Below, in pieces: positions 1 through 64,000 of a stretch of 64,000 nt of DNA. Under the pieces are notes generated by a model that ran no database searches, was not told where the DNA came from, and saw nothing but the letters and a program-made list of their open reading frames with translations. Origin of the DNA: an uncultured Hellea sp. (GTDB lineage: Bacteria > Pseudomonadota > Alphaproteobacteria > Caulobacterales > Maricaulaceae); the NCBI GenBank assembly GCA_938007935.1, contig CALLMD010000029.1, forward strand, positions 17,889 through 81,888. Reading direction: 5' to 3'. A program made the position numbers and the translations under genes. The stretch's first letter is position 1; every line of letters begins with the position of its first letter.

Positions 1-358
1 TTGACTTACGTTCAACTGAGTTTTGACCGTCAATTTCGAGGCGGATTTCTTGATTGGCATTTCCGACACCGGCTTTTGACATCAACACGATTTCACCGCG
101 TGTGGGCTTAGCCGCGTCAACATCGCCGATCAACGCTTCACGGGCGGATTTTTGCGTGTAGTTATTTTCTGCTGAACTCGTGCCTAATTCTGGCGGGCGC
201 AAATTATATTCCGGCGGCACCACCAATGGCGCTTTCGTTAAGATGTTAAACTCATTGGGTGCATTCTTTGTAATTCCCAAGGCTTTAGTCGTCTGGGTGC
301 ATCCGCCAAGCGCAACTGCGCCAAGCACAATAAAGCCAATAATTGTTCTCAAAGTCAT
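1..358 (-). CDS. DUF3035 / BamF-like lipoprotein (C-terminus outside window)
   Basis: Translating the minus strand from the ATG at 358 gives at least 119 residues, open at the window edge. The N-terminus is a lipoprotein signal with lipobox LGGC, Cys at residue 20. It is followed by a Pro-rich stretch including PPEYNLRPPE at residues 48-57, the recurrent feature of the DUF3035 family. Members are annotated in alphaproteobacteria as BamF-like subunits of the outer-membrane beta-barrel assembly machine. GGAG lies 6 bases upstream of the ATG and supports this start. Family assignment is from motif memory. The role in beta-barrel assembly is family knowledge, not shown here. Confidence 0.7.
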   Translation of the reverse strand, partial: MTLRTIIGFIVLGAVALGGCTQTTKALGITKNAPNEFNILTKAPLVVPPEYNLRPPELGTSSAENNYTQKSAREALIGDVDAAKPTRGEIVLMSKAGVGNANQEIRLEIDGQNSVERKS

Positions 359-451
359 GCGAGTCTCCAAAATTCTATGCGGTATTAACCAAAGATAAGC
401 CCCGCGCCAAGTGACATAATGCTAATTTATCATTCGCCTATTTCACAACCT

Positions 452-1006
452 TTATCCTAGCTTATGCAAATATTCGCTTAAGTCATTAGGTGTATTAATA
501 TTATAAAACAGTTTTTCATCTGGCCAGAAAATGTGCCGCGCATGTGATGTGTTTACAATATATTTAAGTGGCATCTTATCTTCAAAATTTGCCGTTTGAA
601 AAATACGTGCAAGGTCGTCCATGTGCCACCACGCAAAAGTCTGATGCATGCCCTGAGGCGAAATCGCAACGGCGCTTTTATCACCATATAACCGCTCGCA
701 AAGGTTCGTTGGTAAAAGCGGGGCATCCACGGGGACTGTAAAAAAACCGTTGGGTTCATCTCTTTGTTTTAGGAATTTCCAAGCCGCATATAAGCCGGCC
801 ACGGGGCCTTTCGGTCCTGATGGGATATCGCTTAGGACAGGTACGCCAAGACCGTAATCATGAGGTGCTGAAAGCATGACCTCATCGACCTGCCGCTTAA
901 AGGCATCATATACGCGGTCAATTAGCCGTACGCCATTGACCTGCAGGCGGGCTTTATCTTCGCCCATCCTCTTACTTTTACCGCCGGCAAGTATAACACC
1001 TTTCAC
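452..1006 (-). CDS. mobA: Molybdenum cofactor guanylyltransferase (MobA family)
   Basis: 184 residues. The N-terminal nucleotide-binding loop LAGGKSKRMGEDK (residues 6-18) is the NTP-transferase signature of MobA. VPVDAPLLP near residue 92 supplies the D-x-P metal/substrate motif. MobA transfers GMP from GTP to Mo-molybdopterin to make the bis-MGD cofactor of DMSO-reductase-family enzymes, in the cytoplasm. Length fits MobA (about 190-200 residues). No other moa/mob gene is nearby, so context does not help. A related nucleotidyltransferase (MocA-like) is possible but less likely given the GGKSxRMGxDKA pattern. Confidence 0.85.
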   Translation of the reverse strand: MKGVILAGGKSKRMGEDKARLQVNGVRLIDRVYDAFKRQVDEVMLSAPHDYGLGVPVLSDIPSGPKGPVAGLYAAWKFLKQRDEPNGFFTVPVDAPLLPTNLCERLYGDKSAVAISPQGMHQTFAWWHMDDLARIFQTANFEDKMPLKYIVNTSHARHIFWPDEKLFYNINTPNDLSEYLHKLG

Positions 1007-1154
1007 ACATTTCCCTTATTTTGTCGCCATAAGGCTTCTTTAACTTTATATCTTTGAGAACTCTAAATCATCATGCTGTAAGCTGGGTAGTTAGACAAAC
1101 TGTAAACCGTTCATGGAAGATATGTTTATTTCCTAACACTTCTCCCCACGACAG

Positions 1155-1197
1155 CCATAGACAGGATATGCTTTTGAAAGGCATAACCTGTCTATGG
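1155..1197 (+). promoter_or_regulatory. Long inverted repeat covering the permease start codon
   Basis: The left arm CCATAGACAGGATATGC (1155-1171) and right arm GCATAACCTGTCTATGG (1181-1197) are complementary over 17 positions with one mismatch. The 9-base loop TTTTGAAAG could pair further with itself. The permease ATG at 1194-1196 lies in the right arm, and the only purine-rich ribosome-site candidate (GAAAGG, 1176-1181) lies in the loop. If the RNA folds, the start codon is buried, suggesting translational control. A protein operator is an alternative. The fold is read by eye, with no energy calculation. Confidence 0.7.
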
Positions 1198-2501
1198 AAA
1201 AGTTTTATACCCCCAAGACAGCCGCCGCCGTCATCATAGCCAATATGGTCGGGACAGGTGTTTTCACCTCCTTGGGATTTCAACTCGCCGATATCCAATC
1301 CGTTTTCGCTATTATGATGCTCTGGATTATTGGCGGCGTGGCCTCACTTTGCGGCGCGGCAACCTATGCCGAGCTTGGCGCAGCCCTGCCCCGTTCCGGC
1401 GGAGAATATAATTTCCTTGGACGCATCTATCATCCTATGGCCGGTTTCATTTCGGGATGGGTCTCGACAGTTATAGGCTTTGCCGCGCCCATCGCCGCAG
1501 TCGCCCTCGCCTTTGGCAAATATAGCACCGCCGCCTTGCCCGGCGACTATGCCCCTTGGATAGGCAAAGCGCTGGCCTGCGCGCTTGTGATTATCGTCAC
1601 GCTAGTTCATGGCCGTAACCGCAAAGCCAGCAGCCAGTTTCAATTTGGGTTTACCGCCATCAAAGTCATTCTGATTTTGGCCTTCTGCCTCGCTGCATTT
1701 ATATTTACCTCTAACCCCCAACCTATTTCGCCAATGCCACAAGCGGGGGATTGGGATGTGATAACAAGCGCGGCCTTTGGCGTTTCGCTTATCTATGTGT
1801 CCTATGCCTATACCGGATGGAACGCAGCCGTTTACATCTCGGGCGAATTAGAAAACCCGCAACGCGACCTACCCCGCATTCTTTTATTTGGTACAGGCCT
1901 CGTGATGCTGCTTTATGTGCTACTCAATTATGTTTTCCTCTACGCTGCGCCTATGGCCGAGATGGAAGGCCAAGTTGAGATTGGCTATATCGCCGCCAAA
2001 GGTATATTTGGCGAAACAGGTGCAAGGATTGCGGGCGGGATGCTCTCGCTCCTGCTGATTTCCACCGTCAGCGCCATGACCCTCGCGGGCCCGCGCGCCC
2101 TCCAAGCCATTGGCGAGGATTTCAAAGCGCTTAGCTTCCTCGGCAAAGTCAATAAGGACGGCATGCCGCGCAATGCCATTTATTTCCAATCGGCAATCGC
2201 GCTGCTTTATATCGTGACGTCGAGCTTTAAAACGATTGTGGTCTTTGCGGGCGCTATGCTGGCCTTTAATAGCTTCCTCGCCATTCTGGGGGTCTTTATT
2301 TTGCGTTACCGCGAACCCGACCTCCCCCGTCCCTATAAGACATGGGGCTACCCCCTCGTGCCGCTCATCTATCTCGCGATAACCTCCGCCATGTTGATTT
2401 TCGTGGTAATGAAAGAACCACATAAGGCCGTATTTGGGGTGTGCGTAATAGCGGTCGGTGTGGTGTTTTATGCGGTGTCGGCGCGGCTGAATAAGAGCTA
2501 A
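1194..2501 (+). CDS. APC-superfamily amino-acid permease
   Basis: 435 residues, strongly hydrophobic, about 12 membrane segments. The N-terminus holds the APC substrate-binding signature (VIIANMVGTGVF, residues 13-24), and GGxxSLCGAATYAELGAALPRSGGEY around residues 47-72 is typical of the amino acid-polyamine-organocation superfamily. It should move an amino acid across the inner membrane by proton symport or exchange. Substrate cannot be read from sequence. The ATG at 1194 is chosen because the next Met is already inside the first membrane segment. No good Shine-Dalgarno is at normal spacing, and the start sits in a hairpin (1155-1197). It is transcribed away from mobA. Confidence 0.88.
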   Translation: MEKFYTPKTAAAVIIANMVGTGVFTSLGFQLADIQSVFAIMMLWIIGGVASLCGAATYAELGAALPRSGGEYNFLGRIYHPMAGFISGWVSTVIGFAAPIAAVALAFGKYSTAALPGDYAPWIGKALACALVIIVTLVHGRNRKASSQFQFGFTAIKVILILAFCLAAFIFTSNPQPISPMPQAGDWDVITSAAFGVSLIYVSYAYTGWNAAVYISGELENPQRDLPRILLFGTGLVMLLYVLLNYVFLYAAPMAEMEGQVEIGYIAAKGIFGETGARIAGGMLSLLLISTVSAMTLAGPRALQAIGEDFKALSFLGKVNKDGMPRNAIYFQSAIALLYIVTSSFKTIVVFAGAMLAFNSFLAILGVFILRYREPDLPRPYKTWGYPLVPLIYLAITSAMLIFVVMKEPHKAVFGVCVIAVGVVFYAVSARLNKS

Positions 2502-2518
2502 TTGAGAATTTTAATAAT

Positions 2519-3580
2519 GTGACCAAATTATTTCCAGACAAGCTATACCGATATCGTGCATTAAACGATAAGTCCCAAGTTGAAGGAGAGATCAACGATA
2601 AGTCCCAAGTTGAACGAGAGATCAACGCTATAAAAAATTCTTACTTATGGTTTTCTGACTTTAACTCTCTCAATGACCCAACAGAAATTGCTGATGCCGA
2701 TGTAAAAAAATTTCCCGTTTTAGCCGATATAATGCTCCGAGTTATGCTTAAGGACCCACGTGGAAAAGTAGCGAAAGTTATGAACAATAGAGCTCAACAT
2801 TACTCAAGTGGCCTATTAGATAAATCAACTGCAAGAATATGTTGTTTCTCTGAAAGAAAAGATCATCAAGCTATGTGGGCTTACTATGCAGGCAATTTTG
2901 AAGGAATTTGCATAGAATATGATATTAGAAAGCTTGTATCTCTGAATCAGTTTTGCTGGGGAAGCAAGCCTATAAAAGTCACTTATTCTGAAAAGCGGTT
3001 GGTCAGCGCTGAGAATACAATAGATTTTGGAACTAAGACCAGCGAAGGATTGAGTGCCTTATCCACTAAACACTTTGATTGGGAACATGAACAAGAGTGG
3101 AGAATGTTCAAACGTGATGGGTCTGGAGAAACCTATCATACATCTAATGTAATAACGCACGTGTATTTAGGCTCTCGTATAAAACAAAATACATCTGCCC
3201 AAGTTAGGCAGGTCTGCAAAAGTCTTAACATATCTGTCTCTACTATGTCGTTTAGCAATTATAAAATGCAATTTACAAAGCAAATTTCTAAAAAGAAAAA
3301 CCGCAAACAAGTATTATGTGAACTAGCTGAAACTGGAATTAAAGGCAAAGATGCAATTATTGCGAAAGGGTATGACAAAAATAGTTTAGAAAAAGCAATA
3401 AGCAAAGCACGGCAATACCCCAATGCAAAATCAGTTTTCCTTATAAATTTAAGTGATAATGAATCATATATTTACATGTACCTTTTATTCAAATTTCCAA
3501 ATGGTAAAGAAGACATAAAAAGCTTGAAATTCAAAATTAAAGGAAACCGAGTTTCTTCGGAATACAACTATTCTCTTTAA
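2519..3580 (+). CDS. DUF2971 domain protein, AT-rich, likely acquired
   Basis: 353 residues from a GTG at 2519; an ATG ends on the same G. LYRYRALND near the N-terminus, SLNDPTE, ARICCFSE, MWAYYAG..GICIEYD and HEQEWRMF are the spaced motifs of DUF2971, a cytoplasmic family of unknown biochemistry often found in mobile or defence-associated loci. The C-terminal ~90 residues (after about residue 260) are Lys-rich and fall outside the DUF2971 core; I do not recognise them. The gene is visibly more AT-rich than its neighbours and stands alone between the permease and the convergent lolD. It contains a perfect-length 10-residue duplication near the N-terminus. Transfer is inferred; function unknown. 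Confidence 0.75.
   Translation: MTKLFPDKLYRYRALNDKSQVEGEINDKSQVEREINAIKNSYLWFSDFNSLNDPTEIADADVKKFPVLADIMLRVMLKDPRGKVAKVMNNRAQHYSSGLLDKSTARICCFSERKDHQAMWAYYAGNFEGICIEYDIRKLVSLNQFCWGSKPIKVTYSEKRLVSAENTIDFGTKTSEGLSALSTKHFDWEHEQEWRMFKRDGSGETYHTSNVITHVYLGSRIKQNTSAQVRQVCKSLNISVSTMSFSNYKMQFTKQISKKKNRKQVLCELAETGIKGKDAIIAKGYDKNSLEKAISKARQYPNAKSVFLINLSDNESYIYMYLLFKFPNGKEDIKSLKFKIKGNRVSSEYNYSL
2564..2623 (+). repeat. 30-bp tandem duplication inside the DUF2971 gene
   Basis: Two adjacent 30-bp units (2564-2593 and 2594-2623) differ at one base (GAAGGAG versus GAACGAG). They encode NDKSQVEGEI and NDKSQVEREI. The unit length is a multiple of three, so the frame is kept. Near identity means the duplication is recent, or an assembly/replication-slippage variant. 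Confidence 0.95.
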
Positions 3581-3607
3581 CTACTAGAGACTATTACAAC
3601 GTTCAAC

Positions 3608-4303
3608 TCACCGATTAAACGGTACAATCAGGCCCTCACGGACCGTCAAGACGCGGTCCATATATTTTGTTAGCCCCATATTATGCGTAGCAACGAGCGC
3701 GGAAAAGCCCTCAAGGCGGGTGAGATCAAATAGGCTTTGAAAGACATTGCCAGAGGTCGCGGGATCGAGGTTTCCCGTGGGTTCATCCGCGAGCAGAACT
3801 TGGGGTTTATTGGCGATAGCGCGGGCGATGGCGACTCGCTGCTGCTCCCCGCCTGACATCTGGCTAGGTTTATGATGTCCGCGATCAGATAAGCCCATAA
3901 TCCCTATGAGACGTCGGGACTCAGCTTCAGCGGCTTTATAGGACTTGCCTGCAATCATTTGCGGGATAGAGACATTATCAATGGCTGAGAACTCTTTTTG
4001 CAAATGATGGAATTGATAGACAACACCGATAGTTTCCCGCCGAATAGATGTGCGCTCATCATCGGAGAGTTTTAGGCACTCACGGCCATTTATGAAAACT
4101 TCACCTGCATTGGGTTTTTCGAGCAATCCAGCGGCATGAAGCAATGTCGATTTACCCGAGCCAGATGGCCCAATTAATCCAACCATTTCGCCGGGATAAA
4201 TGTCAATATCTGCCCCTGTTAAAACGTTCAGAGTTTTAGGCCCCGACTTATAGGAACGGTGCAAGTTTCTTACAGATAGAATAGGACGGCCAGTTCTCAT
4301 CAT
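3608..4303 (-). CDS. lolD: Lipoprotein-releasing ABC transporter ATPase LolD
   Basis: 231 residues. Walker [10 protein letters not shown] at 45-53, Q-loop YQFHHL, signature MSGGEQQR near 148, Walker B with VLLADEPTG and the switch His in VATHN. These features, the size and the adjacent membrane subunit identify LolD, which powers release of outer-membrane lipoproteins from the inner membrane to LolA. Two ATGs are in tandem. AGAGG sits 2 bases from the first and 5 from the second (4300), so the second may be the true start. It lies 5 bases after the lolC/E-type gene and is presumably co-transcribed with it. Confidence 0.93.
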
Positions 4304-4308
4304 CGCCT

Positions 4309-5622
4309 CTATTCGTATCGCAATGCGTCGACAGGATCGACTTTGGAAGCATTAAGCGCAGGCAGGAAGGTAGCCGCGGCGGAAATGAGGAAGCCCCAAA
4401 AGGCAACACCAAAAACTTCTGACCAGACAATTTTGGCAGGTATCCCGCCAGACATACCGTAAACATCGGCTGGAAATAATTCGGTTCCTGTGATGGTTTC
4501 TATAATCCACTGGACGCCGCCAATATTGACACAAAATAAGATACCTAAAAGCAGTCCCGCAAAAGTACCTAATATTCCAACCATGGCCCCACACATAAAG
4601 AATATACGTAATATTCCGCCTTTGGTCGCGCCAATTGTCCGCAGGATCGCTATGTCTTTCGACTTATTTTTAACCAGCATAATCATCGAGGCCAGTACGG
4701 GAAAGGCTGCGATTATAACAACTATCATAAAGATAAAACGCATTGCAATTTGTTCCGTTCGCAGCGCCGTTGCCGTAGTGGCGTTTCGATCTTTCCATGT
4801 CGAGAGGAATACGGGTTCATTAGACGCCTCAGAAACTAAGCCCCTCATCTGATCTAGCGCGTCAGGGTCCTCTAAGCGAAGCTGAATTTCGCCCGTCACG
4901 CTTCCGCCTTCAAAGAGCTGCGTCGCTTGGTCAAAGCCCATATAAATATAAGTTTGATCTGTCACATATAAGCCAACCTCAAAGATTGCGCCCACGGTGT
5001 AGACCTTCTTTACAGGTACAGGCCCCGTAATTGTCTGACGGGTTCTGGGTGAAAAGACTAAGAGACGATCACCAACGGTTAGGCCCAAACCGCTAGCCAA
5101 AACAGCGCCCACCGCAATTTGGTTTTCTGATCCTCGGCCCTGTCCAAAATATTCAAGACTGCCGAGCTGAACACTATCAGCGATTAGCTCATAATTTTGG
5201 AGGTTACGCGGCGAAATCCCAATGACTTGCGCTAGCGCAAATTGTCCATTGGCCTGCACACCCGTATAATGCTGGGTGAATTGAAAAGCTTCATCCACGC
5301 CTTCAATAGTGGCCAAACGTTGTTCTAACTGCTCAACGCTCTCAGGCGTTGGCTTAGGTGAACTTGAGGCCACATACATATGTCCCTCTGACCCGACAGT
5401 CAGGCGTATCATATCTGACCGAAACCCGTTCATGATTGACATAATTATAATCATCGCGGCAATCGCGAGCATAATACAGGTAAAGGAAATCGCCGCGATT
5501 AACCCGACACCCCCTTGTGTTTTCTTTGCGCGAAGATAGCGCATCGCAATCATACGCTCGACAACTCCAAAAGGCTTATTCTGAACTCCGTTAAACGCTT
5601 TTATGTCAGAAGAGGCGTTCAC
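4309..5622 (-). CDS. lolC: Lipoprotein-releasing system permease, LolC/LolE family
   Basis: 437 residues with one N-terminal membrane helix, a large periplasmic MacB-like core (about residues 75-285), and three C-terminal helices. The pattern AMRYLRAKK...AAISFTCIMLAIAAMIIIMSIMNGF is the classic LolC/E N-terminus, and LxxIGATKGGILRIFF is the cytoplasmic coupling helix. It forms the membrane channel of the lipoprotein exporter with LolD. Only one LolC/E-type gene is here, so it may act as a homodimer, as reported for LolF-type proteins. The start is a GTG directly after the proS TAA, with no spacer, which suggests translational coupling. Confidence 0.92.
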   Translation of the reverse strand: MNASSDIKAFNGVQNKPFGVVERMIAMRYLRAKKTQGGVGLIAAISFTCIMLAIAAMIIIMSIMNGFRSDMIRLTVGSEGHMYVASSSPKPTPESVEQLEQRLATIEGVDEAFQFTQHYTGVQANGQFALAQVIGISPRNLQNYELIADSVQLGSLEYFGQGRGSENQIAVGAVLASGLGLTVGDRLLVFSPRTRQTITGPVPVKKVYTVGAIFEVGLYVTDQTYIYMGFDQATQLFEGGSVTGEIQLRLEDPDALDQMRGLVSEASNEPVFLSTWKDRNATTATALRTEQIAMRFIFMIVVIIAAFPVLASMIMLVKNKSKDIAILRTIGATKGGILRIFFMCGAMVGILGTFAGLLLGILFCVNIGGVQWIIETITGTELFPADVYGMSGGIPAKIVWSEVFGVAFWGFLISAAATFLPALNASKVDPVDALRYE

Positions 5623-6954
5623 TTATATAACACCCTCATATTCCGAGCTGATGAATTTCACGGCGTCGGCAGGAGACATATTTTGTTTCTCACCTGTCGC
5701 GCGGGTTTTGACTTCCACAATGCCTTCTTTTAGGCCGCGCGGCCCAATCACAATTTGATAGGGCAACCCAATTAAGTCCATTCTTGCAAATTTTTGCCCG
5801 CCGCGATCATTTTTATCGTCATATAGAGGGTCAATACCTGCCGCTGAGAGTTTTTGATAAATATCCTCACAGGCCGCGTCTGCTTCTGCGTCCCCAGATT
5901 TCAAATTAATGATACCCGCGCCAAATGGCGTAACGGATTTCGGCCAAATAATACCATCTTCATCATGGCTAGCCTCAATAATACCGCCAACAAGGCGTGA
6001 GACGCCAACGCCATAAGAGCCCATCATGACATTCACATTCTTACCATCCGCCCCTGTGACTTGAGCTTTCATCGGCTCGGAATATTTATCGCCAAAATAG
6101 AAAATATGACCGACTTCGATACCGCGGGCTGATAGCTGTTTATCCGCAGGCACTTTGGCAAATTCCTCTGCGTCATGTTTTTCGTCTGTCGCAGCATATA
6201 ATGAGGTCCGCTGTTCGAAAACAGATTTCAAATCTTCCGCGTTGTCAAAATATCCGGGCGCTGGCATATCCACCAAGTCTTTGTGACAGAAAACTTCACT
6301 CTCGCCCGTTTCAGCCAATATCAAAAACTCATGGGACAAGTCGCCGCCAATTGGTCCCGTATCGGCCCGCATAGGTACGGCCTTAAGCCCGAGACGGGCA
6401 TATGTATTTAGGTAAGCCACGAATTGACGATAATAGGTCAGTCTCGCCGCTTCTGCATCAATGTCAAAACTATAGGCATCTTTCATGAGGAATTCACGGC
6501 CGCGCATAACGCCGAAACGCGGGCGTCTTTCATCCCTGAACTTCCACTGAATATGGTAAAGACTTTGCGGTAAGTCCTTGTAAGACCTCACATAAGAGCG
6601 AAACATATCGGTGATCATATCTTCATTGGTGGGCCCATAAAGAAGCTCTCTATCGCCGCGATCTTTAATCCGGAGCATCTCTGGGCCATAGGCATCATAC
6701 CGCCCTGTTTCTTTCCAATGATTAGCCGATTGGATTGTCGGCATGAGCATTTCAACGGCGCCCGCCTTATTTTGCTCTTCCCTAACAATCTGCTCGATTT
6801 TTTTGAGCACCTTAAATCCAAGGGGCAGCCATATATAAATGCCGGCGCTATCTTGTTTCACCATACCCGCGCGCAGCATGTATCTGTGAGACGCAATCGT
6901 GGCCTCTGCTGGTGTCTCTTTCAAGACAGGTAGAAAGTAGTTCGACAAACGCAT
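5623..6954 (-). CDS. proS: Prolyl-tRNA synthetase, short form without editing insert
   Basis: 443 residues. Class II core: motif 1 region around [23 protein letters not shown] (residues 38-61), motif 2 [25 protein letters not shown] (about 138-162) and motif 3 [16 protein letters not shown] (about 312-327), followed by an HGTP anticodon-binding domain. It charges tRNA-Pro with proline. Between motifs 2 and 3 only about 150 residues are present, so the ~180-residue editing insertion of E. coli-type ProRS is missing or minimal, as is usual in alphaproteobacteria. A free-standing editing homologue lies at 33.1-33.6 kb. Confidence 0.95.
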
Positions 6955-7027
6955 GTTACGAATCCAATTAATTTAATCTCAGGCTTAAACACTTGTCGGC
7001 CTGCCTACAAGTTCGCGTATGAGGCGA

Positions 7028-7300
7028 TTACGGTTTATTTAATCCAAGCAAAGCGGCCAATTGATCCCAGCTCACCAGTCCTGACCAAATGATACCGCAA
7101 ACGATAATCCATAAAACAGTCGCGATAATGGTTGTGAGCTTAAATTTGCGTTTAATATTTGATTCAACAGGCGCGCCCGGTTCTGAACCTTCAACGACAT
7201 CACCGACCTCAGCCTGCCCCCTAACCCCAATGGGCAAAACCATAAAAAGCGTGACCCACCATATAAGCAGATAAACAACGAATAACGAGAAGGGTGACAT
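7028..7300 (-). CDS. DUF1467 family small membrane protein
   Basis: 90 residues with two membrane segments (about 4-24 and 59-77) separated by a charged loop. The N-terminus VVYLLIWWVTLFMVLPIGVR matches the DUF1467 pattern, a family almost confined to alphaproteobacteria and usually found at this spot between the methylmalonyl-CoA epimerase and proS. Function is unknown. Its ATG overlaps the stop of the epimerase gene (TAATG), so the two are probably translated together. Confidence 0.85.
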   Translation of the reverse strand: MSPFSLFVVYLLIWWVTLFMVLPIGVRGQAEVGDVVEGSEPGAPVESNIKRKFKLTTIIATVLWIIVCGIIWSGLVSWDQLAALLGLNKP

Positions 7301-7731
7301 TAATGCTGACCGTCTTTTGGCGTTTCCATCAATTCGATAAGAACCCCGCCTGCATCACCGGGATGTAAAAAGACAACGGGCGTGCCATGCGCGCCAATGC
7401 GAGGTTCATTTAAAACCCGCATACCCTTCTCTGCCATGGCAAGGCTCGCTTGATGAATATCTTTGACTTCAAAGCATATATGATGCTGCCCCCCTTTGGG
7501 ATTCTTTTCTAGAAACTTAGTAATCGGGGATGTGTCACCATATGGCTGTATCAATTCCACTTGTCCGCTTGGTAAATTGACAAAGGCATATGTCACACCT
7601 TGGGGCGGCAAGTCAGCTGGCTCTGTTATGTCCGTTACGCCAAAAACATCCCGGTACATTTTTATAGCTGCTTTAATATCGGGAACCGCTATACCAATAT
7701 GATTTAGGGGCCCTAAGAAACTATCATACAT
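7300..7731 (-). CDS. mce: Methylmalonyl-CoA epimerase
   Basis: 143 residues of the glyoxalase/VOC fold in two beta-alpha-beta-beta-beta modules. LNHIGIAVPDI at residues 8-18 supplies the first metal His; GGQHHICFEV and GGVLIELME supply later ligands. The enzyme interconverts (2R)- and (2S)-methylmalonyl-CoA in propionyl-CoA breakdown. The length and tight similarity to the mce pattern make a generic glyoxalase less likely. It overlaps the DUF1467 gene by one base and ends the rnj-mce-DUF1467-proS stretch conserved in the class. Confidence 0.9.
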   Translation of the reverse strand: MYDSFLGPLNHIGIAVPDIKAAIKMYRDVFGVTDITEPADLPPQGVTYAFVNLPSGQVELIQPYGDTSPITKFLEKNPKGGQHHICFEVKDIHQASLAMAEKGMRVLNEPRIGAHGTPVVFLHPGDAGGVLIELMETPKDGQH

Positions 7732-9417
7732 CTACTTCACCTTATGAGCTGTGATTTCAACATGTGTACGTTTGCCTGTATAGGATTTTACAAATTTCTT
7801 GACCTTTGATCTAAGTCTATCCTCAATCAGATCTTCATCCCGACGCGCGCGCGGGGCCATATCTTCAAAGGCGTCCTCAGCAGCATCTGCAGTTAAATCA
7901 ATCATTTCTTCTAAGAGCTGCCCGTCAGGGCCTTCGGGAAATCCTGAGATACGCACCTCAGGCCCACTGATGAGATGGGCTTTGCTGTTGACCACAAGGC
8001 TAACAGAGACATGACCCGCATAGGCCATTTTCTTTCGCAATCTCAGACCTTCATCATTATCTGAAATTATCGCATTGCCGTCTTGATGTAAGCGTCCCGA
8101 AGGCACGATATCAATAACGGCTGGCCCCTTATCTGAGAGCATTATCATTTCGCCATTACGCGGCGCGATTGAGAATTTCGGCGATAAAGATTTTGCGAGC
8201 TTGGCATGCTCGAGCAAATGCCGTCTTTCACCATGCACAGGAACAGCGATTTTTGGGCGCACCCATTTATACATTTGTTTTAATTCTTCGCGGCAAGGAT
8301 GACCAGACACATGTATAGGCCGCATTTTCTCAGTCACAATATCCACGCCGTCATCAGCCAGTGCATTTTGTAGCGCGAAAATGCCGACTTCGTTTCCTGG
8401 AATAATTTTAGATGAAAATATAACCACATCGCCTTTGTGAAATTTCACATTTCGATGCGAGCCATTGGCAATCCTAGACAAAGCTGCGCGCGGTTCACCC
8501 TGACTACCCGTACACAGGTACAGGACATTTGCGGCAGGCATGCTATTGGCCTCGTCCTCAGTCACCAAAGCGCCAACATCTGATAGCATGCCGACGGATT
8601 TAGCTGCCCCCGTCATGCGCTGCATCGACCGTCCAACCAAGCACACACTGCGCTCATTGGCCTTGGCCGCCATCATCACAGATTCAAGCCTTGCAATATT
8701 TGAGGCAAAAGACGCAACAGCGACACCCTTTCCATCATATTCCCCAATGAGCTTTACGAGTTCAGCACGAACGCCCTCTTCACTCCCCGCATAACCGGGC
8801 GAAAACACATTTGTGCTATCGCATATCATCGCCAGAACACCATCATCGCCTATGGCTTTCAGCGCGGCGGCGTCAACAGGTTCGCCGATTTGAGGCGCTT
8901 CATCAATCTTCCAATCACCTGTATGCAAAATCGTACCAAGCTCTGTGCGAATAGCCAAAGCATTGGGCTCAGCAATAGAGTGGGTCATTGTGATAAATTC
9001 AAAATCAAAAGGCCCTAAATCAAACTTTCCTTTCAAGGGCACCTCATGGAGCTCCACATCATCCAAAAGACCAAATTCAGACAATCTATCTTTCACCAAA
9101 TACATAGTGAACGGCGTCGCATAAACGGGGCATCTTAGCTGTGGCCATAAACGGCCGAGCGCGCCCATATGGTCTTCATGGGCATGGGTTAAAATAATGC
9201 CTAACAGATTATCGCGACGCTCAATAATAAATTCGATATCTGGCATAATGATTTCGATACCGGGCGTATCCGCGCCGCCAAATGTGACGCCAATATCAAC
9301 AATCACCCATTTGCGATTGTCTGCTGGCCCAAAGCCGAAAAGGTTGAGGTTCATTCCGATTTCACCACAGCCGCCGAGAGGCAGGAAGACTAGCTCATTT
9401 TTTTTATTATTGGCCAT
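7732..9417 (-). CDS. rnj: Ribonuclease J
   Basis: 561 residues. Metallo-beta-lactamase core with the metal motif THAHEDHMGAL near residue 76, the beta-CASP domain in the middle, a metal-ligand HSIAEPNA and the conserved late motif VHVSGHPCREEL, then an RNase J C-terminal domain. RNase J is a 5' exonuclease and endonuclease that matures rRNA and turns over mRNA. Alphaproteobacteria commonly carry it alongside RNase E. It starts 1 base after the coaX stop, placing it in the same transcript as coaX and birA. Confidence 0.93.
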   Translation of the reverse strand: MANNKKNELVFLPLGGCGEIGMNLNLFGFGPADNRKWVIVDIGVTFGGADTPGIEIIMPDIEFIIERRDNLLGIILTHAHEDHMGALGRLWPQLRCPVYATPFTMYLVKDRLSEFGLLDDVELHEVPLKGKFDLGPFDFEFITMTHSIAEPNALAIRTELGTILHTGDWKIDEAPQIGEPVDAAALKAIGDDGVLAMICDSTNVFSPGYAGSEEGVRAELVKLIGEYDGKGVAVASFASNIARLESVMMAAKANERSVCLVGRSMQRMTGAAKSVGMLSDVGALVTEDEANSMPAANVLYLCTGSQGEPRAALSRIANGSHRNVKFHKGDVVIFSSKIIPGNEVGIFALQNALADDGVDIVTEKMRPIHVSGHPCREELKQMYKWVRPKIAVPVHGERRHLLEHAKLAKSLSPKFSIAPRNGEMIMLSDKGPAVIDIVPSGRLHQDGNAIISDNDEGLRLRKKMAYAGHVSVSLVVNSKAHLISGPEVRISGFPEGPDGQLLEEMIDLTADAAEDAFEDMAPRARRDEDLIEDRLRSKVKKFVKSYTGKRTHVEITAHKVK

Positions 9418-9418
9418 T

Positions 9419-10186
9419 CTATTTATTGAGCTTCCAGATTTCTAAAAGACCATCAATGGTTAGATCACTATCGTAATGCTCAATCGTTTTAGACGCACCT
9501 TCAAATAATGAGGCAACGCCGCCCGTACCAATAACTGTAAATGGACGTTTAGCTTCTTCGATAATACGCTCAACCAAGCCATCAATCAATCCAACGTACC
9601 CCCAGAATATGCCTGACTGCATGGCTGTAACCGTCGAAGTACCTACCACCTTTTCTGGCCGCCGAATTTCAATGCGCGGCAGCTGCGCAGCAGCTTCATG
9701 CAAAGCTCTGACAGATAAATTAATTCCGGGAGAAATAATGCCGCCTTCAAAATAACCATCATCAGATACAATATCAAAGGTCGTCGCGGTGCCACTATCA
9801 ATAATGATGAGATTTCCTTTATAGCGTTTCGTCGCCCCGAGTGCCGTCACAAGACGGTCAGCACCAACTTCCTTGGGGTTAACATTACGAACACCAATTC
9901 CAATTTCTACGCCATCTTCACCAATAATAATCGGCTCGACCTTTAAATGGCGGCGCGATAGATTACGCATATTAAACAAAGATTGAGGAACCACAGTAGA
10001 GATAACGCAGTCAGTAATGTCTTTGAATGTGAGCCCCTGCATCGTCATTAATTGATGAAACCAAACGGCATATTCATCAGCGGTCCGTTTAGCATTGGTC
10101 GCAATACGCCATTCGACAATCCACTTTTTGCCGTCATGGATGGCAAATAAAGTGTTTGTATTACCGGTATCTATCGCGAGTAACAT
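9419..10186 (-). CDS. coaX: Type III pantothenate kinase
   Basis: 255 residues of the ASKHA fold. The phosphate loop [15 protein letters not shown] at residues 2-16, [10 protein letters not shown] around 107-116 and [13 protein letters not shown] around 128-140 are diagnostic for CoaX rather than CoaA. It phosphorylates pantothenate at the start of coenzyme A synthesis in the cytoplasm. The gene abuts birA upstream and rnj downstream, the usual alphaproteobacterial order. Confidence 0.95.
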
Positions 10187-10960
10187 TTAGGCTCCTTGAT
10201 CGCCAAAGAAGACATCTCCAGCATGCACATCTCTTATCGTGCCATTCTCAAGGCGAACGCGCAACGCTCCATTTTCATCTAAGCCAAGTGCGTGTCCCGA
10301 AAATTTTTCATTAGTCAGGCGCACGATAACGGCTCCGGGGATATTATCTGCCCAACCCAGCCATGCTTGTCTAATAGGGTTAAAACCCTTTTCTAAATAC
10401 ATCTCTCGCCAATAATTAAACCTAGACGATAAAGTCGCCAAGACGGTGTCCGGCCCTGTCAAAATTGGTTCGGGACCGCTCAATAATGAAGGATCGATAT
10501 GGCCCAAGAGATGAGTAGCAGTAGATTCTGTATTTTTGGGATGTGATAGCAAATTTATACCGATACCAACAACAATCCAATCTTTGCCGCCTTCCAATAA
10601 AATACCTGATATTTTTTTTCCATCAACCAAGACATCATTGGGCCATTTCAGTTTTATTTTATCCTCTGCTATGTAAGTCTTCAGCGTCTCAGTAACGGCG
10701 AGCGCCGCTACGAAACTAAACTTCGCGGCGTCATGCGCAGACCCTTCATGTGTGTATAAGCCTGAACAATAAAGATTGCCCGACTTTGAAACCCATTCCC
10801 TTCCGCGTCTACCACGGCCACCCGTTTGACTATTGGCTCTCACCCATAAAGGCCCATATTCGCCCCTATCCGCGAGACGCCGCGCCTCAATATTGGTTGA
10901 ATCGACCTCATCTAAGGTGATAAATTTCAAGCTAGAAAAGGCTTTCTGCTGCCAGCGCAA
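10187..10960 (-). CDS. birA: Biotin--[acetyl-CoA-carboxylase] ligase
   Basis: 257 residues with only the catalytic and small C-terminal domains. TGGRGRRGREW (residues 46-56) is the biotinyl-AMP loop, and KWPNDVLVDGKKISGILLE is the active-site Lys motif. There is no N-terminal DNA-binding domain, so this enzyme attaches biotin to carboxylases but should not repress biotin genes as E. coli BirA does. The TTG at 10960 overlaps the end of nuoN by 29 bases and has AGGGG 4 bases upstream. A second TTG at 10930, just past the nuoN stop, is an alternative start. Confidence 0.92.
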   Translation of the reverse strand: MRWQQKAFSSLKFITLDEVDSTNIEARRLADRGEYGPLWVRANSQTGGRGRRGREWVSKSGNLYCSGLYTHEGSAHDAAKFSFVAALAVTETLKTYIAEDKIKLKWPNDVLVDGKKISGILLEGGKDWIVVGIGINLLSHPKNTESTATHLLGHIDPSLLSGPEPILTGPDTVLATLSSRFNYWREMYLEKGFNPIRQAWLGWADNIPGAVIVRLTNEKFSGHALGLDENGALRVRLENGTIRDVHAGDVFFGDQGA

Positions 10961-12365
10961 TTATCCCCTGCGATCTAACGGCAATAAACGGTAAAATAAG
11001 CAACGGAAATACAAGCAAGACAGATATCGCTGACAATCCACGAAGCGTTTTAGGGGCCTGAACAAATTCATTTTCGGGCTGTTCAAACCACATCGTTTTC
11101 ACAAGCCGCAGATAATAAAAAGCGCCAATAACAGAGGCTATCAACGCCAAGACAACAAGCCATGTTAAATTAGCTTCAACAGCGGGGGCAAATGCAAACC
11201 ATTTGCCAAAGAAGCCAAGCAGAGGCGGAATACCCATGAGCGAGAACATAAAGAGAGATAATATTATCGCCAAACTCTTATTAGACTTGGAGAGTCCAGA
11301 TAGATCTGAGATTTGCTCAACCATCCCATTGCGAATACGCATTTGGAGAATACAGGCAAATATTCCAATGACCGTAATTACATAAATACTCATAAAAATA
11401 AGCATACCTTTGACCCCTGCTACTGTTCCTGCAGCAAGCGGCACCAAAGCATAGCCCATATTCGCAATCGACGAATAAGCCATCAGGCGTTTTACATTGG
11501 TTTGCGCTAAGGCCCCAATTGCGCCGACAAACATTGATAACACCGCAAGCACAATGATGACCTGCTGCCATTGCGTGACGATATCGCCAAATGGCCCAAC
11601 AACGAGACGCGCTATCAAGGCCATAGCGGCAAATTTAGGCGCGGCTGAAAAGAAGCCAGTTACGGGCGTAGGAGAGCCTTCATATACATCAGGTGTCCAC
11701 ATATGAAAAGGCACGGCAGAAATTTTAAAGGCTAATCCACAGAGTAAGAAAACCATACCCGCGATAATACCCGGCGTCGCGCCCTCTGACACGACCTGCG
11801 CAATTCGGTCAAATTCTAGGGAGCCCGTAAAGCCATAAATCAAAGACGAACCATAAAGAAGTAGGCCCGACGAGATTGCGCCGAGAACGAAATATTTAAG
11901 TCCCGCTTCTGATGCTCTTAAGCTATCGCGGTTAAAGGCTGCCATGACGTAAAGCGCCAAGGATTGCAGCTCAATCCCGATATAGAGCGAAAGCAAGCTA
12001 TTGGCTGACACCATAATCGACATACCAAGTACCGCGTAAAGCACGAGAACTGAATACTCATATCTGTCTAATTTTTCCGTCTGGAAATATGACTTAGAGA
12101 ACATGAGCGCAGCAGCCGCTGAAAGCCCCATAAACATGTTCACGTAATGGCTATAATTATCAACGCGCAACGCCCCTTTAAAGGCCTCGCCTGTTGGCTG
12201 TCCTAAAAGAAGACCAATAAAGGCAAAGAGGATTAACAATCCAACGGCGATATAACGCACGATAATTGAACGGTCTTTATCTTTCGAAACGCCAAACCCA
12301 AGAAGTAATGATGCCGTAACAGCCAGCAATAGCTGCGGCGCGAATAATGAAATCGTTTGCAACAT
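10932..12365 (-). CDS. nuoN: NADH-quinone oxidoreductase subunit N
   Basis: 477 residues, about 14 membrane helices. It is one of the three antiporter-like proton channel subunits of complex I; the conserved motif PFHMWTPDVYEGSPTPVTGFFSAAPK (about 219-244) is the family hallmark, with Lys and Glu residues buried in helices. It lies last in the nuo run, 2 bases after nuoM, and overlaps birA. Confidence 0.96.
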   Translation of the reverse strand: MLQTISLFAPQLLLAVTASLLLGFGVSKDKDRSIIVRYIAVGLLILFAFIGLLLGQPTGEAFKGALRVDNYSHYVNMFMGLSAAAALMFSKSYFQTEKLDRYEYSVLVLYAVLGMSIMVSANSLLSLYIGIELQSLALYVMAAFNRDSLRASEAGLKYFVLGAISSGLLLYGSSLIYGFTGSLEFDRIAQVVSEGATPGIIAGMVFLLCGLAFKISAVPFHMWTPDVYEGSPTPVTGFFSAAPKFAAMALIARLVVGPFGDIVTQWQQVIIVLAVLSMFVGAIGALAQTNVKRLMAYSSIANMGYALVPLAAGTVAGVKGMLIFMSIYVITVIGIFACILQMRIRNGMVEQISDLSGLSKSNKSLAIILSLFMFSLMGIPPLLGFFGKWFAFAPAVEANLTWLVVLALIASVIGAFYYLRLVKTMWFEQPENEFVQAPKTLRGLSAISVLLVFPLLILPFIAVRSQGIIALAAESLF

Positions 12366-12367
12366 GG

Positions 12368-13900
12368 CTATTCCCCTCCCGTAGCTGTCGCCGTAGCAAA
12401 ATCAGCAATCAGGTTCTCAACGGAGGCTGAGGTAACATCAGTAATCAAAGCCGGATAAACGCCCAAAACAATTGTCATAATGGCGAGCGGAGCCAAAACA
12501 ATCCATTCGCGGCGTGTCATATCGGCTATTCCCTCTAACTTCTCATTTGTTTGTTCACCAAATATAACTTCACGGTAAAGATGAAGCGCGTACATAGCTG
12601 ACAATATCATGCCGATAGCTGCGCCCGCCGCAATCCAAGGACTAACTTGATAGGCGCCGACCATCGTTAAAATTTCGCCGACGAAACCTGATGTACCGGG
12701 CAAGCCAACATTGGCCATTGTGAAGAGCATGAAGAACGCAGCATAAACTGGCATATGCTTGACGAGCCCGCCATAGAATGAAATCTCGCGCGTATGCATA
12801 CGGTCATAAATCACGCCAACACAGAAGAAGAGCGCGCCAGAAATAACGCCGTGTGACAACATCTGATAAATCCCGCCCTGAATACCTTGAGTATTAAAGG
12901 TGAAAATACCCATGGTCACAAAGCCCATATGCGCGACCGAAGAATAGGCGATTAGCTTTTTGATATCATTTTGGCGATAAGCAACCAATGATGTGTAGAT
13001 AATCGCAATGATCGACATCCAGAATATGATTGGCGCAAGTTCCAGTGAAGCATTTGGAAACATCGGGATAGAGAAGCGTAGGAATCCATAACCGCCAAGC
13101 TTCAACAAAATACCCGCAAGGATAACAGAGCCAGCCGTTGGCGCTTCAACGTGAGCATCAGGTAGCCAGGTATGTACAGGCCACATCGGCATTTTAACCG
13201 CAAAGCTGGCAAAAAATGCAAGCCATAGCCAAGTCTGAGCACCACCTGGTATTTTTAGCTCGCTCATCAAGACTCGCATATCGGTGGTCGGAGAACCTAG
13301 CTGTTGACCGCTATGGCTATATATCCAGAGGATAGCCGCCAGCATCAAGACTGACCCCAATAATGTATAGAGGAAGAACTTGTAGCTCGCATAGACGCGG
13401 TTCTTTCCGCCCCATACCCCGATGATAATAAACATGGGAATAAGAACAGCTTCAAAGAAGAGATAGAATAGAACCAAATCAAGAGCGACAAAGACGCCAA
13501 TCATCAGCGTTTCCAAGACAAGGAAAGCCACCATATATTCCAGCATTCGCGATTTAACCGAGGTCGCACTGGCAATGATACAAAGAGGTGTCAAAAACGC
13601 CGTCAAAAGTATGAATAAGATAGATATCCCATCCACGCCCATGCGGTATTCTATACCGCCTCCGAGCCAAGGATATTCTTCGATGAACTGGAAGCCAGCT
13701 TTGGCGCTATCAAAATCAAAGGTGAGTAAAAGGGATAGTAAGAAAACAACACCCGACACAACCAAGGCAACGCGAGGTGCATTTTTATCAAGCTGTTCTC
13801 TACCTGTCTCGCCCGCGAATTTCGAAATCACCGCTAAGATGAGCGCCCCTACAAGCGGGATGAATGTAATCAAAGATAGAATGGGAATGCTATCAAACAT
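12368..13900 (-). CDS. nuoM: NADH-quinone oxidoreductase subunit M
   Basis: 510 residues, about 14 membrane helices. The sequence around [30 protein letters not shown] carries the conserved Lys and the discontinuous helix of this antiporter-like subunit. [16 protein letters not shown] supplies the conserved Glu in helix 5. It pumps protons in the membrane arm of complex I. It is placed between nuoL and nuoN with 1-2 base gaps, so one polycistronic message is expected. Confidence 0.97.
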
Positions 13901-13901
13901 A

Positions 13902-15989
13902 TCAGCCTCCTACCGTGCGAAAGACAAGGGCGATAATAGCCGCAACACCCAAGAGCATCACAAAGGCATAATGAAAGAGATAGCCTGACTGTAATTTTGA
14001 GAGACGTTTCGCAGCTCCCGCTGTGAAGGCCGCCACCCCATTAGGCCCCAGCCCGTCAATGATTTTAATATCGCCGATCTTCCAGAATAAATCGCCTATG
14101 GCTCTTGCGCCTTTTACAAATGTCGCATCATAAATTTCGTCAATATACCACTTATTGAGCAGGAACTTATAAAGCGGGCTACCGCCAGTTTCTTCAATCG
14201 TTTCGATATGCTGCTCTGCGCCGCGCCCACGCATATACATCATAAAGGCCGTTATGAAGCCTATGACGGAAACAACGAGCGGCAATAAGAGAACCCACCA
14301 TGGATAGCCATGGTACTTGTTAAACAGCCATCCAAACAATCCGCCATGTTTGACCTCATCATGATAGGCATCGCTTGCATGTGATGTCTCTGCGGCGGCA
14401 TAAAGATGTTCAGGTGCCAAAGCTGCATGCTCGCCCGCATGAACTGGTAAAGCGCCATGCCAAAAGTCACCCGCATTGCCCATAAATTTGGAATAGAAAA
14501 TTGCACCAGCCGCAAGCGCGCCAACACTTAACAAGCCTAACGGCACAAGCATTGTCATCGGGCTTTCATGCGCATGATCAAATGTATGCTTGTCACCTCT
14601 ATATTTTCCGTGGAACGTCATAAAGATAAGACGCCAGCTATAAAAACTTGTCATAAGCGCCGCGACAATCCCGACCCAGAATGCAAAGACACCCGCGTTG
14701 GAACCGCCTACAGTCCCAGCGGTATAAGCGGCCTCAATAATCGCATCTTTGGAGAAGAAGCCAGCAAAGCCAATTTTCGTCCCTGGAATACCAATGCCCG
14801 TAATGGCAAGTGTTCCAATAATCATGGCTATATAGGTAAGCGGAACTTTCTTTCTAATACCGCCCATTTTGCGCATGTCTTGCTCATGATGCATCGCGTG
14901 AATGACCGAACCTGCGCAGAGGAATAATAACGCCTTAAAGAAGGCATGGGTAAAGAGGTGAAACATCGCTGCGCTATAGGCGCCAACACCAGCGGCAAAG
15001 AACATATAGCCCAATTGGCTACAGGTTGAATAAGCGATAACGCGCTTAATATCATTTTGCACTAAAGCAACAGTTGCCGCGAAGAAGGCGGTAAACGCGC
15101 CAATGACGGTAATAAATCCAGATGTAATTGGCGCGGCCTCATATATAGCCGATGCACGGCAAACCAAAAAGACCCCAGCCGTCACCATTGTCGCGGCGTG
15201 AATAAGCGCGGAAACGGGCGTAGGCCCTTCCATCGCATCAGGTAGCCAGACATGAAGCAGGAATTGAGCCGATTTACCCATAGCGCCGATAAAGAGAAGC
15301 GCGGCGATCAATTCTATCGCGTCAAATTCCATACCCAAGAATGGGAGTTTACGGTCACTATTTTCGGCAATCGCGCCAAATACGGTATCGAACTCCACAG
15401 AGCCAAAGACGAGGAAAATCGTCATCACGCCTAAAGCTAAGCCAACATCACCCACACGGTTGGTAACAAAGGCTTTGATAGCCGCTGCATTGGCGGACGG
15501 TTTCTTATAATAATACCCAATAAGAAGATATGAGGCGAGGCCCACCCCTTCCCAACCGAAGAACATTTGGATGAAGTTGTTTGATGTCACCAGCATTAAC
15601 ATGGCGAAAGTGAAGAGAGAGAGATAAGCAAAAAAGCGAGGCTTATAATTATCGTCGCTCATATAGCCCCAGCTATAGAGATGCACCAAGGCAGAGACCG
15701 AGTTCACAACAACCAGCATGACGGCGGTTAAGGTATCTATTTTAAAGGCCCAATTGGCTTTCATATTGCCAACATCCATCCATCGAAGGACATTTACATC
15801 AGGTTCTTTGTGACCTCCGCCGATTTTTATGAAGGCGTACCAAGATAGAATAGCGGATAAAAACAACAATCCAGTTGTAATAATCATGGACGGCTTTTCG
15901 CCGAGCTTACCGCCCATAAAGCGGGTTCCAGCAAGGCCTGCGATGATAGCGCCAATAAGCGGCGCAAATACTATGACATGATACAACAC
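13902..15989 (-). CDS. nuoL: NADH-quinone oxidoreductase subunit L
   Basis: 695 residues. The channel core shows [35 protein letters not shown]. The C-terminal third should form the long lateral helix that runs along NuoM and NuoN. A His- and Ala-rich insert near residues 490-550 (many His within a loop before the terminal helices) is longer than in E. coli, but such inserts vary in this class. It is the distal proton-pumping subunit of complex I. Confidence 0.97.
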
Positions 15990-15993
15990 AGCC

Positions 15994-16320
15994 CTAGCCC
16001 TTCATCAAATCAATGTTTTCAACGGCGATGTTTCCGCGGTTTCTGAAATACACAACCAAAATCGCAAGACCGACAGCGGCCTCCGCGGCCGCAACGGTGA
16101 GGATAAACAATGCAAAGACCTGACCTGCCATAGGGTTATTCCCTGCCCCTTCCGCCATATGCGCAGAGAAAGCAACGAAGTTAATATTGACAGCCAACAA
16201 GATAAGCTCAACGCACATCAAAATAATGATGACGTTTTTACGGTTTACGAAAATTCCAAAAACGCCAATCGTGAAAAGAATAGCAGCAACAACCAGATAA
16301 TGTGCAAGACCGATAACCAT
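15994..16320 (-). CDS. nuoK: NADH-quinone oxidoreductase subunit K
   Basis: 108 residues with three membrane helices. [31 protein letters not shown] contains the conserved Glu of the E-channel, and [19 protein letters not shown] the second conserved Glu. It links quinone chemistry to proton pumping. Its ATG overlaps the nuoJ stop codon by one base (TAATG). Confidence 0.97.
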
Positions 16321-16919
16321 TAGCCAATCCCCTGCCCAGGTTCTATGTCCACATGCTCAACACCCGTGGCGCGCGTACGCGCATTTTGCTCAAGAATATT
16401 TTGTTTCCTAACGCCCTCACGCTCACGAAGGGTCAAAACAACCGCGCCAATTAAAGCGACGAGTAAGATAAGGCCTGCGGCTTCAAACATGCCTGCATAT
16501 TCTGTGTAGAGAACTTCGCCAAAGGCTTCGAGGTTAGACACATTAGGGTCACGTTCAACAACCGTTGTTGGCTCCCCTGAAAAATAAGCCGCCCCGACCA
16601 AGAACATTTCAATAAATAAAACGACCCCAACCAAAGCACCTACAGGTAGATATTGCAAAAAGCCTTGTTTCATTTCCACGAAATCAACATCGAGCATCAT
16701 AACCACAAAGAGGAAAAGAACCGCAACCGCGCCGACATAAACCATAACAATCAGGAGCGCTAAAAATTCCGCGCCGAGAAGTATGAAAAGTCCAGCTGCA
16801 CTAAAGAATGTCAGGATAAGATACATCACAGAATGAACAGGGTTTTTGCTAGCGACCACCATAAAGGCAGCCGCGATTGCGACGGCGGCTAGCAAATAAA
16901 ATGAAATGGCTACAAGCAC
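16320..16919 (-). CDS. nuoJ: NADH-quinone oxidoreductase subunit J
   Basis: 199 residues with five membrane helices and a polar C-terminal tail. [55 protein letters not shown] is split here as the typical NuoJ core, including the pi-bulge helix region [17 protein letters not shown]. It follows nuoI after a 30-base gap and overlaps nuoK. Confidence 0.95.
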
Positions 16920-16949
16920 TGTTTCGTCTTCCTTCTAATTCGCATCGCC

Positions 16950-17441
16950 CTAGCGATACGGCGCATCCAAAGCTAGGTTTTTAGCAATCAAAGATTCCCA
17001 ACGATCACCATTCTCAAGGAGCTTTTCTTTATCGTAATAAAGCTCTTCACGCGTCTCCGTTGCGAATTCATAATTCGGGCCTTCGACAATGGCGTCAACA
17101 GGGCAAGCTTCTTGGCAAAGACCGCAATAAATACATTTGACCATATCAATGTCGTAACGCGTTGTGCGCCGTGACCCATCAGGGCGCGGCTCAGCTTCAA
17201 TCGTAATGGCTTGCGCGGGGCAAATCGCTTCACAGAGCTTACAAGCAATGCAGCGCTCTTCGCCAGACGGATAACGGCGCAGCGCATGCTCACCCCGAAA
17301 GCGCGGTGATAATGGGCCCTTTTCAAACGGGTAGTTAATCGTAATCTTCGGACGGAAAAAATACTTCATTGCGAGCCAGAAAGCCGATACAAATTCGAGA
17401 AGGAAAATACCGCGAATGGCTTGTTTGATACGTGTCATCAT
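16950..17441 (-). CDS. nuoI: NADH-quinone oxidoreductase subunit I (two 4Fe-4S clusters)
   Basis: 163 residues. Two ferredoxin motifs, [12 protein letters not shown] (about 63-74) and [12 protein letters not shown] (about 102-113), bind clusters N6a and N6b, which carry electrons from NuoG to Nuo[17 protein letters not shown] before the first motif is the alphaproteobacterial form. Its start overlaps the end of nuoH by 4 bases. Confidence 0.97.
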
Positions 17442-18517
17442 AATTTGTCTCCAAAGAAGACAACCCAGCTAGAAACAAAAATCACTGCGGCGATTGAAAT
17501 TGGGAGAAAAACCTTCCAGCCCAAACGCATGAGCTGATCATAACGGTAACGCGGAACAATCGCCTTCACCATCGCAAACATAAAGAACATGAAAAGGCAT
17601 TTGAGCGTAAACCAAAGTACAGGCGGGATAATTGGATTTTCCCATCCAAAATCAATTGGCGCATGCCAACCGCCTAAGAATAGGATTGTAAACATCGCGC
17701 ACATCAAGGTCATGTTCAGGTACTCACCAAACATGAAAAGAAGATAAGGCGTAGAGGAATATTCGACCATAAATCCGGCTACGAGTTCTGATTCAGCTTC
17801 TGGCAAATCAAACGGTGGCCGGTTTGTCTCTGCAAGCGCGGAGATAAAAAACATCACGCCCATAAAGAACATAATGGGGAATAAAATCAGTGACATTGGC
17901 TTGGAAAAATCGAGCATGAACATATGCCACTGCCAGAAACCGCCGGCTTGCGCGTTGACGATATCACTTAGGTTCATAGACCCGACAAGAAAGATGACGG
18001 TCAGAAGGATAAATCCGATAGACACTTCATAAGAAATCATCTGGGCAGCCGATCTAAGCGCGCCCATAAAGGGATATTTCGAGTTTGAAGCCCAGCCGCC
18101 TATAATGATGCCATAAACACCCAGAGAGGAGATTGCTAAAACGTATAACAAGCCAATATTGATGTTTGACATCACCCAACCCGGCGCAATTGGAACAACG
18201 GCCCAAGCCAAGAAGGCCATAACCAAGGTAATTATCGGCGCGAGGATATATAAACCCTTATCAGAGCCAGACGGAATAATGATTTCTTTGAAAACAAATT
18301 TAAGTAAATCAGCAAAAGATTGCAGCAAGCCAAACGGCCCGACAACATTAGGGCCGCGGCGCATCTGAACAGCCGCCCAGACCTTACGGTCCATCAAAAT
18401 CAAGAAGGCAAGAATAACGGACAGAATAAGGACGAAAGCGCCAACCTGCGCAAGCTTAAGACCAAACCAAGCAAACGGCGTTAAATCAGTCCAGAACTGT
18501 ATCATCTGAGCCGTCAT
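17438..18517 (-). CDS. nuoH: NADH-quinone oxidoreductase subunit H
   Basis: 359 residues, about eight membrane helices. [22 protein letters not shown] and [22 protein letters not shown] (about 230-251) are the hallmark loops that form the quinone chamber with NuoB and NuoD. It overlaps nuoG by one base and nuoI by four, typical of a coupled operon. Confidence 0.97.
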
Positions 18518-20619
18518 TATTCAGCCGCCTCTCTGATGAGGTTATTTTGTGTTTCAGAACACTCCGCCATGACATTCGACGCGCGCGCGATCGGGTTAGT
18601 CATGTAGAAATCAACGTCTGAGTTTTTAAAAGCCTGAGCGTTCATTTTTCCAGCTTCACCAATAGCGGCAACATCAAATTCATCAGCCCCTTCTACGCCC
18701 GGTGCGTAACCTAGGCCTGCAAATGTAGGATGATCAGCAAAAAGTTTTTCACGGAGCTGCGCTAAATTATCATAAGGCAATTCGCGGTTTAAATGACCTG
18801 ATAGCGCCCGAATAATCGCCCAATCGTCTTTGGCCTCACCTTTAGGCGCAACTGCGCGCGTTCCCATCTGAACGCGGCCTTCCAAATTAACATAGAGACC
18901 ATCTTTTTCCGTGTAGGCCGCGCCAGGCAGAATAACATCAGCGACATGCGCGCCTGCATCACCGTGGCTACCTTGGTAGATAACGAAGCAATTTTTAAGC
19001 TTTGCCGTGTCAACTTCATCTGCCCCCAAAAGGAACACTGTCTTAACAGCGCCTTGTTCTGCAGCATCTAAAATCTCGTTAGTAGAAAGTCCGCTCTCAG
19101 CAGGTGTAAAGCCCATATCTAATCCGCCAACACGCGCTGCGGCATCATGAAGAATGTTTAAACCGTTCCAGTCAGACCGCACAGCGCCAACTTTTGCTGC
19201 CAAAGTGCCTATGGCTCGCAATATTTGCGCGCCATCCGTACGCGATAAAGCGGATTGGCCAACAATTATGGCAGGGTTCTTTGCCGCCTTAAACTTTTTA
19301 GCAAAACCTTTTGTCGAATCCATGAAAGCTTTGATATCCGATGGCTTGGTTCCAATATGCTCAAATTCATATGTTAAATCCGCAGCCTCACCGATAAGCC
19401 CGATTTCCATGCCGCCAGCAATCCATCCTTTACGCAGGCGTGTATTGACAAGCGGCGCTTCCAGCCGGGGGTTAGACCCAATAATGAGAACAGCATCAGC
19501 GGCTTCAATTCCGTCTATCGTTGAATTAAACAAATAAGACTGACGTACGCCGCCAAGCTTTGACCCATCCTGACGACAATCAGTATTCTTAACGCCTAAA
19601 TTCTTCATAAGATCAATCAAGGCTTTCATCGACTCAGCGTCACAGATATCTCCTGCAAGCGCCGCGATTGACTCTGGGTCGCCTGAGAGCTTTTCAGCCG
19701 CCAATGCTAAAGCCTCATCCCAACCTGCAGGGCGCAACTTTCCGCCTTCCCGGATATAGGGCTGGTCTAAGCGCTGGCGCGCGAGACCATCCCAAACGAA
19801 ACGTGTTTTATCAGAAATCCACTCTTCATTTACGGCGTCATTTATGACAGGCATAATCCGAAGGACAGCGCCGCCGCGGCTATCAACACGGATATTCGAC
19901 CCAACAGCATCCATAACATCGATGGATTCAACTTTATCAAGCTCCCAAGGCCGCGCATTAAAGGCATAAGGTTTGGATGTCAGCGCGCCAACAGGGCAAA
20001 GATCAATCACATTACCTGAGAGCTCTGACGTCAATGACTGCTCTAAATATGTTGTAATTTCAGCATCTTCACCGCGTGAAGCTAATCCAATTTCTTCAAC
20101 GCCAGCGACCTCTGTTACGAAACGCACACAACGCGTACACTGAATACAGCGGGTCATGATTGTATTGACCAAAGGCCCCATGAATTTGTCATCTACAGCG
20201 CGTTTATTCTCTTCAAAACGCGAGCCGTCACGGCCATAGGCCATGGCTTGGTCTTGCAAATCACATTCCCCGCCTTGGTCACAAATTGGGCAATCAAGCG
20301 GGTGATTGATCAGAAGAAATTCCATCACACCTTCACGCGCTTTTTTCACGGTTTCACTATTGGTGCGGATGTTAGCAGGCGTACCATCGCGGTTCGGACG
20401 TAAATCTTTGACCTGCAGCGCACAAGAGGCTTGCGGCTTAGGCGCGCCAACCCATTCGACAAGGCACATACGGCAGTTACCAGCGACTGACAGGCGTTCA
20501 TGATAACAAAAGCGCGGGATTTCAGCTCCTGCCGCCTCTTCACAGGCCTGCATTAGTGTGTAATCGGCTGGCACTTCATACTCAGTACCATCAATATTTA
20601 ATTTGCGCAGGTCAGACAT
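18517..20619 (-). CDS. nuoG: NADH-quinone oxidoreductase subunit G
   Basis: 700 residues. An N-terminal 2Fe-2S ferredoxin domain ([15 protein letters not shown], about 38-52), the His/Cys cluster N5 region ([18 protein letters not shown], about 106-123), then [10 protein letters not shown] for cluster N4, followed by a molybdopterin-oxidoreductase-like domain that has lost its cofactor in this family. It carries electrons from NuoE/F to NuoI. GAGGAGC lies just upstream of the ATG within the end of the small upstream ORF (20620-20760), and the ATG follows that ORF's TAA directly. Confidence 0.97.
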
Positions 20620-20760
20620 TTATTTGCTCCTCACAATAAATTTTGAGAGGGTTGATATTACTTTTACGGCTAAAAACGAGGCAAGAAAAAGCGACACTGT
20701 ACAAAAAAACAGATGGTTTATGTCGACATAAGGCGTATAGGGAACAGTTGCATATACCAT
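20620..20760 (-). CDS. Unrecognised 46-residue membrane protein between nuoF and nuoG
   Basis: The minus strand from the ATG at 20760 encodes 46 residues starting MVYATVPYTPYVDINHLFF. A hydrophobic stretch of about 22 residues (roughly 17-38, LFFCTVSLFLASFLAVKVI within it) would cross the membrane once. The C-terminus SKFIVRSK is basic, so a cytoplasmic C-end is likely. It starts 3 bases after the nuoF stop and its TAA is directly followed by the nuoG ATG. That packing in a gapless operon is the main reason to call it a gene. I do not recognise a family. A role with complex I is a guess from position. Confidence 0.65.
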   Translation of the reverse strand: MVYATVPYTPYVDINHLFFCTVSLFLASFLAVKVISTLSKFIVRSK

Positions 20761-20763
20761 AAC

Positions 20764-22080
20764 CTACTCCGCCGCCTCAATAATCGGAACAAATACCGGT
20801 TTACCCGCGCGGTAATTATCAATGCGTTCTTCAATCTCATGACGGAAATGACGAATAAGGCCTTGAATAGGCCAAGCCGCTGCATCGCCGAGCGCGCAAA
20901 TTGTGTGGCCTTCGACCTGTTTAGTGACAGCGAGAAGCATATCAATCTCTTCGGTCCTTGCTTCGCCGCGTACCATGCGCTCCATGACGCGCCACATCCA
21001 GCCCGTGCCTTCGCGGCAAGGCGTACATTGCCCGCAGCTCTCATGCTTATAAAAATAAGAGAGCCGCGCGATGGCCTTCACAACATCTGTGGATTTATCC
21101 ATGACGATCACAGCCGCAGTGCCAAGCCCTGATTGATGTTCGCGCAGCGCGTCAAAATCCATTAGAACCGTGTCGCATATTTCTTTCGGGAGTAGCGGCA
21201 CAGACGACCCGCCCGGAATAACGCATTTTAGATTATCCCATCCCCCGCGAACGCCGCCCGCATATTCCTCAAGCAGCGTCTTCATCGGAATAGAAAGCGC
21301 CTCTTCAATATTGCACGGTTTATTCACGTGACCAGATATAGAAAAGACTTTCGTGCCTTTATTATTATCGCGGCCAAATTGCGTCCACCAATCCACGCCG
21401 CGTCGCAAAATCGTCGGCACAACAGCTATGGATTCAACATTGTTCACCGTGGTCGGGCAGCCATAAAGCCCTGCCCCCGCTGGGAATGGCGGCTTTAGGC
21501 GTGGCTGACCTTTTTTACCTTCGAGCGATTCAAGCAATGCCGTCTCTTCGCCGCAGATATAAGCGCCTGCGCCGTGATGCATGTAGATGTCAAAATCCCA
21601 ACCCGTACCGCAAGCATTCTTGCCGACAAGACCTGCTGCATAGGCTTCTTTGATCGCAGCTTCGAGGCGGTTTCGTTCTTGGATATATTCACCGCGCACA
21701 TAGATGTAACAGGCATGGGCTTGCATCGCGAAAGAGGCCACAAGACAGCCTTCAATGAGCAAATGTGGGTCATGGCGTAGAATATCACGGTCTTTGCAAG
21801 ACCCCGGCTCAGACTCATCAGCATTGACGACAAGATAATGCGGACGATTGCCGACTTCTTTGGGCATAAATGACCATTTAAGACCTGTCGGGAACCCTGC
21901 CCCGCCGCGCCCGCGTAGGCCAGAAGATTTTACTTGATCAATGAGCCAATCTTTACCTTGAGCAAGCATAGCTGCCGTGCCGAGCCATGCGCCGCGATCA
22001 CGCGCGGCATCAAGGCTCCAATCATTTAGACCATAAAGGTTTTGAAAAATGCGGTCTTTGTCTTCAAGTAACTGGGCCAT
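20764..22080 (-). CDS. nuoF: NADH-quinone oxidoreductase subunit F (FMN and NADH site)
   Basis: 438 residues. [16 protein letters not shown] (about 55-70) is the NADH-binding glycine loop, [15 protein letters not shown] (about 86-100) binds FMN, and [14 protein letters not shown] (about 344-357) with a later Cys holds cluster N3. It takes hydride from NADH and passes electrons along the cluster chain. It overlaps nuoE by one base. Confidence 0.97.
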
Positions 22081-23195
22081 TATGATTTACCCTTCTTTGC
22101 AGAAGATTTTGCCAATGCCTTACCTTGCTTCACCCAATTATCACGCTTCACACGGCCAGCGGCTAGAGACTTAATCTTCTCTTCGACAACTTTGACATCA
22201 GCCACTTTCCATGCCCCGATTTGGCGGAAGTAATAGACGCCATTTGAATTGAGTTCTTTTTCAAATTTCGGACCGATGCCTTTGATGAGTTTTAAATCAT
22301 CAGGCGCGCCATCTGTTGCCCCGTCAGTGTAAAGCACTTTCGGCTTCGGCGTTTTTACATTGCGCGCAGGACGAGCTTTTTTCGGATCATCATCGACAAG
22401 GCCCACTGTTAGGTCACGGCCAAGATTTCCTGAACGCTTCTTGGGGTCAGCGCTCGCATTACGTTTTGGATCAACCCAGCCCTTACGCGTCGCACGTTTC
22501 GCCTTTGGGTCCCACTCATAATAATTGACCTTTGCCGTTTTATCCGCATTGGGAAGTTTCTTCAGATTGCCGCGCGCTTCAGACAGGTTCTTGGTGTTAA
22601 GCACCATGGCACCGCCAATCGGCTCAGAGCTAAAGCGTCCATTTTTAGGCCCTTGGGGTGGCTTTTTACCCGCAACAAGATCATCAAGAACCTTTTCAAG
22701 GCTTTCCGCTGTCAGGTCCTCATAATAATGATCACCATCGGCGTTTGAAATTTGAACCATGGGTGCATTTGAACACGAACCAAGACATTCAACTTCAAGC
22801 CATGATAGCTTTCCGTCTGCGGAAATTGAACGCTGAGGCCCTATTTTACGCGTTAACATGTCTTTCAGCTCATCCGAACCGCGAAGCCAGCACGGCGTTG
22901 TGCCGCACATTTGCACATAATGCGTTCCAACTGGTTCAAGATTGAACATCGTGTAGAAAGTCGCAACTTCATAAACGCGGATATAAGCCATATCGAGCAT
23001 ATCACCGAGTTCACGCAGAGCGAGTTCTGGAAGCCAACCGCCAGCATCCTTTTGCGCAATCCACATAGCGGGTATCAAAGCCGAACGCTGACGATCTTTG
23101 GGGTATTTCTTGACCCAAGTGCCAATCTCTTTTTTGGCTTTTGCTGAAAGCGCAAAAGTCTCCGGCTGTCTTATGGCGAGGCGGCGTGCGCTCAT
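22080..23195 (-). CDS. nuoE: NADH-quinone oxidoreductase subunit E with long C-terminal extension
   Basis: 371 residues, about twice the length of E. coli NuoE. Residues 1-190 are the thioredoxin-like 2Fe-2S domain, with CGTTPCWL (about 97-104) and CLGSCSNAP (about 138-146) as cluster N1a ligands. Residues 190-300 are low-complexity and rich in Lys, Pro and Ala. The last ~75 residues contain [19 protein letters not shown], a helix-hairpin-helix-like motif, followed by a basic Ala/Lys tail. Similar extensions occur in other alphaproteobacterial NuoE proteins; their role is not known to me. It overlaps nuoD by 4 bases. Confidence 0.95.
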
Positions 23196-24388
23196 CGGTC
23201 GATCTCCCCGAAGACGATATCGAGCGAACCTAAAATCGCAGAGACGTCGGCGAGCATATGCCCTTTATTGAGATAATCCATAGCCGCCAAATGCGGGAAA
23301 CCCGGCGCGCGCACATGACAACGATAAGGTTTATTTGTCCCATCCGCGACAAGGTAAACACCAAACTCGCCTTTAGGGGCCTCGACGCAAGTATAAACTT
23401 CGCCAGCTGGCACATGAAACCCTTCGGTGTATAATTTAAAGTGATGGATGAGCGCTTCCATGCTCTGCTTCATATCCGAGCGGCGCGGCGGGGCGACCTT
23501 TTTGTCTTCTGTCATGACGGGACCTTCCGGCATCATCTCAAGACATTGCTTCATGATTTTACAGCTCTCATACATCTCATCGACACGGCACAAATAACGA
23601 TCATAGCAATCGCCATTTTTACCCAGCGGTATTTTGAAATCGAGTTCCGAGTAAACTTCATAAGGTTGATTACGGCGCAAATCCCAAGGAATACCAGAGC
23701 CGCGCACCATCACGCCCGAGAAACCCCAATCATAAGCATCTTGCTTACTCACAACGCCGATATTGACATTACGCTGTTTGAAAATGCGGTTTTCCGTCAG
23801 CAAGGTCTCGATATCTTTGAGTTTTTGCGGGAACTGATCACACCAGTTAAGCATATCGTTGATAAGCGCAGGCGGCAGGTCTTGATGCACGCCGCCGGGG
23901 CGGAAATACATGGCATGCATACGCGAACCACACGCCCGCTCATAAAATACCATCAACTTTTCACGCTCTTCAAAGCCCCAAACGGGTGGCGTTAACGCGC
24001 CCACATCCATGGCTTGCGTCGTGACATTAAGCATATGCGATAAAATACGGCCAATTTCAGAATAAATGACGCGAATAAATTGCGCGCGGCGCGGCACTTC
24101 AATACCCATCAGCTTTTCAATCGCCATACAAAAGGCATGCTCTTGGTTCATCGGCGCAACGTAATCGAGGCGATCAAAGTAAGGAATAGCTTGAAGGTAA
24201 GTCTTATGCTCAATCAGCTTTTCAGTCCCGCGGTGAAGTAAGCCAATATGTGGATCAACGCGCTCGACAATTTCACCTTCGAGTTCAAGGACAAGGCGAA
24301 GCACACCATGCGCCGCAGGATGCTGAGGCCCAAAGTTTATGGTGAAGTTGCGGTCGTCGCCTTCAAGGATTGCTTCAGTGGTCGCCAT
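23192..24388 (-). CDS. nuoD: NADH-quinone oxidoreductase subunit D (49 kDa)
   Basis: 398 residues. [22 protein letters not shown] (residues 18-39) is the conserved quinone-site loop with the key His, and the C-terminal [13 protein letters not shown] is the family end. The protein descends from the large subunit of NiFe hydrogenases but lacks metal ligands. It forms the quinone pocket with NuoB and NuoH. It overlaps nuoC by one base. Confidence 0.97.
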
Positions 24389-24978
24389 TATTCAGCCCCC
24401 TTCTCATCACCCGGAAGGATATATTTTGCGCCTTCCCATGGGGACATAAAATCGAAGCTACGATATTCTTGCGGCAGGTTCACAGGCTCATAGACAACTG
24501 ATTTGCGTTCTTCATCATAGCGCACTTCGACGAAGCCAGAGAGCGGAAAGTCTTTACGCAGCGGATAGCCTTCAAAGCCGTAATCAGTAAGGATACGACG
24601 TAGGTCAGGATGCTGGTCGAAAAGGATACCATACATATCGAAAGCTTCGCGCTCATACCAATTCGCATTAGGGAATATCGAGGTGATGCTGTGAACCGGC
24701 GCAGTTTCATCCGTTGTGACTTTGATACGGATACGCGTATTATGCGCCATAGAAAGCATATGATAGACAACATCAAAACGGCGCTCGCGAGCAGGATAAT
24801 CTACGCCGCAAATGTCAATCAGTGATGAGAATTTACAAATCGGATCATCGCGCAAAAAGCTTATGACTTTCACGATTTCAGCGCGCCGCGCCTCGACCGT
24901 GATTTCGCTATTCTCAATGACGACAGCATTGACGGCATCGCTGAGCTGCGTTTCGATATGATCTTTCAAGTCTTCCAT
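24388..24978 (-). CDS. nuoC: NADH-quinone oxidoreductase subunit C (30 kDa)
   Basis: 196 residues. [42 protein letters not shown] is split here as the signature region: [10 protein letters not shown] followed by [12 protein letters not shown]. It is a separate nuoC rather than the fused NuoCD of E. coli, as expected in alphaproteobacteria. It lies 2 bases after nuoB and overlaps nuoD. Confidence 0.96.
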
Positions 24979-24980
24979 GA

Positions 24981-25547
24981 CTATCTTTCGATGTTACCTT
25001 CGCGGCGAATTTTTTTCTGTAGCTGCAAAATACCGTAAACTAGCGCCTCGGCAGTTGGAGGACAGCCCGGCACATAGACATCAACAGGGACAATACGGTC
25101 ACAGCCGCGCACGACAGCGTAACTATAATGATAGTAGCCCCCGCCATTGGCGCAAGATCCCATAGAAATCACATAACGCGGATTAGGCATTTGATCATAA
25201 ACCTTACGCAGCGCAGGCGCCATTTTATTGGTGAGCGTACCTGCGACTATCATCACATCAGACTGACGGGGGGAGGCTCGCGGGGCAAAGCCAAAGCGCT
25301 CTAAATCATAACGCGGCATTGAGGCTTGCATCATTTCTACAGCGCAACAGGCCAGACCAAATGTCATCCACATAAGCGAACCCGTACGCGCCCATGTCAC
25401 AAGGTCATCAGAAGCCGCTGTAATAAAACCTTTATCGGCGAGTTGATCCGAAAGACCATCAAAATAAGGGTCGTGCTTTTTAGGGTCATAGGCTGGCGTG
25501 CCAAGGTCGCGCGCTGCCGTTCCGTTTGGTGTAATAATCGAACTCAT
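24981..25547 (-). CDS. nuoB: NADH-quinone oxidoreductase subunit B (cluster N2)
   Basis: 188 residues. CCAVEMM near residue 65, with [10 protein letters not shown] and [11 protein letters not shown] downstream, supply the four Cys of cluster N2, the last cluster before quinone. It sits 10 bases after nuoA. Confidence 0.97.
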
Positions 25548-25557
25548 CCTATTTCAC

Positions 25558-25923
25558 CTATTCCCAATCCAACGCGCCGCGTTTCCACGCGTAAACCAAG
25601 CCCGCAATCAGCTCGAGCAGGAAGAGCATCACAACAAACCAGCCCCAAAAGCCAACTTTGTCGAGCGAAACGGCGTAAGGAAAAAGAAAGGCGACCTCGA
25701 GATCAAATATAATGAATAAGATCGCGACAAGATAGAAACGAACGTCAAATTTCATCCGAGAGTCATCAAAGGCGTTAAACCCGCACTCATATGTCGAGAG
25801 CTTTTCTGTATCAGCCTCTTTGGGCGCAATAATCGCGGGAACAACAAGCAAAGCGAGGCTAAATGCCGTCGCTATCCCTAAAAGTATCAATATTGGCAGA
25901 TAATTGAGCAAAAACTCAGACAT
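25558..25923 (-). CDS. nuoA: NADH-quinone oxidoreductase subunit A
   Basis: 121 residues with three membrane helices. [38 protein letters not shown] is split here as YECGFNAF and [13 protein letters not shown], the NuoA signature. I take the ATG at 25923 because AAAAAGAG lies upstream and the protein then begins [13 protein letters not shown] as the family does. A frame open to 26001 adds 26 residues without hydrophobic character and is unlikely. It is the first gene of the nuo operon, so the promoter should lie in 25924-26072. Confidence 0.95.
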
Positions 25924-26072
25924 GAAAGGCTCTTTTTCCAATTTTGACGAGCCATAAAGACTCACGATAATGCGTCCACAATCGCGGCGGAACCTAGTCA
26001 CCTCCCCCTATGAATGCAACGCCTATCTTAGAGAAAATTACAAGAAATTTATATCGCCAGAATAGACTGAGC

Positions 26073-26540
26073 CTAGTTGATATCCGGTTCTCCCGGCCAA
26101 ATCACGATGCGTGTGACTTGTTCTTCTTCTGAGACTAAAATTTCACTCGTCACGGCATCTTGAACGCTCATGCCCACTTCATGGATTGTATCCCGCGACC
26201 CGCTTACAAGATGATGATAATCAGGAAGGTCTTTGCCCTCCCAAATGAGGCGATAGGCGCAGGTTCTCGGCATCCATTTAAGTTGCCCGACATTATCAGG
26301 CGTCAAAGTCACGCAATCAGGCACTTTTTGGCTTCGATTGGGATAATCACTGCACCGACATGTCTGCGAATCAAACAGTTTGCAAGCCACATCAGTAATG
26401 TAAATTTGAGCTGTATCTTCGTCTTCCAAACGAATACAACAGCACTTACCACAGCTGTCACATAGGCTCTCCCACTCTTCGGGGCTCATTTCTGCCATAT
26501 TTTTGGTTTTCCAGAACGGAAGATTTGTTTTGCTCGACAT
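26073..26540 (-). CDS. YcgN/UPF0260 family cysteine-cluster protein
   Basis: 155 residues from the ATG at 26540, which gives the usual N-terminus PFWKTKNMAEMSPEEWESLC. CDSCGKCCC at about residues 28-36, CKLFD.QTCRCSDYPNR and PDCVTL are the conserved Cys groups of the YkgJ/UPF0260 zinc or iron-sulfur cluster family. The function is unknown. An in-frame ATG further upstream (26630) adds a stretch that would run into the divergent PBP gene. The chosen start lies only 19 bases from the PBP start. Confidence 0.82.
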   Translation of the reverse strand: MSSKTNLPFWKTKNMAEMSPEEWESLCDSCGKCCCIRLEDEDTAQIYITDVACKLFDSQTCRCSDYPNRSQKVPDCVTLTPDNVGQLKWMPRTCAYRLIWEGKDLPDYHHLVSGSRDTIHEVGMSVQDAVTSEILVSEEEQVTRIVIWPGEPDIN

Positions 26541-26559
26541 AGGAAGCCCATATACAACG

Positions 26560-28560
26560 ATGGACGAGATGCCAACATACCGCGCCGATATAGATGTCGC
26601 TAACGACAATGAAAAACGCAAAAAGCGCAATATTGTGCTGGCCGTGATTGCTGTGCTCGCCGTTCTGGCAACGATTGGCTACTTCCAAACGCGCTATTAT
26701 CTCATGGATGGCTTGCCAGATTTGCCTGACAAATCGACGATGTGGGAAATGAACTTAGAGCCAAATCTAACAATTCTGGACAAAGACGGACAAATTATTG
26801 GGCACCGTGGCCCCTTTCTTGGGGAACCTATGAAGCTTAATGATATGCCTGATTATGTATCTAATGCATTCTTAGCCATCGAAGATGAGCGCTTTTATGA
26901 GCATGAAGGCGTCGATAATAGAGCTATTTTACGGGCCATGTTTGAAAACACGAAATCGGGCAGTAAAGGGCAAGGCGGCTCAACACTGACGCAGCAGCTC
27001 GTAAAAAACATGGTTCTAACGCCAGAGAAAACTTACCGCCGGAAATTTCAAGAAATGTGGCTAGCCCGTGAGATGGAACAACGTTTGACAAAGCCTGAAA
27101 TTCTTGAACTTTACTTAAACCGTATCCCCCTTGGCCCCCGGGTTTTTGGCGTTGAAGCCGCGTCTCAAAAGTATTTTGGTAAATCATCGCGAGATATTAC
27201 GCTATCAGAAGCCGCCCTTTTAGCGGCGCTCCCCAAAGCCCCTTCAAGATATGACCCGACAACAAATTATGATGGCGCGTTAAGCCGTTCGCAGTTGGTA
27301 CTGTCCCGCATGGCCGCAAATAACATGGTTTCTTATGAAGAATTGACAAAAGCAGAAAATTCCCCGCCTGTTATAGCGGATGATGCAGAACCGTTAATCA
27401 CCGCCAACGAAATTGGTCACGCATTTGACCTCATAGCTGAGCGCGCGCAAGGACTTGTAGGCAGTCAACATAAAGATCTCGTTATTAAAACGACTTTAGA
27501 TACAAAGCTTCAGAAAAAAGCACATAGCTCTATTGTTAAAATCCTTGAGAAGAATGAAAAATCGAAAAAAGTAACGGAAGGCTCGCTTGTCTCGATTGAA
27601 AATCAATCTGGCGCAGTTAGGGCATTGATAGGCGGACGAGATTACAATGCCTCAAAATTTAATCGCGCGGCGCAGGCAAAGCGCCAACCGGGAAGCTCCT
27701 TTAAATCCTTCGTTTACGCAGCCGCGCTTGAGGACGGCTTCACCCCTGGAACTATTCGCATTGACCAACCGACTGAGATTGCAGGCTGGGCGCCAGAAAA
27801 CTACACGAAGCGCTTTAGGGGCCCTATGTCTCTTCGCGAGGCTTTAAAATTATCAATAAATACCATTGCTGCCCAAGTCGGTGCAGAAATCGGCCCTACA
27901 CGCGTTGCATCGCTGGCAACGCGTTTTGGGATTACGACAGAGATGAGGCCTGAATATTCTATTTCATTGGGATCCTCAGAAGTAACGCTTTATGATTTGA
28001 CCGGCGCTTACACTGTATTTGCGAATGAAGGCCAAAAATTCTCGCCATACCTCATTGAAAGTGTGTCCAACACCGCAAAGACACCGCTTTATACGCGAAG
28101 ATCAACTACGCCCAGCCGGGTTTACTCTGTTCCATACGCCCGACAAATGACATCTATATTACGCGACGTTATTGATAGCGGCACGGGCCATGGCGCTCAA
28201 TTAGGATCACGCCAAGCGGCGGGAAAAACGGGGACCTCACAAGATTATAGAGACGCTTGGTTTATTGGGTTTACCGCAAATTACACCACGGGTGTTTGGC
28301 TCGGAAATGATGACAATTCCCCTATGCGCAAAATTACAGGCGGGCTACTCCCTGTTGATGCCTGGAAAGATTACATGCGCGCGGCCCATAAAGGCTTAAA
28401 AACAAGGCCGCTTAGCGCGCCAGACCCGCTAGTGGACGATCCTGAAATTTTAAACCAAATTGCATTTTACGATAGGCTAGCAGAAGCTTTCAAAATTGAA
28501 CGCGATGTAGCAAGCGGCGCAAAATCCGCCGGTGGCGGGGCTAGAACCGCAGGACGATAA
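26560..28560 (+). CDS. Class A penicillin-binding protein (PBP1A family)
   Basis: 666 residues from the ATG at 26560 (another ATG at 26569 is possible). One N-terminal membrane anchor (about residues 25-45) follows a basic patch KRKKR. The GT51 glycosyltransferase domain shows FLAIEDERFYEHEGVD, GQGGSTLTQQLVKN and LYLNRIPLG. The transpeptidase domain has the serine motif in PGSSFKSFVYAA, the SxN motif SINT, and KTGTS. The enzyme polymerises and cross-links peptidoglycan in the periplasm. The nearby LysM lipoprotein suggests a cell-wall locus. The orthologue subclass (1A versus 1C) is not certain. Confidence 0.9.
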   Translation: MDEMPTYRADIDVANDNEKRKKRNIVLAVIAVLAVLATIGYFQTRYYLMDGLPDLPDKSTMWEMNLEPNLTILDKDGQIIGHRGPFLGEPMKLNDMPDYVSNAFLAIEDERFYEHEGVDNRAILRAMFENTKSGSKGQGGSTLTQQLVKNMVLTPEKTYRRKFQEMWLAREMEQRLTKPEILELYLNRIPLGPRVFGVEAASQKYFGKSSRDITLSEAALLAALPKAPSRYDPTTNYDGALSRSQLVLSRMAANNMVSYEELTKAENSPPVIADDAEPLITANEIGHAFDLIAERAQGLVGSQHKDLVIKTTLDTKLQKKAHSSIVKILEKNEKSKKVTEGSLVSIENQSGAVRALIGGRDYNASKFNRAAQAKRQPGSSFKSFVYAAALEDGFTPGTIRIDQPTEIAGWAPENYTKRFRGPMSLREALKLSINTIAAQVGAEIGPTRVASLATRFGITTEMRPEYSISLGSSEVTLYDLTGAYTVFANEGQKFSPYLIESVSNTAKTPLYTRRSTTPSRVYSVPYARQMTSILRDVIDSGTGHGAQLGSRQAAGKTGTSQDYRDAWFIGFTANYTTGVWLGNDDNSPMRKITGGLLPVDAWKDYMRAAHKGLKTRPLSAPDPLVDDPEILNQIAFYDRLAEAFKIERDVASGAKSAGGGARTAGR

Positions 28561-28636
28561 TTCAAATTTGCGGATAGCACTTAACGCTTTATAAACCATA
28601 AAACGGCATATCTTCTAACTAGTTTAGAGGATGATT

Positions 28637-29335
28637 ATGCTGGGTAAATTCACACCACTTTGCGTTATAACACTTTTTGCACTTACTGGGTGCGCAACAG
28701 TCACTGACAAGATTCCAACTGTTAAGATTGAACGCAAAAAACCTAGAGTTATCAAGACGGTACAATCTAACGTTCATACAACCGCGCCCCGTGTCGAACA
28801 AGCCGAAGCGGCGATGGTTTGCGAAAATGACAATATGCGGTCTAAAGCCCAAGACGGGAATTCTAAAAATGATAGTGCTCGCGTGCTGATTCTCGAAGAA
28901 GGAGGCCGCGCGTCTAATGTTATTGCTGATGTTGAAGTTAACTGCCGCGATTATTTCCAGCGTGCAAGCACACGGCGTATCTCGCCCAGCTATCCCACAA
29001 CGACGAGAGTCGTCTCTGCGCCTCAACCTACCTATGTTACTACACAATCTGTGCCAGCACCTGTAGTTCAACACGTACCCGTTCAGAACACTCAACGCAT
29101 CGTTCAAACACCAGTCATAGAACAACCATCCGTTATTAAAGCCTCATCTAAAGTTCAGGCCGCTGATGGATATTATTACTCAATCAAAAAAGGCGATACG
29201 CTTTACCGCATCGCCCGTGAAAACTGCTCATCTGTCAATGACATATCAGTCTTAAATGGAATATCTGACCCAACAAAAATCGAAGTGCATCAAATAATAA
29301 GGCTACCTGCGAAGAAGTGTAACGCTAGAAATTAG
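28637..29335 (+). CDS. LysM-domain lipoprotein
   Basis: 232 residues. The signal peptide ends in a lipobox (ALTGC, Cys near residue 17), so it is probably a lipid-anchored envelope protein. The middle is Thr/Pro/Val-rich and likely unstructured. A single C-terminal LysM domain, YYSIKKGDTLYRIAREN (about residues 176-192) to QIIRLP, should bind peptidoglycan. AGAGG 6 bases before the ATG at 28637 favours this start over the ATG at 28631, which touches the AGAGG directly. The stop lies 2 bases from the end of the convergent coiled-coil gene. Confidence 0.82.
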   Translation: MLGKFTPLCVITLFALTGCATVTDKIPTVKIERKKPRVIKTVQSNVHTTAPRVEQAEAAMVCENDNMRSKAQDGNSKNDSARVLILEEGGRASNVIADVEVNCRDYFQRASTRRISPSYPTTTRVVSAPQPTYVTTQSVPAPVVQHVPVQNTQRIVQTPVIEQPSVIKASSKVQAADGYYYSIKKGDTLYRIARENCSSVNDISVLNGISDPTKIEVHQIIRLPAKKCNARN

Positions 29336-29337
29336 TA

Positions 29338-30627
29338 TCAGACCGCTTTAAGACGACCTGAACCACTATCTTTATTATTCGTATTCTTTGCCGCTTTTAT
29401 CGCTTCTGAGATAGGCCGCTTAATTCCAGCATCTGACCGAGCTGCTTCAGCAGCGATCATGCTTTGACCAATACTTACGCCGCCAATCGCCGCATAACGC
29501 TCAAGCTTTTGCTTCTGAACCTGATTAATTTTACGTAGCGTATCAATATCTTCCATCGCCGCAGAGAATTTAGCATTTAGGTTCTCAAACTCCACTTTTG
29601 AACGTGCGAGAGCGCGGGCATTACGTTCGACTTCATCGGCTTTACCACGGAAACGTTGCTCATTACGGTCATTTCTCTCCCGCTCAGTTTCAAGCTGATT
29701 TCTAAGCGTAATAATTTCCTCATCGAAATGGCTCGACATATTGTCCTTGATACGCACTTGGGTATTGAGCTGCTCAATCCGGCTCTTTAGCGCTAAGGTT
29801 TCATCATCACGGCGCTTTAATGTATCATCATAGACATTTTTTTGTGTTTTTATATCATATTTAGCATTTTCCAAAGCCGCAGAACTCTCGAAAAATTTAG
29901 CCTTCATATCGTTGAAATCTAACCGTAGATTTTTAAGCTCAACAGTAGATGTATCACTGTCTTTAGTTTTACGCTCTAATCTTGACGTAAGCTCTTCAAC
30001 GCTTTTTTGAAGCTCAAGAACACGGTGGTTTTGCGCAGAAAGGTCTGCGGCTTGTTCCGCAACTTCATCTTGGAAGTTTTGGTTTGCCATTTGCAATCTA
30101 GCTAATGTTTCTTCTTTCTGATTAAGCTGGCTGGACAGCTGTTCGATGTCCCTACCCTGGCTAATAAGTTTTTCGTGTTCAGAAACTTCGCGATCCTTAC
30201 GCTGCGCAATTTCAGCTTTGGCAAGTTCAAATTGCTGACGCATTTCAACGTGCTGCCGCTCTAAGCTAACTAACTTGTTTTCTTGCTCAGAAGCCCAGCT
30301 TGTTTTCTGTTCAAGTTTTGTACGAATGTTATTTAATTCGGTTGAAAGTGCAGAGTTCTCACTCTCTAATCTGGCAACATGACGCAATCCAATTTCCATC
30401 TTTGAAATTGTCTTATTCAGAGCCGCCATGCGTTTGGCTGCAATTTGTTGCTGATCAGCCGTTGCTTTAAATTCTCCAGTCAAAAACTCTACAGAGTCTC
30501 GTGCCGATTGGATATCATCTGAACTTGCAGTTTTTCCTACAATAGACGCAGATTGCTGATATATGGGCTTTACGCCTCTTGAAATTTCAACACTGTCCGT
30601 TGATTTATCACGTTTAAAAAACTTCAT
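29338..30627 (-). CDS. Long coiled-coil protein, filament-like architecture, unknown function
   Basis: 429 residues. A short basic head (FFKRDKST) and about 30 disordered residues precede a nearly continuous heptad-rich rod from about residue 45 to 380, full of Glu, Gln, Lys, Leu and Arg. A short tail with IGGVSIGQSMIAAEA and a basic C-terminus follows. There is no signal peptide, membrane segment or Walker motif. The head-rod-tail plan and size resemble bacterial intermediate-filament-like proteins such as crescentin, but I see no diagnostic crescentin sequence. GGGGGGA lies 4 bases before the ATG. A CtrA box and a GANTC site are upstream, suggesting cell-cycle control. Confidence 0.85.
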   Translation of the reverse strand: MKFFKRDKSTDSVEISRGVKPIYQQSASIVGKTASSDDIQSARDSVEFLTGEFKATADQQQIAAKRMAALNKTISKMEIGLRHVARLESENSALSTELNNIRTKLEQKTSWASEQENKLVSLERQHVEMRQQFELAKAEIAQRKDREVSEHEKLISQGRDIEQLSSQLNQKEETLARLQMANQNFQDEVAEQAADLSAQNHRVLELQKSVEELTSRLERKTKDSDTSTVELKNLRLDFNDMKAKFFESSAALENAKYDIKTQKNVYDDTLKRRDDETLALKSRIEQLNTQVRIKDNMSSHFDEEIITLRNQLETERERNDRNEQRFRGKADEVERNARALARSKVEFENLNAKFSAAMEDIDTLRKINQVQKQKLERYAAIGGVSIGQSMIAAEAARSDAGIKRPISEAIKAAKNTNNKDSGSGRLKAV

Positions 30628-30669
30628 AAGTCCCCCCAGGGAAGGTTTGAAAATAATCAGGCGAAACCC

Positions 30670-30695
30670 GAATCATAATTTAACAATAGGTTAAC
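30670..30695. promoter_or_regulatory. CtrA box with adjacent GANTC (CcrM) site
   Basis: TTAACAATAGGTTAAC at 30680-30695 fits the full CtrA consensus TTAA-N7-TTAA(C). GAATC at 30670-30674 is a GANTC site, the CcrM methylation target. The pair lies 43-68 bases upstream of the coiled-coil gene start (30627, minus strand) and about 190 bases upstream of the M48 peptidase gene on the plus strand. Position favours control of the coiled-coil gene. The consensus is known from Caulobacter; binding here is inferred. Confidence 0.6.
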
Positions 30696-30884
30696 GATAC
30701 ATAAAAGCGCCTGACCAACAAGTTGAAAGACTGAGCGAAGCCCCACAAAAACTTCGAAATATCACTATAAACAGTCTAAATTAGCTCTTTGGGGAACTGT
30801 CATTTCACTGCATTGTTACCTCTGCTTAACTTGCAAATCAGGTTAAGACTAAGATAGAATTCGCCAAACATAGGAAAATATTGC

Positions 30885-32285
30885 TTGCCCCTTCCCTTTA
30901 TAAAATCTGTCACAGCTATGTGTGCCGCCTTTGTAATTTTACTGGCACAATCTCTACCAGCCTATGCACAATCTCTTTTACGTGACACTGAAATTGAAGA
31001 GACGTTAAAGGAATATACACACCCGATATTACGTGCAGCAGGATTAACCCCGTCAAATGTTGATTTGTATCTTGTTAATGACCCGTCACTCAATGCATTT
31101 GTAACGCGCGGACAAAATATATTCCTGCATAGCGGGCTAATCCTCGAGTCTGAAACGCCAAACCAACTCAAAGGCGTCATCGCTCATGAAGCCGGTCATA
31201 TAGCCGGCGGCCACATTGTCCGCAGTGATTACGGTAATCGTAGCGCATATGGCGCCATGTTAATTGCAGCAGGGATAGGACTTGCCGCAATCCTAGCCGG
31301 CGAAGGACAGGCTGGTGCATTAGTGCTTGGCGGGTCTCAACAATTTGGCGCTATCGAGGCCCTCGCCTATTCTCGCGTGAACGAGTCTGCGGCTGATCAA
31401 TATGCAGCCCAATATATGGAACGTACGGGGCAATCCGGTCAGGGTTTAATCGACTTTTTCGACAAATTCAGAGCGCAGGAAGTTTTATCGCAAGCAAGAC
31501 GTTATCCTTATTTTAGAGGGCATCCGCTTTCAGCTGATCGTATAGACGCCCTCAGGGAACGAGTGGAAGAAAGTGAATATGCCGTAAAACCCGATACGGA
31601 AGAACACCAATTCAGACTGGACATGACAAAAGCAAAACTCAGAGGCTTTTTAGAGGGGCCTCAACTTGTCTTCTCACGTTTCCCGCCAACAGATACATCA
31701 AAGCCAGCCCGATATGCGCGCGCTGTCGCGCATTTCAAAGCCGCAGACTTACGAAATGCGTTACGTGAAATTGACAGTCTGATTGCTGAAGAACCCGACA
31801 ATCCATATTATTATGAATTGAAAGCACAAATTCTTTACGAAAGTGGTCAGGGCAATAAATCTATTGAGCCTGCTAAACGCGCACTTGAACTCAAGCCTGA
31901 TGCCCCATTGCTAAAACTCGCATTAGCGCAGGCCTATTTGGAGTCTGGCGAAACTGAGAAAGTTAATATGTCAGTGGACCTCTTGAAATCTGCGCTACAA
32001 AGTGAACGACAAAATAGCTATATGTGGTATACTCTCTCCAGAGCCTATGGTGAGCTAAATCAAGAGGCCTTGGCGAAATATGCTACAGCGGAACAAGCTT
32101 ACGCCATTGGGGACGTACAAAGAGCACGCTCTTTTGCCCAGCGCGCGCAAAAGGATTTACCACGAAACGAACCCCAATGGCGTCGGGCTTCGGATATTAT
32201 CGTGATCTCAGATGCCGAGCTGGCTAAAAAGCGTAGCAAAAGAAGCCGCAGAAAACCTCTTTCCTTCCAAGTGTCGCGGAATTAA
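30885..32285 (+). CDS. M48-family zinc metalloprotease with TPR repeats (BepA-like)
   Basis: 466 residues. A signal peptide ends at about residue 28 (PAYAQ). The protease domain shows HEAGH at 101-105 as the zinc site and SRVNESAADQYA with the third ligand Glu. The C-terminal half (from about residue 270) is made of TPR-like helical repeats. E. coli BepA is a periplasmic protease/chaperone that checks outer-membrane barrel and LPS-transport proteins, and the same plan is seen here. The start is a TTG at 30885 with AGGAA 8 bases upstream; the first ATG would cut into the signal peptide. Confidence 0.9.
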   Translation: MPLPFIKSVTAMCAAFVILLAQSLPAYAQSLLRDTEIEETLKEYTHPILRAAGLTPSNVDLYLVNDPSLNAFVTRGQNIFLHSGLILESETPNQLKGVIAHEAGHIAGGHIVRSDYGNRSAYGAMLIAAGIGLAAILAGEGQAGALVLGGSQQFGAIEALAYSRVNESAADQYAAQYMERTGQSGQGLIDFFDKFRAQEVLSQARRYPYFRGHPLSADRIDALRERVEESEYAVKPDTEEHQFRLDMTKAKLRGFLEGPQLVFSRFPPTDTSKPARYARAVAHFKAADLRNALREIDSLIAEEPDNPYYYELKAQILYESGQGNKSIEPAKRALELKPDAPLLKLALAQAYLESGETEKVNMSVDLLKSALQSERQNSYMWYTLSRAYGELNQEALAKYATAEQAYAIGDVQRARSFAQRAQKDLPRNEPQWRRASDIIVISDAELAKKRSKRSRRKPLSFQVSRN

Positions 32286-32305
32286 ACAACAGCCACTTTA
32301 ATCAG

Positions 32306-32332
32306 TAAGCGAAACTTTACGTTTCCGCTTTA
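32306..32332 (+). terminator. Possible hairpin terminator after the M48 protease
   Basis: TAAGCGAAAC and GTTTCCGCTTTA around the loop TTTAC can pair as a stem with one bulged C. It lies 20 bases after the protease stop. There is no clear U-run, so function as an intrinsic terminator is uncertain. Confidence 0.35.
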
Positions 32333-32391
32333 GCCCTGTTAAAAATTAGCATAGAAGCACCAAATAAAACGATATCCGGATGGAGACACCC

Positions 32392-33123
32392 ATGAAAATC
32401 TTTACAGCGACAGCTATTGCAATCGCCTTAGCGGCGACATCAGGATGTGCAGAGGCAGGCCCCTCATCTGAACGCGACATGAAGCGCGCCGATGTTGAGC
32501 AAATTATTCAAGATTACCTGAAGGAAAACCCCGAGATTGTTCGAGATGCTCTCATTGAACTGGATAAAAAACAGAACCGCGCATCGATTGCGGCTGTTTC
32601 TGACGCCCTCTTCAAAGACCCGCGTGATATTTCTATCGGCCCAAAAGATGCAAAGGTCACAGTCGTCGAATTTTTTGATTATAATTGCGGGTTTTGCAAA
32701 TCATCTTCTGACTGGGTCAAAGGCGTTATGGATAAATATCCAAATGATGTCCGCATTGTCTTCAAAGAACTCCCGATATTAGACGGCCGAACAAAGACAT
32801 CTAAAAATGCCGCCAAAGCCGCCCTCGCTGCAGGTCGCCAAGGCAAATACGCAACCATGCATTTTTCGCTTATGGCGGAGCGTAGCCTTACCGCTGAACG
32901 CGTGCTTCAAATTGCTGAAAAAGCGGGATTGGATATCAAAAAACTCAAAGAAGATATGAAGGACCCGACCCTAGACCGTCAGCTCGAAGATGGCTTACTA
33001 TTGGCCAACCGTATCCCATCTCTCACGGGCACACCTTTTTTCGTCATTAATGATGACTTTATTTCTGGCGCTGACACCAACGCATTAGATGAAATGCTCG
33101 AAAATGCGCTAAAAGGCAGTTAG
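32392..33123 (+). CDS. DsbA-family thiol oxidoreductase, exported
   Basis: 243 residues from the ATG at 32392, preceded by GGAG at 7 bases. The N-terminal signal ends with ATSGC, which might be a lipobox, though Thr at -3 is unusual. Residues 30-70 form a helical region, then the thioredoxin fold with the redox pair CGFC (99-102) and the cis-Pro loop SLTGTPFFVI. The plan matches the DsbA/ScsC/BdbD-like periplasmic proteins with an N-terminal helical part. It should make or isomerise disulfides. Partner genes are absent. Its stop overlaps the convergent ProXp-ala gene. Confidence 0.88.
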   Translation: MKIFTATAIAIALAATSGCAEAGPSSERDMKRADVEQIIQDYLKENPEIVRDALIELDKKQNRASIAAVSDALFKDPRDISIGPKDAKVTVVEFFDYNCGFCKSSSDWVKGVMDKYPNDVRIVFKELPILDGRTKTSKNAAKAALAAGRQGKYATMHFSLMAERSLTAERVLQIAEKAGLDIKKLKEDMKDPTLDRQLEDGLLLANRIPSLTGTPFFVINDDFISGADTNALDEMLENALKGS

Positions 33124-33635
33124 GACGCCGTTACTTTTGACAGCGCGGCAAGGTCCAATATAATTGGATCATGCCCCGTCGCCTTAGAAAATTTAATCAT
33201 ATCTTCGCTTGAAATCGCAGTTGTCGCATCATTAAGAAGTGGATGAAAATTGACAATATCATGCCGCGTTAAACGCTGATCTATAACCAAAGTCACCTCG
33301 CAGGCATTATCATTGATAATTGAAAACAAGGTCACGGAGCCCGGCACCACGCCTAATTTGTCCAATAATGCCTCCGGCTTGCCAAAAGAGAGGCGCTTAC
33401 ATCCCAAGACAGGATGAAGCTTATTAATTTTAACGGGCGTATCACTTTGCGCGCAGATCAAAAAAAACGCGCCTGCTTTATCTTTCAAGAACAGGTTTTT
33501 CGTATGTCCCCCCGGCATATTTGCTTTAATCGCAGCGCTCTCCTCAACGGTAAAAACGGGCGCGTGATCCTGCGTCTTATGCATGATATTTAAATCATCA
33601 AGTTTTTGAAAAAGTTCTGAACGTGTAACTGGCAT
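33120..33635 (-). CDS. ProXp-ala / YbaK-type prolyl-tRNA deacylase
   Basis: 171 residues from the ATG at 33635. The YbaK/ProRS-editing fold is shown by FTVEESAAIKANMPGGHTKNLFLKD, here quoted in part as GGHTKNLFLK (42-51) with the catalytic Lys46, and by the GVVPGSVT loop. The family removes alanine mischarged onto tRNA-Pro. Its presence fits the ProRS at 5.6-7.0 kb, which lacks the editing insert. The specificity for Ala over Cys is inferred from the length and motif style. An upstream TTG would add 3 residues. Confidence 0.85.
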   Translation of the reverse strand: MPVTRSELFQKLDDLNIMHKTQDHAPVFTVEESAAIKANMPGGHTKNLFLKDKAGAFFLICAQSDTPVKINKLHPVLGCKRLSFGKPEALLDKLGVVPGSVTLFSIINDNACEVTLVIDQRLTRHDIVNFHPLLNDATTAISSEDMIKFSKATGHDPIILDLAALSKVTAS

Positions 33636-33731
33636 AGGTCTCAATTAAGTCTCATTTTAGATTTGTAAATACAATTTAAACCGAATCATCTATTAATTGT
33701 AATAAGGCGCGCGACAATTGTAGGAGTGCAA

Positions 33732-33902
33732 ATGTCAAAGTTGGAGAAAATACAGGCCCTAAAGCAGGAAATTTCTCGCCTGAAAAAAGCGAAGCAATCC
33801 CGTTTTGCGCGGCACATAGATGTCGCTAACTTGTTAGACGCAAGAGATAAATTAAGAGCACTTGAAATAGAAGTCCGCCTAACAATATCGGATACGCCCT
33901 AA
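33732..33902 (+). CDS. Small basic helical protein, 56 residues
   Basis: The plus strand from the ATG at 33732 encodes 56 residues beginning MSKLEKIQALKQEISRLKKA, all predicted helix with heptad-like Leu/Ile spacing and a net positive charge. TAGGAG lies 5 bases before the ATG, a strong ribosome site, and a structured hairpin follows the stop by about 50 bases. These are the reasons to call it a gene. I do not recognise a family. It lies just upstream of tRNA-Gly. Confidence 0.6.
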   Translation: MSKLEKIQALKQEISRLKKAKQSRFARHIDVANLLDARDKLRALEIEVRLTISDTP

Positions 33903-33952
33903 ATCTACAAACCTTCGATTTAGAAGTTTAAAAAACTACATAAAACTCAAAA

Positions 33953-33993
33953 AGCCGCTTGATAATCCCCCTGCATTGGGTCATATAGCGGCT
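33953..33993 (+). terminator. Hairpin between the small gene and tRNA-Gly
   Basis: AGCCGCT (33953-33959) pairs with AGCGGCT (33987-33993), and TGA/CCC inside can pair with GGG/TCA, giving a stepped stem. It is followed by CTTCT rather than a full U-run. It may end the small-gene transcript or be a structured leader of the tRNA transcript. Confidence 0.4.
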
Positions 33994-34036
33994 CTTCTGC
34001 CAAGCTCGCTTTTGTGGGCATCTACGCAAAATATGA

Positions 34037-34111
34037 GCGGGCGTAGCTCAGTGGTAGAGCATCACCTTGCCAAGGTGAGGGTCGAGGGTTCGAATCTCTT
34101 CGCCCGCTCCA
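34037..34111 (+). tRNA. tRNA-Gly (anticodon GCC)
   Basis: A complete cloverleaf can be read: acceptor GCGGGCG/CGCCCGC, D arm GCTC/GAGC, anticodon stem TCACC/GGTGA with loop TTGCCAA, T arm GAGGG-TTCGAAT-CTCTT (one G-U and one weak pair), discriminator T and an encoded CCA. GCC decodes GGC and GGT glycine codons. Confidence 0.97.
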
Positions 34112-34237
34112 TTTTGAAGTCCCAAAAATAAACGTTAGAACGTGATATTGAACCGAATTGGACGTTTTTGGTTGCACAGAAAATTGCGATCCCAAATGCG
34201 CGGTTATCTCTCGGTTACATGTAGGAATGACTGAATC

Positions 34238-34622
34238 CTAATTTAAACTGAGAGTAAATAGATTTTCAATATCATCTGAAACTGTATCACCAATTCCACC
34301 AACTGCAGCTCCTGTTTTGATTAACACACTCGCTTTTACAGAGCCAGCCATAGGAAATCTCGCGCCAGAAGTTGAAACTCCTGTCGACATTGGGGCGGGA
34401 GCGGCAGTCCCAATTCCAGCAGTAAACCTTGAGCAGAAGTTGAAACCGTAGTTACGGCCGGCTCCGCCATCAATTTAATCTGACCGCCATAAGCATAGAG
34501 CAAGATTATCTAGGTGCAGTTTTTAGGATTGTATTAGCTACGTTTAGACTACCTAACATTTCAAGGACATATTGAGCCTGTATCTTCATTTTCAGATAAT
34601 CCATAAACTTAAAAGACATCAT
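34238..34622 (-). pseudogene. Frameshifted gene remnant beside tRNA-Gly
   Basis: From tandem ATGs at 34620-34622 with AGGGA upstream, the minus strand encodes 38 residues (MMSFKFMDYLKMKIQAQYVL, then EMLGSLNVANTILKTAPR) and stops at 34506. The next frame continues sensibly (LYAYGGQIKLMAEPAVTTVS then TSAQGL) and a third frame runs to a stop at 34238 (MSTGVSTSGARFPMAGSVKA through SDDIENLFTLSLN). Read together, the pieces look like one small protein broken by two shifts. I do not recognise it; the Ala/Gly/Thr-rich C-part looks phage- or secretion-like. Its place beside the tRNA suggests an old integration. Three overlapping short genes are less likely. Confidence 0.4.
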
Positions 34623-34680
34623 ATGAATTTTCCCTGAGATAGCCGTTCATTTTTTACGCGCCTTAGGGTAGAGATTTGGC

Positions 34681-35667
34681 ATGAGACTCGACACGAATAC
34701 ATTAGGCCCTGACAGCCCGCCACCTTTAGGCCTTGCGCTTGGCGGCGGTGTTGCGCGCGGCTGGGCCCATATCGGTGCCATACGCGCTTTAATCGAGGCA
34801 GGTATTCGGCCTGATATTATTGCGGGCACCTCTATTGGCGCACTCGTTGGCGGCGTGTACTTAGCCGGGAAACTTGACGTGCTTGAGAAATGGGCGAGAT
34901 CGCTCAATCGCCGCCGCATGATGAGTTATATGGATGTAAGTTGGGGCGGCTCTGGTTTTATGCGCGGGGAACGCCTCGCGCGGGTTTTACGGCACTATAT
35001 GGGGGATCTTGAAATCCAAAATTTGGATCGGAAATTTGCGGCTGTGACCTGTGATCTGAGAACAGGTTACGAAGTCTGGTTACAACGCGGGGAGATTGTT
35101 CCCGCTATCCGCGCCTCCTATGCCCTGCCCGGTGCTTTCGAGCCTATTAAAATTGATGGACGATTTATGATTGATGGCGCGCTAGTCAATCCCGTGCCTG
35201 TTTCTGCCTGCCGCGCCATGGGCGCGCATATGGTGATCGCTGTGAGCCTAAACGGTGACGCTTTTGGACCGATTGGGAGTTCTCATGAGCTGGCTTTGGA
35301 TGATGAAGACGCTGCCGATCCGTTTGAGCTTGCGGCGCAATCACTTAATAAGCTGCGTCCTGATCGGCTCTTACTCAAAAGCATGATAGGTGATGGAAAA
35401 TCAGGCAAAGGCCCCAAAGTTGGCTCCGTCATGATGGGAACTCTCAATATCGTTATGGACCGTATTTCACGCTCTCGCCTTGCGGGCGATCCACCAGATG
35501 TTTTTGTGGCCCCGCGTATTGGGCATATCGGTATGCTCGAATTTACCAAAGCGGACGAGCTTATCGAGCGCGGCTACCGCGCTATGCAACATGAAATCCC
35601 TTTGATTAAATCCGTTATGGATGTTTTGGGTCAAATGCCGAGCGGTAGTAATGCGGATAAAAGCTAG
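34681..35667 (+). CDS. Patatin-like phospholipase / RssA-type esterase
   Basis: 328 residues. The oxyanion loop LGGGVARGWAHIG (about 20-32), the nucleophile motif GTSIG (about 49-53) and the catalytic Asp in DGALVNPVP (about 165) form the patatin Ser-Asp dyad. No signal peptide is seen, so it likely acts in the cytoplasm or at the inner membrane face as a lipid acyl hydrolase. The last ~120 residues carry a charged insert common in RssA-like bacterial members. Substrate unknown. Confidence 0.9.
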   Translation: MRLDTNTLGPDSPPPLGLALGGGVARGWAHIGAIRALIEAGIRPDIIAGTSIGALVGGVYLAGKLDVLEKWARSLNRRRMMSYMDVSWGGSGFMRGERLARVLRHYMGDLEIQNLDRKFAAVTCDLRTGYEVWLQRGEIVPAIRASYALPGAFEPIKIDGRFMIDGALVNPVPVSACRAMGAHMVIAVSLNGDAFGPIGSSHELALDDEDAADPFELAAQSLNKLRPDRLLLKSMIGDGKSGKGPKVGSVMMGTLNIVMDRISRSRLAGDPPDVFVAPRIGHIGMLEFTKADELIERGYRAMQHEIPLIKSVMDVLGQMPSGSNADKS

Positions 35668-35681
35668 CGAGGCTTGGCAAC

Positions 35682-37508
35682 CTACTTTACGCCGAAACTG
35701 GCCGCTCCCTCTTCGGCGGATAAACAGGCTTGACGAAATGTTCCGAACAAATCTCGTCCAAACCCAAGAACCTTGGAATTAGGGTTGAAGGAAACGGATG
35801 GACGCGCCTCGAAAATATTTGGATCAATATCAACATCAAGCACCCCAGTTGTCGCATCTAAAGTGACCATATCGCCATCTTGAATACGGGATAGCGGCCC
35901 GCCTTGCGACGCTTCTGGAGTCACATGAATAGCTGCTGGTATTTTACCAGAAGCGCCAGACATACGGCCATCGGTCACAAGCGCAACATGAAAACCTCTA
36001 TCTTGAAGAACCCCTAACGACGGTGTGAGTTTATGAAGCTCTGGCATCCCATTGGCGCTAGGGCCTTGATATCGCACAATAACAACGACATCTTTATCAA
36101 GTTCACCAGCTTCAAAGGCTTCAATCATGGAATTTTGAGTATTAAAAACACGCGCTGGCGCGGTGACTTTATGATGCTTAGGCTTCACGGCCGAGGTCTT
36201 TATAACGCTGCGTCCTAATTTCCCATCCAAAACAGAAAGACCGCCATCTTTGCTCGCGGGTGAAGCGGCTGTGAAAAGAACCTCTTTGTCCTGACTTTCA
36301 ACTGGGCCCTCTCTCCAGATGGCAACACCGTCTTTTAAAACTGGCTCTTGTGTATGCGCGCGAAGGCCTCGCCCCATAACCGTATTTACATCTTCATGAA
36401 GTAAACCAGCATCTAGAAGTTCTCGAATTAAAAGTCCCATTCCGCCTGCGGCATGGAAATGATTCACATCGGCCTGACCATTTGGATATATGCGGGTTAA
36501 AAGCGGCGTTAATTTTGAAATTGCATCAAAGTCGTCCCAATTTACAATGACCCCAGCCGCTCTCGCAATTGCTGGAATATGCAGTGCGTGATTGGTTGAA
36601 CCTCCCGTTGCCATAAGACCTACAATCGCATTGACGATGGATTTTTCATCTACGATTTCGGCAATGGGGATGTAGCTATCCCCTAAAGTAGTAATTTCAG
36701 AGGCACGCTTCACAGTAGCTTTGGTCACAGCCTCGCGAAGGGGCGTGCCTGGGTTAATAAATGCAGCGCCCGGCATATGCAGCCCCATAATCTCCATAAG
36801 CATTTGATTGGAGTTCGCCGTACCATAAAACGTACAGGTGCCCTGCCCGTGGTAACTTTCCATTTCGGCTTTCAAAAGCTCGTCTCGACCTATTTTACCT
36901 TCTGCAAAAAGTTGCCTGATACGAATTTTCTCTTTGTTAGGAAGACCTGAAGGCATAGGCCCCGCTGGCACAAAAATAGCTGGGAGATGACCAAATTGTA
37001 GCGCGCCAATTAAAAGCCCGGGAACAATTTTATCGCAAATGCCAAGATATAATCCCGCATCATAAGTATCGTGAGACAATGAAACGGCTGTACTCATGGC
37101 AATGACGTCACGAGAGAAAAGAGATAATTCCATACCGTCTTTGCCTTGTGTCACGCCGTCACACATAGCAGGTACCCCGCCTGCAACTTGTGCCGTAGCC
37201 CCGTTATCACGCGCTGCTTGTTTTATAATATCGGGGTAGTTTGCATATGGTGCATGGGCCGAAAGCATATCGTTATAAGACGTAATAATACCAATATTGG
37301 GCCACTTAGCGCCGACCAGAATATTTTTATCATGTAACGCACATCCCGCATAAGCGTGAGCCTGATTTCCTGCGTTCAAATGGCTGCGCGCTGGACCATT
37401 ACGGCGATTTGAGTGCGTTAATGACAAATATGCTTCACGTGTCTCTTTTGATCGCTTCGCAATTTGATCGGTGATCTCTTGAAGTTTTGGGTTTAGATTA
37501 TCGGTCAT
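35682..37508 (-). CDS. edd: 6-phosphogluconate dehydratase
   Basis: 608 residues, the normal Edd length. The IlvD/Edd core shows [20 protein letters not shown], read here in part as [10 protein letters not shown] (about 116-125), [11 protein letters not shown] and [15 protein letters not shown]. The Cys residues hold a 4Fe-4S cluster. It converts 6-phosphogluconate to KDPG in the Entner-Doudoroff pathway. It is last in the gapA-zwf-pgl-edd run, 2 bases after pgl. The aldolase gene eda is not in the window. Confidence 0.96.
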
Positions 37509-37510
37509 AA

Positions 37511-38218
37511 TTACGGCGCATAGAAGATTGATAATTGATTGGGCCTTAAACCCATTAGATGTGCAACGGGTAAATTCTGATCAAAGCCAGCCAAAACGGA
37601 GTCGATAATTTTCTTCTTTGCCTCTCCGGTAATTATCAAAATGACTGAACGACAAGCCGCAATTGCGCCATATGTTAAAGTCATTCGTTCTAAATAATCG
37701 CCAGTAACATCAGATTTCTGAGCTATAATCGATTGCACTAAATTCTTATTACTTGGATCTACTGCCGCTGCTAAGCCATCAGAATCAGGAAACCAAGAGC
37801 AGACATGACCATCAGTCCCCATCCCTAAGATAGCTATAGCATTTTTTGATGAAATTCTTTGATATGATTTGGAGACACTGGCTTGTGCACTCCGCGAGGT
37901 TTTGTGATTAGTCTTCATGCCCAAAAACTTTGCAGCGACGGCATAATTGGTTAAAAGGGTTTTCTGAATGAGCCGCGCATTTGACCCGTGGTTTTCACTA
38001 TCAACCCATCGCTCATCTACCAAGCCAACATTTACATCCTGCCATGATAGCTGTCGTTCAGAAAGCGCCTGATAAACAGGCCCAGGCGTGGAACCGCCTG
38101 ACAAAAACAATGATGTTTTTTGGTTTGAGTTTAAACTTTCTAATAGGAGCGCCGCTATTTTATCCGTCGCCGTATGATATAATAATTCCCTATCAGAAAA
38201 GCATTTATATGTATGCAT
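37511..38218 (-). CDS. pgl: 6-phosphogluconolactonase
   Basis: 235 residues from the ATG at 38218, which lies 5 bases after the zwf stop. A start at 38239 overlapping zwf would add 7 residues and cannot be excluded. [13 protein letters not shown] near residue 42 is the phosphosugar-binding loop of the Pgl/NagB superfamily, and VDERWV and [13 protein letters not shown] are the active-site motifs. It hydrolyses 6-phosphogluconolactone between Zwf and Edd. Confidence 0.92.
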
Positions 38219-38223
38219 TGTTA

Positions 38224-39708
38224 CTATTGTTCCCACCATTCGCGGCCATCTCTATCAAGAAGCATAGCGGATTGTATAGGGCCTTGAGTGCCTGCAACAT
38301 ACGTCTCTAAAGGCTGACTAACTTCGTCCCAGCTTTTCAAAAGCTGATCCACCCAACGCCACGCAGCTTCAACTTCATCACGGCTCATGAATAAGGCTAA
38401 ATTACCCCTGACAATATCCATCAATAAGCGCTCATAAGCATCAGGATAGCGCACTGTGAAGTTTTCTGCATAGGATAAATCAAGCGGCAAATATTTAAGG
38501 CGCAAACCACCTGGTCCAGGTTCTTTGATTTGCATGAAAAGACGCATGCCTTCATCAGGTTGCAATCGCATCACAAGCCGGTTTGGAAGGCGGTCAGCTT
38601 TATCAAATAACGGATGCGGCGTGGGTTTAAATTGAATCATTATCGAAGAACGACGCCCTTCCATCCGCTTACCTGTACGTAGGTAAAAAGGAACTCCCGC
38701 CCAACGGCCATTTTGAATTTCTACTTTTAGAGCGACAAATGTTTCCGTCGTACTTTTAGGTTTTTCACCTGATAATGACTCTTGATACGAGACAACTTTT
38801 TTACCTTTAACAAGTCCTGCATCGTATTGTGCCCGGGTAGAGTTTTGTAATACTGTTTCCGCCGTATAAGGTTTAAGCGCTTTCAGCACTTTGATTTTTT
38901 CGACTCGAACATCATCAGCTTCTAAAGAATTTGGAGGCTCCATAGCTGTCAGACATACGAGTTGCAAAAGATGATTTTGGATCATATCCCGAACAGCACC
39001 GGATCGGTCATAATAATCAGCCCGACCTTCTAGTCCCAACTCTTCAGCTACAGTAATCTGCACATGATCAATCGCGTTTCTTGACCAAACAGGTTCTAAT
39101 AATGCGTTAGCAAAACGTAATACAATTAAGTTTTGAACAGTTTCTTTACCGAGATAATGATCAATACGGTAAATGGACTTTTCTTCGAAAATTGCTCCAA
39201 CACCCGCGTTAATTTCGCGTGCGGATTCCAAATCCGTCCCAATAGGTTTTTCTAGAACTAAGCGAGCATTAGGCGTGTTCAGGCCAACCTCGCCGAGTAC
39301 ATTACATATTGCAGTATAAATTAGTGGCGTTGTGGCAAGATAGAAAACTTGCGGACGACCATCATTCGTCAAATACCCCTTAAGCGTATTCCAAGATGGA
39401 CCCACTTTCGTGACATCCATATGAATATATTCAAGAAATTCAGAAAATGACCCCCATTTACCTTCATCCCAATTAGAAGACGCGGCTTGGCAAGCCTCCT
39501 TTGCCAAATTAACAAATTCTTGGCGAGATAGCTTTGATCTAGCAACTCCAACAATCCTGCAAGACTGATCGATTTGGCCATCCAAAAACCGATGAAACAG
39601 CGCTGGGATTAATTTACGCTTAGATAGGTCTCCCGTTCCTCCAAAAATGACGATGTCAAAGGGGTCGACTGGGATAAATTCTGCCAAACTTCTAACTCCA
39701 AATTTCAA
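38224..39708 (-). CDS. zwf: Glucose-6-phosphate 1-dehydrogenase
   Basis: 494 residues. GGTGDLSKRKLIPALF (about 23-38) is the NADP-binding loop, and YRIDHYLGKETVQNL (about 180-194) is the active-site motif. It oxidises glucose-6-phosphate to the lactone and makes NADPH. It lies 78 bases after gapA and just before pgl, on one apparent transcript. Confidence 0.97.
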   Translation of the reverse strand: MKFGVRSLAEFIPVDPFDIVIFGGTGDLSKRKLIPALFHRFLDGQIDQSCRIVGVARSKLSRQEFVNLAKEACQAASSNWDEGKWGSFSEFLEYIHMDVTKVGPSWNTLKGYLTNDGRPQVFYLATTPLIYTAICNVLGEVGLNTPNARLVLEKPIGTDLESAREINAGVGAIFEEKSIYRIDHYLGKETVQNLIVLRFANALLEPVWSRNAIDHVQITVAEELGLEGRADYYDRSGAVRDMIQNHLLQLVCLTAMEPPNSLEADDVRVEKIKVLKALKPYTAETVLQNSTRAQYDAGLVKGKKVVSYQESLSGEKPKSTTETFVALKVEIQNGRWAGVPFYLRTGKRMEGRRSSIMIQFKPTPHPLFDKADRLPNRLVMRLQPDEGMRLFMQIKEPGPGGLRLKYLPLDLSYAENFTVRYPDAYERLLMDIVRGNLALFMSRDEVEAAWRWVDQLLKSWDEVSQPLETYVAGTQGPIQSAMLLDRDGREWWEQ

Positions 39709-39786
39709 TGCCAGCAGCGTTACATTTTAACGGTTGCTTCAGGGCTGCATAGACTGCGATATCTAAGACTAGCAAGTTCATTTTAT

Positions 39787-40791
39787 TCAGATAAATTTCG
39801 CCATAACAGATGCCGTATCTAACATACGGTTAGAAAAACCCCACTCATTATCATACCAAGACATAACACGAACAAGACCACTATCCGTAACATATACTTG
39901 ATCGCTTGCGAAACTGGAAGAATGAGGATCATGGTTTAAGTCAATAGATACGAGGGCTTCATCCACAAAGCCGAGAATATTTTTCATTGATCCAGCACTA
40001 GCTACTTTAAAAGAATCTCGTACTTTTTCTGCAGATACTTTCTCTTCGAGATGAACCGTAAGATCAACCATTGAAACATTAGGTACAGGTACACGTACAG
40101 CTACCCCCTCCAACTTTCCGTTAAGTTCAGGAAGCACTCTTCCAATCGCTTTGGCCGCCCCAGTGGATGTTGGCACCATCGATAAAGCTGCAGCACGACC
40201 ACGATAAATATCTTTATGCATTGAGTCTTGAGTTGGTTGGTCTCCAGTATACGCATGAATGGTTGTCATAATTCCGCTGACCACGCCAAAATTCTCATGA
40301 AGAACTTTTAAGAGCGGCGCTAAAGCATTGGTTGTACAAGATGCATTTGAAACAAAAACATCAGTAGCATCAATGAGATTATCATTCACCCCATAAACGA
40401 TTGTTTTAGTATCATCTTTAGCAGGAGCTGACATAAGGACTTTTTTTGCCCCAGCGAGAATATGTTTGCCGCATAAGTCTTGAGTCAGAAAGAAACCCGT
40501 ACACTCCATAACAATATCAATCCCGAGCTTTTCCCAGGGTAAATTTTCCGGTTCGCGTTCATTAAAGACTGGGATTAACACCCCATTAACCGAGATTGCA
40601 TCGTCGCCTGCTCCTATATCGCCGGGAAAAGGACCATGCACACTGTCATATTTAAGTAAATGAGCCAGTCGTGCAGCCTCTGCCAGGTCATTAATAGCTA
40701 CAACTTCGAGATCTTTTCTTCCTGTTTCGATAAGGGCTCGCAGTACCATTCGACCAATTCTGCCAAACCCATTAATTGCAATTTTAACCAT
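39787..40791 (-). CDS. gapA: Glyceraldehyde-3-phosphate dehydrogenase
   Basis: 334 residues from the ATG at 40791, chosen because AGGA lies 8 bases upstream and the protein then starts VKIAINGFGRIGRM. SNASCTTNALAP (about 150-161) contains the catalytic Cys. It oxidises glyceraldehyde-3-phosphate in lower glycolysis. Being first in a run with zwf, pgl and edd, it should provide the lower-branch step for the glyceraldehyde-3-phosphate made by the Entner-Doudoroff pathway. The upstream region to the divergent regulator has repeated operator-like sites. Confidence 0.95.
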   Translation of the reverse strand: MVKIAINGFGRIGRMVLRALIETGRKDLEVVAINDLAEAARLAHLLKYDSVHGPFPGDIGAGDDAISVNGVLIPVFNEREPENLPWEKLGIDIVMECTGFFLTQDLCGKHILAGAKKVLMSAPAKDDTKTIVYGVNDNLIDATDVFVSNASCTTNALAPLLKVLHENFGVVSGIMTTIHAYTGDQPTQDSMHKDIYRGRAAALSMVPTSTGAAKAIGRVLPELNGKLEGVAVRVPVPNVSMVDLTVHLEEKVSAEKVRDSFKVASAGSMKNILGFVDEALVSIDLNHDPHSSSFASDQVYVTDSGLVRVMSWYDNEWGFSNRMLDTASVMAKFI

Positions 40792-40822
40792 TGAAGTATC
40801 CTGTGATTCAATTTGCTTATTC

Positions 40823-40874
40823 AATAACAACATTTTTATACATTTTAAAAGAAAAATGTTCTAATAACAACATT
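40823..40874. promoter_or_regulatory. Operator-like repeats between gapA and the DeoR-type gene
   Basis: AATAACAACATT occurs at 40823-40834 and again at 40863-40874, exactly 40 bases apart. AATGTT at 40855-40860 makes inverted pairs with both AACATT ends: AATGTT-N8-AACATT (40855-40874) and AACATTTTT/AAAAATGTT (40829-40860). The N8 palindrome resembles the ATGTTCG...CGAACAT operators of GlpR-type regulators. The likely reader is the DeoR/GlpR-like protein encoded next door. Four-turn spacing allows looping or two-dimer binding. Inferred by eye. Confidence 0.6.
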
Positions 40875-40929
40875 ATTGTGGTATTTTGAAAATCATTGCA
40901 ATTCGTCTTATTATATGAGACTAAAAATT

Positions 40930-41742
40930 ATGAGTGAAAACCCCTCTATCAAACCTGATGTGAAAATAGGTTCTTATTTCGAACCTAATGTCAGGCAGTC
41001 AAAGCTAATCAAAATGGTTTTAACCCATGGATTTGCTGAAACTGAGCTTGCTGCGAGAAAGTTTGGAAAAACAACACAAACAATAAGACGAGACTTTGAC
41101 ATTTTAGAAAAACATGGGCTAATCCGCCGCGTACATGGCGGTGCTAGCGCAGTTCAAGGATATGAAAATCGTTCTTACAGAGAGCGTTTAGCTTCACGCT
41201 CTGGAGAGAAAAACCTTATAGGACAAACAACGGCTGCCCTTATTCCTAATGAAAGATGTATATTTCTGAGTTTAGGCACAAGTACCGAAGCCGTTGCCCG
41301 TCACTTAATCTCTCATCAGGATATGCAATTCGTTACGAATAATCTAAACATAGCTCATGTGCTTCAAGACACGGAAACCTCAGAGTTAACTCTTTGTGGA
41401 GGCCACGTGCGACGCCAAGATGGCGGCATGCTGGGCCCTCGTGCGTTCGATATGATCTCAGAACACCGTTTCGACTTTGGGATTATAGGAGCTGGCGCAA
41501 TTACCCCATCAGGAAACCTGTTCTCTTATAGCCTCAATGAAGCTAGAATGGCTCAAGCCATTATCGCCCAATCTGACGTAACAATTTTGGTCGCAGATGA
41601 AAAAAAAATCGGTCAAAATGCTAATCACAAGATGGCCGCACTTGAAGATGTTGATATATTTGTAACAGATGACAAAACCAATGATTTTATTGGTGAACTT
41701 TGCATAGAGCAAAACGTCAAATTAATCATTGCAGCTGATTAA
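40930..41742 (+). CDS. DeoR/GlpR-family transcriptional repressor
   Basis: 270 residues from the ATG at 40930 (in-frame ATG at 40915 possible). An N-terminal helix-turn-helix includes AARKFGKTTQTIRRDFDILEKHGLIRRVHGG, seen in part as TTQTIRRDFDILEKHGLI, the DeoR recognition helix. The C-terminal DeoRC sensor domain has LSLGTSTEAVARHL and GxxGAGAITPSG phosphosugar-binding loops. GlpR-type members bind a sugar or glycerol phosphate. Being divergent from gapA-zwf-pgl-edd, it probably represses that run until a pathway phosphosugar appears. Confidence 0.88.
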   Translation: MSENPSIKPDVKIGSYFEPNVRQSKLIKMVLTHGFAETELAARKFGKTTQTIRRDFDILEKHGLIRRVHGGASAVQGYENRSYRERLASRSGEKNLIGQTTAALIPNERCIFLSLGTSTEAVARHLISHQDMQFVTNNLNIAHVLQDTETSELTLCGGHVRRQDGGMLGPRAFDMISEHRFDFGIIGAGAITPSGNLFSYSLNEARMAQAIIAQSDVTILVADEKKIGQNANHKMAALEDVDIFVTDDKTNDFIGELCIEQNVKLIIAAD

Positions 41743-41753
41743 ACTGGAAGGGG

Positions 41754-42629
41754 TCAACCCCCGCAATCTTCGGCTTGTGGCAATACAAAGAGGCAATCGG
41801 GAAGATCTTGATTTATCGCGTATCGCTCCCAAATCACCTCATTAGACTTTGTACCGTTATAATAAAGGCGCACCCTACCTGGCTGTACCCAGCTTTCATT
41901 TGGGTTGGAATAAAAATCCGAATAAATACGCTCGTGCCAACCTCGCGCCGTATCGAATCCAACTTTTAAAATTTTATAATCCTTTTGCGCAATCCCGAAC
42001 TTTGTTTCACCGCCAGCAGGATCAAACACTTTAATCATATAGGCGGACTTTCCATCAATAAGATCATCAGGCAAACGTTCTAACCGATACCCATCACCCA
42101 AGGCATGGCGAATAACACCAAACCCAAAGTTTTCAGACCACCCTTTATCCGCGTCCGTTTTGGGCTGCGCGCCCTTATCGGTATAAGTAGTGATGCCATC
42201 ATAACTTATATTTATAACTGCCTCACCGTTTTTAACGGAGTAAATTCGTACTTTTCCAGCAACTTGTCGCGCATCAGTTTTTCTAGCTGCATATACGCGC
42301 CACATTTTATGACTTTCATGACGATGGGTCTTCCCGTCTTTATAAAAAACTGCATAACCTCCCAGAGCCAAAGAATTTGGCCTGGCCCAAGTTAAACCGC
42401 CTGTAGCTTTATGTGCACGCGTGATTATGTCTCTAGGGGTCACGAAATCATAATCTGTGATTAGTGTATTCGTTTCTATTTTGGGTGTCGTATAGACCTT
42501 TTTGATTTCGTTAGATTTAGACTCATCATTAACCTGAGCAGGGGCATCTGAGTTCTTAAATTCGACTCGCTCGCAGCCATTTATGAAGACTGTTAAAGCG
42601 CCCATCATAAAAACATAAGACAACTTCAT
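41754..42629 (-). CDS. Unrecognised lipoprotein, 291 residues
   Basis: A signal peptide with lipobox FINGC (Cys at residue 19) predicts a lipid-anchored envelope protein. Residues 60-290 begin ITRAHKATGGLTWARPNSLALGG in part as HKATGG..W...SLALGG, and contain many beta-strand-like stretches. This opening resembles LolA/LppX-type outer-membrane lipoprotein-sorting folds, but the match is weak and I do not name a family. It is followed directly by nothing on the same strand and preceded 9 bases away by the QEGLA metallopeptidase gene, so the two are probably co-transcribed. Confidence 0.8.
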   Translation of the reverse strand: MKLSYVFMMGALTVFINGCERVEFKNSDAPAQVNDESKSNEIKKVYTTPKIETNTLITDYDFVTPRDIITRAHKATGGLTWARPNSLALGGYAVFYKDGKTHRHESHKMWRVYAARKTDARQVAGKVRIYSVKNGEAVINISYDGITTYTDKGAQPKTDADKGWSENFGFGVIRHALGDGYRLERLPDDLIDGKSAYMIKVFDPAGGETKFGIAQKDYKILKVGFDTARGWHERIYSDFYSNPNESWVQPGRVRLYYNGTKSNEVIWERYAINQDLPDCLFVLPQAEDCGG

Positions 42630-42638
42630 CTTACCAAC

Positions 42639-43922
42639 CTATACTGCAAAATCCCATACAATTGGTACATCATCCAACTCTTCTTGATAATAGGCCTGAA
42701 AACCTGGCATTTTCACCTGATTTAAAAAACTTGAATAAGCCATATAGGATACTAAAAACCTTAGATCTTTTGCCCAAGGCGGCATGAACTCTGGCTCCCT
42801 CATGCGGCCCGAGCTTGCCATTTGAGCTAAAGCAGGCACATCTTCAATATCCATTTTACCACAAAATAGAACACGAATGAGATCCGCTCGCCCTAACTTA
42901 ACCACCGTACGCATAAAATTGTGCACCCGTAATAAACCATTTAGATAAACCATGTCCTTGGTGAACGGTGCGCCGCCTGCTATGATACCACCACGAAAGA
43001 TACGGCGCGTATTCTCAAAAGCTTGCTCTGGAACTTCGACACGTTCCTTGTAAAAATCAAACACCTCTTTAAAATCCGCCCCATCAATCGACATTTGGAT
43101 GCCAATAACTCTATCTGACAAACGCCGGAACCGTTCTGGATCCATAGCTCCGCTAATAATCTCGGCAAATACGGCGAGCCCTTCTTGCACTTCGGTGGTT
43201 CCGGCATGTGCCCGTCCAAGAATTTTGAAATGCGGTTGCGCGCGCCCATTTAGAGCCGTCGCCGTATGTATCAACGCTTCATGCTGAAGAAGTTGCTCAA
43301 TATCGCGGTCAGTGAACTGGGCACTGGAACGAATACGAATACGTGTGCGGCCTGCCACGGCTTTGGCAGATAGCGTATCAGATAGCTCAACGGTCGGAGC
43401 GCTCGCGCCAAAATGTTCTGACAGCCGCGGCATCAGTTCGTCAGCAAACTCACGGGCACTCAAATGGGTTTCGTAACCTTCGACAACAAGCTTAGAAAAA
43501 TCGAGCCCATCAAGCGTTCCGTCCATATGCTGTGCTAAGTCTATTACGCGTGTTTTACCGTCCAGCATTAATTTTTTTGGACTTCCGAAGAGATTAGATG
43601 AGGCTTCATAAAATGCATGTGTCCCGCGAGAAGATATCAGATGGGTCGTCGTTTCGAGTGTATCAGCCAAACGGTTAAGCCATTCAAAAACGACATGCTC
43701 TCCTTGTATGGATTTTCGAGCGTCATGTATAAGTTCACGTGGGCGTGAGACATCTATCGAAGCATATTCAGGGGTCGGTAGTTTTTCAGATTTTAAAAAG
43801 CTTTCACGGTGAGTATCATCCCATGAAACAGAATCTAAAATACGCATTGACTTTGCTGCGAGATTTAGCGCACGCCCCGCATCTTTTGCTTGCCTGAAAT
43901 ATTTAACCGGTAGCTTCTTCAC
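42639..43922 (-). CDS. QEGLA-motif (DUF1704) metallopeptidase-like protein
   Basis: 427 residues. HEALIH at 214-219 is an HExxxH zinc motif, and TTEVQEGLA at 242-250 holds the QEGLA motif that names the 'flavohemoglobin expression-modulating' family, DUF1704. Eukaryotic relatives (MATCAP) are tubulin tyrosine carboxypeptidases, so a protease activity is plausible. The bacterial substrate is unknown. The start is a GTG at 43922 inside a small palindrome. It is the upstream gene of a pair with the unknown lipoprotein. Confidence 0.85.
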   Translation of the reverse strand: MKKLPVKYFRQAKDAGRALNLAAKSMRILDSVSWDDTHRESFLKSEKLPTPEYASIDVSRPRELIHDARKSIQGEHVVFEWLNRLADTLETTTHLISSRGTHAFYEASSNLFGSPKKLMLDGKTRVIDLAQHMDGTLDGLDFSKLVVEGYETHLSAREFADELMPRLSEHFGASAPTVELSDTLSAKAVAGRTRIRIRSSAQFTDRDIEQLLQHEALIHTATALNGRAQPHFKILGRAHAGTTEVQEGLAVFAEIISGAMDPERFRRLSDRVIGIQMSIDGADFKEVFDFYKERVEVPEQAFENTRRIFRGGIIAGGAPFTKDMVYLNGLLRVHNFMRTVVKLGRADLIRVLFCGKMDIEDVPALAQMASSGRMREPEFMPPWAKDLRFLVSYMAYSSFLNQVKMPGFQAYYQEELDDVPIVWDFAV

Positions 43923-44015
43923 GATACAGTCGTGGCAAAGGCTAAACTATTTGTCCAGAATAGAATCTAGGCAATACCACTTGCCCTACTCCTTTATTCG
44001 CCTTATCTCCGCGCC

Positions 44016-45605
44016 ATGTCCAAAGCCCTTGAATCTGAACCCAGTAAACGGCGTGTTTTTGCCATTATCTCTCATCCTGATGCGGGAAAGACAACTCTAA
44101 CAGAAAATATGTTGCTGGCAGCTGGCGCGATTCATCAAGCTGGGCAAGTCGCTGCACGTGGTGAAGCGAGGAGAACACAATCTGACTGGATGAAAATAGA
44201 GCAAGAACGAGGTATTTCTGTATCTTCATCCGTCATGACCTTTGAGCATGCGGGCCTAACATTTAACTTACTTGATACGCCAGGGCATGAGGATTTTTCA
44301 GAAGATACTTATCGCACACTAACTGCCGCGGATTGCGCCGTAATGGTCATCGATGCAGCGAAAGGGATTGAACCACAAACATTAAAACTTTTTGAAGTAT
44401 GCCGCCTTCGCGATATTCCGATTGTAACCTTCGTGAACAAGCTTGACCGTGAAGCCCGCGACACATTTGAAATCATCGCTGAAATCGAAGACAAGCTTGC
44501 CCTTGATGTTGTTCCTATGCAATGGCCAGCTGGCTCTGGTCGAAGATTTCGAGGGGTTTCGGATTTACGTAGCGGCCAATTCCTTACTTTTGTTAAGCCT
44601 GAAGACGGTGGGATACATAGTTGGACCCCAATGGAAGGAAATGCCATAGGAGCCCATTTTGATGATAACGAAATGCTAGAAGAGTTTGTAGAAGAACAAG
44701 AACTAGCGAAAGAATACCCGACCTTTAACGAACAATCATTTCGTGAAGGCCATATGACGCCTGTTTATTTTGGTAGCGCTCTTCGTAAATTCGGAGTCTT
44801 AGAATTAATCAATGCACTCTCTGAATTTGCACCGCAACCACAGCCAGAGATTTGCACAAAAGCTGGTCAAAAAATCGAAATAAAGCCAACTGATAAAGAA
44901 GTTGCAGGGTTCGTTTTTAAAGTCCAGGCCAATATGGACCTTAACCATCGCGACCGGGTCGCTTTTCTAAGAATGTGTTCAGGCGAGTTTAGACGTGGCA
45001 TGAAATTGAAAACAACCGAAAATAAAACGATTTCAGTTCACAATCCTATCCTATTTTTCGCTCAAGACAGAGAACTTGCAGACCACGCTTATGCGGGTGA
45101 CGTCATTGGAATCCCCAATCACGGCGCGCTTCGCGTAGGCGATAGCCTGTCAGAAAATGGGAAAATAAAGTTTGCGGGAATTCCTAATTTTGCTCCTGAA
45201 ATATTACGCCGCGCCCGTCTTGCAGATCCGTTGAAAGCCAAACATTTACGCAAAGCTTTGGAAAGCCTTGCAGAAGAAGGTGTCACACAACTTTTCAAAC
45301 CTGCATTCGGGTCTGATATGATAGTTGGCGCGGTGGGCGCTCTACAAATTGACGTTATGCGCGAACGTATAAAAACGGAATATGGTTTAGACGTTACTTT
45401 CGAGTCCCCGCCTTATCAAATTGCCCGCTGGCTGGCATGTGATGACCCAATTAAACTCAAAGCATTTATGGACAAATCCCAAGCATCAATGGGTGAGGAC
45501 CTAGACGGCGCCCCGGTTTTCCTTGCCAAATCTGCTTGGGATATTGGTTATGCCCAAGAAAAAAATCCAGATATCAAGTTTTTAACGACAAAAGAACGTA
45601 GCTAA
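44016..45605 (+). CDS. prfC: Peptide chain release factor 3
   Basis: 529 residues. G1 SHPDAGKTTLTE (19-30), the switch region ERGISVSSSVMTF, G3 DTPGHEDFSEDTYR (about 88-101) and G4 NKLDRE mark a translational GTPase. The SHPDAGKTT start and the SEDTYRTL run are specific to RF3 rather than EF-G. It removes RF1/RF2 from the ribosome after peptide release. The gene is alone on the plus strand with divergent DUF1704 gene upstream. Confidence 0.96.
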   Translation: MSKALESEPSKRRVFAIISHPDAGKTTLTENMLLAAGAIHQAGQVAARGEARRTQSDWMKIEQERGISVSSSVMTFEHAGLTFNLLDTPGHEDFSEDTYRTLTAADCAVMVIDAAKGIEPQTLKLFEVCRLRDIPIVTFVNKLDREARDTFEIIAEIEDKLALDVVPMQWPAGSGRRFRGVSDLRSGQFLTFVKPEDGGIHSWTPMEGNAIGAHFDDNEMLEEFVEEQELAKEYPTFNEQSFREGHMTPVYFGSALRKFGVLELINALSEFAPQPQPEICTKAGQKIEIKPTDKEVAGFVFKVQANMDLNHRDRVAFLRMCSGEFRRGMKLKTTENKTISVHNPILFFAQDRELADHAYAGDVIGIPNHGALRVGDSLSENGKIKFAGIPNFAPEILRRARLADPLKAKHLRKALESLAEEGVTQLFKPAFGSDMIVGAVGALQIDVMRERIKTEYGLDVTFESPPYQIARWLACDDPIKLKAFMDKSQASMGEDLDGAPVFLAKSAWDIGYAQEKNPDIKFLTTKERS

Positions 45606-45633
45606 CGCTAATTTGGCCTGACGTTTGCGTCGC

Positions 45634-46005
45634 ATGTTTCATATTTTTATGAAAAGGCGCTTTTGGCTCATGTTGGCACACTCACTACCAGTCTTAATAA
45701 TGTTTCTTTACACGATCCTCACGGTCTCATTGTTCTTCATTCCTATCACAAAATTTCCTCGAAAGAATAAATTACTAAATTTTTACTGGGTCGGGTTTTG
45801 GACGTTTTTAGTCATGATTGCCGCATTCGCAGGGGGTGAGAACACATTAAAAATGCTGGAATATGACGCCTCGGGAACTTCAAAAGTTATCCTGGCTGGT
45901 ATTTCAGCGAGTTTTGTATTCTTTGTGATGTTCGCATGGTTTCGCTTTTCCGCAAAAATTATCGCAACACTTCTTACTCGCGGATACGCCAAATTACGAA
46001 GCTAA
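45634..46005 (+). CDS. Small membrane protein of unknown function
   Basis: 123 residues from the ATG at 45634 (a TTG at 45625 or ATG at 45649 are possible). About three membrane segments, with a basic N-terminus FMKRRFW and a basic C-terminus RGYAKLRS. No family recognised. It begins about 28 bases after prfC and may be read through from it. No clear ribosome site decides the start. Confidence 0.6.
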   Translation: MFHIFMKRRFWLMLAHSLPVLIMFLYTILTVSLFFIPITKFPRKNKLLNFYWVGFWTFLVMIAAFAGGENTLKMLEYDASGTSKVILAGISASFVFFVMFAWFRFSAKIIATLLTRGYAKLRS

Positions 46006-46017
46006 AACCCAAACGCG

Positions 46018-47028
46018 CTATCCTCCTGCTAATACACCCATTGGCTCTTGAGAAACTGCAATCGTAGGACGTGACTGAGATGTCGCAATAGGCACGTCAT
46101 TTTCCGCAGGTAAATTTAACATTGGACGCGGCGCGCTCACATCATCATTTAAACTACCAAACAAACTGGCCTGTGCTTGCTCAACACTCATTTGCGGTGC
46201 TTGAGCCGCACGTTGTGCTGCAGCCACTTCAGCCTCACGCAAACGTTTCTCAGCATTTTGATGTGTGACAGGATTGTTCACGGAACCTTTCGGAAGTGCC
46301 GCTTGGGGGCGAGGCGTAATAGGCACTCCAATAGGCGGGCGTGAATTCTGCAAAGGTTTTGAGAGCCGTTTAGCCTGCATCATTTCTTGCTGAGGTCCGT
46401 CTAACGCATGACTAAATTGCGGCATAGTTTGCGGAGGTCGAGCCATCTGAATTCTAGGGTCTCGCATAAGACGTTGCGCCCCGCTTCGTACTGGACGGGT
46501 TGAGTTCATAGCGGCTCGCGCAATATGACTTGGCAGCTGCCGATGAAAGTTTTGTTGCGCCGTAAGGGAGTGAATAGGTCGGCGAACTACACTCTGCGTT
46601 GGACGAACTTGCTGCGGGACAGCTTGGCGTATAACGCGTCTATTGGGTGAGGTTTGACGAACAGTTGAACGCGCTTTTGTAGCTTGGGACGTCCCCACAC
46701 GAATAGTATTGGTTGCTCCAATAGAAACATTGGGCGCGATTAATGATGCTCCCTGACCACTAATACTTATTGCGCTTTCAATCGGATTCGCGGGTTTGGA
46801 ATTAAATTCACAGACCCCAGGAGCGCGCAGATTGACTTTCACATAATTCCACCCCCTGCACTGCGCATCCCCCGCACATTGATTTTCACACACATCCGCA
46901 GCTGGCGCGATGACACTATGATAAGGCGCACCCGGGCGGTAAGTCCCAAGATCAGCGGCAAAAGCAGGGGCAGACATAAGAGATGCTAAAGATAAGATAG
47001 ATAAAAAGCGCATAAAGTTCACCGACAT
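46018..47028 (-). CDS. Exported PAN-domain protein with long disordered tail
   Basis: 336 residues from the ATG at 47028, which has AGGAAA upstream; a longer open frame to 47178 is unlikely. The signal peptide ends PAFAA. Residues about 25-90 form a PAN/Apple-type domain with paired Cys: CENQCAGDAQCRGWNY and PGVCEFNS. The rest is Arg/Gln/Pro/Ser-rich and probably disordered (many RPxQ and RRP steps). PAN domains bind protein or carbohydrate, so it is likely a periplasmic or surface binding protein. Its partner is unknown. Confidence 0.75.
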   Translation of the reverse strand: MSVNFMRFLSILSLASLMSAPAFAADLGTYRPGAPYHSVIAPAADVCENQCAGDAQCRGWNYVKVNLRAPGVCEFNSKPANPIESAISISGQGASLIAPNVSIGATNTIRVGTSQATKARSTVRQTSPNRRVIRQAVPQQVRPTQSVVRRPIHSLTAQQNFHRQLPSHIARAAMNSTRPVRSGAQRLMRDPRIQMARPPQTMPQFSHALDGPQQEMMQAKRLSKPLQNSRPPIGVPITPRPQAALPKGSVNNPVTHQNAEKRLREAEVAAAQRAAQAPQMSVEQAQASLFGSLNDDVSAPRPMLNLPAENDVPIATSQSRPTIAVSQEPMGVLAGG

Positions 47029-47207
47029 TGATTCGTTTCCTAAACTTGCCGCAAGAGTTGTTAGCACTTCGTTAACCATAACATTAATCTTTCTCAGTTT
47101 TATTAATCTATGCATGTTTCGCACGCTTACATAGAACAAAACATAAACATTAATTGACTTCAATGCTTTCATATGCATTTTAGCAAATACAATAATACGG
47201 AATCTTT

Positions 47208-48629
47208 ATGCCTAAACCCTCATCATGTTTTGTTTGCCAATCTTGCGGTACGGTTCATTCTAAATGGGCAGGTCGCTGCGATAGCTGCGGTGAATGGAAT
47301 GTCCTTGTCGAGGAAATCACGAGTCACAATGAAAAACCTGCGCATAAACGCAAGAGAGGACGCTCCCTAGATTTCATAGACTTAGGCGGCGAAAGCAAAG
47401 ACATTCCCCGTCTTAAGACACATATAAACGAATTAGATCGCGTTACTGGAGGCGGGCTGGTTCCAGGATCTGCTATTTTAGTTGGCGGCGATCCAGGTAT
47501 CGGGAAATCAACATTACTTCTACAAGCAACTGGAAAATTAGCGGCTGCTGGATTCAAAACGGCCTATATTTCAGGCGAAGAATCTGCCGGACAAGTTCGC
47601 AGGCGCGCAAAACGCCTTGCTATGTCACATACGCCGGTCTCTTTGGCTGCGGAAACGTCTCTCGGACCGATTTTAGATGGCCTCATGACAGAAAAACCCG
47701 ATGTCGTTATTATCGACTCAATTCAAACGCTTTGGACCGACCAGCTCGGCGCGGCACCGGGCACTGTTGCTCAAGTCAGAGCTTGCTCGCAAGAATTAAC
47801 ACGGTTTGCGAAGAAACGCGGATGCTGTGTTATTCTCGTGGGGCATGTCACCAAAGATGGGCAAATCGCAGGACCGCGAGTCGTTGAGCACATGGTCGAC
47901 GCTGTTCTGTATTTTGAAGGCGACCGCGCGCATCAATTCCGAATTTTACGAGCCCATAAGAACCGCTTTGGGCCCACAGATGAAATCGGCGTCTTTGAAA
48001 TGCGAGAGAGTGGACTTTCAGAAGTTCTCAATCCTTCAGCTCTATTCCTAGATGGGCGCGGCGAGGCCTCTTCAGGGGCCGCTGTTTTTGCAGGCCTCGA
48101 AGGCACACGGCCCGTTTTAACAGAAATCCAAGCTCTCGTTGCGCCTTCCGCCTTCGGAACCCCGCGCCGTGCTGTTGTTGGCTGGGATAGCGGACGTCTA
48201 GCCATGGTGCTTGCCGTGTTAGAGGCCAGATGCGGCGTTAGTTTTGCTGGTAAAGACGTTTATCTTAACGTTGCTGGCGGTTTGCGTATTAACGAACCGG
48301 CTGCTGATCTTGCCGTAGCAGCCGCTATTGCCTCATCTGCATTTGATATCCCCTTACCTTCAGATACTGTTGTTTTTGGCGAAATTAGTCTCTCTGGAGA
48401 TGTTCGCCCCGTTGGTCGTTCTGATGCAAGACTCAAAGAAGCCGCCAAGTTAGGCTTTAAGCAAGCCATTTCAGCCCAGCCTATGAAATCATCCACTAAA
48501 AATGATAATTCCGCACTGCCAATTATTGCAATCAAGACTTTGCCTGACTTGATAAGCCGTGTAGAAGCCAGCTCAGAACACGGCCTAGATGACGATTCCG
48601 CTTGGGGAAACGCCCATAAGGCCGCCTAA
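47208..48629 (+). CDS. radA: DNA repair protein RadA
   Basis: 473 residues. A zinc finger CQSCGTVHSKWAGRCDSC (11-28), Walker A GGDPGIGKST (about 88-97), the RadA-specific KNRFGPTDEIGVFEM and a Lon-like C-terminal domain. RadA is a hexameric helicase that extends RecA-made joints in recombination repair. It heads a radA-cvpA-purF-SDR run kept in related genomes. Confidence 0.96.
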   Translation: MPKPSSCFVCQSCGTVHSKWAGRCDSCGEWNVLVEEITSHNEKPAHKRKRGRSLDFIDLGGESKDIPRLKTHINELDRVTGGGLVPGSAILVGGDPGIGKSTLLLQATGKLAAAGFKTAYISGEESAGQVRRRAKRLAMSHTPVSLAAETSLGPILDGLMTEKPDVVIIDSIQTLWTDQLGAAPGTVAQVRACSQELTRFAKKRGCCVILVGHVTKDGQIAGPRVVEHMVDAVLYFEGDRAHQFRILRAHKNRFGPTDEIGVFEMRESGLSEVLNPSALFLDGRGEASSGAAVFAGLEGTRPVLTEIQALVAPSAFGTPRRAVVGWDSGRLAMVLAVLEARCGVSFAGKDVYLNVAGGLRINEPAADLAVAAAIASSAFDIPLPSDTVVFGEISLSGDVRPVGRSDARLKEAAKLGFKQAISAQPMKSSTKNDNSALPIIAIKTLPDLISRVEASSEHGLDDDSAWGNAHKAA

Positions 48630-48647
48630 CAATGGTGAGCATTAGGC

Positions 48648-49319
48648 ATGAGCATTGGCCCTTGGGATTTTACTGGCTTTGACGTCGTTGTTCTCCTTAT
48701 TTTATTGATTTCTCTGATCATGGCCGCTCAGCGCGGACTTGCCCGTGAACTTACATCCCTACTTGCCTTATTAATTGCATCTGCAATAGCCCTGTTCGTT
48801 TTTGGACGCTTTCGTTTCGCCGCGCAGGATTTTATATCGCCCTCATGGCTCGCAGACGGCGCCCTTGGGCTGGGAACCTTTGCGCTGGCCTATATGCTCA
48901 TGGTTTTTCTGTTGAGCGGAATTGTTAAAAGCCTCAAAGGCAAGAAGGTCGGCCTCATTGACCGATTATTTGGCGCTGGATTTGGTGTCATGCGCGGACT
49001 TTTAGTTGCTGCATTAGGTGTCATGCTTCTTACGTCTCAATACCGCGCAAGTCAGGAGGCTCAGGAATTCAAAGAATACATCTCTGAAAACCAAGGTGAG
49101 ATGTCGCCTGAAATCCTAGAGAAAATGCCGCGTTCCATGAGAGAGCAAATGGAAGCCCCCGCAGCAGAACTTCCAAAAATGCTTCAAAATTCGACATTCT
49201 ATCCACTTTTAGCGAAAATCGGGGACGGCGTTAGGGCCTTGCCTTTCACCAAAATGCGCTCATATGCAGACCGCGTTAAGGACGGTGATATTCAAAGTAT
49301 CATCGAGGAGATAAAGTAA
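48648..49319 (+). CDS. cvpA: CvpA family membrane protein
   Basis: 223 residues. Four N-terminal membrane helices, the first after DFTGFDVVVLLIL, with GLARELTSLLALLIASAIAL as the family core. The last ~85 residues are soluble and rich in Glu and Met. CvpA was named for colicin V production and often sits next to purF, as here. Its role is not firmly known (envelope stress or transport have been suggested). Its stop overlaps the purF ATG. Confidence 0.92.
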   Translation: MSIGPWDFTGFDVVVLLILLISLIMAAQRGLARELTSLLALLIASAIALFVFGRFRFAAQDFISPSWLADGALGLGTFALAYMLMVFLLSGIVKSLKGKKVGLIDRLFGAGFGVMRGLLVAALGVMLLTSQYRASQEAQEFKEYISENQGEMSPEILEKMPRSMREQMEAPAAELPKMLQNSTFYPLLAKIGDGVRALPFTKMRSYADRVKDGDIQSIIEEIK

Positions 49320-50791
49320 TGGAGAACCTAGCTTGCGAATTTGATCCAAATGAAGATAAAATTCGCGAAGAATGTGGTGTCTTCGGTATTTTTGGAATCG
49401 ATAATGCAGCCTCTCTAACGGCGCTTGGCCTTCATGCCCTCCAGCACCGTGGACAAGAAGCCTGCGGTATCGCGACCTGTGACGGAGAAACATTCCATAC
49501 AGAGCGCCACTTTGGGCTCGTTGGTGACAATTTTACAGGCGACGACCCATCAGAGCGTTTACCCGGTCATATGTCTATTGGACATAATCGCTACTCAACC
49601 GCAGGCGGTCAAACCACACTACGTAATGTTCAGCCTCTTTTTTCTGAACTCCATTCTGGCGGGTTTGCTCTTGCCCATAATGGCCATTTGACAAATGCCT
49701 TCACAGTTCGCGAGCAACTTGTCGAGGCAGGTGCCCTTTTCCAAAGCACTTCCGATACCGAAGTCGTTATTCACCTTATCGCCCGCGCACGTAGCGGCAA
49801 GTTTATAGACCGCTTCATCGCCGCCGTGCGTCAAGTCGAAGGTGGATATGCTTTTGTCGGTATGACCAAGGATGTTTTAATTGGTGCCCGTGACAGGCTC
49901 GGCATCCGTCCTCTGCTCATTGGACGTCTTGGCGATAGTTACATTTTAGCCTCCGAAACCTGTGCTTTCGATATGGTTTCAGCCGAATTCATTCGAGAAG
50001 TTGAACCCGGCGAAGTGGTTGTTATTAATTCAGATGGCATACGTTCCTTCAGAGCCTTCCCCGAATCTGCACCCCGCCCCTGCATATTCGAGTTTGTCTA
50101 TTTTGCCCGTCCAGACAGCATTGTCGGGGGCAAAAGCGTCTATGAAGTCCGCAAACGGATGGGCCAAAGACTGGCCCAAGAAACACCCGCCGATGTCGAT
50201 GTTATAATCCCCGTCCCAGATAGCGGCGTTCCTGCCGCGCTCGGATACGCGCAAGAAACGAAAATTCCTTTCGAACTTGGCATCATCCGTAATCATTATG
50301 TTGGCCGAACATTTATCCAGCCCACCCAACAAATCCGAGATATGGGTGTCAGGCTTAAGCATTCGGCCAATCGCGCCATGATAGAAGGCAAACGTGTCTT
50401 ATTAGTGGACGATTCAATCGTACGCGGCACGACCTCTACAAAAATCGTTCGCATGATAAAAGCAGCCGGCGCGAAGGAAGTCCATTTCAGGTCAGCTTCA
50501 CCGCCGATCAAATTCCCAGACCATTACGGCATTGATATGCCAACCAAAGAGAAGCTTATCGCGGCTAATTATTCCTTAGAGGCCATGACCGAGATGTTAG
50601 AAGTCGATAGCTTAGGCTTCCTTTCCGTTGAAGGTCTTTATTGGGCGATGGGCGAAGAATACCGCTCAGAAGATTGCCCGCAATATACGGATCATTGTTT
50701 CACAGGGGCTTACCCAACGCCGCTCATTGACCGGGACCGCAAGATGCTTGATGGCTCCAAGCAGTTATCTTTCCTCGTTGAAATTGCGTAA
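49319..50791 (+). CDS. purF: Amidophosphoribosyltransferase
   Basis: 490 residues. ECGVFGIFG near residue 18 contains the N-terminal nucleophile Cys, which appears after removal of a short propeptide. LHALQHRGQEACGI (about 40-53) and GHNRYST are the glutaminase motifs, and VLLVDDSIVRGTTS (about 360-373) binds PRPP. It commits PRPP to purine synthesis. Its ATG overlaps the cvpA stop by one base. Confidence 0.97.
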   Translation: MENLACEFDPNEDKIREECGVFGIFGIDNAASLTALGLHALQHRGQEACGIATCDGETFHTERHFGLVGDNFTGDDPSERLPGHMSIGHNRYSTAGGQTTLRNVQPLFSELHSGGFALAHNGHLTNAFTVREQLVEAGALFQSTSDTEVVIHLIARARSGKFIDRFIAAVRQVEGGYAFVGMTKDVLIGARDRLGIRPLLIGRLGDSYILASETCAFDMVSAEFIREVEPGEVVVINSDGIRSFRAFPESAPRPCIFEFVYFARPDSIVGGKSVYEVRKRMGQRLAQETPADVDVIIPVPDSGVPAALGYAQETKIPFELGIIRNHYVGRTFIQPTQQIRDMGVRLKHSANRAMIEGKRVLLVDDSIVRGTTSTKIVRMIKAAGAKEVHFRSASPPIKFPDHYGIDMPTKEKLIAANYSLEAMTEMLEVDSLGFLSVEGLYWAMGEEYRSEDCPQYTDHCFTGAYPTPLIDRDRKMLDGSKQLSFLVEIA

Positions 50792-50796
50792 AAACC

Positions 50797-51528
50797 ATGT
50801 CTGATAAACCTTTATCTGGACGAGTCACCTTAGTGACAGGCGCATCGCGTGGTATTGGATATGCCGCTGCCCTCGCCTTAGCTGAAGCTGGCTCTCATGT
50901 CGTCGCAATTGCCCGAACTCAAGGCGGACTTGAAGATTTGGATGACGCCATATCAGCAAAAGGCGGCGACTGCACACTCGTCCCGATGGATTTAAAAAAT
51001 CTCGACGGCATTGACCGTCTTGGCGGGGTTATCAATGAGCGCTGGGGACAGCTTGATGGCCTATTTGCCAATGCCGGCATTTTGGGAGAAATTACTTTAG
51101 CCGCGCATACAACGCCTAAAAGCTGGGATGATGTCATCGCCACAAATCTGACAGCGAATGTACGTCTTATTCGGTCATTAGACCCCCTACTGCGTAAATC
51201 TGCATCGGGACGCGCTGTTTTTCAAACATCAGGTGTTGCTGCTACCCGCCGGGCTTATTGGAGCGCCTATGCAGCCTCTAAAGCGGGTTTAGAAGCCTTT
51301 GTGCAATGTTATGCCAAAGAAGCCGAAAGCTCTTCTCTGCGCGTAAATCTTTTAAACCCTGGCGCTACGCGCACAGCCATGCGCGCAAAAGCAATGCCCG
51401 GTGAAGACCCAAACACCCTCCCCAATCCAGCGGAGCTCGCGCCGCTCATTGTGGAAATGCTTTCACCAGAATTTGAGGCAAATGACACCCTCGTTACCTT
51501 CAGAGAGACTCAGCACTTTCAAGCTTAG
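50797..51528 (+). CDS. Short-chain dehydrogenase/reductase
   Basis: 243 residues of the classical SDR fold: TGASRGIG (about 14-21), NAGILGE (91-97), the Ser strand and YAASK (about 158-162). It uses NAD(P)H for an alcohol-ketone step; substrate unknown. It starts 5 bases after purF and ends the run. SDRs are often found at this spot after purF in the class. A short inverted repeat CCGTCA-N7-TGACGG follows the stop (51537-51555) and may be a terminator. Confidence 0.88.
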   Translation: MSDKPLSGRVTLVTGASRGIGYAAALALAEAGSHVVAIARTQGGLEDLDDAISAKGGDCTLVPMDLKNLDGIDRLGGVINERWGQLDGLFANAGILGEITLAAHTTPKSWDDVIATNLTANVRLIRSLDPLLRKSASGRAVFQTSGVAATRRAYWSAYAASKAGLEAFVQCYAKEAESSSLRVNLLNPGATRTAMRAKAMPGEDPNTLPNPAELAPLIVEMLSPEFEANDTLVTFRETQHFQA

Positions 51529-52346
51529 CCCTAAATCCGTCACAAAACTTGACGGTTCTATCCTGTCATCAGACTCGGATTTTAAAAAAACCCGCAAAAG
51601 AACAGAACCCTGTTGATTTTTTCCTTCGGAAAAATTCAACGAGGACAGTCCGCGAGAGCGGTATCCCGATGGAATACCAAATAAAAAAAGTGTTTTACGA
51701 GACGCAACTCTCGCGGCGATGATTTTTGTGTAGCGGTATCTTCGCCTTTCCCGCAGTTACACCCGTACACGATCTCAATTTCCAAATCGCTAAGTGCAGC
51801 GGTCATACTCCTCTACACAGACCCGGCACCTCAATAGACGTTACCCTATTGCGCTCAGTCACATCGTCTAACCCGCCGCTAAGCCAACGATCACTCAACT
51901 GTCCGTGCAGGTCAAAACTTACATCATCGAGGATATTTTCCCGACAATAGATGAAATATAGACTGGTTCTCGTAACTGAGGATTAATCTCTCAATAGCCC
52001 TGAAATGGTCGGATTTATTGGTATTTTCACTAAGGATTGAGTACTACCATCATAGTAAAATTGCGTATGGCGTAAGGTTAAATACAGAAATTGAATTTTT
52101 GAAATTCAATACCATTCAAAACTTAATTTGAATGGCGCGAGTGGCCTGCAACTATGTTAATTAAAACAGTGACTTGTTACCACTTTAGGGTTAAAAAATA
52201 GCCGTGAACATATCGTGAAAATGGGAACAGTATGCCCACCACATAGATAAACACGACGCAGGCCAAGGCGAGGAATATCCAATAGCCAGCCTGATACGCG
52301 AGTCATTAAAATAGCCTCTTATACCACGGACCTTTCGCCCGCTTTG
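51529..52346. other. 818-base gene-poor junction with nested inverted repeats
   Basis: This stretch lies between the host SDR and the first phage gene. Three paired elements are seen on the plus strand: a hairpin at 51612-51640 (GTTGA...TCAAC, with TTTTTC/GAAAAA and a CTTC loop), CCGCGAGAG at 51650-51658 pairing with CTCTCGCGG at 51708-51716, and between them GGTATCC/GGAATACC (51660-51678). The whole looks like a folded RNA. On the minus strand, 52177-52302 could encode a stretch with one membrane helix (GYWIFLALACVVFIYVVGIL) but without a start codon, perhaps a truncated gene. The prophage attachment site should lie in this interval. No terminator, tRNA or integrase was seen. Confidence 0.5.
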
Positions 52347-52892
52347 CTAATTCCGGGAATAAGTTCCATCATTAAAGCTCGACTTATTATGACCAGATCG
52401 AGACGCGAACCAGAAAGCAAGCGTCATCTCAAAGCTGCTCACCATAGCCAGCATTAGATAGCGGTTCTCATCAGTCAGCCCGACAGTCAGCAAGCTATAA
52501 CCAGCATACACGGAGACAATAGCCGTCAGATAGATTGTAATGCTTGGTCGGATAATGGCGCGCATAAAATTGGCAATATCGCCAAGCTTGGACTTGCCCC
52601 AGACGATTTTACTTAAATCGCTTTCAGCTTTAATACCCGCTTTGAATACATCGAGGGAACCTTCCATATCAGCAAGAGCTATATCGCGCTCACCCTCTTG
52701 CGCATCCAAAGCCCCTTGAAGTGCTGCCCGCTCCATTTCAAAGGCGTAAACCTTTTCTTCATGGTCATATTTTGCAGATATGCGCTTTGTGTCTTCACGG
52801 TAAATGTCGCGCTCATGTTTGCGCTGCAAAGCCCCGCCGACTATGCCGATGATAGGAGACGCGATGATCGAAAATATTTCTAATACAGCCAT
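52347..52892 (-). CDS. Phage holin-like membrane protein
   Basis: 181 residues. The N-terminus ASPIIGIVGGAL is weakly hydrophobic and is followed by a long charged helix (about 25-100). Two membrane segments lie at about 112-135 and 143-165. The plan resembles holins of the three-segment type found in gene-transfer-agent and marine podovirus lysis cassettes. Position next to the M15 endolysin supports lysis. Its start overlaps the endolysin stop by one base. A tail or minor virion role is the alternative. Confidence 0.6.
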   Translation of the reverse strand: MAVLEIFSIIASPIIGIVGGALQRKHERDIYREDTKRISAKYDHEEKVYAFEMERAALQGALDAQEGERDIALADMEGSLDVFKAGIKAESDLSKIVWGKSKLGDIANFMRAIIRPSITIYLTAIVSVYAGYSLLTVGLTDENRYLMLAMVSSFEMTLAFWFASRSGHNKSSFNDGTYSRN

Positions 52893-53335
52893 TATGCGGC
52901 CCTCTTTTTTAATGTGCCTTTGAGATTATCATTCGCAGCCCAATAGCGGCGGGCCTGTTTACTTCCATACCAGAAACGCTTGCGGCCCATATCAACATGA
53001 AGCCAAGTTGAGTAATATCCCGTCCCCGTAAAGCCAACCGCGCGGCAAGCTGAGAGAACATGAAACCGATTATGCCCATGCAAAGATATATCAAGCGCAA
53101 GCTTTTTATGCTCGCTTCTAGGAGCGCCGCCTATGCGTTGATTGTACCAAAATGACCTATGGGCGCTATTTATAACTATAGGCTTGCCTAGCGCCGTTCT
53201 AACAGCCTGTATTTTGTCAAAAAACTCAGGCCACCAGTAAAATTCACCGCTTTCAGGACACGCAAATTCATGCGGCAAAAAATTAGGCCACCGTTTTGCA
53301 TCCCAAGGCGCTAATGTCCAATGTGAGTAAATCAC
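52892..53335 (-). CDS. Phage endolysin, peptidase M15 (D-Ala-D-Ala carboxypeptidase type)
   Basis: 147 residues from a GTG at 53335, four bases after the preceding stop. A longer frame to an ATG at 53407 would overlap the upstream gene by 68 bases. NSAHRSFWYNQRIGGAPRSEH (from about 56; His75 in SEH), LALDIS (Asp82) and WLHVDMG (His113) give the zinc ligand set of the M15A family. It cleaves peptide stems of peptidoglycan for lysis. No signal peptide is seen, so export would need the holin. Confidence 0.82.
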   Translation of the reverse strand: MIYSHWTLAPWDAKRWPNFLPHEFACPESGEFYWWPEFFDKIQAVRTALGKPIVINSAHRSFWYNQRIGGAPRSEHKKLALDISLHGHNRFHVLSACRAVGFTGTGYYSTWLHVDMGRKRFWYGSKQARRYWAANDNLKGTLKKRAA

Positions 53336-53339
53336 AAGG

Positions 53340-53597
53340 CTATTTGACCGCCACGCACTCGCTTGACGTGACAGCGCCGCCATCAAGGCCGATATTATTC
53401 GCGCCATCCTTAATTCTTGCGGTGCACTCGCTAAGAGTTAAATCGAGAAACGTATCTTTACCAATTGAACCGTCTTGCTCGACATATTCGACAACGCCGT
53501 TATATTTTGGAGCCGTATCTGGTAGCCACATAATGCCAGCGGCCCCAAGTAATACAACACCGATAAAACCGCCCGTAGTTTTTTTTGTTCTATTCAT
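53340..53597 (-). CDS. Small exported or anchored phage protein, 85 residues
   Basis: A basic start (NRTKK), a hydrophobic stretch at about 9-26 and a short periplasmic-type domain with two Cys (CTARIK and SECVAVK), which could form a disulfide. No lipobox. It sits in the lysis region between the sulfatase and the endolysin, where spanin or lysis-regulator genes are often found, but it lacks the coiled-coil of i-spanins. Its ATG overlaps the sulfatase stop (TAATG). Function unknown. Confidence 0.7.
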   Translation of the reverse strand: MNRTKKTTGGFIGVVLLGAAGIMWLPDTAPKYNGVVEYVEQDGSIGKDTFLDLTLSECTARIKDGANNIGLDGGAVTSSECVAVK

Positions 53598-54979
53598 TAT
53601 AAAGTCCTTTGCTCATCAGATAGCTTGCCCGCATTGCCGCGTAATTGCACATCACCAAGGCTTTCGCCCCATGCCCGCAGAGCCGAACGGTAAATTTCAG
53701 TTATTCGGCCACTAATCTTGCCGGCGAGGTTATTAAGCTGTTCCGCGTCACGTTCCGCGTATATTTCCAGCCGCGTACCGTCCAAGTTAAGAAAAACGTC
53801 ATGAGCGTTAGCCACATCTAAATGACCAGCAGGGCTATGCATACGCAGGACAGGGCTTCTATTCGCCGGCGGTTCATCGCGAGTATTGTTTTGAGCCGTT
53901 AGCCAGAATATCGGCTTATCGCGGCTTTCTTTGAGCCCCATCATGATAGGCAGGAAGCTTTCACCGTCTTGCGTACCGTCAGTTGACCAGCCAAGCATCT
54001 CAGCAATCGTAGAGAGAAAATCAATACCGCAGATAGTGGCGTCAATTTCACCGCCCGCTGGAATATCGCCGCCCTTCATTGCGAAGAAGGTTCCAATACC
54101 GCCATTGTAGAGATTACCCTTGCATCCCCGATATGGCCCCATGCAGGCGGCTTGATCCGCAGACGTTGGCGATAGGTAGCGAGTACCGCCGCCATTATCA
54201 GCCGTGATAATGATAATAGTGTTATCGTACTGGCCTGTTTTTTTAAGGTGCGCGACCATACGGCCAAAAGCCACGTCAGAGCCATAAATAGCGCCGAGAT
54301 ATCTGGCGCGCGCACTGTCACGGTTAAACTCGCCGCTTTCACGGTATTTTTCTTTTTCATTGGCAGGTGCAACGGCGTCTAACCACTCTTGCTCATAATA
54401 GCAGGGATAATGCGGCGTATCGAAAGCCACCCGCGCAAGCCAGGGCTCGTCATCCGCGGCGAACTCAATAAACTTGTCAGCGGCATATGCGTCACGCTGA
54501 GTATAAGCCACTCTAGGGTCTAAACCCTTTAGCGCCTCATCTGTTGTCGGCGTTGTTCCGTCTGGCAATACAGGGAAGGCCCACCCATTATATTCATCAA
54601 CAGATAAATCAGCCATGCTTTGCGCGCCATCAGCGCCCATATGCCACTTGCCGAAATGAGCCGTTCTGTACCCGTTGTCTTTCGCAAGTGAATAGAGCGT
54701 TTGGTCAGTTACCGAAATGCCTGTGCTATCATTCCAAAAATCATTCAAAGACGTGTCAGCAAATAGCGTAGTATAAACGCCGTTTTGCGCCGTAATGCGG
54801 CCCGTCATCATGCCGTAACGGGATGCAGAGCAAACAGAGGCAGGCGTCAAGTATCGGTTAGCCCGAATGCCGTCACGTGCCACCTTGTCCATATTTGGCG
54901 TATTGTTGCCAACACCCCATCCCATGAATTTAACGTCACCAATGCCAGCATCATCTAAGTCAAGAATAAGTACGTTCAT
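53597..54979 (-). CDS. Type I sulfatase (alkaline-phosphatase fold) in the prophage
   Basis: 460 residues from the ATG at 54979 with AAGG close upstream. ILDLDDAG (metal Asp9, Asp10), the formylglycine motif C50-S-A-S-R54 within CSASRYGMMTGR, FGKWHMG (Lys111, His113) and TADNGGG (Asp261, Asn262) are all in place, so the enzyme should be active after a host formylglycine-generating enzyme converts Cys50. There is no signal peptide, so it may be packed on the virion or freed at lysis. Phosphonate or other phosphohydrolase relatives lack the CxAxR motif. It lies among tail and lysis genes, suggesting a role in opening a sulfated polysaccharide. Confidence 0.9.
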   Translation of the reverse strand: MNVLILDLDDAGIGDVKFMGWGVGNNTPNMDKVARDGIRANRYLTPASVCSASRYGMMTGRITAQNGVYTTLFADTSLNDFWNDSTGISVTDQTLYSLAKDNGYRTAHFGKWHMGADGAQSMADLSVDEYNGWAFPVLPDGTTPTTDEALKGLDPRVAYTQRDAYAADKFIEFAADDEPWLARVAFDTPHYPCYYEQEWLDAVAPANEKEKYRESGEFNRDSARARYLGAIYGSDVAFGRMVAHLKKTGQYDNTIIIITADNGGGTRYLSPTSADQAACMGPYRGCKGNLYNGGIGTFFAMKGGDIPAGGEIDATICGIDFLSTIAEMLGWSTDGTQDGESFLPIMMGLKESRDKPIFWLTAQNNTRDEPPANRSPVLRMHSPAGHLDVANAHDVFLNLDGTRLEIYAERDAEQLNNLAGKISGRITEIYRSALRAWGESLGDVQLRGNAGKLSDEQRTL

Positions 54980-54983
54980 GGCC

Positions 54984-55106
54984 TTACTCAATCTCGCCTT
55001 CTGAAAATTCGCCAATATACAGCTTAACCTCAACGGCGGGATTTATGCTGCCGTCTTCGTTTTTTGTCTGTTTGGTTTTAGATACTTTTTTTGGCTTCTT
55101 TGACAT
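54984..55106 (-). CDS. Small phage protein, 40 residues
   Basis: The minus strand from the ATG at 55106 encodes 40 residues, a Lys-rich N-terminus (MSKKPKKVSKTKQTKNEDG) and an acidic C-terminus (GEFSEGEIE). AGAGGAGG lies 8 bases upstream, inside the end of the tailspike gene, and the stop lies 4 bases before the sulfatase ATG. The strong ribosome site and fit in the operon are the evidence. No family recognised; it may be a chaperone or adaptor for its neighbours. Confidence 0.6.
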   Translation of the reverse strand: MSKKPKKVSKTKQTKNEDGSINPAVEVKLYIGEFSEGEIE

Positions 55107-55107
55107 A

Positions 55108-57969
55108 TTATATGCCTCCTCTATAAACCTCGCCACGATGGAAAGTTGCTCCAATTCTCAGAACATTTGTTGGATTTGGCGTATAGTTTTTCTTACGCAT
55201 GACTATATTTAGCGATAGGGTCGCAAAGCTATTCTCATCAATGAGAGCGTTGCCTTTAATTAGGTGAGGCTCGCCTACAACTTGGCTTAACGCCCCTGCA
55301 GGGTGACCGTAAGTGTCATAAGTTGCCAGAGAGGTTCCTGTTGTTTGAACATCAAGAACGCCGGGGGTTCTATAGCCAACAGAAACCTCATTATCAGGCA
55401 ATGCCGTAAATGAAACGACCGTTCTCATAACGCCAGAATAAACAGCTTTTTCATCCCACGAATTTGGAATTTGAATAGAGATAGACGCAACCACAACATC
55501 AGTATTATCAGGCATGGCTTGTAAGTCGGCATCTCGCAAAGTTATCAAGGACATAGCTGTTGAGTTTATTCTAGTGACACGCGCCGTCGCAGGAATAGTT
55601 GTCGCGCTCGAATTAAAGGCGTCACCTCTAAGAAGCTCTTGAAACTCATCATCATCAGTTTTGACAATAAAGACCTCATCCCCGTTAGAATTTTCAACCG
55701 TGAAAATAGTCGGTGCAGGAGCGGCCGCAACAGCCGCATTATTCGCCAAATCAGCCAAAGTAAGGGTCTTTTTAAGCGGCCCGACCATCATGTGAGATAT
55801 GACGCACCCCGCCGCAAATGTCGGCTTTGTAGGGTCAACAGGGTCACTAGGGTCAATAACAACACCCGTATCGCCAAGGCCTAGAAGACTGATACACCCA
55901 AGAACAGAAACCGCATCATCTTTTGCCCCCTCAAAAGTCAGTAAATCTCCGTCAGTATTGGCGCGCACTATGGAGAGACCAGGCTCATCCCATTTTGCGG
56001 CCCGCAGTAGAGGCCCCGCAGGACCGCGCCTTGCAACTAAACCCGTCCATCTATCTTGCGTATAATCGGGAACACCTAAGCCCGCCGTGATAGCGCCATG
56101 ATCCAAAGTCACACCCGTCGTGCTGTCATAAGCAAAATCAGGAGCAATGCCGCCATTATTCACAAATTGACCATTATAGGCTTTTCCAACAGATGAATTA
56201 TAAGCCGAATTGAACAAAACACCTATTGCGCCAGAGCTTAGAGCCTCGCCTGATACAACATTAACGTTATCACCTTGCTGGACAAAAACATCGGCCAGCA
56301 CACGTACATCACCGTTACTATCCAGCTCATTATTTACGTTTTGGCCGTTATCTTCACCGCGAACATTTACGAGCGTGATATTCGTCACGCGGCCCGTATC
56401 GTTCACCGTCACTGTGTTAATTCCTGTGTCGATTTGACCTAAAAGAAACTCACCAGTAACGAAAGTGACACAGACTTGACCATTTACAATTCGATCAAGC
56501 ACGCCATGCGCTCCAGTTCCAGGCTGAGAGAAAGCAAACATAACCCGCGTGACAGCGCCAGCAGGGCCGACCCATGCAGGATAAGCAGTGCTATCAATAG
56601 GATTTCCTGCACTGTCTAAAAGCTCAAATGTGTTGCCTGTAATGGTGCCGACTTTGAAAAGAGGCTTGTTTAATTCACCACGAGCCGCAGACGTGTCGCC
56701 AATTACCCTAATAAACTGTCCTGTAGTCAATAGAGTGCCATCACTCACATCGACGAAAGTTTGAGCGCCGAGAGCGATATTAGTGACCGCAATACCTTCT
56801 CTTATCGTACCGCCGTTCATTGTCGTTTCAGGCGTAGCAGTCACCAAGGTGGCGTCATCAACGTCAATACAGCTAATAGCGCCGCCAAATTGCGCACCGT
56901 GGCCGTCATTGAAACCAGTGTAAAGATTTGTCCAAGTGTGATTAGATGAGCCGCGAACCACAGAAACACCGTTTTCGCCGCCGTGTATAGAAGTTACGCC
57001 ATCAGCAATAAAGTCATGATGGTTCATGAGCGCGATTTGGTCAGCCGTTGCGCCTGCATTTACATCAGCAGGAAAACCAGTGCCCGGCGTGCCCTCAATA
57101 TGAACGTTTTTCATTGAGCCGCCGAACGAAGGTTGACGGCCATTGGCACCATTAATCCAAATACCGTTAATCGGATTATCTAAAGACGGCTGTTCAAGTT
57201 TGAAATTTTCCCAAACAGGATTAACCGCGGCTTCGCCAGCATTGAAGCCGTTCTCATAAACAGTGCCGTATTTCCAACCTATGCCGTAAATATTTTTAAA
57301 TGTCGGATTTACAGGCCATTCAGCGCGCACAATAAAATTAGTTGTTGAGCTCATATCAAGATTAAAGCCGTCAACAACGATATTATCGCCAATATCAAAA
57401 AGATCGTCCAGCGCCGCCGTCACTTTTAGATTTATACGCCCTTTAGGAGCTTTGAGCGTAAAGCCATCAGGAACAACAATCGTGCAGCCGACAGGATAAG
57501 TTTCAATTCCCGTAGGCTGTTGAGGCAAAACAGTGAGCGTATGAATACCGACCAAAACCGCCGCTTGCATCGCGTCATTAATCTGTACGCAAAAATCATC
57601 AGCGCTAGTCACGTCATAGACGAAAGCGACATCAGACGGCGCAACACCAGCAACCGTGCCAGTAGCAAGGCCAGAGAAAACAAGCTTTGTGTCCCATGCG
57701 GTTTGAACAACACGGCTAGTTGAAGGGTCAGTAATTTGCCCGACGATTGACTTGCCTTTAATCTCTAGGAGCGCAAAATAATCAGGGCTATATACAGTGA
57801 TAAAGTCGCCAACTTTTGCAAGATTATCGTCTAATTCTGCGAAGGTGTAAAATCCGTCAGCAATAACCGTAGCTAAAGCCTCAGTTTCGTTACGTTCCCA
57901 AACTGATATTGCGCCGTTCTTCGCGTCCTGAGAACGACTTTGCGCCGCGCGTCCTGAATTTGTCGCCAT
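55108..57969 (-). CDS. Phage tailspike / tail-fibre protein, 953 residues
   Basis: Residues about 30-75 (IADGFYTFAELDDNLAKVGD...YSPDYFALLEIKG) match the N-terminal module of two sister tail proteins and probably anchor it to the tail. From about 100 to 620 there are repeated Asn/Gly/Val strands with IHGGENGVSVVRGSSNHTWT, typical of a right-handed beta-helix, as in polysaccharide-binding or -cleaving tailspikes. The last ~200 residues look like a jelly-roll or trimerisation tip. Catalytic residues are not evident. It is followed by the 40-residue gene and the sulfatase. Confidence 0.78.
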   Translation of the reverse strand: MATNSGRAAQSRSQDAKNGAISVWERNETEALATVIADGFYTFAELDDNLAKVGDFITVYSPDYFALLEIKGKSIVGQITDPSTSRVVQTAWDTKLVFSGLATGTVAGVAPSDVAFVYDVTSADDFCVQINDAMQAAVLVGIHTLTVLPQQPTGIETYPVGCTIVVPDGFTLKAPKGRINLKVTAALDDLFDIGDNIVVDGFNLDMSSTTNFIVRAEWPVNPTFKNIYGIGWKYGTVYENGFNAGEAAVNPVWENFKLEQPSLDNPINGIWINGANGRQPSFGGSMKNVHIEGTPGTGFPADVNAGATADQIALMNHHDFIADGVTSIHGGENGVSVVRGSSNHTWTNLYTGFNDGHGAQFGGAISCIDVDDATLVTATPETTMNGGTIREGIAVTNIALGAQTFVDVSDGTLLTTGQFIRVIGDTSAARGELNKPLFKVGTITGNTFELLDSAGNPIDSTAYPAWVGPAGAVTRVMFAFSQPGTGAHGVLDRIVNGQVCVTFVTGEFLLGQIDTGINTVTVNDTGRVTNITLVNVRGEDNGQNVNNELDSNGDVRVLADVFVQQGDNVNVVSGEALSSGAIGVLFNSAYNSSVGKAYNGQFVNNGGIAPDFAYDSTTGVTLDHGAITAGLGVPDYTQDRWTGLVARRGPAGPLLRAAKWDEPGLSIVRANTDGDLLTFEGAKDDAVSVLGCISLLGLGDTGVVIDPSDPVDPTKPTFAAGCVISHMMVGPLKKTLTLADLANNAAVAAAPAPTIFTVENSNGDEVFIVKTDDDEFQELLRGDAFNSSATTIPATARVTRINSTAMSLITLRDADLQAMPDNTDVVVASISIQIPNSWDEKAVYSGVMRTVVSFTALPDNEVSVGYRTPGVLDVQTTGTSLATYDTYGHPAGALSQVVGEPHLIKGNALIDENSFATLSLNIVMRKKNYTPNPTNVLRIGATFHRGEVYRGGI

Positions 57970-57984
57970 GATAAAAGTCCTCTT

Positions 57985-58488
57985 TTATGCTATTTTGAGA
58001 AGGCGAACCCAACCGCCCGTTACATCGGTAAATCCGACTAATGTTGAATTTGTTTGCGCCTCGATGCTTAAAACCTGCCCGTCACTCACAGCGAATAAAT
58101 CAGGGTAAACATTGGCCGCGCTGTCATGATTTGTGGCGTCACGTAAGTAATTATGGCCCTCCATTGAGGAGTATTCCGCGCCGTCGATCATGATCCGCTC
58201 ACGATGAGCCGCCCGCGCACTGTTATCGTCGAAAAAGTTAAGGACGATATCAATCATATAGACGCCGACAGGAAGCTTGACGTCGCCACCAGAAACAGAG
58301 GTTCCGATAGTATCTATAGAAGGTGTGCCTATGAGTATTTCATTCCAAGGCGCGCCAATATTAGCGATAGTATTAGGCGTGATAGGAAAGCGCGCATGTT
58401 TCATAGACAGCGTGATTTTATCAGGAATTTCCCCGCCCTGATTAAATTCAGAGCCGAGATTATCAGGCGTTATGAACTGCTTAGGCAT
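57985..58488 (-). CDS. Phage tail appendage protein with NLGSEF N-module
   Basis: 167 residues. The N-terminus MPKQFITPDNLGSEFNQGGE mirrors that of the 236-residue protein at 60.9-61.6 kb, so both probably dock on the same virion site. The C-terminal ~120 residues look like a compact beta jelly-roll, seen in short fibre tips. It starts 16 bases after... the next gene on the strand begins at 57969. No enzymatic motif. Receptor binding is inferred from context. Confidence 0.7.
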   Translation of the reverse strand: MPKQFITPDNLGSEFNQGGEIPDKITLSMKHARFPITPNTIANIGAPWNEILIGTPSIDTIGTSVSGGDVKLPVGVYMIDIVLNFFDDNSARAAHRERIMIDGAEYSSMEGHNYLRDATNHDSAANVYPDLFAVSDGQVLSIEAQTNSTLVGFTDVTGGWVRLLKIA

Positions 58489-58492
58489 ATAT

Positions 58493-60844
58493 TTATTGCT
58501 TGACCATCACAATGCCCGCAACATTGAGCGGAGCCGCGCCAGTGCCGTCAGTTTGGTAACGCTCGCCAGTAGCAATACCGCCCGCACCCGCCGCCGTATC
58601 ATCTGCGAAAGGCAATAAAATAGGGTCTATAGCAATCCACTGTTGCCATACACCGCCGACACGAGCGCGAGTAAACGTCTCGACAATACCGCCGCCAGAA
58701 CTACTGACCAGCGTATAAGTCGCGCTACCATTAGTGAGCGTACCGCTGTAAAAATATCTTTTTGCGCCCGCTATACTAAATGTTGGTGCGTCACCCGTAA
58801 TCGTTGTTGAATTGGGATGATTGACTATTTGCACCGTGTTAGATGGCGCAGCGTCCAAGTCAAAAGTATCAGAGCCAACAAGTGATAATTGGTCAATTTC
58901 GTTTTTTGTGAAATCATTAAGAATTTCAGGAGAGCTATAAAGTTCAACAAGTCCTTTTTCAGCTTTAAACCCACTGTGTGTGCGCTCGATAAAATAAAAG
59001 CCATTTTCAGGATTGCCAGACGCAACATTTGCATCAACCTTATCCCTAAAGAAATAGGAGTCTTGATTGAAGTAAAAGCGATATGTACCGTCCGCAACAT
59101 GCGCCAATGCAGTCGGGTCGCTCGTAATCTTAGCAAACTCACCATCAAATGGTGGCGTAGCTGGCTTTATAAGCTCGAATGTGTCGCCAACTTTCTCAAT
59201 AGCCTCGACAGTGCTTGCGCGGCGGTTAAAATTACTATTCGCCCCGCTACTAAGATTAACCCGCCCGTCGCCAACATCAGAAGCATTTAAAAGGTTGTCA
59301 TAACTGACAGCTAGGCCGTTTTTAAAGGTGGTGAAAAAAGTACCACCATCCCCCTCATGAGCAAAAACAAGATGGAACGGCTTTAAATTGTTTGTAAATT
59401 CATTAACCTCAAGAGCGCTTGGCTTCTCGACCGGGCAATGAACAAAAAATTCAACTTTGAAATCAACAGCAGTCGATGAGCCCCCAACGCAAGGCGTTAA
59501 GAAATAGGACGTTCCTTTTTCGAGGTACGCAAATATCTCGCGGCTTTCACCTGAAACAAAGCGATCACCAGAGCCATCAAAAACGTCAAAAGAACCGTCA
59601 GGAGAAACGTCAGTCGTTCCTATTCTAAGAAAAGCCCCCGTAGCCCCCGTATAAGTAACAACGCTATGAGGAATGCGGTACATGCCAGTAACAGGAGGAC
59701 GGAAAATATACCGTGTGTCTGAATTGACATTTGTTCCATCGTTTTGAACAAGAGCAACCGTCTTTTCGTTAATTAGCTTTTCAGTATAATCACACGGAGC
59801 CCACTCGTTCGGAATACCCGCAGAAATATCGGGCTGATCCGTAGCATCGGCGCGATTGATAGCTTCCTGAACAAAAACATTATCATCTATCGTCTTTGTC
59901 GTAACCCCGTATTCAATACCCGTCGTCACATCACGGTAACAATCAAATCTTGAAATAACACCAACTTCGGCCACAGGTGTCGCCACAAACGGCGTCCAAA
60001 GCGCGATTTCAGCCAACGTAGCAGAGCCGCCAGCCGTTGCGCCTCCAGCATAAGTAAACAAGCCCGGTCCCGCAGGAACAGGATTGCCATTAGCATCAAC
60101 CGCCGTCGATTGCGTCACGGTATGCGTAAATAACTCACCCGCAGCGTAAACCGTGCCACCCACCCAAGCCTCGCCAGCATCAACAAGCCCTTGAAGCGCG
60201 GCAATCGCAGTATCTTGCGCAGCTTGACCCGCAACAAGCGCCGTAATAGCCGCCGCATTTATGTCAATATCAGTCCGATTGGCCGCTGCAACAGCGTCTT
60301 GAGCCGTATCAATCACCACTTGCGCCGCCTCAATTATGTCACTTTCAGCTTGGGTCAGATTGTCGATAGCCTGCAGAGCCGTTACCAGAGCCTCTAAAGC
60401 ATCAATATCGCCCTCATTGACCGTCAAACGGCCATCTTGAGCCGTGTCTAAAACAGCTTGCGCCGCCTCGATCACGTCGCTTTCAGCCTGGGTTAAATTA
60501 TCAACAGCTTGAAGCGCCGTAACAAGGGCTTGCAGAGCCGCAACATCAGTTTGATTTATTGCAATTTGAGGATTAGCGACCGCCGCACCAGAGCTGTTAA
60601 CAACAGTGTCAAAAGCCGCGCCGTTTATACTTCCAGTAATCTCAAGGCGTGTTGTATAGCCGTTACCCTCAATTACGACAAAATCACCATTAACAGCTAA
60701 AGGAAGCTCAGAACGTAGAATATAGCCCGGAGCCTCGACCATTGCTTGTGTTTGGTCATCTGCCACCATAAAGGAAAAAATGCGCCTAACTTTATCGTCA
60801 GAGCTGTAAGAGACGGGTTGAAGTGCTGTTAATTTAGTTGCCAT
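58493..60844 (-). CDS. Phage tail-fibre protein, 783 residues
   Basis: An N-terminal module (MVEAPGYILRSELPLAVNGD...IEGNGYTTRLEIT, about 35-70) is shared with two other tail proteins here. Residues 100-230 form an Ala/Gln/Asp-rich helical stem containing two near-identical 46-residue repeats. A middle beta-rich part follows, and the end (about 700-783) ends with WQQWIAID...GGIATGERYQTDGTG, like pyocin-knob/fibre tips. It is the largest stem-and-tip fibre of the array and is a likely receptor-binding protein. Confidence 0.78.
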   Translation of the reverse strand: MATKLTALQPVSYSSDDKVRRIFSFMVADDQTQAMVEAPGYILRSELPLAVNGDFVVIEGNGYTTRLEITGSINGAAFDTVVNSSGAAVANPQIAINQTDVAALQALVTALQAVDNLTQAESDVIEAAQAVLDTAQDGRLTVNEGDIDALEALVTALQAIDNLTQAESDIIEAAQVVIDTAQDAVAAANRTDIDINAAAITALVAGQAAQDTAIAALQGLVDAGEAWVGGTVYAAGELFTHTVTQSTAVDANGNPVPAGPGLFTYAGGATAGGSATLAEIALWTPFVATPVAEVGVISRFDCYRDVTTGIEYGVTTKTIDDNVFVQEAINRADATDQPDISAGIPNEWAPCDYTEKLINEKTVALVQNDGTNVNSDTRYIFRPPVTGMYRIPHSVVTYTGATGAFLRIGTTDVSPDGSFDVFDGSGDRFVSGESREIFAYLEKGTSYFLTPCVGGSSTAVDFKVEFFVHCPVEKPSALEVNEFTNNLKPFHLVFAHEGDGGTFFTTFKNGLAVSYDNLLNASDVGDGRVNLSSGANSNFNRRASTVEAIEKVGDTFELIKPATPPFDGEFAKITSDPTALAHVADGTYRFYFNQDSYFFRDKVDANVASGNPENGFYFIERTHSGFKAEKGLVELYSSPEILNDFTKNEIDQLSLVGSDTFDLDAAPSNTVQIVNHPNSTTITGDAPTFSIAGAKRYFYSGTLTNGSATYTLVSSSGGGIVETFTRARVGGVWQQWIAIDPILLPFADDTAAGAGGIATGERYQTDGTGAAPLNVAGIVMVKQ
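60272..60547 (-). repeat. Two 138-bp coding repeats in the tail-fibre stem
   Basis: Codons 100-145 (60410-60547) and 146-191 (60272-60409) encode 46-residue units starting DVAALQALVTALQAVDNLTQ and DIDALEALVTALQAIDNLTQ. The DNA also matches, with many third-position changes, so the duplication is older than a recent slip. A weaker third copy follows. Each unit is helical and would lengthen the coiled stem. Confidence 0.85.
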
Positions 60845-60853
60845 TTTATTACC

Positions 60854-61564
60854 CTATGCTTGAGGAAACGCCAAGCAAACATCGACACCGAAAGCGTCCT
60901 GAATTTGCTCAGTTGCAAGATTAGTCCGAAGGTCAGCCACAGAGACTAAAACCTTATTGTCAGTGCCAAGCTTGGCGACATTGACTGCATCGGTTGAAAT
61001 GCCGGGCGTGACAAACACACCAGCCGCAGAGACAGAGACAGTGGACGGGGAAGCAGGATCAGGTTGGACGGCCACATTTGTTGAACCGTTACTGACCAGA
61101 CCATCACCAAAGGCCAGATTTCCAAGTACCGAAGCCAGAGTATTGGTTAAATCGTCAAATTCGAGGCCATCAGCCGCGTCAACAACCATTGTTCCAACAG
61201 CGTCAGTGACCGCCTCGACAAAATCAACATCAGTCCAATTAAATGTCGTGGTTAAATCATGGCCATTAGTGCCGCCCGGCGTCACAGTCATAAATCCCGC
61301 AGAGGCCGCGTTTTGTGTCAATGCCGTTTCAGCGGCTTGAAAATCAGTTGCGGTAAAGAGCGCCTTACCGTTAGCGTCAGTATTGAGCAGATTAAGCGGG
61401 TCAGGGGCAACGATTTGAAGCGCAGAGGCAGAAAGTCCGATTGCGCCGCTTATCGGGTCTTTAGCCAGCGTATTATCAACAACGAGCGTGATTTGGTTAG
61501 CCTCGACGCCGCCGATACTAAATTCGGAGCCAAGATTTTCGGGTTTAACAAATAATTGGGGCAT
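60854..61564 (-). CDS. Phage tail appendage protein with NLGSEF N-module, 236 residues
   Basis: The N-terminus MPQLFVKPENLGSEFSIGGV resembles that of the 167-residue protein at 58 kb. The rest is Ala/Thr/Asp-rich with repeated beta-like stretches (TVSVSAAGVFVTPGIS) and no Cys cluster or enzyme motif until a single C-terminal Cys. It is probably a structural tail-fibre or adaptor component. It lies 9 bases before the 783-residue fibre gene and 9 bases after the 103-residue gene. Confidence 0.7.
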   Translation of the reverse strand: MPQLFVKPENLGSEFSIGGVEANQITLVVDNTLAKDPISGAIGLSASALQIVAPDPLNLLNTDANGKALFTATDFQAAETALTQNAASAGFMTVTPGGTNGHDLTTTFNWTDVDFVEAVTDAVGTMVVDAADGLEFDDLTNTLASVLGNLAFGDGLVSNGSTNVAVQPDPASPSTVSVSAAGVFVTPGISTDAVNVAKLGTDNKVLVSVADLRTNLATEQIQDAFGVDVCLAFPQA

Positions 61565-61572
61565 GATGACCT

Positions 61573-61884
61573 CTAAGTAAGTTGATGAGGGACGCTAAAA
61601 GCGTCGCAAATTTTGACAGAGAACGCGCCATTGCCCGCATCCGTGCTTTGAATGTTTGTGTTGAATTGGCCGAGAGGGTCTTGCGCCGTAACTTTCAGAA
61701 CAGCCCGATAATCGTCGCCAAAGATTTCTACTAAATCACCCTTGCGCATATCAGGCAGGGTTGAACGCTTATAATATCCCGGTGCAGCAACATCAGCTAA
61801 AGGCAAAGGTTCATAACGACGCCAGCAACGCACTGGATTATCTTTCGTCGAATGAGTTAAATGTTGAACGGCATGACCCGGCAT
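61573..61884 (-). CDS. Phage tail protein, 103 residues, sharing the APGYY module
   Basis: Residues about 30-70 (VAAPGYYKRSTLPDMRKGDLVEIF, read in parts APGYYKRSTLP and GDLVEIFGDDYRAVLKV) match the module of the 783- and 953-residue proteins. This protein is almost only that module plus a short tail, so it may be the base or a short adaptor. It is the first gene of the minus-strand arm, after the divergent regulatory region. Confidence 0.65.
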   Translation of the reverse strand: MPGHAVQHLTHSTKDNPVRCWRRYEPLPLADVAAPGYYKRSTLPDMRKGDLVEIFGDDYRAVLKVTAQDPLGQFNTNIQSTDAGNGAFSVKICDAFSVPHQLT

Positions 61885-62089
61885 AGCAAAACGCTTCTCA
61901 AATAATGATTTTGATTTGTCTGCTATGGTAGTGCGAACATTACAATTCGCTACATATCGGCACTACATGAGTTTTTTTGTAATTGCAATACGTGTTTTGG
62001 TCTTGCTTTTAATACCGTCTCAACATATAGCCTTAGAGGCTTACTATAAGCATTAGCAGAAAAAATGTATTTGTTTTCAGGTTTTCTCT
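61885..62089. promoter_or_regulatory. Divergent control region of the prophage arms
   Basis: GTAGTGC (61928-61934) and GCACTAC (61960-61966) form a 7-base inverted repeat with a 25-base loop, inside which GCGAA pairs with TTCGC. A run of seven T follows at 61972-61978, so on the plus strand this looks like a terminator or attenuator. A palindrome ATTGCAAT (61982-61989) and a small hairpin AGCCT-TAG-AGGCT (62029-62041) follow. The region must hold promoters for both arms. No -35/-10 pair was convincing. Confidence 0.5.
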
Positions 62090-62509
62090 ATGCGCGAAGC
62101 AACCATATCTGACATTGATAGTATGCTACGTCTAGGACGGCTTTTTCACAAAGCCAGCCCTTACGCTTCAATAGTTAGATTTGATGATGTTTCCATGAGG
62201 GAAACTTTGAGCAATCTTATTAACTCACCTAGCGGCGTGGTTTTTCTCACAGATTATGCGATTTGTGGCGGGTTGTTGGTTCCAATGCATTTTAACAAAT
62301 CGGTGGTGGTAGCTGCCGAATTATTCTTGTTTTCGGAAAAGGGCTCTGGCTCTGATGTTCGCAAGGCATTTGAGAATTGGTCTGCTGATAACGGCGCAAA
62401 ATTTATCCAAATGTCATGCTTAGTGAACGCAAAAGAAAAGCCTATGCGGCGTCTTTTTTCGAGCTTTGGTTACGAGGCTAAGGAAGTCTCATTTTTGAAA
62501 AAGGTTTAA
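62090..62509 (+). CDS. Phage GNAT-type acetyltransferase
   Basis: 139 residues with MREATISDIDSMLRLGRLF at the start, GVVFLTDYAICGGLLVP and SDVRKAFENWSADNGAKFIQM, the alpha/beta order of the GNAT fold. The acetyl-CoA loop is poorly conserved (GSGSDVRKA), so it may be a divergent member. Similar small GNAT genes lie next to structural genes in many marine phages; their targets are unknown. It lies 1 base before the next gene. Confidence 0.6.
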   Translation: MREATISDIDSMLRLGRLFHKASPYASIVRFDDVSMRETLSNLINSPSGVVFLTDYAICGGLLVPMHFNKSVVVAAELFLFSEKGSGSDVRKAFENWSADNGAKFIQMSCLVNAKEKPMRRLFSSFGYEAKEVSFLKKV

Positions 62510-62510
62510 A

Positions 62511-63446
62511 ATGGCTGCTGTATCAAGTTTAATTGCTGGTGGAACCGCTATCGGCGGGGCTCTGATTGGTTCGCGCTCTGCTTCACGTTCTGCAGATGCT
62601 ATTCAAGAGGGTTCCGACGCTCAAGTCGCATTGGCGCGTGAGCTTTATCAAGACCAAAGAGCTTTAAATCAGCCTTTTTATCAAACTGGTGTTGCGGCTA
62701 ATGCCGCTGCTGCTGAATTAGTCGGCGTAACGCCTGCGCAGGGCGGGGCGTATGCAAACAACAACACGGCCAATCCTTACGGTCAAAACGGCTCGTATGG
62801 CTATAATGGCGGCTTTGGCGGCGGTTCTGATTATAGCGCTGGTGCGGCGGCTTTCGGTTCTGGCGGTTCTTCGAGTTTTGGCGCATTTTCTGGCGGCGGT
62901 TTTAGAGGTTCGGCTGGTCGTGGCGGCGGCGTTACAAATACACCTGCTAATGATGGCGGGACATTTGCAGGACAAAACGGCTTTGGCGGTGGCGCTTCGC
63001 CTGCTGGCCGTGCGTCAAATGACAGCCCTATTTATCAGAACGCTCAATTATCAGCGCTACAACAAAGCCCTGGTTATCAGTTTAGAATGCAAGAGGGGCT
63101 TAACACGCTAGATCAAAGCGCTGCGGCTCGTGGAGGGCTTCTGTCTGGCCGTCATCTTCGCTCCGCAACACAATACGGGCAGGATTACGCATCTAATGAA
63201 TACAATAACCGATTTAATCAGCTTCAAGCCTTATCGGGCGGCGGTCAAGCTGCGGCGTCTAACACGCAAAACGCGGGTTCTAATTTCGGCAATACTGCGG
63301 GCGCGGCCTTGGGGCAGTCTGCAAGCGCTCAAGCAAATTTACATCAACAGCGCGGCTCTATCTATGGCGGGGCTCTTGGTACGGTTGGCGGTATTGCTGC
63401 GGGGGGTATTTATAACCCCTTTAATCCTAAAGGTGGCGGGGGTTAA
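62511..63446 (+). CDS. Phage virion/DNA-transfer (ejection-type) protein, Gly-rich
   Basis: 311 residues. A hydrophobic Gly/Ala N-terminus (LIAGGTAIGGALIG), ELYQDQRALNQPFYQTGVAA, a Gly/Ser/Asn-rich loop, then SPGYQFRMQEGLNTLDQSAAARGGLLSGRH, quoted in part as PGYQFRMQEGLNTLDQSAAA, followed by YGQDYASNEYNNRF. This arrangement recurs in internal virion or DNA-injection proteins of podovirus-like phages. It probably leaves the capsid with the DNA. The plus-strand arm begins just upstream with GNAT. Confidence 0.68.
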   Translation: MAAVSSLIAGGTAIGGALIGSRSASRSADAIQEGSDAQVALARELYQDQRALNQPFYQTGVAANAAAAELVGVTPAQGGAYANNNTANPYGQNGSYGYNGGFGGGSDYSAGAAAFGSGGSSSFGAFSGGGFRGSAGRGGGVTNTPANDGGTFAGQNGFGGGASPAGRASNDSPIYQNAQLSALQQSPGYQFRMQEGLNTLDQSAAARGGLLSGRHLRSATQYGQDYASNEYNNRFNQLQALSGGGQAAASNTQNAGSNFGNTAGAALGQSASAQANLHQQRGSIYGGALGTVGGIAAGGIYNPFNPKGGGG

Positions 63447-63449
63447 GTC

Positions 63450-64000
63450 ATGAACGCATTTCAAGCCACTATGTCGGGTTTTGAGGGTGGGTTTAACTTT
63501 ACCCAAGATATGAAGCGCAAAAAGGCGCTGGCTCAAGCCCAAAAGACGCAGAAAAGTAATCAGGATGCTATTAACAAAGCTATGTTTGGCGGCTCTGGCG
63601 CGGGTAATGTCGGATCTGGCGGTGTCCCTGCTGGTACGGTCGGCATATTACCTGCCTCTCAATCTGGCGGCTCTTCTGCGCCTGCCCCTGCGCCTTCTGG
63701 CGGTGCTTCGGCTATGGGCGCTCCTAATTACGGCGCTGGCGCCGCTGCGGCCTTTCGTGTTGGCGATTTTGACACTGGCCTTAAACTACAGGGCATTCAC
63801 GATAAAGGCGCTGATGCACGCTCTAAGGCGCAAACCGCTGAACAAAAAGCGCAACAGGCAGGAATGCAAGAGATTTACCGCGTCGGCAAATTGGCTATGG
63901 ATCCACAAAGCGGTGTTACATTAGACCAAGCCAAGCAATTCCTTGTCCAGTCTGGTATGGACGCGCAAATGCTGGCCCAAGTCAATGACCAAAATCTCGG
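63450..64000 (+). CDS. Phage internal virion protein, N-terminal part (runs off the window)
   Basis: From the ATG at 63450 the frame is open for 183 codons to the window end. The start MNAFQATMSGFEGGFNFTQD is followed by Ala/Gln/Lys-rich helix, a Gly/Ser/Pro/Ala-rich linker and a second helix-rich part (GADARSKAQTAEQKAQQAGM). It starts 1 base after the preceding stop region. The composition fits a large podovirus internal or ejection protein; no enzyme motif is seen in the part present. Confidence 0.65.
   Translation, partial: MNAFQATMSGFEGGFNFTQDMKRKKALAQAQKTQKSNQDAINKAMFGGSGAGNVGSGGVPAGTVGILPASQSGGSSAPAPAPSGGASAMGAPNYGAGAAAAFRVGDFDTGLKLQGIHDKGADARSKAQTAEQKAQQAGMQEIYRVGKLAMDPQSGVTLDQAKQFLVQSGMDAQMLAQVNDQNL

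Follow-up and report, generated by a model that had tools for sequence, protein, structure and literature searches.

The minus-strand reading frame at 53597..54979 of the window (the whole stretch of DNA analysed, 64,000 nucleotides, positions 17889-81888 of contig C29, which ends where the window ends) encodes an S1-family sulfatase of 460 residues, without a signal peptide, within the gene run of a predicted prophage. The enzyme family and the gene context are firm. We tentatively propose, with a probability of about 0.42, that the sulfatase is a late enzyme of this run that would leave the cell at lysis and desulfate host polysaccharide. The mechanism is a reasoned guess. The enzyme would be made late, in the cytoplasm, its Cys50 would be converted to formylglycine, and lysis would release it, unbound or attached to the tail. 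It may then remove sulfate esters from the likely sulfated polysaccharide of the host, and the benefit may be a looser coat or matrix, allowing progeny to spread or adsorb better. Such an action would resemble that of known phage depolymerases and deacetylases, except that sulfate would be the group taken off. To our knowledge, the known phage coat-opening enzymes cut chains or remove acetyl groups. If the proposal is true, desulfation would be added to these activities, infection would be tied to a post-translational modification of the host (formylglycine), and new enzymes for sulfated glycans would be at hand.

The frame has the coordinates given in an earlier note on this DNA, which had named no strand; it is read from 54979 to 53597. 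Its product matches Pfam PF00884 over residues 2-330 (2.5e-37; 129.3 bits, curated cut-off 25). The active site looks intact, as that note had claimed: D9, D10, C50, R54, K111, H113, H190, D261, N262 and K287 are all kept. The sulfatase signature motif is C-x-[PA]-x-R, and at Cys50 it reads CSASR. The predicted structure of the protein is a confident sulfatase fold. The best matches among solved proteins, by sequence and by structure, are sulfatases, with 19-25% identity to the 50 solved entries listed. The signal peptide is indeed missing, as the note had stated. In alignment A6, built from the query plus 43 of its 119 listed relatives, a single query residue precedes the first conserved strand position, compared with 6 residues in P0002, 12 in P0073 and at least 20 in the other 41 of the 43 relatives. 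With one residue before this position, no N-terminal virion-anchoring domain was found in the sulfatase. The predicted protein is a bare catalytic unit, with no room for an N-terminal tail anchor. From S1 sulfatases (PF00884) such as the carrageenan sulfatases of S1_19, S1_16 and S1_15 it differs in lying in a prophage run and in having no signal peptide.

A recent insertion of a host gene, the phylogenetic outcome that the earlier note had set against its own reading, is ruled out. Grouping of the query with the two sulfatases of the host was rejected in an AU test (p 0.0098), and no near relative was found in 60 related genomes or, among the matches listed (at most 4 candidates scored per genome), in 384 other genomes of the class. 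The sulfatase has 353 relatives among 7066 candidate proteins; of these 120 were listed, one being the query itself. The best full-length one among those listed, P0002, shares 33% identity and likewise has no signal peptide. Some match was present in 34 of the 61 related genomes (own included), the best by E-value outside the own genome reaching 31% identity. Across 385 genomes of the class, 11 including the own one pass 1e-30, with 882 bits for the own genome and 127 bits for the next. Among named genomes (best 80 of 577), the top match has 30% identity, with values up to 32% further down. In a tree of 36 sequences the query joins P0002 (SH-aLRT 99) and the two host sulfatases stand apart; the AU tests were run on 34 of these sequences, L231 and L016 having been dropped as very long branches. 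GC3 is 0.497 in the sulfatase gene, 0.397 and 0.398 in the genes of its 953-aa and 783-aa neighbours, and 0.487 in the portal gene. The higher value of the sulfatase would be compatible with a later arrival, and is no proof of it.

Phage records matching the sulfatase number 17, all below 60% identity (12 unannotated fecal contigs, three Salmonella and two Campylobacter phage records), and 12 were obtained with P0002 as the query. A single-sequence search for viral relatives returned two stretches, neither a relative, and a search of viral contigs with the pair alignment A3 recovered only L014 and L016 again. In BFVD, 8 of 176 matches have E <= 0.001, and all eight come from giant viruses; the absence of phages among them proves nothing. 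The match of the sulfatase to phrog_19870 was considered as proof of phage origin and rejected, as the host sulfatases and the bacterial proteins P0003 and P0039 match this family more strongly.

The element that carries the sulfatase is, by its predicted genes, a podovirus-like prophage beside a host SDR gene. Its prophage nature, proposed earlier, is upheld on two sides. Host genes flank it on the left, and phage head genes lie on contig C38, whose opening 141 bp are an exact copy of the end of the window's contig (63860..64000). The C38 genes include a portal (phrog_1216, 3.1e-23), a major head protein (phrog_371, 2.2e-13) and a head closure protein Hc3 (phrog_578, 2.8e-73). Near the contig end, on the plus strand, lies the predicted DNA ejection protein of the prophage (62511..63446, phrog_598, 1.6e-26), preceded by an acetyltransferase-like gene (62090..62509, plus strand, opposite to the sulfatase run; phrog_1249, 1.2e-11). 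The acetyltransferase-like, DNA-ejection and internal-protein genes (62090-63446 and L017:5-2781) are oriented against the flanking head and tail-type genes. A minus-strand frame of C38 (L017:16165-17190) contains a long low-complexity repeat of the AAARAAAWDA type. No sulfatase frame was found at 11 viral loci linked to this phage through relatives of its ejection protein, within the stretches fetched, several of them short; this counts against a conserved role in the relatives of this phage.

The left border of the insertion is marked by the host SDR gene (50797..51528, plus strand) and a dispersed repeat copy (51551..51781, plus strand). G004, the closest relative, has a uvrD-like frame 86 nt after its SDR gene; in the present genome phage genes follow the SDR gene, and its own uvrD-like frame begins contig C31. 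The SDR/uvrD-like adjacency rests on this one relative, as 7 of the other 8 same-genus genomes compared have different genes after the SDR gene. The dispersed repeat measures about 230-250 bp (for example, G000:C31:9-240). Several contigs begin with it, so that the repeat probably breaks the assembly. It was also considered as a terminal inverted repeat of the prophage, which is ruled out by its dispersal (43 matches in the genome). The other end of the prophage was sought at the far end of C38, which matches only itself.

The genes read from 61884 down to 52347 are all on the minus strand. The run begins with a 103-aa protein, most of which is a shared N-terminal domain (61573..61884), followed by four putative tail appendages: a 236-aa protein (60854..61564), a 783-aa protein (58493..60844), a 167-aa protein (57985..58488) and a 953-aa protein (55108..57969). 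The N-terminal domain of the 103-aa protein is shared with the 783-aa protein (7.8e-6) and with the N-terminal ~75 residues of the 953-aa protein (7.6e-9), and the N-terminus of the 167-aa protein resembles that of the 236-aa protein (46% over 39 residues, 1.7e-4). A 40-aa basic ORF (54984..55106) lies between the 953-aa protein and the sulfatase. Downstream of the sulfatase are an 85-aa protein that is possibly lysis-related (53340..53597; one hydrophobic N-terminal stretch, no Pfam match), an M15-type peptidase predicted to be an endolysin (52892..53407; PF08291 1.3e-19, phrog_17373 peptidase 4.2e-29, phrog_894 endolysin 8.2e-20) and, as the last gene, a 181-aa protein with hydrophobic stretches that may be a holin (52347..52892; match to phrog_6637, a family with no functional name, 6.7e-5). 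The packing is tight: the stop of the 953-aa gene is followed by 1 nt, the 40-aa ORF, 4 nt and the sulfatase, and the stop codon of the sulfatase and the start codon of the 85-aa ORF overlap as TAATG. The end of the M15 peptidase gene overlaps the start of the 181-aa ORF in the same way, as TAATG.

The operon of tail appendages and lysis genes described previously stands in part. The tight run ending in a predicted endolysin agrees with that description; the tail-appendage identity of the neighbours is drawn from their shared N-termini and position, and neither Pfam nor PHROGs names any of them a tail protein. The 783-aa protein has a weak match (8.1e-6) to phrog_4896, named glycerophosphoryl diester phosphodiesterase. 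The 953-aa protein found no relative but itself in a search of 5.8 billion proteins, in which scoring covered the 7993 candidates with the most words in common, and its structure model (mean pLDDT 32.6) is too poor for use. Pattern scans of the minus strand, which yielded no more sites in total than shuffled sequence, gave nothing promoter-like from 54980 to 57175 and nothing terminator-like from 60884 to 52585. The same scans, again at the level of shuffles, placed a promoter-like match inside the sulfatase gene (54423-54395) and a terminator-like match upstream of it, within the 236-aa gene (60898-60884). The reading of the run as a probable operon rests on gene spacing.

Maturation presents the main difficulty. 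The host genome (92% complete) encodes two PF03781 proteins. The catalytic Cys pair of the formylglycine-generating enzyme (FGE) lies in the motif C-x4-C-x-R. A host FGE, which the earlier note had marked for checking, is present, since one of the two proteins (L006:1405-2379) carries the pair as C287/C292; the second is without it. No match to an anaerobic maturase was found in the host genome. The host FGE begins with a lipoprotein-type signal (LSAC), suggesting that sulfatases of this group mature outside the cytoplasm. Because the only FGE with the Cys pair has such a signal, a maturase may be missing from the cytoplasm. The phage enzyme would have to be activated in some other way if the FGE acts in the periplasm only. 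Both sulfatases of the host itself have predicted export signals, a lipoprotein-type N-terminus in one and a hydrophobic N-terminus in the other. Among named relatives of the host FGE, the best is from Hellea balneolensis (65%), with Alterisphingorhabdus, Henriciella and Algimonas further down, which suggests that the host is likely marine.

Sulfated polysaccharides are borne by many aquatic bacteria and algae. The host genome encodes six distinct sulfotransferase-family proteins, two of which (L254:8701-9516 and 11272-12132) lie inside C10:252356-268693 (L254:357-16694), together with Wzy_C, Wzz/kinase, Poly_export, sugar transferase, glycosyltransferase, epimerase and Polysacc_synt_2 genes. 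This region is likely a Wzy-type capsule or exopolysaccharide cluster with a sulfated product. Because the sulfotransferases lie within such a cluster, the coat of the host itself is the nearest candidate substrate, and we infer that the phage sulfatase would act on it. An algal substrate is possible, and the predicted sulfated polysaccharide of the host is nearer.

The IMG/VR contigs were scanned for sulfatases, with stop-to-stop frames checked by profile. Sulfatase frames were present in 16 of 60 loci, representing 13 distinct contigs; L231, L232 and L015 bring the number to 16 IMG/VR contigs. On seven of them, an S1 sulfatase is accompanied by at least one gene that PHROGs names as packaging, head or tail, a pairing that is new here. 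L014 carries portal, major head protein and tape measure genes, L050 (the same as L227) two baseplate wedge proteins and a tail fibre, and L231 a central tail fibre J. The terminase large subunit is found in L048, L046 and L044, and in L047 as a weak match (6.4e-7) ~6.7 kb from the sulfatase. In L014 and L044 the sulfatase and the structural or packaging genes run in the same direction with ORFs packed between them, and in L048 and L046 the terminase is on the strand opposite to the sulfatase. The count of seven leaves out L045 and L057, which lie outside the PHROGs scan, and L015 and L232, which have sulfatase frames whose context was not judged. Also uncounted are L011, L012 and L013, where by eye the sulfatase either has non-phage neighbours or marks the limit of the phage region. 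No structural name was found among the genes scanned with PHROGs in L016, L059, L089 and L090. The sulfatase of L010 has a signal-like N-terminus and, by eye, lies among replication-type genes.

The sulfatases of 11 viral contigs (L014, L016, L044-L048, L050, L057, L059 and L231) form one side of the tree with an SH-aLRT of 95, or 97 for the nine that remain without the two long branches (L231, L016), which are a caveat to this grouping. Six of them, aligned in A4, share 20-23% identity with the query. Like the window enzyme they are S1 sulfatases on viral DNA; unlike it, 7 of the 11 have a hydrophobic N-terminus (none in 3 of 11; starts were picked mechanically, and that of L044 is unclear), so that export during infection looks commoner in this branch than release at lysis, a point against the proposed release of the window enzyme. 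Placement of the query within the viral branch was weakly rejected (AU p 0.037). The query thus tends to fall outside it, and the contexts above serve as analogy, with no inheritance implied. Since this branch stands apart, it is likely that sulfatases entered phages on more than one occasion.

The earlier note had suggested a virion-borne enzyme. That the sulfatase is a tail-bound virion protein that desulfates the coat during adsorption we regard as somewhat unlikely. The missing signal peptide would fit a component whose assembly takes place in the cytoplasm, and the gene adjoins tail-type genes. Comparable positions occur elsewhere, with the L227 sulfatase ~3.4 kb downstream of a tail-fibre gene that comes after two baseplate genes, and the L231 sulfatase two ORFs after the central tail fibre J gene. 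However, the tail-type neighbours of 103, 953 and 783 residues share an N-terminal domain, whereas the sulfatase has no N-terminal extension, and the alignments to its ten best structural matches begin at residue 1 and end at residues 442-458. The hydrophobic N-termini in 7 of the 11 viral sulfatases also speak against a virion-borne part. Phage capsule depolymerases and tail-borne deacetylases are likewise encoded with tail-type genes, and action on a surface polysaccharide is predicted here as well. In contrast to these, the window enzyme would remove sulfate instead of cutting the chain or removing acetyl groups, and has no N-terminal anchor.

We take the FGE-sulfatase domain to be the maturase fold, distinct from the sulfatase itself. 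Proteins with this domain have been described in prophages (PMC12724379, PMC11318856), FGE genes in Pseudoalteromonas phages (PMC10232697), and sulfatase activity among the changes in a Vibrio harveyi lysogen (PMC6359870). In the available text of other reports, sulfatases are treated as bacterial (PMC9853417) or the sulfatases are bacterial only (PMC7416419, PMC8125080). A sulfatase has been named among viral auxiliary genes of deep groundwater and read there as part of sulfur metabolism (PMC10029852). The window sulfatase shares with it a location on viral DNA. By extension, the gene could be a passenger, auxiliary or of the lysogenic-conversion kind, giving the lysogen access to sulfate or sulfated glycans. 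In addition to that auxiliary sulfatase, the phage FGE genes are also read as auxiliary (PMC10232697). This explanation appears quite improbable here, since without a signal peptide the sulfatase could not reach polymers from within a living lysogen, and the host already owns two sulfatases with predicted export signals. Moreover, the end of the gene overlaps the start of the next one, and a scan at the level of shuffles gave no same-strand promoter-like site within 2 kb upstream. The protein might instead act, as other members of its superfamily do, as a phosphatase or a phosphonate-ester hydrolase, which is hinted at by a PF01663 match (1.4e-6) and by PehA (phosphoric/sulfuric ester hydrolase) as the best NCBIfam match (49.6 bits, far below the cut-off of 900), or it might be inactive for want of formylglycine, its maturase being possibly in the wrong compartment. 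This explanation is likewise quite improbable: K111, H113, H190 and K287 are kept and the closest solved proteins are sulfatases.

Sulfatases had been called rarely reported in phage structural operons. The literature agrees: no description was found in the open literature searched, as far as the available texts go (most subscription papers and all bioRxiv preprints were outside its scope). The rarity is qualified by the seven other viral contigs that pair a sulfatase with structural or packaging genes. With phage-associated sulfatases spread over more than one branch of the tree, the case is of wider interest than one odd gene would be, and the recurrence makes the idea testable beyond one genome. 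It is somewhat unlikely that tailed phages of several unrelated lineages have recruited formylglycine sulfatases as late, particle-associated decapsulating enzymes that complement depolymerases and deacetylases by desulfation, in the present prophage aimed at the sulfated coat of its own host and matured by the host FGE. The recurrence also suggests a second look, guided by gene context, at viral sulfatases now catalogued as sulfur-cycle auxiliary genes.

A further protein family accompanies some of these viral sulfatases. The four of its five copies compared with PHROGs gave no match, and neither did the three compared with Pfam. Its members lie straight after the sulfatase in L048, L050, L057, L059 and L090, and are linked to each other by BLASTP, the weakest link having an E-value of 7.7e-5.
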